38,073 nt of DNA, taken from assembly GCF_002243045.1 (NCBI RefSeq), contig NZ_MBKP01000046.1, positions 1-38,073 of the forward strand, read 5' to 3'. Source of the DNA: Methanolobus psychrotolerans. GTDB lineage: Archaea; Halobacteriota; Methanosarcinia; Methanosarcinales; Methanosarcinaceae. Numbering within the stretch: position 1 is the first letter of the stretch; every line of letters starts with the position of its first letter. The translations under genes and the position numbers were made by a program. This document shows positions 1 to 38,073 of this stretch, one piece after another. The notes beneath the pieces were generated by a model. That model searched no databases. It was not told the origin of the DNA and worked only from the letters and a program-made list of their open reading frames with translations.

Positions 1-128
1 GCAATTTTAAGAGCCTGTTGTTCTATGATTATTGCTTGTTGTTCAATTATTCCAAGTAATCGAGTTACAAGTTCTACTACTGCTTCCGGACCAGCTTCAT
101 AAACTGCAAGTATTTCTTCCCGTTCTAT
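1..128 (-). CDS. IS66-family transposase, N-terminal fragment (cut by window start)
   Basis: The minus strand encodes an open frame reading IEREEILAVYEAGPEAVVEL followed by a helical, Gln-rich stretch (IIEQQAIIIEQQALKI). This opening with a following coiled coil is characteristic of IS66-type TnpC transposases in Methanosarcina and relatives; the DDE core would lie left of the window. An in-frame TGA lies at 146-144, so the start must fall within the next few codons, and no ATG, GTG or TTG is available there. The candidates are ATA at 128-126, six bases after a good GAGGGG Shine-Dalgarno (140-135), or ATT at 134-132. Either the element uses a non-standard start or the original ATG has mutated to ATA and the copy is dead. 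The family call is fairly sure; whether it is intact cannot be seen. Confidence 0.7.
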   Translation of the reverse strand, partial: MEREEILAVYEAGPEAVVELVTRLLGIIEQQAIIIEQQALKI

Positions 129-229
129 ACAAATCCCCTCAGATCAATAAAATTTTTTTCTGAACGTTAAAATGAGGTCATAGTATATTGATTTTTACTT
201 TAGTGCTGGAAGGATGGCTGAATAGTTAC
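1..229 (-). mobile_element. Probable IS66-type insertion sequence, one end
   Basis: The transposase fragment is followed by about 100 non-coding bases. Read on the minus strand, an outer end may begin at position 229 with GTAACTATTCAGCC; IS66 elements commonly begin with GTAA. If so, the adjacent eight bases (230-237, AAAAATCG) would be the target duplication. The other end is outside the window, so neither the inverted repeat nor the duplication can be checked. The boundary is inference. Confidence 0.35.
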
Positions 230-522
230 AAAAATCGATACTTTATGCCTCTGGTATAACAAACAAAACACTTTAAGAATATGCTAAAGTTCACAATCAT
301 GTACCGATGTACAGTTCTAACCAGTCAAACATGCAAAAATTACAGAACATAAATTACCATATATTTATATCATAGGCGCAAGCATTTGATTATTGGTAGC
401 AATAACACATCATAATTTATTTTTAAAACCTAATATAATAAAACTATAAATACAAACTGTGCATATGTGCATTTAGACTTACTTGTATACTTGAAAGAGT
501 ACAGAAGTGAGGGTGGTATAAT
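230..522 (+). promoter_or_regulatory. Intergenic region with promoter of the PEF-CTERM gene
   Basis: No gene is seen here. A TATA box, CTATAAATA at 444-452, puts transcription start near 475 and gives a leader of about 45 nt. The Shine-Dalgarno GAGGGTGG lies at about 509-516. A small dyad, GTAC-CGAT-GTAC, lies near 302-313. The rest is AT-rich and featureless. Confidence 0.5.
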
Positions 523-1950
523 ATGATAGCAAAAAAACAAATCAAAAACATAATGACATTTTTAATATGTCTTATTCTTGCGGCGGCTTTTATAGTCCCT
601 GCAAGTGCAGGTACAGCAGTACCAGGTACAATTGCTGAAAAAACAGTATTTAGAACAACAAGTTTTGAAGTCCATGCTGAACCTTTGTCCACAAGCCTTT
701 CACCAATTGTGACTGAAACAGGTAAGATCAGCATTTCTGTTGACGGACTTGGCACCGATGGATCTGGAATTATCCAGGTAGAAAAACCTGAAGGTGCAAC
801 CGTAAGATCTGCATACATGGCCGGTGCTTCCCTCTGGGGTAATTATCCGATAGCTGATGGTCAGATCAAGATCGATGGTCAGGATGTTAACTGGGACTAC
901 TTCGTGAACAAATACACTTACAACCACTGGGCAGATGTCACTTCTCTTGTTCAGACAAAGATCGATGCTGCTCCGGCAGGAAGAGTTGATTTCACAGTGA
1001 CCGAAGGTGGCAATCCATATTACATCGATGGTACTATACTGGTAGTCATTTTCGATGACCCTAACCAGACCAGTGACAACACGATCGTACTGCTCTTTGG
1101 TGCACAGGATATCAATGGTGACACATTCAACCTGCTTCTTGCAGACCCTATTGATAAAAGCGTTCCGGACCTGAGCTTTGACATGGGACTTGGCATATCA
1201 TACAGTTACCAGTCAGGTTCAGCTCAATACAGCATAGTCAATGTGAACGGTCTGAGACTGACCTCTACAGCAGGTGGTGAAGATGACGGTTATTCTGCAA
1301 ATGGCGGACTAATTACAGTAGGTGGTCTGGATGACAGCAATGAAAATCCTGCAAATCCTACAGCTCCATACCTAGATAGTTACAATAACCCTCGTATGGA
1401 TGATGAATTGTATGACATCCTTCCATTCGTAGATGATGGGGACAATACAATAAGCGTTTTCACATCAAATCCTTCAAACGATGACAACATATTCTTTGCC
1501 TACTTCGACCTCAAATCAACTGTGGCTGTAGTAGGAGAAGGAATAATTCTCAGCCCTGCATCTGCAACCAACCCGGTGGGGACCTATCACACCGTAACAG
1601 CAACTGTTCAGGATGATACTGGTGCTCCTATAGAGGCAGCAGAAGTCTCCTTCAAGATAGAAACCGGCCCACATCAGGGACTTACGGATTCAGCAAACAC
1701 TGACAGTAATGGTGAGGCAACATTCACATATATGGGTACTGATGAAGGAACCGATACTATTGTTGCAAGCTTTGTTGACAGCAATGAGAAAATCGTTTAC
1801 TCCAACACAGTTACAAAAACCTGGGAAGTTGAAGAAAATGATGACGACGATGAGCCATCTGAGGAGATACCTGAGTTCCCAACCATCGCACTTCCAATAG
1901 TAGCGATACTTGGACTTGCCTTTATCTTCAACAGAAGGAAAGAGGAGTAA
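523..1950 (+). CDS. Secreted PEF-CTERM surface protein with Ig-like domain
   Basis: A 475-residue exported protein. Residues 1-30 form a signal peptide (positive start, hydrophobic core, cleavage after PASA). The body, about 60-340, is a beta-rich, Asp/Asn-rich region without motifs I can assign. Residues about 345-430 look like an invasin/Big_1-type Ig fold (AVVGEGIILSPAS, then TYHTVTATVQDDTGAPIEAA). A short acidic linker (EENDDDDEPSEE) leads to IPEFPTIALP, a hydrophobic helix and the basic tail NRRKEE. That is the archaeal PEF-CTERM sorting signal, which an archaeosortase cleaves to anchor proteins on the cell surface. The start is the first ATG, with a good Shine-Dalgarno just upstream. 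It stands alone, with its own TATA box and terminator. The ligand or structural role is unknown. Confidence 0.88.
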   Translation: MIAKKQIKNIMTFLICLILAAAFIVPASAGTAVPGTIAEKTVFRTTSFEVHAEPLSTSLSPIVTETGKISISVDGLGTDGSGIIQVEKPEGATVRSAYMAGASLWGNYPIADGQIKIDGQDVNWDYFVNKYTYNHWADVTSLVQTKIDAAPAGRVDFTVTEGGNPYYIDGTILVVIFDDPNQTSDNTIVLLFGAQDINGDTFNLLLADPIDKSVPDLSFDMGLGISYSYQSGSAQYSIVNVNGLRLTSTAGGEDDGYSANGGLITVGGLDDSNENPANPTAPYLDSYNNPRMDDELYDILPFVDDGDNTISVFTSNPSNDDNIFFAYFDLKSTVAVVGEGIILSPASATNPVGTYHTVTATVQDDTGAPIEAAEVSFKIETGPHQGLTDSANTDSNGEATFTYMGTDEGTDTIVASFVDSNEKIVYSNTVTKTWEVEENDDDDEPSEEIPEFPTIALPIVAILGLAFIFNRRKEE

Positions 1951-1985
1951 AACTCCTCCCATTTTTCTTTTTCTCTTTTTATTTT
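1942..1985 (+). terminator. Hairpin plus T-rich tract after the PEF-CTERM gene
   Basis: A perfect 7-bp stem, GAGGAGT (1942-1948) with ACTCCTC (1952-1958) and loop AAA, overlaps the stop codon. It is followed by a strongly T-rich stretch from 1962. This has the form of an intrinsic terminator. Confidence 0.65.
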
Positions 1986-2279
1986 CGTTTTTGATGTTCT
2001 TTATGTGCGTCTTTTTCATTCTTAAAATCTAAATCCACTTAAAGAGATCATCAAATAGAATGGAGCATGTTATTACTTAATTTGATACACAGGCATCAAA
2101 ACTTAACATTAACACTCATTTTATATTAAAATCATTATATTTATATATATTAGGACACATCTTATATGTGTGTAACATTTAGGTATTTCAGGCTATGTGC
2201 TTTAATTCGGTTAGCTGTTATTGTTAATGTCTTTATTCGGAATAAATCTTGATCCAGGGTGAACTAATAGGGTGCTCAT
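1986..2279 (+). promoter_or_regulatory. Intergenic region with promoter and dyad for the hybrid kinase
   Basis: No gene seen. A TATA-like run, TTTATATATATTA, lies at 2140-2152. Just after it is a dyad, ACACAT (2155-2160) with ATGTGT (2166-2171), overlapping or next to the expected initiation region, as an operator might. The leader to the ATG at 2280 would then be about 105 nt. A GGTG precedes the start. Confidence 0.45.
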
Positions 2280-5200
2280 ATGGTTGAAAACGATATTGAA
2301 GGACGTACATATAATAATAAAGAGTATTTGGATCTTATTTTAAGATCAGTGGATATAATTGTCTGGTCTGCAACTTTTCCTGATCTTAAACTACTTTATA
2401 TCAGTCCTTCATCAGAACACATCCTGGGTCTTGATCCTCAGAAGCTTGTAAACAAAAACGATCTTTGGTATCAATACGTCCATCCTGATGATCTTAATAT
2501 TGTACAGAATGCTGCAAAACAAAGAGAACTGGAAGGCACGGTTTCAACAGAGTATCGTATCTTAAGACCTGACGGAAGTACTTTTTGGATCCGTGAAAGC
2601 TCTGAGATAAAATATGACACAAACAATGTTCCTGTGAGCGTTGAGGGTATTCTCACAGATATAGATCGGAGTAAAAAAGCTGAAGAAGAATTACATTCAA
2701 GAGAAGAACGATTAAGAAGTCTTGTTTCTATTTTGCAATACACCCCGGATTCAGCACAGGATTTCCTTGATTTTGCACTTAACGAGGCGATCAAGCTTAC
2801 CCGGAGTATGATCGGTTATATCTATTATTACAATGAAGAAAAAAAGGAATTCATTCTGAATTCATGGTCCAATGAGGTTATGAAAGAGTGTTCTATCACT
2901 GAGCCACAGACCACATATAAGCTTGAACATACTGGTATCTGGGGAGAAGCGGTCAGACAGCGCAAAGAAATAATCGTTAATGATTTCCAGGCTCCATGTG
3001 CACTGAAAAAAGGTTATCCTGAAGGTCATGTTGAACTTTTCAGGTATATGACAGTGCCAGTGATCATAAACGGTAAAGTCGTTGCTGTTGTCGGGGTAGC
3101 AAACAAAGGATCGGATTATAATGAGGCTGACGTACTTAATCTGACTTTACTTATGGAATCCGTGTGGAATATCGTGGAACATATGAAGATGGAAAAGGCA
3201 CTCCAGGAAAGCGAAAAAAGACATCTTCAGGCATATGATATCTTGCAGAGCGTCCTTGAAAGTCCAACAGATGTTGTCATATTCGCACTTGACAGGGAGT
3301 ACAGGTACCTTGCTTTTAATACAAATCATCAGCTGACAATGGAGCAGATATGGGGTGCCAATATTGAAAATGATGCTAACATGCTCGATTACATTAAAAG
3401 TGCCAAGGACAGGGAAAAAGCAAAAGAGAATTTTGACCGGGCACTAGCTGGTGAAGCGTTCACCCTTATAGAGGAATACGGTGAGTCATTGCTTGAAAGG
3501 CGATGGTATGCAAATATATACAGTCCCCTCAAGGATGCCGAAGGAAATATTATCGGAATCACTCTCATTTTAACAGACATCACTCTGCGCAAACGTTCAG
3601 AACAGGCCCTGTTAGCAGAAGAGGCCCGAACAAGGGCTATTGCTGAATCAGCACAGGATGCAATCCTGATGATGGATCCGCAAGGGAATATCTCTTTCTG
3701 GAATCCGGCTGCAGAAAGGATTTTCGGATATTCAATGGAGGAAACTATTGGTCAAAACCTGCATTTGTTATTGGCACCGCAACGCTATCATGTATCACAA
3801 CAGGAAGCCCTCTCCAAATTCCTCAAAAACGGGCAGGGAAATGCTGTGGGAAAGACCCTGGAATTAGAAGCCCTTTGTAAGGATGGCAGGGAAATATCAG
3901 TTGAACTGTCACTTTCTGTTATCGAACTACCTGATGGCTGGCACTCAGTAGGTATCATGCGTGATATAACCGGCCGTAAGCTTACAGAACAACAATTAAC
4001 AGAAAGTGAAGAAAGACACAGGCTTTTGGCAGACAATTCTACAGATGTAATCTGGACAATGGACATCGAAGGTAAATTTACATACGTAAGTCCCTCTGTT
4101 CAGAAGCTTCGTGGTTATACACCTGAAGAAGTGATGAAACAAAAGCCGGAAGAATTCTTGACCCCTGATTCTTTACAGCAGTATTTAGAAGGACTAAAAT
4201 TAGCTACAGAGATTGTTCAGGCAGGAATGAACTTTTCTTCGCAAAGGTTCGAACTTGAACAACCCAGTAAAGATGGGTCTACAGTATGGACTGAAGCTAC
4301 AATTAACGGCATGTACAATGAACAAGGCAAATTCATTGGTATTTTAGGAGTAACTCGTGACATTACCGAGCGTAAGGGACTGGAAAAAAACCTCATCATC
4401 GAGATGGAAAAAGCACAGGAAGCCACAAGGGTAAAAAGTGAGTTCCTGGCAAATATGTCTCACGAGATACGCACACCTATGAACGGCGTTATTGGTATGA
4501 CAGGACTACTTCTTGATACAGATCTCAGTGATGAACAAAGACATTATGCAGAAACTGTGAGACTGAGCGGAGAATCACTACTTCAGCTCATCAATGATAT
4601 CCTGGATTTCTCCAAGATCGAGGCTGGCAAACTTGAACTGGAAATGGTGGATTTTGACCTGCATAATATGCTGGATGATTTTGCTTCCATGATATCAATA
4701 AAGGCTCATGAGAAAGAACTGGAATTTATTTGTGCACCTGCCCCTGATGTTCCTGCATGTGTTCAGGGCGATCCGGGGCGCTTGCAGCAGGTACTGACCA
4801 ACCTTGCTGGAAATGCGGTCAAGTTTACCCACAAGGGTGAGGTAGTTGTACAGGTAACTCTGGAATCGCAGAGTACTACAGAAGCATTGTTACGTTTCTC
4901 TGTTCGGGATACTGGTGTTGGGATTCCTGAAAATAAAAAACATGATCTGTTTGACAAATTCTATCAGGTGGATGCATCGACCACACGACAATATGGTGGC
5001 ACGGGGCTTGGGCTGGCCATCTCCAAACAGCTGGTTGAGATGATGGGGGGCGATATCGGTGTGGAAAGTGAGAAGGGCAAGGGTTCTGAATTCTGGTTCA
5101 GAATAAGTCTTGAAAAGCAGCCGGAAAGCGGTCGTAAGAAAGTCCATTCTGCAGAGATCATGGGTTCGTATGTCCTGGTTGTTGATGATAATGCCACCAA

Positions 5201-6368
5201 TCGTGAGATCCTCAACAAGCGTATTAGTTCATGGGGTGTGAAAGTAGATGAGGCTGTGGACGGTCCTACGGCATTGCAGGCCCTGTATCGTGCACATGAA
5301 GACGGTGAGCAATACCATGTGGTTATCCTCGATATGCATATGCCAGGCATGGATGGGGAATCTGTGGCAAGATTCATCAAATCCGATGCAAAACTAAAAG
5401 ATATCCCTCTGGTGATGCTGAGCTCTTTAGGACAACGTTCTAATCTCCAGAACCCCGGTGAGAGGTATTTTGCAGCATATCTCACCAAGCCTGTAAGGCA
5501 TCAGGAATTATTTGATGTCCTGTCCGGCATACTGAATATGGAAAAGCAGCGAAGCAAGGCTCACACTCGTGTTAATACCTCTTCCGTTCCTTCTCAGATC
5601 CAGAAGAATTTAAGGATATTGCTGGCTGAAGATAATATAGTAAATCAAAAAGTAGCTCAGGGTATGCTGCAAAAATTAGGCTATCATGCAGATACTGTGG
5701 CCAATGGTATAGAAGCAATAAAAGCTCTGGAAATTTTGCCATACGATATGGTGCTTATGGATGTGCAGATGCCTGACATGGATGGATTTGAGGCTACCAG
5801 TCTTATACGGGATCCACGGTCTGCAGTCCTTGATCATGAAATTCCTATCGTTGCAATGACTGCATATGCAATGAAAGGGGACAAAGAGCGTTGCCTGGAA
5901 GCCGGTATGAATGATTATATCGCAAAACCGGTTTCATTGCAGTCCCTGATGCAATTGCTGGACAAATGGCAGAGCATATTGGGATATGAAAGCAGCTGGA
6001 ATGGCATATCTGCAGAGGGGATGAAAGACCCAACAGATCAATTGGTATTTGACAGGCCTGCACTTCTTGAAAGGGTAATGGACGATGAGGACCTTTCCAG
6101 GAGATTGATAGCAATTTTCCTTGAAGATATGCCCAAACAGGTGATCGCCCTAAGGGATAGTATAGTGAAAAGAGAACTGGAAAATGTAAATGTATATGCA
6201 CACAAAATAAAAGGTGCTTCTGCAAACATTGGAGGTATGGCTTTAAGCGCTATGGCCTCACAGATGGAGATCGCTGGTAACAAAAGTCAGGTTGATAAAA
6301 TGGACATACTTTTGCCTGAACTTGAAAAGCATTATGATCTATTGGTTGAACAACTTAAGAATATGTAA
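2280..6368 (+). CDS. Hybrid histidine kinase: PAS-GAF-PAS-PAS-PAS-HisKA-HATPase-REC-REC-HPt
   Basis: A 1362-residue sensor kinase with no signal peptide or membrane segment, so probably cytoplasmic. Domains in order: PAS (about 10-135), GAF (150-305), PAS (315-440), PAS (450-575), PAS (582-705), HisKA (720-785), HATPase (832-945), receiver 1 (965-1085), receiver 2 (1108-1230), HPt (1260-1355). The phospho-acceptor His728 lies in MSHEIRTP; the ATP lid shows DTGVGIP and GGTGLGLA. Receiver acceptors are Asp1018 ([11 protein letters not shown]) and Asp1161 ([11 protein letters not shown]). HPt His1308 lies in [13 protein letters not shown]. All stations of a His-Asp-His relay are on one chain, as in bacterial BarA-like kinases, and the HPt would pass phosphate to a receiver elsewhere. 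There is no DNA-binding domain. The gene is monocistronic. The signal is unknown. Confidence 0.93.
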
Positions 6369-6641
6369 CCCACAATTGTTTTCTCTTTATCCTGACTTCC
6401 GCCTTTTTAGGCGCATACGCGTCTCTTGATGCGGAAATATGTGCTTATATTTTACAACATTATTCCGTTTGGCAAGAAGTAAAAATCAAATTCTAGTGGC
6501 GTTTTCTATTTACATCTCCTGCTGATATGCGCTTAAAACTTGGGAACTCAGGCTTTATATCCTGTACTTCTGAAAATAGACAATGGATGACAGGTAATTA
6601 TCCGTTCACTACAAAATACTGATCTTATTTTAAGAGTGCGG
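6369..6641. other. Intergenic region after the hybrid kinase, with inverted repeats
   Basis: No gene seen. Just after the kinase, TTCCGC (6397-6402) can pair with GCGGAA (6431-6436), or CGCC (6400-6403) can instead pair with GGCG (6410-6413). The two pairings exclude each other. A T-run lies in the inner loop. This may be a 3' end structure of the kinase mRNA. A TATA-like TTTATAT near 6553 has no clear product downstream. Confidence 0.35.
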
Positions 6642-6720
6642 GTATCCACTTAGAAACTGCCCTCCTTATATGCGAGTATCCCTTATATACTAGTATCCAA
6701 AAGATATCAAATCTAGGAAG
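6642..6720 (+). promoter_or_regulatory. hcp promoter with GTATCC repeats at 17-nt spacing
   Basis: GTATCC occurs at 6642-6647, 6676-6681 and 6693-6698, spaced 34 and 17 nt. TTATAT occurs at 6666-6671 and 6683-6688, also 17 nt apart. The second, TTATATAC (6683-6690), is the likely TATA box, with transcription start near 6710. The repeated hexamer flanking the TATA box looks like a set of regulator sites, and a regulated promoter would suit a stress-induced hcp. The Shine-Dalgarno GGAAG is at 6716-6720. Confidence 0.5.
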
Positions 6721-6724
6721 CATA

Positions 6725-8419
6725 GTGAATAAAATGTTCTGTTATCAATGTGAAGAAACTTTGAACGCTACCGGCTGTACAAAGAATGGTGTATGTGGAA
6801 AGAAGGGAGACGTTGCAGACCTTCAGGATGATCTTATTTATGTCCTGAAAAGTATTGCATTCTACAATTCAAAGGCAAGGGCAAACAAACTCAATGATGC
6901 AAAGACCGATCAGTTCATTCTCGATGGGCTTTTTGCCACGGTCACCAATACCAACTTCAGCAAAGCTGACTTTGAGAAACTTATCAACGAGGGTTTTGAG
7001 ATAAAGGACGGCATCAAAAGGAAACTGCTGGATGCAAAGGTCATCAATGAGAAGTCCGGCTCATCCTTCCCACGATGGATAAAGGAAAAACTCCTTGGTG
7101 CAGGTCCAAATGCAGGTGAGGAACTGCCAATAATGGCGAAGGTCACAGCTGAAAGTCTGGCCAACATAAACACAGGAATACTTGCAACGGAGAACGAAGA
7201 CATCCGCTCCCTCAGGGAATTGCTCACCTATGGTCTTAAAGGCATGGCTGCATACGCTCATCATGCAAGCATCCTTGGTTACAAGGATGATGAGATAATG
7301 GCATTTATAGAGAGAGCACTTCTGGCAACTATGGATGATGAGATGGGTGTAGATGAACTGGTCCCAATGGTGCTGGAATGTGGCTCCATGGGTGTCACTA
7401 CCATGGCACTGCTTGATAAGGCAAACACCACTACCTATGGAAATCCTGAACCAACCGCCGTTAACATTGGTGTAAAAGACAATCCAGGTATCCTTATCAG
7501 TGGACATGATCTGTATGATCTTGCACAGCTTCTGGAGCAGACTCAGGGTACAGGTATCGATGTCTACACACATGGTGAGATGCTGCCTGCAAACTCCTAT
7601 CCGGCATTCAAGAAGTATAACAATTTCGTTGGCAACTATGGAGGTTCATGGTGGAGGCAGAAAGAAGAATTCGAGAAGTTCAATGGTCCTGTATTCATGA
7701 CCACAAACTGCATAGTTCCTCCATCAGAATCCTACATCAACAGGATATACACAACAGGAATAGTCGGTTTTGACGGTGTCACTCATATTGATGCAGGTGA
7801 GGACGGCAGAAAAGACTTCTCCTCGATAATCGAGCAGGCAAAGACATGCAAGCCACCGGTACAGCTTGAAGAAGGAACCATCATGGGTGGTTTTGCACAT
7901 GTATCTGCACTCTCAGTTGCTGATAAGATCATCGATGCTGTAAAAGCAGGACAGATAAAGAAGTTCGTTGTCATGGCAGGATGTGACGGAAGGCATAAAG
8001 AGAGGAGCTACTACACAGACTTTGCAGAAGCTCTCCCAAAGGATACTGTAATACTCACAGCAGGCTGTGCGAAATACCGTTACAACAAACTTGATCTAGG
8101 GGACATCGGAGGAATCCCGAGGGTAATAGATGCAGGACAGTGCAATGACTGTTATTCACTGGTTGTCATAGCACAGGCACTTGCAAAGGCATTCGGGCTT
8201 GATGACATCAATGACCTGCCGGTCTCATACAACATCGCCTGGTATGAACAGAAAGCAGTCCTTGTATTGCTTGCACTGCTGAGCCTTGGTGTCAAGAACA
8301 TAATGCTTGGCCCTACACTTCCGGCGTTTGTTTCACCAAACGTTCTCAATGTCCTGGTTGAGAATTTCAATATAATGCCAAACTCCACAGTTGAGGAGGA
8401 CCTGAAGGTCCTTCTTTAA
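6725..8419 (+). CDS. hcp: Hydroxylamine reductase / hybrid cluster protein (Hcp), class I
   Basis: A 564-residue prismane protein. Hcp proteins carry a 4Fe-4S cluster and a hybrid 4Fe-2S-2O cluster; they reduce hydroxylamine in vitro, and NO reduction or protein S-nitrosylation has been shown in bacteria. The N-terminal cysteines C6-x2-C9-x8-C18-x5-C24 match the class I spacing of strict anaerobes. Hybrid-cluster Cys motifs are visible in order: [24 protein letters not shown] and GQCNDCYS. The start drawn is GTG at 6725, four bases after GGAAG. The ATG at 6734 gives the more usual opening MFCYQCE but sits 13 bases from that site, so the start is uncertain by three codons. The gene probably copes with nitrosative stress. 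The cupin gene follows 76 bases downstream. Confidence 0.95.
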
Positions 8420-8495
8420 ATCTTTTGCAGAATACACTTACACTATAAATTCATGACTCGACATATAATTAAATTTTATATAAGGAAGTGAATAC

Positions 8496-8834
8496 ATGAT
8501 AATCTCAAATTACAAGAATGCAGAGAAAAAGGACAATCCACATGGAGTTACCGTACACAAGCTCTATGATACCGAGCATGCGCAGGTAATGCACATGGAA
8601 CTCAAACCAGGCGATGCACTGAAGAAACACACGACTCCTGTTGACGTGTTTTTTTACGTCCTGGAAGGTGAAGGTGTCGTGGAGATTGGTGATGAGAAGG
8701 AAACCATCAAAAAGGACATGCTTATTGAAAGTCCCGCAAAGATACCACACAGACTGATGAACGAAAGTGACAGTATCTTCCGTTTCCTGGTTGTGAAAGT
8801 GCCACGACAGACAGAACAGACTAAAATACTGTAA
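8496..8834 (+). CDS. Small single-domain cupin
   Basis: A 112-residue conserved cupin. Motif 1 reads GDALKKHTTPVDVFFYVLEG and motif 2 includes SPAKIPHRLMN. Canonical cupins bind metal through His-x-His, Glu and a later His. Here the second His of motif 1 is Thr and the Glu is not in place, leaving one His in each motif, so metal binding is weakened or altered. The HTTPVDVFFYVLEG block looks like a recurring anaerobe subfamily rather than random decay. The start is ATG after a strong AGGAAGTGA (8482-8490). A TATA-like CTATAAAT near 8443 suggests it may also have its own promoter. Being next to hcp suggests a role tied to redox or nitrosative stress, which is inference. Confidence 0.8.
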   Translation: MIISNYKNAEKKDNPHGVTVHKLYDTEHAQVMHMELKPGDALKKHTTPVDVFFYVLEGEGVVEIGDEKETIKKDMLIESPAKIPHRLMNESDSIFRFLVVKVPRQTEQTKIL

Positions 8835-8870
8835 GCCGGTATATGTCCGGCTTCTGATTTTTCTATTTTG
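8833..8870 (+). terminator. Hairpin terminator after the cupin gene
   Basis: A perfect 7-bp stem, AAGCCGG (8833-8839) with CCGGCTT (8847-8853) and a 7-nt loop, is followed by a T-rich tract. It overlaps the stop codon and probably ends the hcp-cupin transcript. Confidence 0.7.
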
Positions 8871-8977
8871 AACTAAGAACTACAATGGCACCAGACTGTT
8901 ACCTGTGGGAAATAGATAAATAATGATACCCAGAATATATCTTTCATACTTTTAATTCATGACATTGGAGATCATCT

Positions 8978-9256
8978 ATGACAGACCTTGCACCAATTAT
9001 GGAAAAAACACATCAATGGGCTTCAAAATATGCAACGAAGAAGGGGTTTATCCTCAACCCCGATGAAGAAATGCTTCAAATGGTCATTGAAGGCCTTTCC
9101 AGGAACAAGCATGAACACGGAAAACAATACTGCCCATGCAGGATACTTAGTGGAAATGAAGAACAGGACCGCAAAATAATCTGTCCCTGCATATATCACG
9201 AGGATGAGATCGAAAACGATGGCAATTGCCATTGCTCTTTGTTTTTCAAGATATAA
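8978..9256 (+). CDS. Ferredoxin:thioredoxin reductase catalytic chain (FtrB-like)
   Basis: A 92-residue protein with the full signature of the catalytic subunit: C52-P-C54, C69-P-C71 and C84-H-C86. In this family the cysteines hold a 4Fe-4S cluster beside a redox-active disulfide, which passes electrons from ferredoxin to thioredoxin in two one-electron steps. The enzyme is known in Methanosarcina, where no variable (alpha) subunit is needed. No thioredoxin gene is next to it. The start is ATG with GGAG about eight bases upstream; a TATA-like GAATATATC near 8933 gives it its own promoter. fwdG follows 80 bases downstream without a terminator, so read-through into the fwd genes is possible. 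Confidence 0.92.
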   Translation: MTDLAPIMEKTHQWASKYATKKGFILNPDEEMLQMVIEGLSRNKHEHGKQYCPCRILSGNEEQDRKIICPCIYHEDEIENDGNCHCSLFFKI

Positions 9257-9336
9257 AGATACCTGAAGCAAAAACTGAATGCAACATCTAAACTCCAGAT
9301 TGAACTTATCCTATTAAGTAGACTTACGTTGAGAAG

Positions 9337-9807
9337 GTGGAAATAATAGCAAGTGTAATGGAAATCTATCAGTTCCTTCCAAAAACTAATTGCAAGGAGT
9401 GCGGAAAAGCCACATGTATGGCATTTGCAGTTGATCTACTGGGACGTAAGGCAAAAGTGGACGATTGCCCTCCGCTTGTTAATGAAGCAAAATATAAGGC
9501 CAATTATGAAAAACTCTCTGAAATGATAACTCCTGTGGGAGATGTCACCGAAACAGGCTTGATCGTTCACGAGAATAAGTGCATTGGATGCGGGAATTGC
9601 GTTGTCGCATGTCCTGTGAATGTAGCCAATGACCCTTTCGGTGCAGGCAGTGGGAAGGCGCCTACATCTGATAAAGTTATTTTTATGGTTGAAAATGGTA
9701 TTGTAAAAGCCAGGAACGTACAGGAATGCCGTCGTTTCGGGGAGAATAAGATTCTCTGCGTAGCCTGTATAGATACATGTCCTACAAAAGCAATTGAATT
9801 CGTTTAA
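9337..9807 (+). CDS. fwdG: Polyferredoxin-like subunit of formylmethanofuran dehydrogenase (FwdG)
   Basis: A 156-residue iron-sulfur protein. Residues about 8-50 are a four-cysteine Fe-S domain of the CdhD/AcsC N-terminal type (CKECGKATC followed by DDCPP). Residues about 73-155 form a two-cluster ferredoxin with CIGCGNCVVACP and CVACIDTCPTKAIEF. It should carry electrons to the FwdB active site. The GTG at 9337 is drawn as start because it gives the longest family-like N-terminus, but it lies inside the purine-rich AAGGTGG (9334-9340) that would be the Shine-Dalgarno. The first ATG, at 9358, is 17 bases after that site and would remove seven residues. The true start is unresolved. The subunit letter rests on the neighbouring fwdB and fwdD and the gene order known in Methanosarcina. 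Confidence 0.85.
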   Translation: MEIIASVMEIYQFLPKTNCKECGKATCMAFAVDLLGRKAKVDDCPPLVNEAKYKANYEKLSEMITPVGDVTETGLIVHENKCIGCGNCVVACPVNVANDPFGAGSGKAPTSDKVIFMVENGIVKARNVQECRRFGENKILCVACIDTCPTKAIEFV

Positions 9808-9843
9808 CTAACTGCAACTTTTATTTTAAAATGTGGTGATGAT

Positions 9844-11097
9844 TTGAGCCGTAAATATTATGTTTGTACAGGCTGTGCGCTTCTCTGTGACGACATAGAA
9901 GTTGAAACCGATAATGATGTAGTGACCACAGTGCATGCTGCATGCAGGAAAGGTGTTGCACGCATGAAAGGCTGCAGTAATCCCATGGAATGCACAGTCG
10001 GTGGCGAAAAAGCGGATATCGATTCTGCCATTTCAATGGCAGCCACTATACTGAGAGATGCGAAGAATCCATTGATATTCGGCCACGGCAATTCAAGCTC
10101 AGAGGCGCAGAAAAAATCTATCGGCCTTGCAAAAAAGATTGGTGCGTACATAGACGACACTTCATCATTCTGTCAGGGTCCGATCATAGAGGCCATACTT
10201 CAGGATAAACTTAAAACATGCACCCTTGATGATATAAGACACAAAGCTGATGTAATAATTTTCTGGGGAGCCGACCCTTCTAATTCACACCCTCGCCATC
10301 TTTCAAGATATTCCTATTTCCCCAGGGGCCAGGAGCGCCAGAGGGGATGGGAAGAGGATAGGACCGCGATAACAATTGATATCAGAAGATCTGAAACTGC
10401 AGATATCTGTGGGGATACGCGCTTCTACCAGATCCCCATGGGCGGGGATGCAGAGTTCATGGAAGCTCTTGTAAGCGCCCTGTCAAACAAGGTTCCTAAA
10501 ACATCATTTGATTTTGACAAAAAGAGAATACTGGAACTTGGAAATGTGCTTAAAAAAGCAAAATTCGGCGTCATCTGCGTCGGTCTTGGACTTGTATATT
10601 CCCTGGAACAACTTGAACCCCTTTTCACATTGATGAACAAGCTTAATGAAGTTTCCAGTTTTCATCTTATGCCCATGGTAGGCCAGTACAATATGAGAGG
10701 TTTCAACCAGAACCTTTTTGTTGAAACCGGATACATCAACCGACTGAAATTCAATGCTGAAACCGGTGAAACTGAACACGGGAATAATTATTCGGTTGTT
10801 GAAGTTCTCAGGGACATGTCTGTGGATGCAGCACTTATCATCGGTTCGGACCCACTTTCAAGTTTACCGCTCTCCATTGCGCGCTATCTTGCAGAGATAC
10901 CACTCATAACCATTGATCCATGTAACAATCTGACAGCAACCAGGTCAACGGTAACTATCCCATGTGCACTCGGAGGAGTCGAATCTGGCGGTACTGCCGT
11001 TCGCATGGACGGTGTTGAGATCGAACTGAAAAAGATAATAGAAACGAATAATCCTTCTGATGAAGAAATTCTTACAAGAATAACGGAGGCTATGTAA
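9844..11097 (+). CDS. fwdB: Formylmethanofuran dehydrogenase subunit B (molybdopterin catalytic subunit)
   Basis: A 417-residue protein of the molybdopterin oxidoreductase fold. It catalyses the first step of CO2 reduction to methane, or the last step of methyl oxidation to CO2: formylmethanofuran formation or oxidation. The N-terminal VCTGCALLCDD (C8, C11, C15) with a further Cys near 40 (AACRKG) binds a 4Fe-4S cluster. Cys110 in SFCQGPI is the expected tungsten/molybdenum ligand, which is Cys or selenocysteine in this family. The start is TTG after GGTGATGA; an ATG at 9838 is immediately closed by a stop. The stop overlaps the fwdD start by one base. Subunits A and C, needed for hydrolytic formate transfer, are absent here. 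Fwd against Fmd type is judged from gene order, not proven. Confidence 0.93.
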   Translation: MSRKYYVCTGCALLCDDIEVETDNDVVTTVHAACRKGVARMKGCSNPMECTVGGEKADIDSAISMAATILRDAKNPLIFGHGNSSSEAQKKSIGLAKKIGAYIDDTSSFCQGPIIEAILQDKLKTCTLDDIRHKADVIIFWGADPSNSHPRHLSRYSYFPRGQERQRGWEEDRTAITIDIRRSETADICGDTRFYQIPMGGDAEFMEALVSALSNKVPKTSFDFDKKRILELGNVLKKAKFGVICVGLGLVYSLEQLEPLFTLMNKLNEVSSFHLMPMVGQYNMRGFNQNLFVETGYINRLKFNAETGETEHGNNYSVVEVLRDMSVDAALIIGSDPLSSLPLSIARYLAEIPLITIDPCNNLTATRSTVTIPCALGGVESGGTAVRMDGVEIELKKIIETNNPSDEEILTRITEAM

Positions 11098-11501
11098 TGG
11101 GATTCGGACAATTTCTAGCTGCACCGGAAATTAAACTGAAGATTGTCACATACAGAGATGTGTTCCAGAACGCAGCACAGGAATCCTCGCGTTTTGGCGA
11201 AGAGTACGAAAAGCTCTCAGCCATTATCAAACTTGATCCCAGGGACATATCCAGGCTTTCCATCACGGAAAACGATACTGTTATTGTTAAGAACAGCTAT
11301 GGGAGAGTGGTTGTTACAGCACAGAGATCAGGATATGAAGATGCTCATCCCGGAATTGCCTACATGGTAAACAGCCCCTGGTCCAATGCTCTTGTGCCCG
11401 ACAAGACAAGTGGCACCGGTGTTCCTAAGTTCAAGGATTTTGAAGCAACTGCACAGAGTTCAAAAGGTGGAAAGGTCACAGGGATAAGGGAGATATTTTA
11501 A
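11097..11501 (+). CDS. fwdD: Formylmethanofuran dehydrogenase subunit D (molybdopterin-dinucleotide binding)
   Basis: A 134-residue beta-barrel domain that completes the molybdopterin guanine dinucleotide site of FwdB. In single-chain relatives such as formate dehydrogenase this domain is the C-terminal part. Visible family features are the KLDPRDISRLSI segment, the NDTVIVKNSYGRVVVTA strands and the AYMVNSPWSNALV region. The ATG overlaps the fwdB stop as TAATG, with a strong GGAGG at 11085-11089, so translation is coupled. A T-rich tract and weak hairpin follow. Confidence 0.92.
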   Translation: MGFGQFLAAPEIKLKIVTYRDVFQNAAQESSRFGEEYEKLSAIIKLDPRDISRLSITENDTVIVKNSYGRVVVTAQRSGYEDAHPGIAYMVNSPWSNALVPDKTSGTGVPKFKDFEATAQSSKGGKVTGIREIF

Positions 11502-11540
11502 TATTCATTATTTAGTTTTAGTTTCTCTCTTGCTATATTT

Positions 11541-11561
11541 GGGAATAAACGTCCCTTTTTT
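11541..11561 (+). terminator. Short hairpin and T6 between converging genes
   Basis: GGGA (11541-11544) can pair with TCCC (11552-11555), directly followed by six T. The stem is only four bases long, so this is a weak case. It sits eight bases before the end of the converging alanine dehydrogenase gene. Confidence 0.4.
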
Positions 11562-11568
11562 CAGATGC

Positions 11569-12549
11569 TCAGAACAATTTTATCATCTTCCCGATACCCA
11601 TTGCAATGGCTTTTTTGTAGACCACATTGGCGGTCACAAGGTCCTGAACAGCAAGCCCGGTAGAATCGAAAATAGTAACCTCTTCATCTGACTGTCTTCC
11701 CGGTTTTGTTCCTGCAACCACTTCACCAAGTTCAGCATGGATATCGGATTGTGATATCACACCTGTTGAAAGAGGGATATTAATTTCTCCTGAATGTGAT
11801 GCCTGTGCCATATCATCCACGATTATCCTTGACCTTTTCAGCAAAGTGGAATCAAGCTCTTGCTTGCCCATAGCATCAGCCCCTATGGCATTGATATGAG
11901 TACCTTCACATATCCACTCTGACCTGACAACAGGCTCCCTAACAGGAGTTGTCGTCACAAGGACATCACAATTACACACATCATTTATAGACCCTTTATG
12001 TGTAAAATCACAGTTAATAACCTTCTGCATATCCTTTTGAAAAGAATCACAATGAGCAGTATTTCTGCAAGTAATCTTCACTTCTTCGATATCCATGACC
12101 TCTGAAAGTGCAAGCAACTGAGTTCGAGCCTGCCCACCCGTACCGACCATACCCACTACATGAGCATCAGGACGTGCAAGATATTTTGCAGCAACTCCAC
12201 CAGCAGCACCGGTCCTCATATCTGTTATGTGGGTACCATCCATGATAGCAAGAGGAGCACCGGTTTCTGTTGAATTCAGAATAATAACTGCCATCACGGT
12301 CGGAAATCCCTTTTCCCTGTTATCGGGATGAACAGTTACTATTTTAACTCCTGCAATATCCTGCCCCTCCATGAACGATGGCATCGTACGCAGATCCCCA
12401 TTATGCTTATCAAAATACAGATAGGATTTAGGTGGCATCTGCACTTTTTTCAAACCATGCTCCCTAAAACCATTCTCTACAGCATAAATGGTTAGGTGCA
12501 TATCAATAACACTTTTAACATCTGTTTGTTCAAGCCAGAGGACATCCAT
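11569..12549 (-). CDS. Alanine dehydrogenase / ornithine cyclodeaminase family enzyme
   Basis: A 326-residue NAD(P)-dependent enzyme of the ornithine cyclodeaminase/mu-crystallin family, whose archaeal members include the alanine dehydrogenase of Archaeoglobus. Family features: Lys69 in AGVKIV near the substrate site, the RTGAAGG block at 112-118, the Rossmann nucleotide loop GMVGTGGQA (133-141), and the NAIGADAMGKQELD segment. Members do either NAD-linked alanine deamination/pyruvate amination or conversion of ornithine to proline, and the sequence alone does not separate them; alanine dehydrogenase is the likelier role in this lineage. The start is ATG with AAGGAG ten bases upstream. The gene is alone on its strand, converging with fwdD and divergent from the next gene. 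Confidence 0.85.
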   Translation of the reverse strand: MDVLWLEQTDVKSVIDMHLTIYAVENGFREHGLKKVQMPPKSYLYFDKHNGDLRTMPSFMEGQDIAGVKIVTVHPDNREKGFPTVMAVIILNSTETGAPLAIMDGTHITDMRTGAAGGVAAKYLARPDAHVVGMVGTGGQARTQLLALSEVMDIEEVKITCRNTAHCDSFQKDMQKVINCDFTHKGSINDVCNCDVLVTTTPVREPVVRSEWICEGTHINAIGADAMGKQELDSTLLKRSRIIVDDMAQASHSGEINIPLSTGVISQSDIHAELGEVVAGTKPGRQSDEEVTIFDSTGLAVQDLVTANVVYKKAIAMGIGKMIKLF

Positions 12550-12633
12550 TAAAACACTACTCCTTAAAAGATATGAAATAACTCAATTGATGGGATAAAA
12601 TCCTGTTTGTTAATCAACGTGGAATATGCACAA

Positions 12634-12643
12634 TTATATATAA
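12634..12643 (+). promoter_or_regulatory. TATA box implying a leaderless GTG start
   Basis: TTATATATAA is centred about 25 bases before the GTG at 12664. Archaeal initiation at that distance would begin on or next to the start codon, which fits the lack of a Shine-Dalgarno. Confidence 0.5.
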
Positions 12644-12663
12644 TTAAGATGTAAATATAACAT

Positions 12664-13572
12664 GTGACCGGAGACAAAACCAGTGAAATATCAAGGAAAG
12701 AAATAGCTGATCTGGCAAGGACAGGGAATGAACTGATGGAACTGATGGAAAAAGTTCCAACAAGTGACCACGAATATCAAAAGAACCGTAATATGTTCCT
12801 TGCTGAGTATAATAGATGGTACACCCGGTGTTTGCCCATTATAAGAGGTATGCTTCCTGATAAGGCACTCAGATTTGAGAGTTTGTACCATACAAATAAA
12901 CGTTCTGGAACAAATGAATATACTTATACTATACAGGATTACATTCAAGGAGTATACTTTAAAGATAAACCAAAAAGTTATACTGACAACATCACTGCCA
13001 AAAGACTGAAAGAGCAGAACTCCATTTTGCAAACGGCTCTACCAAGAGTTAGCAGCTTTTCCTTTGAAATGGAAAAATTTGTGAAAATTAATCCCATACA
13101 TGGACAGCCTTCTTCTTCAATATCAAACCAGGATAAATTAATTGATATCGATTTTTCAGACGGTCATTACAATTCAATAAAGGCAGAGATAAATTCAAGT
13201 TACAAACGTGGCTTCTTCATGGCAAGTTTTCTGCTTTCAAAAGAACTGATAAGGAATCTCCTGATAGATTTGATAAGAACAGAGTTTCCACCAACGTCTG
13301 ATGAACGGATATCTTATTACTATGATTTAAAAAACAGCACCTATAAGGAAGCAGGGCAATTGCTTAAGGTGCTAACGGAAAAAAAGGAAGAATTTGATAT
13401 AAATCCAGATGCAATCGAACGAATTATCAAAATGATCGTAGTCATAGAACCAAAAATGAAACCAGATTCCCACTCATTCAAGCTGATTTCCACACGAGAA
13501 GAAATGGATATGTTCGAAATCGAAGAGATAGTGGGACTAATTAATGATATAATAGAATTTATGAAAAAATGA
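12664..13572 (+). CDS. Protein of unknown function, mostly helical
   Basis: I do not recognise this 302-residue soluble protein. Residues 1-110 are charged helices with aromatic patches (EYNRWYTRCLPIIRGMLP). Residues about 165-210 contain YKRGFFMASFLLSKELIRNL, a helix reminiscent of HEPN or DUF4145-type bundles, but no R-x4-6-H catalytic pair is evident. The C-terminus is acidic (EEMDMFEIEEIVGLINDIIE). There is no signal peptide and no cysteine cluster. The start is a GTG without a Shine-Dalgarno, apparently leaderless given the TATA box; an ATG at 12662 runs straight into TGA. It ends 45 bases before a histidine kinase on the same strand and is probably cotranscribed with it, so a role with that sensor is possible. 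Confidence 0.75.
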   Translation: MTGDKTSEISRKEIADLARTGNELMELMEKVPTSDHEYQKNRNMFLAEYNRWYTRCLPIIRGMLPDKALRFESLYHTNKRSGTNEYTYTIQDYIQGVYFKDKPKSYTDNITAKRLKEQNSILQTALPRVSSFSFEMEKFVKINPIHGQPSSSISNQDKLIDIDFSDGHYNSIKAEINSSYKRGFFMASFLLSKELIRNLLIDLIRTEFPPTSDERISYYYDLKNSTYKEAGQLLKVLTEKKEEFDINPDAIERIIKMIVVIEPKMKPDSHSFKLISTREEMDMFEIEEIVGLINDIIEFMKK

Positions 13573-13617
13573 TTTTAAAAGATAATTGGAACTAAACGAT
13601 AACTTTTACTGATCATT

Positions 13618-15414
13618 ATGAAAAAAGAAGCGACATCACAAAAACAGCTTGAGAAAGAAAACCAGAACTTAAGAACACGCATTCAAGAACTGGAAGATTC
13701 TTTTGGCATGCTGGTCGGAGAAATCATTGGCAAGACGGACTATGATCTGCATAACAAGGATAAAGCAGATCTATTCCATTTAAAAGACAAAATCGTAATT
13801 GAACAACTCAGACCACACAGAAATGAAGAATGGTCCACATCCCCGGATGGAAGAAAAGTGTTCTTGGATACCTATAAAGCACCACTTTATACGAAAGGAG
13901 GAGCCAGCATAGACATACTAGGTATCAGCCGTGATGTCAAATTACAAAAAATAAAAGAAGATGAACTGATAAAAGCACATGAGCAGTTGCTTTCTGTAAT
14001 GGACGCTTTTGATGAACCTGCATATGTTGCTGATCCTGTTACTTATGAATTACTCTTTGCGAATAATTCGATCCAAAAAAACATGGGCAATGATATTATT
14101 GGAAAAAAGTGTTATCAAGCTCTTCAGAATTTCGATTCTCCATGTCCTTTTTGTACAAACCATTTGATTTTTGGAAATAAGCTTGGAAAAACGCATATAT
14201 GGGAAGTCCAGAATTCTAAAAACAATCGCTGGTACCGGTGTATTGATAAGGCCATAGAATGGCCTGATGGTCGTATGGTCAGGTTTGAACTGGCCATTGA
14301 CATCCATAAAGAAAAAATGTCACAGAAAGCTTTGCAGGAAAGCGAGGAAAAATACAGAACCTATGTGAATATAGCACCACACCCCATTTTTGTAATAGAT
14401 TCCTATGGAAACTATGTTGATGTAAATCCGGCAGCATGCAAAGTAACAGGATACTCCAGAAAAGAAATACTAAAAATGGATCTTGCCGATTTGTTCACAC
14501 ATACTGATAAAAGTTATTATCTTAAATTATGTGAAAGTTTACAATTTGAGGGAAATCTATCGGGAGAAGTTTCTGTTATCAAAAAAGAAGGGAAAATAAT
14601 ATATCTGGAAGTCCAGGTTGTAAGGATACCAGGCAATAGATTTCTTGCATTGTGTACAGATATTACTGAAAAGAAAAAAATTGAAGATGAGATATTACAG
14701 ACAAAGATAGCTGCAGAAAATGCAAATCGTACCAAAAGCGAGTTCCTTGCAAATATGAGCCATGAGTTGCGAACCCCACTGAACTCTGTAATAGGATTTG
14801 CTGATATTCTGCTTAATGGAATAGCAGGAGAGATCAACGATAAGCAACACGGTTATATTAGTAATATTTCCCGGAGTGGAAGACATCTGCTCAATATTAT
14901 TAATGAGATACTGGACATTTCCAAAATCGAATCCGGGAAAATGAAATTGTATAAAGAAAATGTACCTCTGATAGAAATTTTTAAAGAGATAGTTGCTACG
15001 TTACAACATCTTGCAGACGATAAAAATATAGATCTAAAAGTATCTTCTTATTGCAATGAAAAATATGCATATGCTGACAGAGCAAAACTAAAACAGATAC
15101 TCTACAACCTTGCTGGAAATGCTATCAAGTTTACGGAGAATGGCGGGTCAGTAACGATCAATGCGAATGTCAAAGATGAATTCATCCACATATCCGTAGT
15201 GGACACAGGCATAGGTATTGATCTGGAAGGATTAAAAAAACTATTCAAACCCTTTATGCAACTGGACTCCTCTGAAGCAAGAAAATATGAAGGCACAGGT
15301 CTTGGGCTTGCTCTTTCCAGGGAACTTGTGGAACTTCACGGCGGAACCATATGGGCTGAGAGTGAGCAAGGACAAGGCAGTACTTTCACTTTTACCATTC
15401 CCATTTGCAAGTAG
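13618..15414 (+). CDS. PAS histidine kinase without receiver
   Basis: A 598-residue cytoplasmic kinase. A short N-terminal coiled coil (5-30) runs directly into GEIIGKTDYDLHNKDKADLF, the second half of a PAS domain; the first half, with the usual DxIxxxN strands, is missing. Two complete PAS domains follow (about 120-235 and 245-360). The first carries KKCYQALQ and PCPFC, a cysteine-bearing PAS variant common in anaerobes. HisKA (375-440) has His382 in MSHELRTP. HATPase (485-598) shows NLAGNAIKFTENGG, DTGIGID and GTGLGLAL. It ends right after the ATPase, so its partner is a separate receiver. The Shine-Dalgarno is poor; translation probably follows the upstream gene, 45 bases away. Confidence 0.92.
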   Translation: MKKEATSQKQLEKENQNLRTRIQELEDSFGMLVGEIIGKTDYDLHNKDKADLFHLKDKIVIEQLRPHRNEEWSTSPDGRKVFLDTYKAPLYTKGGASIDILGISRDVKLQKIKEDELIKAHEQLLSVMDAFDEPAYVADPVTYELLFANNSIQKNMGNDIIGKKCYQALQNFDSPCPFCTNHLIFGNKLGKTHIWEVQNSKNNRWYRCIDKAIEWPDGRMVRFELAIDIHKEKMSQKALQESEEKYRTYVNIAPHPIFVIDSYGNYVDVNPAACKVTGYSRKEILKMDLADLFTHTDKSYYLKLCESLQFEGNLSGEVSVIKKEGKIIYLEVQVVRIPGNRFLALCTDITEKKKIEDEILQTKIAAENANRTKSEFLANMSHELRTPLNSVIGFADILLNGIAGEINDKQHGYISNISRSGRHLLNIINEILDISKIESGKMKLYKENVPLIEIFKEIVATLQHLADDKNIDLKVSSYCNEKYAYADRAKLKQILYNLAGNAIKFTENGGSVTINANVKDEFIHISVVDTGIGIDLEGLKKLFKPFMQLDSSEARKYEGTGLGLALSRELVELHGGTIWAESEQGQGSTFTFTIPICK

Positions 15415-15426
15415 TACTACGATACA

Positions 15427-15436
15427 AATATATAAG
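15427..15436 (+). promoter_or_regulatory. TATA box for the flavodoxin-fold oxidoreductase
   Basis: AATATATAAG lies about 43 bases before the ATG at 15470 and directly follows the kinase stop. It gives a short leader with GGGG at 15461-15464 as ribosome site. Confidence 0.55.
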
Positions 15437-15469
15437 TACTACAAACTGAAAAATATAGATGGGGATTAT

Positions 15470-16123
15470 ATGAACATCTTATACATTTTTGCACATCCTG
15501 AACCGAAGTCTTTCAATTCATCCATGAAAGAGATGGCCATTAAAACACTTGGAAAGAAAGGTAACAATGTCAGGCTTTCTGACCTGTATCTAATGGGTTT
15601 CAAACCTGTACTTGATCAGAAGGATTTTTTGCAACGAAAGAAAACAGACTCTTTTAATCCATTCCTTGAACAGATGACAGCAAGTAAAGAAGGTACTTTT
15701 TCCGAAGATATAATGGCAGAAATGGAAAAAGTAAAATGGGCGGATATTCTGATATTCCAGTTCCCGATATATTTCACCGGAATGCCGGCAATCATGAAAG
15801 GATGGCTTGACAGAGTTTTTGCAGCAGGCTTTGCCTTCGATCCGGTAAAACAGAATGTGTATGAAAACGGATTGATGAAAGGAAAAAAAGCGATGATGGT
15901 AATCACTACTGGTGCAGAAGAGGACTGGTACTCGCCGGGAGGAAAACATGGGGATATCCGGGAATTGTTAAGGTACATCAGCCATTGCATCTTTGAATAT
16001 GTAGGAATGGAAGTAATAGATACACATCTGACCTTTGGTGTGGGAAAAATGTCTTCAGAAAGAGGAGATGAAGAGTTGAACAGATACCAGGAAAAATTGA
16101 GCTCACTTTTCCCAAATCCGTAA
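15470..16123 (+). CDS. Flavodoxin-fold NAD(P)H:quinone oxidoreductase family protein
   Basis: A 217-residue protein of the NQO1/MdaB/KefF family. These FMN- or FAD-binding enzymes reduce quinones and similar acceptors by two electrons. Visible: the first strand and flavin-phosphate loop ILYIFAHPEPKSFNSS, the central FQFPIYFTGMPAIMKGWLDR segment, and GKKAMMVITTGA on the next strand. The frame is open back to 15287, inside the kinase gene, but that extension is a shadow. The ATG at 15470 has a Shine-Dalgarno-like GGGG and a TATA box, and starts exactly at the conserved first strand. Substrate unknown; in methanogens protection against oxidants or methanophenazine turnover is conceivable. Confidence 0.85.
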   Translation: MNILYIFAHPEPKSFNSSMKEMAIKTLGKKGNNVRLSDLYLMGFKPVLDQKDFLQRKKTDSFNPFLEQMTASKEGTFSEDIMAEMEKVKWADILIFQFPIYFTGMPAIMKGWLDRVFAAGFAFDPVKQNVYENGLMKGKKAMMVITTGAEEDWYSPGGKHGDIRELLRYISHCIFEYVGMEVIDTHLTFGVGKMSSERGDEELNRYQEKLSSLFPNP

Positions 16124-16267
16124 TCTTAAATCCGTAAACTTATATCCTGAAACAAATTTGGGTGTATAATTATTCGTATAGTACTTTAACTTCAATCAAA
16201 TTCGTAGCTTTAGGAAGACATTTATGCAGGGAGTTACATTGTAACTAGGGGGGCAAAAGAAGAGGCT

Positions 16268-16759
16268 ATGAAAACCAACAGTAACAATTTGGTAGGTATC
16301 TTAGTATTGCTTACAATTGTCATTGTAACAATTGCAACATTTTCCCTTGGATGTGCTGAAACTCCGACTGTTCCTGACAATGGAACGGACAATAAGACAG
16401 ACAGTGATGAACAGTCCAATGGAAAATACATATACGGCAATTCAGTTGTCGAGGAAACAGATATACGTATCCTGGAATCATTTCCGGTTCAAGTCCATGT
16501 AATTGTAAAAGGCTACCTTCCAGACGGATGTACACAGATAGATGAAGAGAATGTTGAATTTGACGATATTGGTAACATATTTGCGATAGACATAACTACA
16601 AAAAGACCTGCAGATGCAATGTGTACAGAAGCAATCGTACCTTATGAAACCACAATTGCACTGGATGTTTACGGTCTTGAAAAAGGAATCTACATCGTAG
16701 ATGTGAATGGGATCAGGAATGAGTTTGAATTACAGATCAACAATATCACTCCTGAATAA
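16268..16759 (+). CDS. Putative lipoprotein of unknown function
   Basis: A 163-residue exported protein. Residues 8-28 are a hydrophobic export signal ending in the lipobox-like FSLGC, which would leave a lipid-modified N-terminal Cys. A Thr/Asp/Asn-rich spacer follows, then a compact beta-rich domain (about 60-160) with a Cys in DGCTQIDEENVEF and another in DAMCTEAIVPYE that could form a disulfide. The end reads GLEKGIYIVDVNG, the kind of strand turn seen in small Ig-like domains. I do not recognise the family. The ATG has AGAGG only two bases upstream and a GGGGGG-like run further up, so the ribosome site is ambiguous. A TATA-like GTATAATTATTC lies near 16162. Confidence 0.72.
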   Translation: MKTNSNNLVGILVLLTIVIVTIATFSLGCAETPTVPDNGTDNKTDSDEQSNGKYIYGNSVVEETDIRILESFPVQVHVIVKGYLPDGCTQIDEENVEFDDIGNIFAIDITTKRPADAMCTEAIVPYETTIALDVYGLEKGIYIVDVNGIRNEFELQINNITPE

Positions 16760-16787
16760 TATTTTTGTCTCTATCTTTTTTTGATAT

Positions 16788-16895
16788 CTTGTTCTTAGTT
16801 TTGTTTGTATTCTTGTTCTTAGTTTTGTTTGTATTCTTGTTCTTAGTTTTGTTTGTATTCTTGTTCTTAGTTTTGTTTGTATTCTTGTTTTCTTG
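16788..16895. repeat. 24-bp tandem repeat, 4 copies plus part, spanning a stop codon
   Basis: A 24-bp unit begins at 16788, 16812, 16836 and 16860, with a partial fifth copy from 16884. The four copies look identical by eye. The unit reads CTTGTTCTTAG followed by TTTTGTTTGTATT. On the minus strand it encodes E-Y-K-Q-N-stop-E-Q, and the stop of the hybrid kinase (16869-16867) lies in the fourth copy. Because 24 is a multiple of three, gain or loss of copies would not change the protein end. Confidence 0.95.
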
Positions 16896-19800
16896 AAGAC
16901 GACAATTCTTCTACATTATTGATACAATGCAAAAGGTCTTTTTTGCTGAATATACCTTTTTGCATTACAAAGGACACATCCCTGTCAAGTTGCTTTTTCT
17001 CATGGTCTTCAAGATCCTTTGCCGTACAGACTATGATGGGTATATCAATGGTTTCAGGATGCTTTTTCAATTCATTTATAACATCAAAACCACTTACTTT
17101 TGGCATCATCAGATCAAGGATTATAATGTCAGGAGAGAAACTCAATGCTTTTTCAATTCCATCCTTGCCGTTGGATACACCCATTACATCGTAACCTTCA
17201 GTTAAAAGCATGGATTCCATAAGTTCAAGAACTGATGGTTCATCATCAATTACAAGAACGTTAACATGCTCAAATGAACGTTTTTTCTTCAACCTTCCCA
17301 GCGAGGAAAGAAGCGCTTCCCTGTCAACAGGCTTAACAAAATAATCAAACGCTCCCCAGATGATCCCGAGATCTTTTTCATCAAGAATGGATACTATCAC
17401 CACAGGTATATCTTCTGTCCCTTTTTCCTGCTTGAGATTTTTAAGTATGTCCCATCCATCCATATCTGACATCATTATGTCAAGCGTGATGGCAAAGGGC
17501 TGTAGCTCTTTGGCAAGCTCAAGTGCTTCCTTTCCATTTGCAGCAAACTTCACATCATAACCTGCATCATTCAAAGTTACGGAAAGTATTTCCTGTGACC
17601 TCTTTTCATCTTCTACTATCAGTATAAGGGGTCTTATAACCCATTTTCCTGAGTCTGCTATTGAAGTATCCACAACATACTCTGAGGACTCTTCTTCAGG
17701 AATAACATACCAATTTCCGTGCTCTGAACCGGCTTCATCTGCAGAAGGTTCAAACTCAACAGGAAGTTCAAATATGAATGATGAGCCTTTACCAGATTCA
17801 CTTTCAACCCAGATTCTTCCATTATGCTGTTCTATGAAACTCCTGACAAGAACAAGACCAAGACCTGTGCCTTCATACATCCTGCAATTTGACGAATCGA
17901 TCTGGGTGAATGTTTTGAAGAGTTTTTTCTGGTCCTCTTGAGAAATACCAATACCCGTATCTGTTACTTCAACACGGACATGATCATCTTTCTTTGTGAC
18001 AGAAATAATGATCTGCCCACCATTATCGGTGAACTTGATAGCGTTGCTCAGGAGATTATAGATTATCTGTTTGAATTTTCCTTTATCAGCTTTAATAGTA
18101 ATAATGTCAGGAACTAGCTTAATTATAAGTTTGATATCTTTCTTAAAAGCCAGAGGGGAGATGACAGACTTGATCCCATCCAGTGAACCTCCTATATCAA
18201 ATTCATCGATATTGAGGACCATTTTCCCCGCTTCGATCTTGGATAGATCAAGGATATCATTGATCAAATTCAGCAGATGTCTGCCACTATTGGAGATGTT
18301 GCCTACATACCTTTTCTGTTTATCATTCAGTGAACCAAATGTTCCTTCAAGCAGTATATCTGAAAAACCTATGACCGAATTTAATGGAGTTCGGAGTTCA
18401 TGACTCATATTAGCCAGGAAATCACTTTTTGTCCTGCTTGCATCTTCAGCAGCTTTCTTTGCCGCAATAAGAGCGTTTTGAGCTTCTTTTCGTTCAGATA
18501 TATCTGCAAGAATGCCTGCCATATGCAATGGTTTACCATCTTCTGAGTACTCAACAACCTTTCCCTTGTTGAAAACCCACCTGTATTTCCCATCTTTTCC
18601 CCTTATACGATATTCGCATTCCGCAGTTTCAGAAACGCCTTTACGTACATTCTGCAATTCACTTATTGCAACATGAACATCATCCGGATGAATTAATTCC
18701 CTCATCCATTCAAATCTGGGGGATATTTCATCTACAGGATGACCGATTATATCTGCATATCTGGTATTGAAAATCAGGATATCATCCTGAAGATTCACAT
18801 CCCAGGTACCTTCGTTGCTGCCCTCAAGAACACGTTTCAGGTGCAGTTCACTCTTCCTAAGGGATTGTTCCATTTTTCTGCGTTTAAGTACCATAGCCAT
18901 GAGAGTTGAAAACATTTGAAGAGTTTCAAAATCATCATTCTCCCATTCCCTAGTTCCATCCACGTCATCAAGACCTACAAATCCCACAAGATGACCTTCG
19001 ATGAATACCGGGAGTACAAGAACTGATTTTATATCCTGCATCTCAAGTATTTCTTTTTCAACAGAAGCTTCTGAAGGAAGGGCTGAAACATCAGTTACAT
19101 TTATCATTTCATCGTTCTGTAGTCTGGACAACCACCATGGAAGCATATCAGATGGCAGATCCTGAAGGTTCTCTTTTTGAGCTTCAACTCCTTCTGAACA
19201 CCATTCGTGCGTATTACTCATCAGAGTTTCGTCTTTGCTAAACAGGAAAAGATAACAACGGTTTGCACCACATAGCGTTCCTATTTCAGACAGAGCCATG
19301 TTTATTGCTTCATCAACATCTCCCGGATATGTGAACATTGATGAAACATCCAGCATTGTATTTTCTAATGAATGCTTTCTTTTCAGGATTTTTTCTGTTT
19401 CTGTTTTGGCGATGATCTCATTGCCAAGTTTCTTGTTGAGATCGTGCACGTAGAAAATATTGACAGCAGCAATGACAAGCAGCAGCATTATACCAGCAAG
19501 AAGGGATTTTAACCGCATAATCGTATCTAATAAAGCCGGTGGCTCTTCGAACATACCAACTTTAAGCTCCATCATGCACGCTTCAACGACATTGTAATCC
19601 TGAGAAACGGTCCAGCCTGAAATGTCACCAAAGCTACCGGAATCTGACGAATTGAAGGACATACTGAGAAGAGATATGGATACTCTTTCGGAAATAGATC
19701 TTGACGTTTCTCTTGTCTTTGAAAATGCCCAGCCCGGATATATTCTTGTACTTACAAGCAGGGGATAGTTATCATATTTTTGCAAGTGGATAACTTTGAA

Positions 19801-20484
19801 ATCACTTATATTGATCTTTCCTTCCATATGCATTTGTTCAAGAACTCCCGAAGGAACGGTGCCAGCATCAAAGTCACCGTCCTTTACAGAATAAACAATT
19901 GCTTCAAGCTCACTGCTAAATTCCAGTGCTTCAAAATCCGTCTCCGGAACAATTCGATGTTCAATGAACTCCCTTTTTGCAATCCACCAGCCTTCAAAGA
20001 AAGGAGACTCCGGTGCCAGAAATGAGAGACCGATGATATCATCCAGATTTTGAATATCTACCCTGTCAGCTTTTGTAAATATAACAGAACCCACATTGTT
20101 CAAAGAAGAGTTTTTAGTATAATCAGGAGGTAGATACGCAACCGTTTTCATTGTTGCTATACTGGTGATCCCGTGGGGTCTTGTAAGCATCACATAAGTT
20201 GCCGGATCAGCAATGAGAAAATCTATATTTTCAGCCATTAACTGATTTTCTATGGCACTCTTATCCATTGGAACTATTTCAAATGTGAATATAGGAATAT
20301 CCTCTGATAAGTACTCAGAAACAATGGTCCATTTAGCCAGTGTTTCTTCTTCGGACCCTTCTATAAGAACACCAATCCTTACAGTATCTTCAGTTTGAGA
20401 GTGAACGGTTCCACTACAAAATATAATGAAAATCAATACCCATACCATCATAACTGCAGATAACGATCTTCTTGTCATTTTCAT
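16867..20484 (-). CDS. Membrane hybrid histidine kinase with PhnD-like extracellular sensor and two receivers
   Basis: A 1205-residue protein. Residues 1-29 are a signal peptide. Residues about 33-290 form a PhnD-like periplasmic binding domain (TVRIGVLIEG, then ENIDFLIADPATYVMLT), as in the bacterial tetrathionate sensor TtrS. A membrane helix (about 328-347) is followed by GAF (370-545), PAS (550-665), HisKA with His695 (MSHELRTP), HATPase (DTGIGIS, GTGLGL), receiver 1 with Asp1002 and receiver 2 with Asp1124. Receiver 1 reads LDIMMSDMDG, with Ser in place of the usual Pro after the acceptor loop. The ATG overlaps the upstream kinase stop as ATGA and has GAGG nearby, so translation is coupled. 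It likely senses a small extracellular anion or solute; phosphonate, sulfur oxyanions and others are possible. Confidence 0.92.
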   Translation of the reverse strand: MKMTRRSLSAVMMVWVLIFIIFCSGTVHSQTEDTVRIGVLIEGSEEETLAKWTIVSEYLSEDIPIFTFEIVPMDKSAIENQLMAENIDFLIADPATYVMLTRPHGITSIATMKTVAYLPPDYTKNSSLNNVGSVIFTKADRVDIQNLDDIIGLSFLAPESPFFEGWWIAKREFIEHRIVPETDFEALEFSSELEAIVYSVKDGDFDAGTVPSGVLEQMHMEGKINISDFKVIHLQKYDNYPLLVSTRIYPGWAFSKTRETSRSISERVSISLLSMSFNSSDSGSFGDISGWTVSQDYNVVEACMMELKVGMFEEPPALLDTIMRLKSLLAGIMLLLVIAAVNIFYVHDLNKKLGNEIIAKTETEKILKRKHSLENTMLDVSSMFTYPGDVDEAINMALSEIGTLCGANRCYLFLFSKDETLMSNTHEWCSEGVEAQKENLQDLPSDMLPWWLSRLQNDEMINVTDVSALPSEASVEKEILEMQDIKSVLVLPVFIEGHLVGFVGLDDVDGTREWENDDFETLQMFSTLMAMVLKRRKMEQSLRKSELHLKRVLEGSNEGTWDVNLQDDILIFNTRYADIIGHPVDEISPRFEWMRELIHPDDVHVAISELQNVRKGVSETAECEYRIRGKDGKYRWVFNKGKVVEYSEDGKPLHMAGILADISERKEAQNALIAAKKAAEDASRTKSDFLANMSHELRTPLNSVIGFSDILLEGTFGSLNDKQKRYVGNISNSGRHLLNLINDILDLSKIEAGKMVLNIDEFDIGGSLDGIKSVISPLAFKKDIKLIIKLVPDIITIKADKGKFKQIIYNLLSNAIKFTDNGGQIIISVTKKDDHVRVEVTDTGIGISQEDQKKLFKTFTQIDSSNCRMYEGTGLGLVLVRSFIEQHNGRIWVESESGKGSSFIFELPVEFEPSADEAGSEHGNWYVIPEEESSEYVVDTSIADSGKWVIRPLILIVEDEKRSQEILSVTLNDAGYDVKFAANGKEALELAKELQPFAITLDIMMSDMDGWDILKNLKQEKGTEDIPVVIVSILDEKDLGIIWGAFDYFVKPVDREALLSSLGRLKKKRSFEHVNVLVIDDEPSVLELMESMLLTEGYDVMGVSNGKDGIEKALSFSPDIIILDLMMPKVSGFDVINELKKHPETIDIPIIVCTAKDLEDHEKKQLDRDVSFVMQKGIFSKKDLLHCINNVEELSSSRKQEYKQN

Positions 20485-23400
20485 CGATAAGCCTCATGAG
20501 AAACAGCATGTGAATCATCATTATCCGGGTTCTGCCCAAATTTACCAAGAATTCCAAGAAGGTCTTCTTTTGAAAATGTTCCCTTCTGGATAATACCAGA
20601 TGCATTTTTATTTAGAAATTCAATTTCTTCGGTCTTCATGTCCTTTGCAGTGCATACTATCAGGGGAATGTGTATTGTATGCGGATCGCTTTTTAAAGTT
20701 GATATCACATCAAAACCTGTGACCTCTGGCATCATCAAGTCAACTATCAAAATATCAGGAATCCTGTTTAATGCTTTTTCAATTCCTTCTTTGCCACCAT
20801 AAGCAGTGATAACATCATAACCTACGGTTTTTATGATTTCAGAAAGCAGATCTACAGCCAGGGGATCATCGTCTATTATAAGCACCTTTAATGATGCTTT
20901 TCCTGACTTGTCCATCAGATCTGAAAGAACATGAAGAAGACGATCACTATCAATTGGTTTTGTTAAATAATCAACAACACCTACAACCAGTCCCACATCA
21001 TTTTCACCAAGTGAAGATAATACAAGTACTGGAATTGAAGATGTATACTCATTATTCTTCAGGTTTTCCAGAACCTCTGTTCCGTCCATTCCTGGCAAGT
21101 TAAGGTCGAGGGTTATTGCAAATGGATGAAGGGTTTTTACAATTTCAAGGGCTTTTACACCATCGTCAACAAGAACCACTCTGTACCCTGCATCATTTAG
21201 CATTACACTGAGCAGTTCCCGGGAGTTAACATCATCCTCTACTACAAGTATAAGAGGGTCGTAACCTGTAGGATCCTTAGGCTCCAGAATGATAAGGCCT
21301 TCTTCACAGTACAAAGATGTGTCGTTAAAAAATGATTCATGTACAGAAGAAGACTCTGTACTTCGAATTTGGTCTTTCAGGTTCAGTGGCAAAGAGAAAA
21401 AAAAGCTTGAACCTTTTCCAGGCTCACTTTCTACCTCTATACTGCCACTATGCAATTCCACAAGATTCTTAACAAGCGACAATCCAAGACCCGTTCCACC
21501 ATACTTGCGATTGCTGGATGAGTCAAGTTGAACAAAAGGCTGGAAAAGCTTTGCCTGATCATCCCTGGATATGCCTATTCCAGTATCCCTTATACTAACA
21601 TGGAGCATATTGTCCATTGTGGAAACTTTAACATGGACCTCACCATTTTCAGGAGTGAATTTTATTGCATTACCGATGATATTGTAAAGTACCTGTTTCA
21701 ACTTGCTTCTGTCAGCATTTATGTAGATACTCCTGGGATACATCTCAAAATCCAGTAAAATATCCTTTTTTGATGCCATCGGTTTCATCATTAAGTGAAC
21801 ATCTGAGAACATATCTGCAAAATCAAATATCTCATAAAATAACTCCATTTTCCCTGCTTCGATCTTGGAAATATCCAGTATGTCATTAATAAGATTTAGC
21901 AGGTGTTTACCGCTGCTGGATATATTTGAAATGAATCGACCTTGCTTATCATTCAGATCTCCAAAACTGCCAATCAACAACAAGTCTGAAAAGCCTATAA
22001 CTGAATTAAGAGGAGTACGCAACTCATGACTCATAGTAGCAAGGAATTCACTTTTGGTTCTGTTTGCAGTTTCAGCGTGCACTTTTGCAGCTAAAAGATC
22101 ATTCTCTGTTTCCTTGATCTTAGTGATATCAATAAAACTTTCAATGAATAACTCGCGTCCCCCGAATTTTACAGCTTTAATGGATTTCAGAACGGGTATT
22201 CTTGTACCATCAGACTGTACAATTTCCCTCTCTGATTTGTCAATTGCCTGATTAAGATCACTTATTGGACATTGGCCTTTTTCTGCCGGACAGATCAATT
22301 TATGGCAGACCATTCCAAGAACATCTTCCTTTTTGTGACCAACCATATCAAGTGCAGTAGGGTTGATATCAACTATTACATGAGTATCTGCATCAACAAC
22401 TATCACACCGGAATTGATATTATCGAGAATAAGGCTCATCCTTTCTTTATTTTCATGCTCCAGCCTTTCTATTTCTTTTCGTTCGGTAATATCCCGAATG
22501 ATGAATTGAAGCAAGCCATTGTCAGTATCGACAACTGTGACAGTAATTTCTGCATCTATGACAGTGCTGTCTGGCTTTCTTATTTCCATTTCAGCCCTAC
22601 TAAAAGATTCCTTTAATGCATTTTTGATCAGGCCCTTTATCAGAAACTGCTTTTCTTCGATTGAAATGTCAACTACGGATCTGCCGATTATCTTATTCCC
22701 TGATTCGCATATCAACTCGCAGGCTTTATTGTTCAGATCCTGTATAATTCCATCCTTTACAATGAAAATAGCGTCATTGGATTGCTCAAAAAGTAATTTG
22801 TACCTGTGATCTTTTTCCCGGAGAATATCTTCAGCCATTTTTCGTTCGGAAATATCCCTGAAACTAAGGATACGGCCAATAACCTCACTATTTTGCAGCA
22901 AAGGAAAAGATGAAACTTCAAAAAAAGAGCTGTCTTTAAATTCCAGTATCGAGAAGCTCCGTTTTGCAGACATGTGATATTTGTGCAGACGTGCAACCGT
23001 ACTTTCATAGTCTGTCATCCGATCTTTCAGGTGATCAAGTAGCTTTAGTCCATCCCTTTCTGTGATAATTTCCTCAGGAATTTCCCACATCCTGATAAAT
23101 TTTGAATTAAAATGCGTGATCTTGTAGTTCTCATCAATTACAATCACACCTTCTGATGCTGATTCTATAATCGATGACAATAAATTTTCTCTTTCGTCCA
23201 GTCTTTCCATTAGATGATTGATACTTAACCCCAGAGAAGAGACCTCATCATCACCTGATACAGAAATTCTGCCTGAACCCGATGAATCTGTTTTTGCAGC
23301 ATCTACACCGTTTGTCAGGAAAGTTAATCTTGAAAGTATGGACCTTTCTAGGAATACAGTAGCTATAGCACCATATAGGAAACCAGCAAAGATTATGACG

Positions 23401-24236
23401 TAAAGCAAATAAACAAAGGTAGTCTTTGCTTTGTGGTATATTATGCGAGGTGTTGAAATTTCCAGCAACAATGCAGGATTTCCATAAATATCCTCCAAAA
23501 TGACATACCCCATGATGTTATATTCGTCAGCAGGTTCAATATAAACGGGATCCGTACCTTCTCCTATATATTTTAGTACAGGCACCAGGTCCTGATCAAG
23601 TGTGGAACCCTGAAGCAGGTAATATTTCAGGGGAATTTTATGTACATTGGAAAAGAAAGCAGCTTTATCTGAATCAAAAAAAGCGCCGGCTATAAAAGTG
23701 CCCTTTGAGACAGTATTAGATGATTCCTGTATAGGTCGTGATGCAAAGATAAGGGGACCTTCTGACAGCATTACAATACCTGAAGGAGAATAATTATTCT
23801 CAGAGGATGGCACCAGATTATTTTTTCCGGACAAAATGTCCAGGAGGTCCTGTGGAAAGGAAACTTCTTTATTGTTACGCCGATCATATGCTTTTGTATA
23901 AACAACATTTCCAGAAGCATCCAGGAAAACGATTATGTTTAAATGTAGTTCCCTTAAATTATCAATTGCCAGATTTGACTCTATGTAGCTTGAACTATTG
24001 TCCTGGATGAATTCATTGGTGTCGGCCCATGTAGCTAAGTTTTGAACAACTATTTCAAGATTAAAAGTTGTCTGATCAAAGTAATCGACTACTTTGTCTA
24101 TGTCGTCATTGACATCTTTGCGTTCAATATCCTCAAAACTTTTGAAAATAATAGAACCTGCACTCAGATATAAAGTCAACACCAGAAAAAAGAGCGTAAA
24201 ACTAAAAACAATTAATGTTTTTAAGCGCAGTTTCAT
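20481..24236 (-). CDS. Membrane hybrid histidine kinase: CHASE4-HAMP-PAS-PAS-PAS-HisKA-HATPase-REC-REC
   Basis: A 1251-residue sensor. Helix 1 (about 6-28), extracellular CHASE4 domain (about 45-255, with NLATWADTNEFIQD), helix 2 (about 272-296), HAMP (to 345), three PAS domains (350-470, 475-600, 605-720), HisKA with His737 in MSHELRTP, HATPase (DTGIGIS, GGTGLGLSL), receiver 1 with Asp1044 (LDLNLPGMDG) and receiver 2 with Asp1166 (VDLMMPEVTGF). The frame is open to a TTG at 24284, which would overlap the upstream receiver gene. I place the start at ATG 24236 because it opens at the basic-hydrophobic helix (MKLRLKTLIVF) and has GGAG six bases before it. CHASE4 ligands are unknown. It is the middle gene of a three-gene operon. 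Confidence 0.92.
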   Translation of the reverse strand: MKLRLKTLIVFSFTLFFLVLTLYLSAGSIIFKSFEDIERKDVNDDIDKVVDYFDQTTFNLEIVVQNLATWADTNEFIQDNSSSYIESNLAIDNLRELHLNIIVFLDASGNVVYTKAYDRRNNKEVSFPQDLLDILSGKNNLVPSSENNYSPSGIVMLSEGPLIFASRPIQESSNTVSKGTFIAGAFFDSDKAAFFSNVHKIPLKYYLLQGSTLDQDLVPVLKYIGEGTDPVYIEPADEYNIMGYVILEDIYGNPALLLEISTPRIIYHKAKTTFVYLLYVIIFAGFLYGAIATVFLERSILSRLTFLTNGVDAAKTDSSGSGRISVSGDDEVSSLGLSINHLMERLDERENLLSSIIESASEGVIVIDENYKITHFNSKFIRMWEIPEEIITERDGLKLLDHLKDRMTDYESTVARLHKYHMSAKRSFSILEFKDSSFFEVSSFPLLQNSEVIGRILSFRDISERKMAEDILREKDHRYKLLFEQSNDAIFIVKDGIIQDLNNKACELICESGNKIIGRSVVDISIEEKQFLIKGLIKNALKESFSRAEMEIRKPDSTVIDAEITVTVVDTDNGLLQFIIRDITERKEIERLEHENKERMSLILDNINSGVIVVDADTHVIVDINPTALDMVGHKKEDVLGMVCHKLICPAEKGQCPISDLNQAIDKSEREIVQSDGTRIPVLKSIKAVKFGGRELFIESFIDITKIKETENDLLAAKVHAETANRTKSEFLATMSHELRTPLNSVIGFSDLLLIGSFGDLNDKQGRFISNISSSGKHLLNLINDILDISKIEAGKMELFYEIFDFADMFSDVHLMMKPMASKKDILLDFEMYPRSIYINADRSKLKQVLYNIIGNAIKFTPENGEVHVKVSTMDNMLHVSIRDTGIGISRDDQAKLFQPFVQLDSSSNRKYGGTGLGLSLVKNLVELHSGSIEVESEPGKGSSFFFSLPLNLKDQIRSTESSSVHESFFNDTSLYCEEGLIILEPKDPTGYDPLILVVEDDVNSRELLSVMLNDAGYRVVLVDDGVKALEIVKTLHPFAITLDLNLPGMDGTEVLENLKNNEYTSSIPVLVLSSLGENDVGLVVGVVDYLTKPIDSDRLLHVLSDLMDKSGKASLKVLIIDDDPLAVDLLSEIIKTVGYDVITAYGGKEGIEKALNRIPDILIVDLMMPEVTGFDVISTLKSDPHTIHIPLIVCTAKDMKTEEIEFLNKNASGIIQKGTFSKEDLLGILGKFGQNPDNDDSHAVSHEAYR

Positions 24237-24267
24237 AGCTACTCCAAAATTTCGTATGGACTGGCAG

Positions 24268-24639
24268 TTAGTTTGACATTGCAAGATGATATTTTATTTT
24301 TTCCTTGAAATCGTGGATATCAATCGGCTTTGATATATAATCAATACAACCTGCTGCAATGAACCTTGCATCATCTCCGCGCATAGAATGGGCAGTTAAA
24401 GCTATTACAGGAACATTTTTGGTACTATCATTATTCTTTAAACGGGAAAGGACTTCCAGTCCATCCATTTTAGGCAATTGTATATCAAGGAGTATCAAAT
24501 CGAAATAGTTATCCTTTACTTTTTCCAGGGCTACGAAACCATCTTCTGCAGGAGTGACCTGATAACCATATGACTCCAGAAGGTCTACAGTAAGTTCCAT
24601 GTTTACAGGATTATCTTCAATTACTAGTATATGAGACAT
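24268..24639 (-). CDS. Single-domain response regulator (CheY-like receiver)
   Basis: A 123-residue receiver with nothing attached. Acidic pocket EDN near the N-terminus, phospho-acceptor Asp52 in LLDIQLPKMDG, Thr/Ser switch in ALTAHSM and Lys in ISKPID. The start is ATG 24639 with GAGG six bases upstream; the longer frame to 24678 adds an unrelated 13 residues. It is the first gene of the operon with two hybrid kinases, 31 bases before the next start. It probably shuttles phosphate between them or acts by protein binding, since no DNA-binding partner is encoded nearby. Confidence 0.93.
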   Translation of the reverse strand: MSHILVIEDNPVNMELTVDLLESYGYQVTPAEDGFVALEKVKDNYFDLILLDIQLPKMDGLEVLSRLKNNDSTKNVPVIALTAHSMRGDDARFIAAGCIDYISKPIDIHDFKEKIKYHLAMSN

Positions 24640-24954
24640 ATTTTTCCTCAAGTTATATTGAATCCTGCTTTCTAACATTCAACAGGCAATGAATTGTTAT
24701 GAGCATACAAGCCGTCTTCAAGTTACGAACCCAGGAGATAAATATAATAAATAGATGATAATATTATGTAGTTATTTACTATATAAAAGCATATCGCATA
24801 CATACATTCACTGCACATATAATGAACAAAAGTCCTTTATATAAGTAAAAAATGGAAGAAAAGTAGATATAAATAGTAAACATCTGGACGCAGTATCTTA
24901 TAAAAATGTCATTCTCACAAGTTATACAAATTAACAGGCATATCTGAGGACCAA
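24640..24954. promoter_or_regulatory. Divergent promoter region
   Basis: No gene seen in about 315 AT-rich bases. On the plus strand CTTATAAAAA (24897-24906) is a good TATA box for the CinA-fusion gene, with GAGGA at 24946-24950 as ribosome site. On the minus strand the A/T run around 24739-24752 reads TTTATTATATTTAT and may serve the receiver-kinase operon with a leader of about 80 nt. Other TATA-like runs near 24836 and 24864 make the exact initiation points uncertain. Confidence 0.45.
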
Positions 24955-26139
24955 ATGGATAACCTTAAAATAATCAGGATGATTCACAATTCACCTTTTA
25001 GAATAGTATTGGCAGTAACCGGTGGTGGGACAGAATCAATCGGAGAATTGTTACGCCATGGAAAAGGTTCAGACACAGTGCTTGAAGCTATTGTCCCCTA
25101 CAGCAGAGAATCTCTTGAAGAGTGGATAGGGAAAAAACCAATTTGTTATGCATCTACAGATACCGCAAAGGACATGGCGATGTCGGCTTACAGGCGTGCA
25201 TTATACCTGAATAAGGGGAAAGAGATCAAAAGTGCTGAACTACTAATAGGTATAGGTGTCACCTGTAAACTTTCAAAAGTTGTAAATGAGCGTGAGGGGA
25301 GACTTCATGAAGTTCATTTTGCTTCACAATCCTGTTTTAAAACAACCACATCAAGTCTCTTTCTAACAGGAAATGCAGGCAGGGAAAAGCAAGAAAAGAT
25401 TGCAGCAGCGTTTATTATTGATAGAATTGCATCTATCTTCGATTTGAAAGAAAAAACAGACATATGCATCCTTACAACAGGGATGGTAACAGAGCTTATT
25501 GAAAATGATGCCGAAGCAGACCTGCCCGTTGCAGAATTATTACTGAAAACCCTGAATAGTATTAATTATAAACAGAAAATTGAACCTTTAAAGGTTGATA
25601 TAAGAATAAATAATACTGATCCTAAGATCATTTTTTCAGGGTCTTTTAACCCATGCCATCAGAATCATATTAAAATGGCGAGAATTGCTGCTAGTAAATA
25701 TAAGGAGCCGATTGACTTTGAAATATCACTTGCCAATGTCGACAAACCTCCAATCGACTATATTTCTCTTAAGTACAGGATCAACTCACTCTTAAAATAC
25801 CGTGGAGAAAAATATATGGGCAATATTTTTCTGACAAATTCACCTTTATTTGCAGATAAGGCAATGCTTTTCCCAAACTCTATATTTCTTATAGGCACAG
25901 ATACTCTTAACCGGTTGTTCAACAAGAAATATTATAGGGATGGAGAAGACATGAAAAGCCTGTTAGAACATTTTCGGAAATACAACGCACGATTTATGGT
26001 GTTCCAGAGAAAAAATGCAGAAATCGATATTGATATGGAAATTCCGGACATCTGTGATATAGTACCTATGGACACGTATGCTGATGACGGGACTTCCTCA
26101 ACAAGTATAAGGGAACAAGATTCCTGTCACCTCATTTGA
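24955..26139 (+). CDS. CinA-like domain fused to HxxH nucleotidyltransferase
   Basis: A 394-residue two-domain protein. Residues about 13-185 resemble the CinA C-terminal (NMN/pyrazine amide hydrolase) fold: IVLAVTGGGTESIGELL, the VPYSRESLEEW segment, and IGIGVTCKLSK. Residues about 222-388 are a nucleotidyltransferase of the NMN adenylyltransferase type: SGSFNPCHQNH (G229, H235, H238) and the closing SSTSIRE. The usual HxGH is HQNH here, with Asn for Gly. The same domain order occurs, as I recall, in plant and bacterial proteins of the At2g01220 type. A role in nicotinamide or pyridine nucleotide recycling is inference. The start is ATG with GAGGA four bases upstream. Its 3' end overlaps the converging gene by eight bases. 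Confidence 0.82.
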   Translation: MDNLKIIRMIHNSPFRIVLAVTGGGTESIGELLRHGKGSDTVLEAIVPYSRESLEEWIGKKPICYASTDTAKDMAMSAYRRALYLNKGKEIKSAELLIGIGVTCKLSKVVNEREGRLHEVHFASQSCFKTTTSSLFLTGNAGREKQEKIAAAFIIDRIASIFDLKEKTDICILTTGMVTELIENDAEADLPVAELLLKTLNSINYKQKIEPLKVDIRINNTDPKIIFSGSFNPCHQNHIKMARIAASKYKEPIDFEISLANVDKPPIDYISLKYRINSLLKYRGEKYMGNIFLTNSPLFADKAMLFPNSIFLIGTDTLNRLFNKKYYRDGEDMKSLLEHFRKYNARFMVFQRKNAEIDIDMEIPDICDIVPMDTYADDGTSSTSIREQDSCHLI

Positions 26140-26542
26140 TTTTGCATGCATTGTAAATAGGAGGGTGTCCACGAAGTTCATTGTTTTCCAGAATATCCGC
26201 ATTAACATCATTTGCAAGCTTATGGACTATTTTTTGTGCCTTAATGATGCATTCGACATCCATGTCATCCCACCTGCCGGATGAGATGTTATCAAGTGTT
26301 TCTTTTAAAAATAAGATTTCATCCTTGCAAATGCAGGTATCAAAACTGACAACGCGGTAATCAGCATCTTTCTTAAGGTTACTGATGCTACTAAACATTT
26401 TATCCAGACAGGAACTTGTCAGTTCATGAGCAAACGTATGTTCTGACGGTATCACATCTTCCTTAAAGTAATGAACTTCTGCCAGGAACAAAAACCGGTC
26501 ACATTCATAGAACCAGTCCCTTAAATTATATAATGAATTCAT
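26132..26542 (-). CDS. Hypothetical helical protein
   Basis: I do not recognise this soluble protein of about 136 residues. It is predicted helical and acidic, with aromatic-rich LRDWFYECDRFLFLAEVHYF at the start, a CICKDE pair in the middle and a C-terminal tail ending RGHPPIYNACKIK. Four cysteines are scattered with no clear metal motif. The start is uncertain: ATG 26542 is chosen; a TTG at 26569 would add nine residues and lies where a leaderless transcript could begin (TATA-like run near 26592-26602). The last eight bases overlap the converging CinA-fusion gene, so antisense interaction between the two mRNA ends is possible. Confidence 0.6.
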   Translation of the reverse strand: MNSLYNLRDWFYECDRFLFLAEVHYFKEDVIPSEHTFAHELTSSCLDKMFSSISNLKKDADYRVVSFDTCICKDEILFLKETLDNISSGRWDDMDVECIIKAQKIVHKLANDVNADILENNELRGHPPIYNACKIK

Positions 26543-26615
26543 ACCACGCTCAAATTTAGAAGAATCCAAAGGTATAAAAAACTATGTCTTATTAAATATA
26601 TAGCTCCTGCATATA

Positions 26616-27398
26616 TTAATTATCTCTACCTGAAGCATTCTTTTCCAGATACTTTTTGTACCATACGAACCAAGGAGTATCAAGCAGACCAATCAGATTC
26701 TTAGCCACTATCTGTCCGGTTATAAGAGGAATAAGTGGTGCAACCCCATAGAACGCAAGTACTACAAATACCAGGCTGTCAAGTGTAAGACTTAACAGAT
26801 CACTTGCAGCACTTCTGAGAAATATCTTTTCAGGATAATGTGCTTTCATCCAGGCAAACACATAAGCATCAATGTTCTGGAATATAAGAAAAGAGAACCA
26901 TGATGCAATGACAATCCTTATACCCTGTGCAAATATGCTCTGCCAGGCATCCTCATAATCAAAGAATGGAGCAGGAGAAAGACTGTTTGTCATGACAATG
27001 AAAATTACCAGCAACACTTGTGTAATGAAAGCAATTAGAATAGCAATGTGGGCCTTTTTCTCACCATATACTTCATTTATCATGTCAATTGCCTGTGAAA
27101 GGAATGGATACAGGAATACTGCAGCCGGAGCAAAGAAAGTATAGAACCCCAAATCAAATTCTATTAGACGGGCCGCAACTATCTGAGAAGCAGCAAGATA
27201 AACTGTATAGAAAGCAACGAGCACAGTGAATCCGTATTCCCGGTACCGGTTGACGATAAATGCAGATATATAAGTAACAATTGTGAGACTCAAAATCCAA
27301 TATACCCAAACAACAGGAACTACCATTAACATCAACCCTATTATAAGCAGACAAGTATTAACTACCGAGTGCCAGGTACCATTAGATAGTGTTAGCAA
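26616..27398 (-). CDS. Queuosine/archaeosine precursor transporter (VUT/YhhQ family)
   Basis: A 260-residue membrane protein with about six to seven hydrophobic helices. Family marks include QIVAARLIEF, the FLYPFLSQAIDMINEVYGEKKA loop (the D-x-x-N-E-x-YG signature), and the late helices ending ITGQIVAKNLIGLLDTP. Bacterial YhhQ imports deazapurine precursors (preQ0/preQ1); in archaea the same compounds feed archaeosine synthesis of tRNA. The TTG at 27398 is the drawn start because the region up to the first ATG (27332) already forms a helix; GGGA lies only two to three bases upstream, so the start is not firm. A TATA-like AATATATATAAG on the minus strand lies near 27430-27442. Confidence 0.85.
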   Translation of the reverse strand: MLTLSNGTWHSVVNTCLLIIGLMLMVVPVVWVYWILSLTIVTYISAFIVNRYREYGFTVLVAFYTVYLAASQIVAARLIEFDLGFYTFFAPAAVFLYPFLSQAIDMINEVYGEKKAHIAILIAFITQVLLVIFIVMTNSLSPAPFFDYEDAWQSIFAQGIRIVIASWFSFLIFQNIDAYVFAWMKAHYPEKIFLRSAASDLLSLTLDSLVFVVLAFYGVAPLIPLITGQIVAKNLIGLLDTPWFVWYKKYLEKNASGRDN

Positions 27399-27476
27399 TA
27401 TCCCGATAATAGGCTTGAATCTTATGAATCTTATATATATTTATCTAACTCCGGCAATTGACAAAACGGTCACATA

Positions 27477-27785
27477 TCAGAGGTCACTGCTGTTTATCGG
27501 GAAATAAGATTTCATCAATTTTCCATCCTTGTAACTAATCAGACTAATTCTTTCCCGGGTCATCAGATCAAACAATCGTTCTATGCCAGGAGGATAACTA
27601 CTTTTGGGATGCAGGGGTACAAGCGGTTCCTCATCAACCATTTCAACATAGAACATATCGGACCCGAAATACCTGATATAACTGATATCATAAGCAATGA
27701 AAATGTCAATAATCTCTTTTTTTGATATCTGCGGCGTATAATGTTCAAGATCATGGTCCAACAGGTCGGTCAGCTCATTTCTCAT
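27477..27785 (-). CDS. Hypothetical small protein
   Basis: A 102-residue soluble protein I cannot assign. It opens MRNELTDLLDHDLEHYTPQ, followed by a mixed alpha/beta pattern with FIAYDISYIRYFGSDMFYVEMV and a Pro-rich loop (PLVPLHPKSSYPPG). It reads as a real gene because of even codon use and an ordered hydrophobic pattern. The ATG has only a weak GGAT upstream. A 16-bp palindrome lies about 73 bases before the start. Confidence 0.6.
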   Translation of the reverse strand: MRNELTDLLDHDLEHYTPQISKKEIIDIFIAYDISYIRYFGSDMFYVEMVDEEPLVPLHPKSSYPPGIERLFDLMTRERISLISYKDGKLMKSYFPINSSDL

Positions 27786-28077
27786 GATCCATAAACTGAC
27801 TATATCCCATAAATAACAAATGTTTGTAGATATGAAATAGAATCTGTTTTGTTGTATATTTCAAGTTTGAAATACCAAACTGGAAAATACTGCAGAACAT
27901 GCCGGTTATGATTAGATCATACCAAAGTAGATCAAAGAATAAACGTAACAATAGTATGAACATACATGTAAGAAAACATATGGTGTCCAGAGAAACAAAA
28001 ATGATAAAGTAAGAATAATCATAAAAAGTATGAAACACAAACATTAGGATAAATGAGAACTACATTTAAAACAAAAA
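27786..28077. other. AT-rich intergenic region with a 16-bp palindrome
   Basis: No convincing gene. The only long frame here (minus, 28044-27775) gives a low-complexity Phe/Leu/Ile peptide and overlaps the next gene. ATTTCAA (27858-27864) and TTGAAAT (27867-27873) form a perfect inverted repeat with a 2-bp centre, of a size that fits a dimeric regulator. Confidence 0.45.
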
Positions 28078-28596
28078 TCAATTTGCTATTTTATATTGGC
28101 CCTGATCAATAGCCATCTTCAGAAGTTCTGCTTCCTGAGAACCCAGCAGTAGAGACTTACCGTTCTTGAATTTAAGCATCAAACCTCTGTTTCCACGTAT
28201 ATTGTACGCCTTTCCTTTAGAACCATACCTTATACCCCAGCCCCCATAATCCCAAAGAGGCCTGTAGGTTATGACACTATAAGAAACGATACTTTCAAAC
28301 GGATAGTACTTAAAAGACAGGTGAATCGGGAAGAACTTTATATAAATACCATCAGCCTTTACCTCAATTACCAGGCGTATGGACAACATGAACAAAGGTA
28401 GTAGGAGACCAAACACAACCCATATAGCAAACATCCCAAGGTCAGATGCAGGATTATCACCATAGGGGCGACCATACACTAATTGCTCAATAGCACCATA
28501 CCAGACAGTTGCAACAGGTAACAGGACAAGTAACCATACCCAAAGTTGATTAAATTTCTGGACTTCCCGATAAATAGAAAGCTTATTATTAGTCAT
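28078..28596 (-). CDS. Small membrane protein with PH-like cytoplasmic domain
   Basis: A 172-residue protein. Two membrane helices (about 18-40 and 55-78) are followed by a beta-rich domain (about 80-170) beginning VIEVKADGIYIKFFPIHLSF and ending in a helix (SQEAELLKMAIDQG). This layout resembles bacterial PH-like membrane proteins such as the DUF6141 group; function unknown. The open frame continues to 28881 but that would cover the cutA gene on the other strand. ATG 28596 is chosen because it opens the conserved part and lies 23 bases from a TATA box, making a leaderless message likely; no Shine-Dalgarno is present. Confidence 0.75.
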   Translation of the reverse strand: MTNNKLSIYREVQKFNQLWVWLLVLLPVATVWYGAIEQLVYGRPYGDNPASDLGMFAIWVVFGLLLPLFMLSIRLVIEVKADGIYIKFFPIHLSFKYYPFESIVSYSVITYRPLWDYGGWGIRYGSKGKAYNIRGNRGLMLKFKNGKSLLLGSQEAELLKMAIDQGQYKIAN

Positions 28597-28618
28597 TAAT
28601 ATAAAATGGGAACTGAAT

Positions 28619-28626
28619 TTATATAA
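28619..28626. promoter_or_regulatory. Palindromic TATA box shared by two divergent genes
   Basis: TTATATAA is its own reverse complement and is the only TATA-like element in the 61-bp gap between two divergent genes. On the minus strand initiation about 25 bases away would fall on the ATG at 28596 (leaderless). On the plus strand it would fall near 28648, ten bases before cutA, just at the GTGATG ribosome-site candidate. Confidence 0.6.
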
Positions 28627-28657
28627 CCTTTTTTTAAAAGCCATGAAGTGATGTGAA

Positions 28658-28981
28658 ATGTATTCCATAGTACACACGACAACAAAAGATAAAGAAGACG
28701 CAAGAAGAATAGCCCGCAGACTTGTTGAACAAAAACTTGCTGCCTGCGTCAATATGTACCCAATTGATTCAGTATACGTATGGGAAGGCAAAATTGAAGA
28801 GGATATAGAGGTAGCACTTTCAATCAAGACAACAAGCAACAGAGTAGAATTGATCAAAGAGTGCATAAGGACTATGCACAATTACGACCTTCCAGCAATT
28901 ATATCATGGAAGATAGATGGTGAGAAAGAATACCTCAAATGGATAGCCGACTCCACAGATGCCTGGATGGGAAGTAAATAA
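28658..28981 (+). CDS. cutA: Divalent-cation tolerance protein CutA
   Basis: A 107-residue trimeric PII-like protein. Family landmarks are YSIVHTTTKDKEDARRIARR, KLAACVNMYPIDSVYVWEGK and the EDIEVALSIKTT strand. The length matches CutA1. In bacteria it was linked to copper tolerance, although the biochemical role is unclear. It starts at the first ATG. It stands alone and may share its TATA box with the divergent membrane-protein gene. Confidence 0.94.
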   Translation: MYSIVHTTTKDKEDARRIARRLVEQKLAACVNMYPIDSVYVWEGKIEEDIEVALSIKTTSNRVELIKECIRTMHNYDLPAIISWKIDGEKEYLKWIADSTDAWMGSK

Positions 28982-29068
28982 GAATAATCTCCGAAACCAC
29001 CTAACCTGACATGAATAAACCATAACTGGCAAGAAGAGTAATATAGAATTCTGCGGATAATCCAATCG

Positions 29069-29770
29069 ATGAAAAAAAAGACCTCTGAAGAATGTGACCG
29101 ATGGATAGAACAGGGAGTCCGCGAAAAAGATCCTGAAAGGAAGATGCACTATTTCGACCTCGCGCTGCAATTGAACCCAAATAATCCCGGTGCTTTGAAT
29201 AATAAAGGCATGTTGCTACATCGGAAAGGAAAATTTCACGAAGCAATTGAATGCTATGACAAAATACTGAACCAGTACAATATGTCAGGGTCCGTACCTG
29301 CGTTGTATAACAAAAGTCTTGCGCTTAAAGAACTTGGAAGAAATGAGGCTGCACTGAACTTTATGAACAAGGCATTAAAACAGCAGCCTGATAATGACAA
29401 GATCAAAGGACACATAGAAAAGTTAACCCTTGACATGGAAGAGAAAGGAGGAACAAGAGCCACAGCATTCATACCCACAAAAAAACTGGCTGTGAACCAG
29501 ACATATACTCAATGGGAACCTCCGGCAGTGAGCACGCTTCTGGCACAGGCAATGAATTGCAGCAAAGGAGACATAAAATACCACAAAGGTTGTGGAGAAG
29601 ACCTCATAAAAGAAAAAATAATACAGGATAATCTCAATCTGAAAGTATATGCCTGCAAGTCATGTAAGTTCCAGAAAAATGGCATCTGCCACCACACAGA
29701 TACAAAAGCAATGAAAGTATCCCAGAGTGCAATATGCAGGAATTTCAAACACAGAAACAAAAAATTATAA
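29069..29770 (+). CDS. TPR protein with C-terminal cysteine-rich domain
   Basis: A 233-residue protein. About three tetratricopeptide repeats occupy residues 5-115 (ALNNKGMLLHRKGKFHEAIE, then ALYNKSLALKELGRNEAALN). After a linker comes a Cys/His-rich domain (about 160-230) with MNCSKGDIKYHKGC, ACKSCKF, GICHH and AICRNF, likely a structural metal site. TPRs bind partner proteins; the partner is not evident here. The start is an ATG with a weak ribosome site. It converges with top6A, 26 bases away. Confidence 0.85.
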   Translation: MKKKTSEECDRWIEQGVREKDPERKMHYFDLALQLNPNNPGALNNKGMLLHRKGKFHEAIECYDKILNQYNMSGSVPALYNKSLALKELGRNEAALNFMNKALKQQPDNDKIKGHIEKLTLDMEEKGGTRATAFIPTKKLAVNQTYTQWEPPAVSTLLAQAMNCSKGDIKYHKGCGEDLIKEKIIQDNLNLKVYACKSCKFQKNGICHHTDTKAMKVSQSAICRNFKHRNKKL

Positions 29771-29796
29771 ATAATAAATAATAAAGAACCGGAACA

Positions 29797-30906
29797 TCAG
29801 AGTATTCCGAGTTCTGTCAGGCGCTCAGGCAGATACTTGTCCGTTACAAAGTCCAGACCTTTTCCTGCGAAGGCCTGCTGTTCGGCCTTTTTGTTGATCT
29901 CAAGCTGCAGGTTGATCTGCTCTTTCCAGTAATCAGTTTCAAACCTTGGATCTGTAAGTTCACTTCTCAGGGCAGCTACATCCTTATCCGTTAATTTGTC
30001 TGTGGAAAGTTCATATTCCACAATATCAGAAGGCTGGACGCCAATAAACTGGGCACCGGGAGTTGCCATGTGCTCCGAAAGGTGCGCACTCTTGATAGCC
30101 CCGTATGCCACTGAAGCAAAGATACGATAGGACCAGGGGTCACCATCAGTGAATACCACCACAGGCAGGTTCATCTCCTCACTCATTCTCTTGATGATAC
30201 GGCGGGTCGAACGAGCAGGCTGACCCTTAAGATGGACAAGTATTGCATCATTCTTTTCATCAAAACCATTCTCTATAAGCCTGGCATACATACCACCCGT
30301 CTCAATGGCAATGATAAATTTGGCATCCGTCTCCAGGAATTCAATGTTCTCCACATTGAAAGGGATCTGATAACCACTCTCGCCGATATCTTCCTGACAG
30401 TGAATTACACGATCCCCCCGTTTTGTATCCTCACGAAGGCGAATAGGACCGAACATAGTGGCACCATCTTCCTCAGGACGCATATGGAAGTATTCCCTCT
30501 GAAGACCGGATATAATCTCAAGGTCCTCGATTAACCGGTCACTTTCAGGCTGTTCGTTAAATTTAGCTATATCCCAGCTTTCTGAGATATAATATAACTC
30601 TCTTAAGGTAGAACCCCTGTTCTGCCCCAAATGACTCTTTACAAGAAAATCTATCACATGAGAGGTCTTCAATAACTGGAAAGCGCCTTTTACAGTCTTT
30701 GCACTTCTCTCTGTTTCCCTGTCACCATACACCCACACATCGCTATCCTCACTGTACTCTATATTTGCCTTTGTACGGCTTGGAAGGGAAACATTTGGCA
30801 CTATCTCATCAATAAACTGGTCGTATAATTCCCCTGCAAGACCCAATAAACGGTTACTTGCTATCTCATCATGTTCCTTTTTCTGCTGGGATATTTCTTT
30901 TGCCAT
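29797..30906 (-). CDS. top6A: DNA topoisomerase VI subunit A
   Basis: A 369-residue subunit that cleaves and rejoins both DNA strands; it is the archaeal relative of Spo11. The winged-helix part shows [13 protein letters not shown], in which the second Tyr (Tyr106) is the expected DNA-linking residue by comparison with the RDIFY motif of Spo11. The Toprim part shows [15 protein letters not shown] (metal-binding Glu) and [11 protein letters not shown] (DxD). It starts four bases after top6B and forms an operon with it. The two subunits form an A2B2 type IIB enzyme that relaxes and unlinks DNA. Confidence 0.97.
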
Positions 30907-30910
30907 TCAA

Positions 30911-32773
30911 TCACCCTTTAATAGCTTTTGCACCAGTAACAAGTTCTTCATCAAGACCTTCTACAATAAGAGAAGGAAGTCTTGCTATCTCTGAATCATC
31001 CAGAGTTGCTACAGAATACTTTACAACCCGGGAAGACTCAGGAGCAACACTAAGGTTCCATATATAATCGAAATTGCTGCCCATGCTTATAACTTTAGGC
31101 TCCGGCACTGCGTTTTCTATTTCATAGGACACCATATCATGGACTTTGAAATCCTGCTTTTTGCCGGAAAAATTCTTGACCCTTATAGATATATTAACTC
31201 CCCCATTACCATTAGATTCAACTATCCTGTTCACTAAGAGGTTACCCATAACCTTTGCAACAACCGGATTTATATCAGGAATTTCACGGTCAAGTGTTTC
31301 AGCAAGTTTTTTTGCCATTTTAGGAAGAACTTTTGTGATGATTATTTCCTTCTCACGCCTCTTTTTAAGAGTGTCACGCTTGTTAAGATATCTGTTAAGT
31401 TTCCTGGAAACTTCCTTTACTGCCAGTTCGATCTCATCCTGAATTTCAGGAATATCGGCAACAGCATCTTTAGATTCGGAAGTAAACGGTACGTTTGTTG
31501 AAGCTACGTGCACCAGAATGACAACAGGCCCTGCAGGCAATCCACCGCCCGGCTGATTTAATCCATACTGCTTCCATTTGATAGACTCGATGGCATGAGT
31601 AATTACACAGCCACCCTGCTGATACAGAAGAGGTACCCTGTTTGCAAAGCGCAGGATATCTATACGATCGTCTTTTTGTAACTCGCCTCCAAATGCAATA
31701 CCCACCTCAACGATGAATGGGTTTCCAGAGTAAACTGAAGGAGCACGGGTCGTAGTGGCTATGAAATCGACATTGAATTCCTTTTCTAGCCCCTTATAAA
31801 TTAGATCCTCACTTATGGGAGACAGACAATCCGTAGGAGGAGCCATTATTTTTACTTTTGAAAATGCATCAAGCAATTTCTTGGACTGGTCTCTTGTCAT
31901 TTCGTGCGGATCAGTGTCAGGATCAAGGCCGGCTGCCTTGCATATCTCTTCAGCAGCAAGATGACCTATCTTTGAGAATGAGTAACGTAAAAAAGGAGAG
32001 ATTTTCTGTCTCTCAGTATACCTTAACATTTTCATAAGAGTACCAAGTTCTATCCCATGCGGATGCGGCAATATCTCATTTGCAGGAACAGGTAGCTTGT
32101 CTGTTGCCCTCTCAAATAATACTTCATTGCCATCAGGCTCTATCAAAGTTATTCTGGCATGCGGGTTTACGATTGCGGTGGCCTTCAGATATTCATAGAT
32201 GGACTGCCTTCTTCCTTTAACATAAGAAGCCTCCATTTCCATCTCAATACGTGTGCCATGAGGCCTATCCCAATCTACAATATCATCTTTAAGGATCTCG
32301 GGTTCATTGGTGCTGGTATTGATCATAAGCTCATAATAGTGAGCAGGTTTTCCATGACCTATCTTAGAGATGATCTTTGTGTGCTGACCGGAGGTCAGCT
32401 GAGAATATAGCACAGATGCCGATATACCTATACCCTGCTGCCCACGACTTTGCTTGAGCATATGGAACCTGGAACCATACAGGAGCTTTGCAAATACTTT
32501 AGGTATTTGTTCTTTAACGATTCCAGGACCATTGTCCTCGACTATAACAACTACATTGTCTTTTCCGACCCTTTCTATATGCAGGAATATATCAGGGAGT
32601 ATCTCAGACTCTTCACACGCGTCAAGGGAGTTATCCACTGCTTCCTTGACCGTTGTAATCAAACTTCGCGGAGCTGAGTCAAAACCCAATATCTGCCTGT
32701 TCTTTTCAAAGAACTCTGCGACACTAATTGATTTTTGGTTCTTGGCAAGTTCTTCTGCAATTGGAGTTTCCAT
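30911..32773 (-). CDS. top6B: DNA topoisomerase VI subunit B
   Basis: A 620-residue ATPase subunit. The GHKL site is complete: [12 protein letters not shown] (N box), VEDNGPGI (G1) and [15 protein letters not shown] (G2 region). The H2TH and transducer regions follow, with the conserved [19 protein letters not shown], in which the Lys contacts ATP phosphate. The C-terminus (about 540-620) is a beta-rich Ig-like extension, present in Methanosarcina-type enzymes. It is first in the top6B-top6A operon. The ATG is preceded by GAGG eleven bases upstream and by a leader hairpin. Confidence 0.97.
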
Positions 32774-32798
32774 AAGAATTTCTTCCTCGTCCGTTGTT

Positions 32799-32845
32799 GG
32801 CCACTATCCCGTGGCCTGAAAATAATAACCAAGTAAATATAAAAA
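32799..32845 (-). promoter_or_regulatory. top6BA promoter and leader hairpin
   Basis: On the minus strand TTTTTATATTTA (around 32834-32845) is a likely TATA box. Initiation 25 bases on would fall near 32815, directly at a 6-bp GC-rich hairpin: GGCCAC (32816-32811 on the minus strand) with GTGGCC (32804-32799) and a 6-nt loop. The transcript would then begin with a hairpin, which could protect the 5' end or bind a regulator. Confidence 0.45.
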
Positions 32846-32857
32846 TGTTATTCCGGA

Positions 32858-33091
32858 TCACTTCAGTTCTGCACCCACAATTGTTTGTGTAGCAGTGACT
32901 GATCCTGTCTCACGTATAAGGTCTACAATGCTGTTGAGACTTCCCAGATCATCGACCTCGATTATCACAACAAAATCATACTCCCCAAATACATGATAAA
33001 TATCCTTTATCCCTTCGATCTTGTTGAGTTCATTAAAAGCTATTCTTTCGCTGCCAGGCAACACGTTGACCATAGTTACTCCGATTACCAT
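32858..33091 (-). CDS. Stand-alone Lrp/AsnC effector-binding (RAM) domain protein
   Basis: A 77-residue protein made only of the ligand-binding and oligomerisation domain of Lrp/AsnC regulators. It opens MVIGVTMVNVLPGSERIAFN, continues with the alpha-beta pattern GIKDIYHVFGEYDFVVIIEV and ends in an amphipathic helix and strand (TATQTIVGAEL). There is no DNA-binding helix-turn-helix. Such proteins form oligomeric rings and bind amino acids, and may modulate full-length Lrp proteins. A TTG at 33154 would add 21 unrelated residues. The ATG at 33091 is preferred because it opens the conserved domain and has GTGAT close by. Confidence 0.85.
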   Translation of the reverse strand: MVIGVTMVNVLPGSERIAFNELNKIEGIKDIYHVFGEYDFVVIIEVDDLGSLNSIVDLIRETGSVTATQTIVGAELK

Positions 33092-33265
33092 TGTATCACT
33101 AACACTGAAGTGGGTTGCAAGGTATTTAGCAGTTTTCGATGCATTAACAGACAATCAAAAGTCATATTAAGTAAAATCGATATCTAAGTAGTCCTTTGCA
33201 AAATCACATCATAATGATGAGTATAATAAGCAAAATCTTTATATACAATCGTAAGCATACTATCA
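33092..33265 (+). promoter_or_regulatory. Region upstream of the RAM gene and TATA box of the candidate small RNA
   Basis: A perfect 13-bp palindrome, CATCAT-A-ATGATG (33207-33219), lies in this gap and is placed to control either direction. TTTATATA (33238-33245), preceded by the purine-rich AAAA of a possible BRE, points rightward with initiation expected near 33266. No protein gene is seen. Confidence 0.5.
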
Positions 33266-33338
33266 CTAGATGAGCGGGTTATCCTCTTTTTGACAATAAC
33301 CCCCACTCCCCAACCCGCTCATACTCCACTCCACTTTT
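33266..33338 (+). ncRNA. Candidate small RNA with two alternative hairpins
   Basis: A compact transcription unit with no open frame: TATA box at 33238-33245, expected start near 33266 and a T5 tract at 33334-33338. ATGAGCGGGTT (33270-33280) pairs perfectly over 11 bp with AACCCGCTCAT (33312-33322). The same G-run can instead use GGGTTAT (33276-33282) to pair over 7 bp with ATAACCC (33296-33302). The two helices exclude each other. The unpaired parts are C-rich, with CTCC three times (once in ACTCCCC, twice in ACTCCACTCC), complementary to GGAG ribosome sites. No known RNA family is recognised. Transcription is inferred, not seen. Confidence 0.55.
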
Positions 33339-33423
33339 TACATTAACATCTACTGATTCTGATCTATAGATATCTAAAGCTTCAGAGATGAAACTCCATC
33401 CTATGATATCTTAAAGTAATTAG

Positions 33424-33495
33424 CCCAAGTTATCACCTTAACATACGTTATCACCTTAACATACGTTATCACCTTAACCCAAGTTATTACCTCGA
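33424..33495. repeat. 18-bp tandem repeat, four units
   Basis: Four adjoining 18-bp units start at 33424, 33442, 33460 and 33478. The core is GTTATCACCTTAA; units two and three are identical (CATACGTTATCACCTTAA), and units one and four begin CCCAAGTTAT. They lie in the non-coding gap between the candidate small RNA and the end of rfcL. The remainder of the gap to 33658 is AT-rich without visible genes. Confidence 0.9.
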
Positions 33496-33658
33496 ATTCA
33501 AATTTTACAAGTAAAGATAACATCCATTAATATATACAAAATAAAGAATATAACTAAACAAAAGCTTTAAAATAGATATATTATAAGATATACATATATC
33601 AATAGATTAGTAACGTGTACAACAAATACAGAAACCCACCGGACCTCACAGCCTTTAG

Positions 33659-35137
33659 TCAAAAATCAAACAAAGTCTTCTGTGGCTTTTTTATAGGCTC
33701 TTTTTTAGAGAAAGAGGACCTTTCTGAAATAATAGAGTCCTGATTTGAAACCCGTAATTTATCCAGGCTCAACTGAGAAGGATCCTTCTTAGAAGTGACC
33801 CTTTCTACAAAAAAGACAGGTTCGTCCGAAGGAAAGACATTCTGGCGCATTTCCTGGGCTTCATCATAAATAGATTGAAGCTTTTTTGTGACCTTCTTAG
33901 CACCCACCATATGAAGCATTTCATCCATATCAAGCCCAAGTGTTGCAACAACATCTGCGGCATAAGTATCCGTTTCCAAAAGTCTTGAGTAAAGCCCTGC
34001 AACCTCAAGCCGGGAATAACGCATTGATTCATTGCAATGAGTACCAACCTTCACAGCAATATTGTTCCTCATATCCTTTTTAGCACGCATCTGTCCCATC
34101 TTGCGCCAGAGGGAAGGAGGCTGGTATTTTACAAAACCACCTCGCATGCGGGAATTTGAAACAACAGTCCCACCCGTCATAAGCATGCCTGCATAACGCC
34201 ACATACGATAATTCTGACGCCTGCGCACACGCCCCAGAAAACGATCAGCCCGTGAAAGATAAGAATATGCCTGAATAATGTCATTAGTCAGCGGTTCTTC
34301 GCCCTTTCCAGTGTATTGGTATGGAAGATTTTCATCCACCCAGTGGATCAGATCCTCTGGCGTTTCATCGAGATTATAAGTAGCTTCAAGAGCAGATGAA
34401 ACATCTTTCCCCTTAAATATCCTCCCCACTACTTTGAAAATGGACTCTTTAGTATCCCTTTCAGATGTGGAAATATCCTCTACATAGATTTCTGTACGAC
34501 CCATGGCAACTGCCTGCAGATCATTGACAGCACTTCTAAAATCACCATCTGCAACTTCAGCTATTTTTTCAAGGACACCGATACCACATACCAGCCCCTC
34601 CTGCTGTGCAATCTTTTTGAGTGCCGGGATCATAGAACGCGACTGTACGGAAGCAAACTTAAGCTCTAAACACAATGAACGCAGTGAAGAAGATATACCA
34701 TAAAGATCGTTAGCAATAAGCACAAGAGGTTGATTTGTTTTTTTGACAATATCGATAATTGCACGTGACCCTCCCCGATCACTATTACCATGCAGATTAT
34801 CAGCTTCATCGAGTATGATCAGCCTTTTTGCAGAAGCACCAGTCAGAGTTTGCATCCGGGAGGCAGAACCTGCCACTTTTTCGATTGCACTTGCGGTTCT
34901 CTGATCACTTGCATTAAGTTCTATAACTTCCCAGTCCATATCACTTGCAAGTGCATGTGCAGAAGATGTCTTACCTATACCTGCCGGACCATGGAGCAGT
35001 AAGGCTTTTACTTCAGGCGTACCATGGACCCACTGCTCACCCCATTTTTTTAGAGCATCTATCACCGTTTTATGTCCGACAACATCATCAAGTATCCTTG
35101 GCCGGTATTTCTCTGCCCATTCCATCTGCACAGTCAT
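33659..35137 (-). CDS. rfcL: Replication factor C large subunit
   Basis: A 492-residue AAA+ clamp-loader subunit that helps load PCNA onto primed DNA. WAEKYRPRILDDVVGH opens the family, Walker A is HGPAGIGKTSSA, Walker B is LIILDEADN, and sensor 1 follows in LVLIANDLYG. The C-terminus ends QKTLFDF, a PIP box that binds PCNA. The frame is open to 35539, but that part is antisense to mtxX. ATG 35137 (MTVQMEWAEKYRP) is the natural start, with GGGT upstream; an ATG four codons later is also possible. It is divergent from mtxX, with 88 bases between. Confidence 0.96.
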   Translation of the reverse strand: MTVQMEWAEKYRPRILDDVVGHKTVIDALKKWGEQWVHGTPEVKALLLHGPAGIGKTSSAHALASDMDWEVIELNASDQRTASAIEKVAGSASRMQTLTGASAKRLIILDEADNLHGNSDRGGSRAIIDIVKKTNQPLVLIANDLYGISSSLRSLCLELKFASVQSRSMIPALKKIAQQEGLVCGIGVLEKIAEVADGDFRSAVNDLQAVAMGRTEIYVEDISTSERDTKESIFKVVGRIFKGKDVSSALEATYNLDETPEDLIHWVDENLPYQYTGKGEEPLTNDIIQAYSYLSRADRFLGRVRRRQNYRMWRYAGMLMTGGTVVSNSRMRGGFVKYQPPSLWRKMGQMRAKKDMRNNIAVKVGTHCNESMRYSRLEVAGLYSRLLETDTYAADVVATLGLDMDEMLHMVGAKKVTKKLQSIYDEAQEMRQNVFPSDEPVFFVERVTSKKDPSQLSLDKLRVSNQDSIISERSSFSKKEPIKKPQKTLFDF

Positions 35138-35225
35138 GTTATTTACCCAATATTCAGGAAAAGTAATTAATGTTTGCGTCACTTTGTTTGTTCTGATTGA
35201 TATTATTAATGGTAGGTATCTTTCC

Positions 35226-36083
35226 ATGGAATCAAAAAGTACAGAAAACCTCCTTGGCCTGATAGAGAAAAGGGCATTGAAAAACAGGGCGAGAGTTGCC
35301 ATAGGAGTACGCAACCCCAACTCCAAAATGCTTAAGAGTGCCAGAGATGCACATGAAGCAGGATATGCACATGTGCTTCTTGTAGGTAACAAAAAAGAGA
35401 TAGAAGAAATAGGAACTGAACTTGAGATAATAGGAACCAATGACCCGGAAAGAACACTTGGAGACCTGTTAAAATCCAGATACGTTGATGCTGCAGTAAG
35501 AGGAACTGCCGGAGCCTCAGGAACGTTATCACACCTCAAAAAGATACTAAATCAGGAAAGCCTTCACCGGATAGCCTTATTGCAGACAAATGAAGGAGCT
35601 CCTTTTTTTATTGCACCTGTAGGCATAGATGAAGGGAACGAACTTGCCGATAAAATCGAATTCATAAAACTTGGGGTTGAATATATTCGCAGGTTCAACA
35701 TCGAACCGGTCGTCGGCATTCTTTCCGGAGGAAGACTGGGAGATCTTGGTCGTAACCCACGTGTAGACCAGACACTTGCAGAAGGAGACTTCATTGTTAA
35801 TAGAATCAGAGAGCAGGGGATCGATGCAAAGCATTACACGATACTGATAGAAGATGCAATAAAGGAAGCAAATTTCATACTCGCACCAGACGGTATATCA
35901 GGCAACCTGATATTCAGGACACTCGTATTCCTTGGTGGGGGAGACGGACTTGGCGCACCCATATTAATGGACGATTATGTATTTGTCGACACATCAAGAG
36001 TGGGAGGACATTATACCAAAGCCATAATGCTTGCAAGTGCACTTGTAGAAAAACATGATACACAAGCAATTAATAATGAATAA
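35226..36083 (+). CDS. mtxX: MtxX, methanogen marker protein 4 (phosphotransacetylase-like)
   Basis: A 285-residue protein of the phosphate acetyl/butyryl transferase fold, annotated in methanogens as a possible methyltransferase subunit (MtxX); its real reaction is unknown. Visible features: RVAIGVRNPNSKMLKSAR, the HVLLVGNKKEI strand, and in the C-terminal half VVGILSGGRLGDLGRNPRVD and FLGGGDGLGAPILMDD. The family is confined to methanogens. The frame is open to 35136, but the ATG at 35226, after an AGGT-type site, opens the conserved part. It stands alone, divergent from rfcL. Confidence 0.88.
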   Translation: MESKSTENLLGLIEKRALKNRARVAIGVRNPNSKMLKSARDAHEAGYAHVLLVGNKKEIEEIGTELEIIGTNDPERTLGDLLKSRYVDAAVRGTAGASGTLSHLKKILNQESLHRIALLQTNEGAPFFIAPVGIDEGNELADKIEFIKLGVEYIRRFNIEPVVGILSGGRLGDLGRNPRVDQTLAEGDFIVNRIREQGIDAKHYTILIEDAIKEANFILAPDGISGNLIFRTLVFLGGGDGLGAPILMDDYVFVDTSRVGGHYTKAIMLASALVEKHDTQAINNE

Positions 36084-36189
36084 CAACAATTATTATATCA
36101 TAGATAACACCATCTAATTTTAATAAAATCATTTTTATTTCAAAAAATGCCTTTTAACAAATGTATTACTGCAACAGGGAATGAGCGAT

Positions 36190-36954
36190 ATGGAAGCTGT
36201 ACTGATAAAAGCAAAAACAATCTCTTCTGCATGGTCCCAATTGATCCATGAAATATATGAAAAAGGAGAGGAACACAAACCCGACTATAGGACGATGACA
36301 AGGAGAGTACACGCCACTATATATATAGAGGATGTGGATAACAGGCAGATCAACCCTGCCGTGCCCTTTGGAGAGAATCTTATAAAAAAGTACAAGGAAG
36401 AGCTCACAGAAGAGTATGCAGACTGGTATGTTTCACTTTCAGATGACGATAAGAGAAAATTTGACTACTGCTACGCCAAGCAGTTGTTCCGGTATGGGGA
36501 AACAGCATACAATACGCTACATGCAAATGTGAGTAACCTGCGTCCTGGCTCCAGAAGACATGTTGGCGTACTATGGGAGAATGAAATTCACATCCCTAAA
36601 TACGAGGACCAGCCATGCTGGATAGCCTACAAAATTGAACTTTTGAATGATACACATGTCCGAATATATATATTGTATCGCTCATGGGATGCATTCGGAG
36701 GATTCCCTGCCAACATTCCAGCCATCGTAGAAGGATTCAAAAAGGTGTTCTGTGAACAAAACCTTCCATTTGTGATAGAGTCACTGATAGCTACAGGATG
36801 GGACACACACATTTATGAAGCTGACCTTCAGGCAGTGGAAAAGATATTCAGGAATAACGAATTGTGCCCCATATGCAAGTGCATAACACCAAAACATTCA
36901 TTCATCCCTACAACCAGAGGCAAAGCCTGCCCCGAGTGTAAGAAATCCATGTGA
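36190..36954 (+). CDS. Thymidylate synthase (ThyA)-fold protein with C-terminal zinc ribbon
   Basis: About 254 residues. ThyA landmarks appear in order: the arginine pair in PGSRRHVGVLW (binding dUMP phosphate in ThyA), the nucleophile-like Cys in EDQPCWIAYKIEL (ThyA has PC-H there), and RSWDAFGGFPANIP, matching the ThyA RS-x-D...G-x-P-x-N-I block. ThyA uses methylenetetrahydrofolate; in methanogens methylenetetrahydromethanopterin would be the C1 donor. The last 35 residues add CPIC and CPEC, a likely zinc ribbon not found in standard ThyA. The first ATG (36181) directly abuts the GGGA site, so ATG 36190, nine bases from AGGGA, is chosen; the Cys is residue 143 from this start. It may be the thymidylate synthase or a related pyrimidine hydroxymethylase. 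Confidence 0.8.
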   Translation: MEAVLIKAKTISSAWSQLIHEIYEKGEEHKPDYRTMTRRVHATIYIEDVDNRQINPAVPFGENLIKKYKEELTEEYADWYVSLSDDDKRKFDYCYAKQLFRYGETAYNTLHANVSNLRPGSRRHVGVLWENEIHIPKYEDQPCWIAYKIELLNDTHVRIYILYRSWDAFGGFPANIPAIVEGFKKVFCEQNLPFVIESLIATGWDTHIYEADLQAVEKIFRNNELCPICKCITPKHSFIPTTRGKACPECKKSM

Positions 36955-37095
36955 ATTGACACACACATGCTTGATATTTAACATTTCATTATTCCCTCTT
37001 TTTTTCTTTCTTTCTTTCTTTCCTCTGTTTGACCGGATTTTCATACACATAACCAATACAATCGTACTTAAAATATAATTCCAATAGATATATAT
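36955..37095 (+). terminator. Pyrimidine tract after the ThyA-like gene
   Basis: A run of T with regularly spaced C (TTTC units) extends from 36997 to 37023, with no stem before it. T-rich tracts commonly end transcription in archaea. Nothing else is visible up to the next promoter. Confidence 0.45.
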
Positions 37096-37123
37096 GTATG
37101 ATATATACATACATCAGTATGAT
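37096..37123 (+). promoter_or_regulatory. Promoter and possible operator of the RHH gene
   Basis: GTATG (37096-37100) and CATAC (37108-37112) form an inverted repeat around ATATATAC (37101-37108), the likely TATA box. GTATGAT occurs at 37096 and again at 37117, 21 bases apart, two helical turns. RHH proteins often bind such repeats and control their own gene, so this is a plausible self-regulatory site. The Shine-Dalgarno GGGAG is at 37145-37149. Confidence 0.45.
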
Positions 37124-37156
37124 TCCACATAAAAAGAACATCAAAGGGAGATTGCT

Positions 37157-38073
37157 ATGAAAAGACTTACCATAAGCATGTCGGATGAGCTTTTTGATAA
37201 ACTGGACTTAATAGAGAATAAGAGCCTGTTCATCAGAAAACTTATCGAAAGGGAGCTTGACATTTTAGACAATGCCCCTGAAGACAATATTAGTGTACCA
37301 TGGACTGAAAGAGTTGCAATCCTTGTTGATGACGTTAGCACAATATTCAGCAGACTGGAACTTATTGAAAGAAAGTTCTCCGGAGTTAATAACACTTTTG
37401 AAAATACACAAACTCCCCCTGACAAGATCAATATACAAATACCCATAGTAGATAACAAAATAATCAATGATGATCCAATGCTCCTGATAGCCAATGATGA
37501 AGAAGAAGCTTATGGCATCATTTCCATAGAAAATGGAAACACAGAAACAATACTCCTGCCAGATACACAGTCTGTAACTAACGAAAAGGTAGAACTGATC
37601 AAACCTGTAACAACAAATAATAAACAAATCGAACAGGAATTTGCTGCACATGCACAGGAAATGATTGTCGATAATATCCCCGGACAGAAAATTGGGCCTG
37701 AAAAAATGGTACAATACGATCCCGAAGAAAACATTCATGAAATAAAGCTCTCGAAGATGATATCAGAGAAAATAAGTAAACCCGAACAGGAAGATGTTGC
37801 ATTTGGATTACCAGGACAAGAACCCCAGATGCAAGTACCTGACAAGGTAACAGAAGAAAAAACATTTGCAATACCGGAACTAAAGCTACCGGAGCAGGAA
37901 AAACAGGAGACAGAATTGGTAATGCCGGAACTAAAGCTACCGGAGCAGGAAAAACAGGAGACAGAATTGGTAATGCCGGAACTAAAGCTACCGGAGCAGA
38001 CAAAACAGGACGCGGAATTTGTAATGCCGGAACTAAAGCTACCGGAGCAGACAAAACAGGAGACAGAATTTGT
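37157..38073 (+). CDS. Ribbon-helix-helix protein with repeat-built C-terminal tail (partial)
   Basis: Open from ATG 37157 to the window edge, 305 codons, with no stop. Residues 1-35 read MKRLTISMSDELFDKLDLIE and then SLFIRKLIERELD, a strand and two helices of the CopG/RHH DNA-binding type. Residues about 50-75 may be a short coiled coil (VDDVSTIFSRLELIERKF). Residues about 80-235 are acidic, low in hydrophobics and probably disordered. From residue 239 a 17-residue unit, (I/M)PELKLPEQ(E/T)KQ(E/D)(T/A)E(L/F)V, recurs four times to the edge. The ribosome site GGGAG is seven bases before the ATG. A DNA-binding head on a long repetitive tail is unusual for RHH regulators. I do not recognise the full architecture. 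Confidence 0.8.
   Translation, partial: MKRLTISMSDELFDKLDLIENKSLFIRKLIERELDILDNAPEDNISVPWTERVAILVDDVSTIFSRLELIERKFSGVNNTFENTQTPPDKINIQIPIVDNKIINDDPMLLIANDEEEAYGIISIENGNTETILLPDTQSVTNEKVELIKPVTTNNKQIEQEFAAHAQEMIVDNIPGQKIGPEKMVQYDPEENIHEIKLSKMISEKISKPEQEDVAFGLPGQEPQMQVPDKVTEEKTFAIPELKLPEQEKQETELVMPELKLPEQEKQETELVMPELKLPEQTKQDAEFVMPELKLPEQTKQETEF
37871..38073 (+). repeat. 51-bp in-frame tandem repeat
   Basis: Units begin at 37871, 37922, 37973 and 38024, the last cut by the window. The first 29 or so bases after the first codon (CCGGAACTAAAGCTACCGGA and beyond) are unchanged in all copies; the second halves differ at a few codons (GAA/ACA, GAG/GAC, TTG/TTT), showing two sub-types. Each encodes 17 residues. 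Confidence 0.95.

Follow-up and report, generated by a model that had tools for sequence, protein, structure and literature searches.

A predicted class-wide family of small RNAs with exchangeable stems and a nearly invariant C-rich loop in Methanolobus and related archaea

Introduction

To our knowledge, archaeal small RNAs with a distribution wider than a single genus are few. In Methanosarcina mazei, the trans-acting sRNA41 and sRNA154 mask ribosome sites (PMC5867862, PMC3510493), with the ACDS operon being the reported target of sRNA41 (PMC5867862), and sRNA162, an RNA of 191 nt with three stem-loops, is restricted to Methanosarcina (PMC5867862, PMC3510493). For Methanolobus psychrophilus, 195 intergenic small-RNA start sites are reported; nine of these sRNAs are called "highly conserved", are induced by cold and have a "cold box" in common upstream (PMC5378194). 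In Rhizobiales, the "cuckoo" RNAs SmelA075 and SmelA099 consist of three or four short hairpins with CCUCCUCCC loops that present an exact anti-Shine-Dalgarno sequence (PMC3927594).

Here we analyse a locus of Methanolobus psychrotolerans on contig NZ_MBKP01000046.1 (GCF_002243045.1), whose 38,073 nt, numbered on the forward strand, constitute the window. The locus lies between a RAM-domain gene and rfcL, with the family member at 33267-33325, and from its conservation pattern it is very probably the gene of a trans-acting non-coding RNA that belongs to a class-wide family. It shares its class with sRNA41, sRNA154 and sRNA162 of M. mazei. With the Rhizobiales RNAs it has in common a multi-copy occurrence, an invariant C-rich loop motif, highly variable stems and order-wide spread (PMC3927594), whereas the archaeal family has one long stem, a nearly G-free loop of 27-64 nt and a U tract, and its loop motif is CCCCCACUCCCC instead of CCUCC. 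The nine sRNAs of M. psychrophilus come from the same genus and are likewise conserved and intergenic (PMC5378194), and the present family has several motif loci per Methanolobus genome. Compared by this description only, the nine may be members of the family. Expression would then already be known, and novelty would still attach to the class-wide family, to its structure and to its loop, as far as could be found: no literature record combined the exact loop sequence with Methanosarcina, in a search that reached only a minority of subscription papers and not those describing sRNA41 and sRNA154.

Results and discussion

Locus, promoter and predicted transcript

The upstream neighbour (32858..33154, minus strand) encodes a stand-alone RAM (Lrp/AsnC ligand-binding) domain protein, assigned from a match to Pfam PF01037 (1.4e-9) and from synteny; its conserved start probably lies at 33091, giving 77 aa. 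Downstream and convergent lies the gene for RfcL, the clamp-loader large subunit (33659..35539, minus strand), identified by AAA/Rad17 matches and synteny, with a true start that falls within the listed ORF and not at its listed beginning. All 27 Methanolobus genomes have an orthologue of the small RNA locus at an identical site, flanked by the RAM gene and rfcL, although one or two of the contigs end before rfcL or carry only part of that gene. Within the genus a 64-nt core is 95-100% identical in most orthologues and the flanks have diverged. The gene order also persists in one other genus, whose RfcL shows just 58% identity.

An earlier sequence-only reading had proposed an independent C-rich small RNA gene at this site, and its component features (a palindrome, a TATA box, stems of 11 and 7 bp, three CTCC motifs and a T5 end) were all recovered in the sequence. 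The TATA box TTTATATA (33238..33245, plus strand) holds a position shared across the family: in 33 of 48 members, one fixed 13-nt zone ahead of the stem contains a TATA-like box with 7 or 8 of 8 matches (1.9 expected from shuffled flanks), and many members have a BRE-like purine-rich stretch before this box. The locus therefore appears to carry its own promoter, as an independent small RNA gene would, and this part of the proposal was borne out by the retention of both promoter and long stem across relatives. Between the divergent RAM gene and the small RNA, the 13-bp palindrome CATCATAATGATG (33207..33219, strandless) looks like an operator. Directly upstream of the small RNA promoter, it recurs as inverted repeats of the ATCATNATGAT type in 27 of 27 genus orthologues, with a drifting register.

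Because of the TATA spacing, we place the start of the RNA at the stem or within about 5 nt of it, which predicts a transcript of roughly 70-74 nt (33266..33339, plus strand) with an uncertain 3' end. The tail ACTCCACTCCAC (33323..33334, plus strand) follows the stem, and its first part, ACTCCACT, is kept only in genus orthologues. CTCC motifs begin at 33306, 33324 and 33329. The T5 run at 33335-33339 is common to part of the genus only, and across 48 family members T runs 3' of the stem are hardly commoner than in shuffles; the T5 end is thus a local feature. Copies share no common start and their lengths fall in all three modulo-3 classes, so the family has no conserved reading frame, in agreement with what had been read from this copy. 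A short leaderless ORF, ATGAGCGGGTTATCCTCTTTTTGA, was considered and dropped since its start and frame are lost outside the genus copy.

A covarying stem and the proposed switch

The 5' arm ATGAGCGGGTT (33270..33280) and the 3' arm AACCCGCTCAT (33312..33322), both on the plus strand, pair perfectly over 11 bp in this copy and enclose a 31-nt loop. The predicted fold has an energy of -16.5 kcal/mol (z = -5.0 to -5.4), and none of 200 shuffles did as well. Across the family the stem measures 9-12 bp. In an alignment of 23 sequences, four of its pairs have changed on both sides, with covariation above that of all shuffles and all slid pairings. A 52-row alignment, two rows of which were spurious reverse-strand matches, gave compensatory double changes in 6 of 10 pairs and a covariation score of 0.207 (0.124 when shuffled, at most 0.076 for slid pairings); its counts lean towards the model, to which the rows were fitted. 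Evidence independent of the covariance model comes from paralogues, in which the entire stem is swapped with perfect pairing retained (GCUGACGGGUU/AACCCGUCAGC, UUGCACGGGUGG/CCACCCGUGCAA, UGCGGGGGA/UCCCCCGCA) and whose folds have z scores of -3.9 to -4.7. Taken together, these observations argue for a conserved secondary structure maintained by covariation.

The sequence-only reading had further suggested that the RNA switches between this stem and a competing 7-bp stem, formed by GGGTTAT (33276-33282) and ATAACCC (33296-33302). In this copy both stems do use the same GGGUU, and prefix folding indicates that the short stem may form transiently in the nascent RNA, as long as the 3' arm has yet to be made. 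At -6.6 vs -16.4 kcal/mol, however, the long stem is favoured by 9.8 kcal/mol, and the covariation check that supported the long stem failed for the short one, which scored 0.014 both as observed and when shuffled. The short stem is confined to the copy of this genus; its fifth pair is unformed in 15 of 20 relatives and its seventh in 18 of 23, with no sign of selection on it. Only one of the two alternative stems thus appears conserved, unlike in a two-state, riboswitch-like element, and we consider such a switch very improbable.

A nearly G-free loop with a U tract and an invariant motif

The unpaired loop (33281..33311, plus strand) measures 27-53 nt among aligned members and 64 nt in the longest paralogue. 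Its G content is 1.4% over 50 aligned members compared with 16-17% in the flanks. A U5 tract (33287..33291, plus strand) represents a run found family-wide, as U4-U7 in 48 of 48 members. Toward the 3' side lies CCCCCACUCCCC (33300..33311, plus strand), identical in 26 of 26 sequences of one alignment; a copy from a Methanohalophilus-like genome departs from it by a single base. The pattern AACCCC[N]ACTCCC turned up in all genomes of the genus, its reversal almost never. In some lineages the motif is doubled within one loop: Methanosarcina has two full copies, the second copy of Methanolobus combines CCCCACUCCCAC with CCCCCACUCCCC, and ANME-2 is similar.

Because stems are exchanged while the loop keeps its low G content, its U run and its near-invariant motif, we infer that the stem serves solely as a clamp with no sequence-specific role and that the loop is what selection protects. 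The locus would accordingly encode one of several paralogous small non-coding RNAs per genome, in which the stem holds open a loop that forms the active part.

Distribution of the family

Similar sequence was recovered from every one of 60 relatives by a simple DNA search, and the family is present in each of the 27 Methanolobus genomes. M. psychrotolerans itself has two clear copies plus a third locus with the motif. A covariance model built from 23 sequences of the family had matches in 175 of the order's 186 genomes, and in 117 of the 118 that are of good quality, at 1-19 copies each. Applied to 393 genomes of the phylum, it gave 94 matches, all within the class and including a Methanothrix-type family of a second order; about 300 other Halobacteriota genomes outside the class yielded no copy. 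A pattern scan of named genomes located the family in Methanosarcina, Methanothrix, Methanoperedens, ANME-2, Methanomethylovorans, Methanohalophilus and Methanococcoides. Pattern matches in viral contigs numbered 26, none with a matching 3' arm. Rfam 15 at gathering scores returned no match for the window and 13 member loci, and for the window loose cut-offs gave only chance-level matches to animal families. Judged by these searches, the loci form a real multi-copy sRNA family that spans the class (Methanosarcina, Methanothrix, Methanoperedens, ANME-2) and is uncatalogued in Rfam.

Two genera of the order stand apart. In one (g9) the model found no family copy, with the motif still present in one genome. 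In the other (g10) all six genomes were without the motif and without a model match; these genomes are reduced (1.3-1.8 Mb), and the several copies held by sister genera indicate a clean loss.

Several copies per genome, together with an opposite strand rich in G runs, might suggest that a DNA element is conserved here instead of an RNA, either a G-quadruplex or an inverted repeat borne by a transposon. Neither would account for the fixed upstream TATA box, the strand-specific U tract, the G-U pairs and the compensatory stem changes, and the copy next to rfcL has kept its position throughout the genus. We regard this explanation as extremely improbable.

Possible modes of action

The genes adjoining individual copies encode a Na+/H+ antiporter subunit, an MFS transporter, an H+-pyrophosphatase, CbiC, an RNA cyclase, AIR carboxylase and a FilR1-like regulator, among others. 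With such different genes beside the individual copies, action in trans is the most likely mode; the idea of a cis-acting leader was dropped for the same reason.

The sequence-only reading had envisaged that C-rich stretches block ribosome sites. In its general form, an anti-Shine-Dalgarno RNA that masks such sites broadly, this is suggested by the CUCC within the loop and by a 4-5.5 fold enrichment of loop-complementary 7-mers near start codons; other GGAG-containing 7-mers are, however, equally or more enriched there. Pairing was assessed in 2.0 Mb of a Methanohalophilus-like genome that was read almost in full (G033) and in 0.8 Mb of a Methanolobus genome, and the negative results have the limited power of one and a half genomes, short seeds and home-made gene starts. 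In duplex energies with 5' leaders of the Methanohalophilus-like genome, 17 of 60 permuted loops had a lower mean energy than the real loop, so the target prediction that had been recommended did not single out the real loop from many permuted ones, and permuted loops with CCUCC bound leaders better. Among 441 pairs of orthologous leaders, complementary 7-nt matches common to both numbered 2 vs 1.1 expected, which provides no excess and no conserved regulon. Leaders of the one ACDS operon considered, from a Methanolobus genome, paired mostly weakly with the loop (-4 to -15.5 kcal/mol). Blocking of ribosome sites by the C-rich stretches is thus conceivable but drew no support from the leader, orthologue and ACDS comparisons, and general masking appears improbable to us. 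In the 2.0-Mb genome, the loop also had no complement of at least 11 nt outside the family's own genes and, in ribosomal RNA, no convincing complementarity.

One candidate target was rejected. The sequence TGTGGGGGTG upstream of a QueD-like gene recurs in seven genera (G033:C1:1566416 on the minus strand, G004:C1:138411 and others) and, read in frame, corresponds to C-terminal codons of the overlapping upstream gene.

The explanation we place first is that the loop pairs in trans with a limited set of mRNAs, a mechanism to which we give roughly even chances. An RNA-binding protein, such as one of the Sm-like type, would attach to the U tract. The C-rich motif would pair with G-rich stretches of these mRNAs and so alter their translation or stability. 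With their different promoters, the paralogues would each make this loop available under conditions of their own. That the loop is not an exact anti-Shine-Dalgarno sequence weighs against pairing, and a stretch of 12 nt that hardly ever changes may speak more for a protein as partner than for numerous mRNAs.

Bacterial CsrB/RsmY/Z decoys carry a repeated short loop motif, GGA, in several redundant copies and have CsrA as their partner. The present family resembles them in its repeated loop motif and several copies and differs in being archaeal and in the C-rich nature of the motif. By analogy, the loop motif could be the site of an RNA-binding protein that the paralogues sequester. Such titration would fit a 12-nt motif that is invariant over two orders and among paralogues, its repetition within one loop in some lineages, the free exchange of stems and the lack of signal in mRNA pairing tests. 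It lacks a candidate protein, however; the common form has one full motif only, and loop length and U tract are not accounted for by the motif alone. Given the limited power of the negative results, we rank pairing with a restricted group of mRNAs a little above protein titration, which we regard as a serious rival. A broader version, which we find rather unlikely, is an ancient class-wide decoy or adaptor RNA with interchangeable stems and an invariant loop for a dedicated RNA-binding protein, lost in at least one reduced-genome lineage. If true, it would imply a global regulatory circuit common to methanogens and ANME-2 methane oxidisers.

A large share of global methane is produced or consumed by this class, and multiple copies with an unchanging loop in nearly every one of its genomes point to a core regulator without an Rfam entry. 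For Methanosarcina, which is genetically tractable, the family provides a small and concrete set of loci, about four copies in Methanosarcina mazei or acetivorans, and a loop that is a defined bait for a partner.

Copy arrangement and nearby repeats

The maximum of 19 copies was reached by a genome of family f5. At L045 and L100 and in several Methanoperedens-like genomes, copies stand in tandem at a spacing of 160-250 bases, and a separate TATA box precedes each of them. Downstream of the small RNA in the window, 33426-33492 holds short tandem repeats with a unit of about 18 bases that varies around cgttatcaccttaacata, and a long AAT microsatellite of about 15 units lies roughly 120 bases downstream of the second copy of M. 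psychrotolerans (L002).

Follow-up and report, generated by a model that had tools for sequence, protein, structure and literature searches.

An RHH-like protein of Methanolobus psychrotolerans with a repeat-bearing linker and, at its C-terminus, a conserved domain of predicted winged-helix fold

The stretch of DNA analysed (the window) comprises 38,073 nucleotides of Methanolobus psychrotolerans and is the entire contig C69 of a 3.16-Mb genome in 106 contigs. At its end, an ORF of 305 aa (37157-38071, plus strand) stays open to the contig end, with no stop codon within the window. Its N-terminus is ribbon-helix-helix (RHH)-like (MKRLTISMSDELFDKLDLIENKSLFIRKLIERELD) and is followed by an acidic low-complexity middle and a tandem array that runs off the window, as given in the preliminary description. 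The gene and its surroundings comprise the following features:

35220..36083, plus strand: mtxX (methanogenesis marker 4), upstream neighbour; TIGR03270 E 3.2e-72, over the cut-off
36181..36954, plus strand: divergent thymidylate synthase with a zinc-ribbon-like end, upstream neighbour; Pfam Thymidylat_synt E 3.1e-10; TIGR03283 74.6 bits, under the cut-off of 174.55
37088..37095, plus strand: TATA-like element of the gene's promoter, ATATATAT, immediately 5' of the dyad; called by eye; the TATATAT run recurs in Methanolobus promoters
37096..37121, plus strand: putative operator GTATG-N7-CATAC-N4-GTATG (GTATG at 37096, CATAC at 37108, GTATG at 37117)
37157..37270, plus strand: RHH-like head, residues 1-38 (alignment A1; profile A7 has NikR RHH as its top PDB match, E 0.02)
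37301..37405, plus strand: predicted long helix, likely coiled coil, residues 49-83 (AlphaFold2, mean pLDDT 92 for residues 51-60 and 96 for 61-70)
37406..37870, plus strand: acidic linker, predicted disordered (pLDDT mostly below 50 from residue 92)
37736..37771, plus strand: HEIKLSKMISEK, corresponding to a (K/N)LSE-type motif that 15 other Methanolobus proteins carry; modelled at low confidence as a short helix (197-204)
37871..38073, plus strand: 17-residue (51-bp) tandem repeats, with further units on contig C73

Elsewhere in the window, an 18-bp tandem repeat of about 3 copies (33426-33492) lies between a small Lrp-like ORF, recognized by eye, and the gene of the replication factor C large subunit. 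The rfcL ORF (33659-35539) measures 626 aa from its first start, compared to about 492-530 aa in those relatives whose gene is complete, and its true start is probably internal. A perfect 24-bp tandem repeat of 4.3 copies (16787-16889) covers the 3' end of a large ORF for a hybrid histidine kinase (16867-20484, minus strand; kinase assigned by eye) and continues past it.

Contig C73 of the same genome starts within the same array, and its bases 1-671 provide more repeat units, linker, a conserved C-terminal segment of 66 residues and a stop at base 671. An exact end overlap of C69 and C73 was looked for and not found; C73 appears to be the continuation of C69, and it gave the extension that had been proposed earlier as a check. 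The repeats had been taken for the tail of the protein. This had to be revised: the protein does not stop with the repeats but goes on to a conserved domain with a modelled winged-helix (wH) fold, which makes the repeats a linker. The contig break had hidden half of the protein, and 4 of the 27 Methanolobus genomes are cut or gapped within the linker.

A query of 234 residues of the window protein found matches in 29 of 60 relatives, namely one in each of the 27 Methanolobus (g1) genomes, and in G029 and G031, which represent two of ten other genera of the family with one genome each. Database records with the gene belong to Methanolobus (profundi, vulcani, bombayensis, halotolerans and others), Methanomethylovorans, one Methanococcoides record and further Methanosarcinaceae. 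Of the 28 relatives recovered first, 25 were complete, and L023, L028 and L035 were cut by a gap or contig end. Among 199 genomes of the class, the head profile A1 was found in 62 and the tail profile A2 in 54. The tail profile occurred in g1, g3, g4, g6, g8, g23 and g24 (7 of 37 genera sampled) and was absent from the g7 and g11 genomes of this sample, which we take to be Methanosarcina and a neighbour. Within g3, genome G140 matched neither profile and G188 only that of the head. L117, from another family of the same class, is a compact member of 165 residues (head E 4.7e-11, tail E 8.1e-7). A search of the phylum (294 genomes) added five weak matches. A 58-aa frame of genome G019 gives a further, weak match to the head profile (E 0.01).

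In total, 37 ORFs were tallied: two Methanolobus tail pieces and 35 others. Head and tail profiles fell on one ORF in 23 of the 35 ORFs outside Methanolobus at E≤0.01, and in 20 at 1e-5. The remainder were the contig-cut L113, L114, L137 and L138, the split L118 (two ORFs), the head-only L133-L136 and L142, and L139. The head-only ORFs were not counted as members, and L139 was dropped as unrelated. In G078 (L118, 5754-7052) the family gene is split into a head ORF and a tail ORF; the chromosome contig of G028 (L122, 1-1329) starts exactly at the ATG of the family gene. Complete Methanolobus proteins (n=23) had 410-714 aa and compact relatives 165-204 aa; the length variation that had been expected between strains was thus borne out between species.

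A match to a known, characterized family was also looked for, and the window protein gave none in Pfam at E values up to 1. The 25 full relatives had scattered Pfam matches, mostly to coiled-coil or low-complexity models (best DUF1720, E 5.6e-7; DUF7310, E 4.3e-6 with 27.6 bits against a cut-off of 40), and their best NCBIfam match had an E value of 2.6e-4. No curated family model concerning head or tail passed its cut-off. A literature search, in which subscription papers could be missed, found no paper on this protein among the titles and abstract openings listed. The protein is an undescribed variant of RHH-like DNA-binding proteins, with a tethered second domain.

The head alignment A1 had 17 invariant columns in 29 rows, and the RHH pattern (short N-terminal strand, helix A, turn, helix B) is present in the head sequence. 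When the widened profile A7 was compared to PDB sequences, the RHH domain of NikR was the best match and aligned over the whole head with an E value of 0.02, which alone is not significant; the RHH-like assignment made earlier agrees with this. Profile A1 gave mainly chance coiled-coil matches in the PDB. None of the members scanned singly passed the cut-off of an RHH model (RHH_5, E 0.12 in L117), and the only RHH-type match among the 25 relatives was the NikR model in seven of them, with E values of 0.095 or worse. PF01402 matched one other gene of the own genome and not the family gene. Compared by profile, the head and the RHH_1 genes of the relatives showed only a weak similarity, in an alignment that included some wrong-strand rows. 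AlphaFold2 modelled the window protein, as a monomer of what would be a dimer fold, with an unbroken helix 8-39 in place of an RHH fold, a helix 49-83 and disorder thereafter (mean pLDDT 51.7). The compact member L160 (229 aa, 22 rows), also modelled as a monomer, had helices 10-16, 22-35 and 41-66 and no strand in the head, with pLDDT 54-74 in the head block; overall (mean pLDDT 66.8, pTM 0.32), confidence was low up to about residue 165, followed by the winged helix. The head is probably DNA-binding, and it may form a true RHH dimer that binds the dyad of its own promoter.

Of the 27 Methanolobus promoters, 24 carry this dyad, GTATG-N6/7-CATAC, as do all four promoters of g4; it follows a TATA-rich run and lies 52-75 bases 5' of the start. 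The upstream GTATGAT repeats pointed out previously are present and form part of a conserved putative operator. The summed chance expectation was 0.004 of 27 (simple pair-block shuffle of 110-base upstream stretches); the 24 cases are not 24 independent events, because related promoters share descent. The exact triple site was found in 10 of 27 Methanolobus and 4 of 4 g4 promoters, and 3 of 27 Methanolobus promoters had no exact dyad. No dyad was found in g23 (5 promoters, one with only 30 bases upstream), g6 (2), g3 (8, one without upstream sequence), g8 (4 of 7 loci examined) or L117, and the single g24 promoter had only CATAC-N4-GTATG. The MKRLTIS strand is retained in g23 and g6 despite their dyad-less promoters. 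The L028 promoter (upstream of 8286) carries extra alternating GTATG/CATAC half-sites.

With up to one mismatch allowed, the triple site occurred in the own genome only at the family gene (reversed control, 1). In 23 Methanolobus genomes it was found at the family promoter in 13 and elsewhere at 9 places, compared to 12 for the reversed control; there is therefore no surplus of other triple sites. A regulon was considered and rejected, as GTATGN7CATAC occurred at 5 places in the own genome and its reversed control at 3. The dyad would serve repression, and the gene probably switches itself down; the dyad provides a concrete putative operator to test.

The array at 37864-38073 had a period of 51, 4.1 copies, 92% matches and a score of 343. 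Units of the type (I/M)PELKLPEQ begin at residues 239, 256, 273 and 290, and the seven complete units (three in the window, four on C73) were 84-100% identical in DNA (mean 91%). In 19 of 27 Methanolobus proteins, that of the window included, (M/I/L)P(E/D/N)(L/F/M/I/V) motifs were spaced 17 residues apart at least three times; the other eight had 0-6 such motifs without a 17-residue array. Elsewhere, spacings of 16-17 (g4), 18 (g24) and 31 residues (g23) were found in some members only, and by the pattern used g3, g6, g8 and L117 had none. In 13 genomes with at least four 17-residue units, copies were on average 81-99% identical within a genome and 65-73% identical to the best unit elsewhere. 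The arrays therefore turn over separately; the repeat expansion surmised from near-identical copies is in line with this. Head and tail are conserved, and the linker is mostly acidic, predicted to be disordered and very variable; in 11 proteins it had 10-25% D+E, 1-12% K+R and 2-26% P. Its length, calculated as the protein minus 85 and 66 residues, ranged from about 14 in L117 to about 560 in L033. With near-constant ends and a linker varied in length by tandem duplication, the family offers a natural series and a test case for disordered linkers in DNA-bound proteins.

The 17-residue repeats could be neutral filler from slippage, with only head and tail being of importance. This is a possible, if doubtful, explanation: species differ in the number and type of their repeats, the array copies of one genome resemble one another, and L049, L116, g3, g8 and L117 lack repeats by the pattern used. 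It is opposed by the excess of (I/M/L)P(E/D/N)L-like motifs over shuffles, in different repeats, in most Methanolobus proteins (4 in the window protein compared to a mean of 0.4 in shuffles). The excess was also seen in L048, L115 and L138 (g4), L107 and L108 (g23) and g24, whereas L109, L110 and L112 (g23) and L111 and L137 (g4) were at or near chance.

The tail alignment had 11 invariant columns in 26 rows. The L160 model followed the winged-helix order alpha-beta-alpha-alpha-beta-beta (helices 168-176, 186-193 and 199-211; strands 183-185, 215-220 and 223-228), with a pLDDT of 91-94 for residues 181-229 and 81 for residues 171-180. The best structural matches were MCM5 wH chains (Z 6.8-8.1) and the wH of Pyrococcus abyssi RPA2 (Z 6.4-7.2), with a Z of 7-8 being in the range of common folds. 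The RPA2 matches (at best Z 7.2 over 63 residues) had 21-23% identity, compared to 8-17% for most other structural rows. A Foldseek search gave no matches at E values up to 0.001, and profile A2 found nothing better than E 0.16 among PDB sequences. Of the 26 tails, 11 had a sub-threshold Pfam match to MCM5_C (lowest E 0.0029) and 8 a match to DUF5055 (lowest E 3.1e-4); other families matched 1-3 tails each. The tail as an MCM wH was rejected: the C-terminal regions of 29 MCMs of the family (rows chosen by motif) showed no similarity to it (hhalign probability below 1%).

Helix alpha-3 of the tail is acidic (mean net charge -2.3 in 26 tails), and loop/beta-1 (mean charge +2.6) and alpha-2 (+1.1) are basic. 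The P. abyssi RPA2 wH has primase and PolD as its binding partners; the surface that it turns to primase is negative, and its flexible linker is acidic (PMC11686378). Because alpha-3 of the tail is acidic, and by analogy with the tethered wH of RPA2, the tail would more probably dock a protein than read DNA; this is the weakest step of the reading given below. The wH may instead bind DNA through basic loop/beta-1 and alpha-2. A bridging or nucleoid-type protein, in which RHH and wH both bind DNA and the linker sets the distance between the held segments, could be imagined from these basic parts, and because the flexible linker joins two folds that are both of a commonly DNA-binding kind. It is considered unlikely, since alpha-3, the usual recognition helix, is acidic, compact relatives make do with a very short linker, and ten of ten mtx loci of four other genera are without a head or tail match.

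In 26 of 26 Methanolobus loci the gene follows the divergent thymidylate synthase, itself located after mtxX where the contig reaches. In Methanolobus and g23, this thymidylate synthase with its zinc-ribbon-like end occupies the mtxA-mtxH place of other genera. Upstream sequence was present in 22 loci of g3, g4, g6, g8, g24 and L117, and in all 22 an MtrA/MtrH-type gene precedes the family gene (names from L117). When genes of at least 80 aa are considered, the one that follows is a convergent ilvD in 22 of the 24 Methanolobus loci whose downstream sequence is present, and in 20 of 27 loci elsewhere. A downstream partner had also been sought: on C73, the family gene is followed first by a small zinc-finger gene in convergent orientation (676-849, minus strand; Prok-RING_2, 25.9 bits against a cut-off of 22.4) and then by convergent ilvD. 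The convergent zinc-finger pattern follows the gene in 36 of 53 loci (Methanolobus, g4, g6, g23, g24) and was not found beside it in g3, g8 and L117; a stricter pattern was also found in L111 and in five of ten mtx loci without the family gene. As a dedicated partner the zinc-finger gene was rejected; it is not tied to the family gene, because it is present in 48 of 60 relatives, including genomes without the family gene. Small co-directional open frames (at least 30 aa), which may or may not be genes, start within 200 bases in 40 of 46 loci.

mtxXAH has been described as an operon of Methanosarcinales (PMC4632066). The conserved position behind MtrA/MtrH-type genes would fit a regulator of this adjacent methyltransferase operon or of other upstream genes. 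Such a role is improbable, as 8 of 8 Methanolobus and 2 of 2 g23 genomes tested keep the gene with one MtrH-type gene only (46-48% identity to the mtxH query; G029, G031 and G085 have two), and all ten g2, g5, g7 and g11 loci keep mtxX and mtxH without the family gene. In these ten loci no ORF of at least 60 aa had a head or tail match, and an mtxA-like ORF is present (short in L171, L173 and L176). Some genera thus have the gene but lack mtxAH, and others have mtxAH but lack the gene; a joint function is not shown by their linkage.

The computed anatomy of the relatives, their conservation and synteny, the repeat turnover and the conserved promoter dyad are best explained by a self-repressing RHH dimer with a wH tail that docks a protein on a variable tether, a reading given a probability of about 0.4. 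Being chromosomal, the protein would use its N-terminal RHH dimer, together with the adjoining coiled coil, to bind the alternating half-sites beside the TATA-like element of its own gene, and binding would lower its own expression. The long, mostly acidic disordered linker would run from the DNA-bound head to the C-terminal wH domain, which may dock a protein as the tethered wH of archaeal RPA does. In Methanolobus, the linker would have been stretched by independent duplication of the 17-residue (I/M)P(E/D)L motif, and the repeats would act as a tether, perhaps also as repeated binding motifs. A bolder and improbable version is a DNA-anchored hub of Methanosarcinaceae, in which an RPA2/MCM-like wH on a length-tunable tether near the bound DNA would recruit the machinery of replication or transcription; the (I/M)P(E/D)L motifs would provide additional docking sites, changing rapidly in number as arrays expand. 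That the protein is the antitoxin of a toxin-antitoxin pair that gained a repeat tail is highly improbable: antitoxins typically have RHH heads, and autoregulation of the gene is conceivable, but the gene occurs in one copy per genome with conserved synteny, the next gene on C73 is convergent, member L160 has no match in phage or plasmid records, and the tail is a folded domain.

The self-repressing dimer with a tethered wH can be compared with four known systems. RHH antitoxins of the ParD type have disordered tails; in the family, however, no toxin gene was seen, and a much longer linker leads into a folded domain. The C-terminal wH of MCM (MCM5_C, PF21933) was the most frequent Pfam match of the tails, and MCM5 chains top the structural list, but the own tail reached 16.3 bits against a cut-off of 27.2. 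The archaeal RPA2 wH (PDB 9f27, 9f26, 9f29, 9f2a) resembles the tail as a C-terminal wH on an acidic flexible tether; it differs in that the N-terminal part of the family protein is RHH-like, and the sequence-profile match of the tail to PDB chains is not significant. With NikR and CopG-type regulators, the head aligns to the NikR RHH domain over its whole length and in the same register, with a stretch between the helices that is five or six residues shorter. The NikR RHH is followed by a metal-binding domain, whereas the family protein continues with a long linker and a wH.
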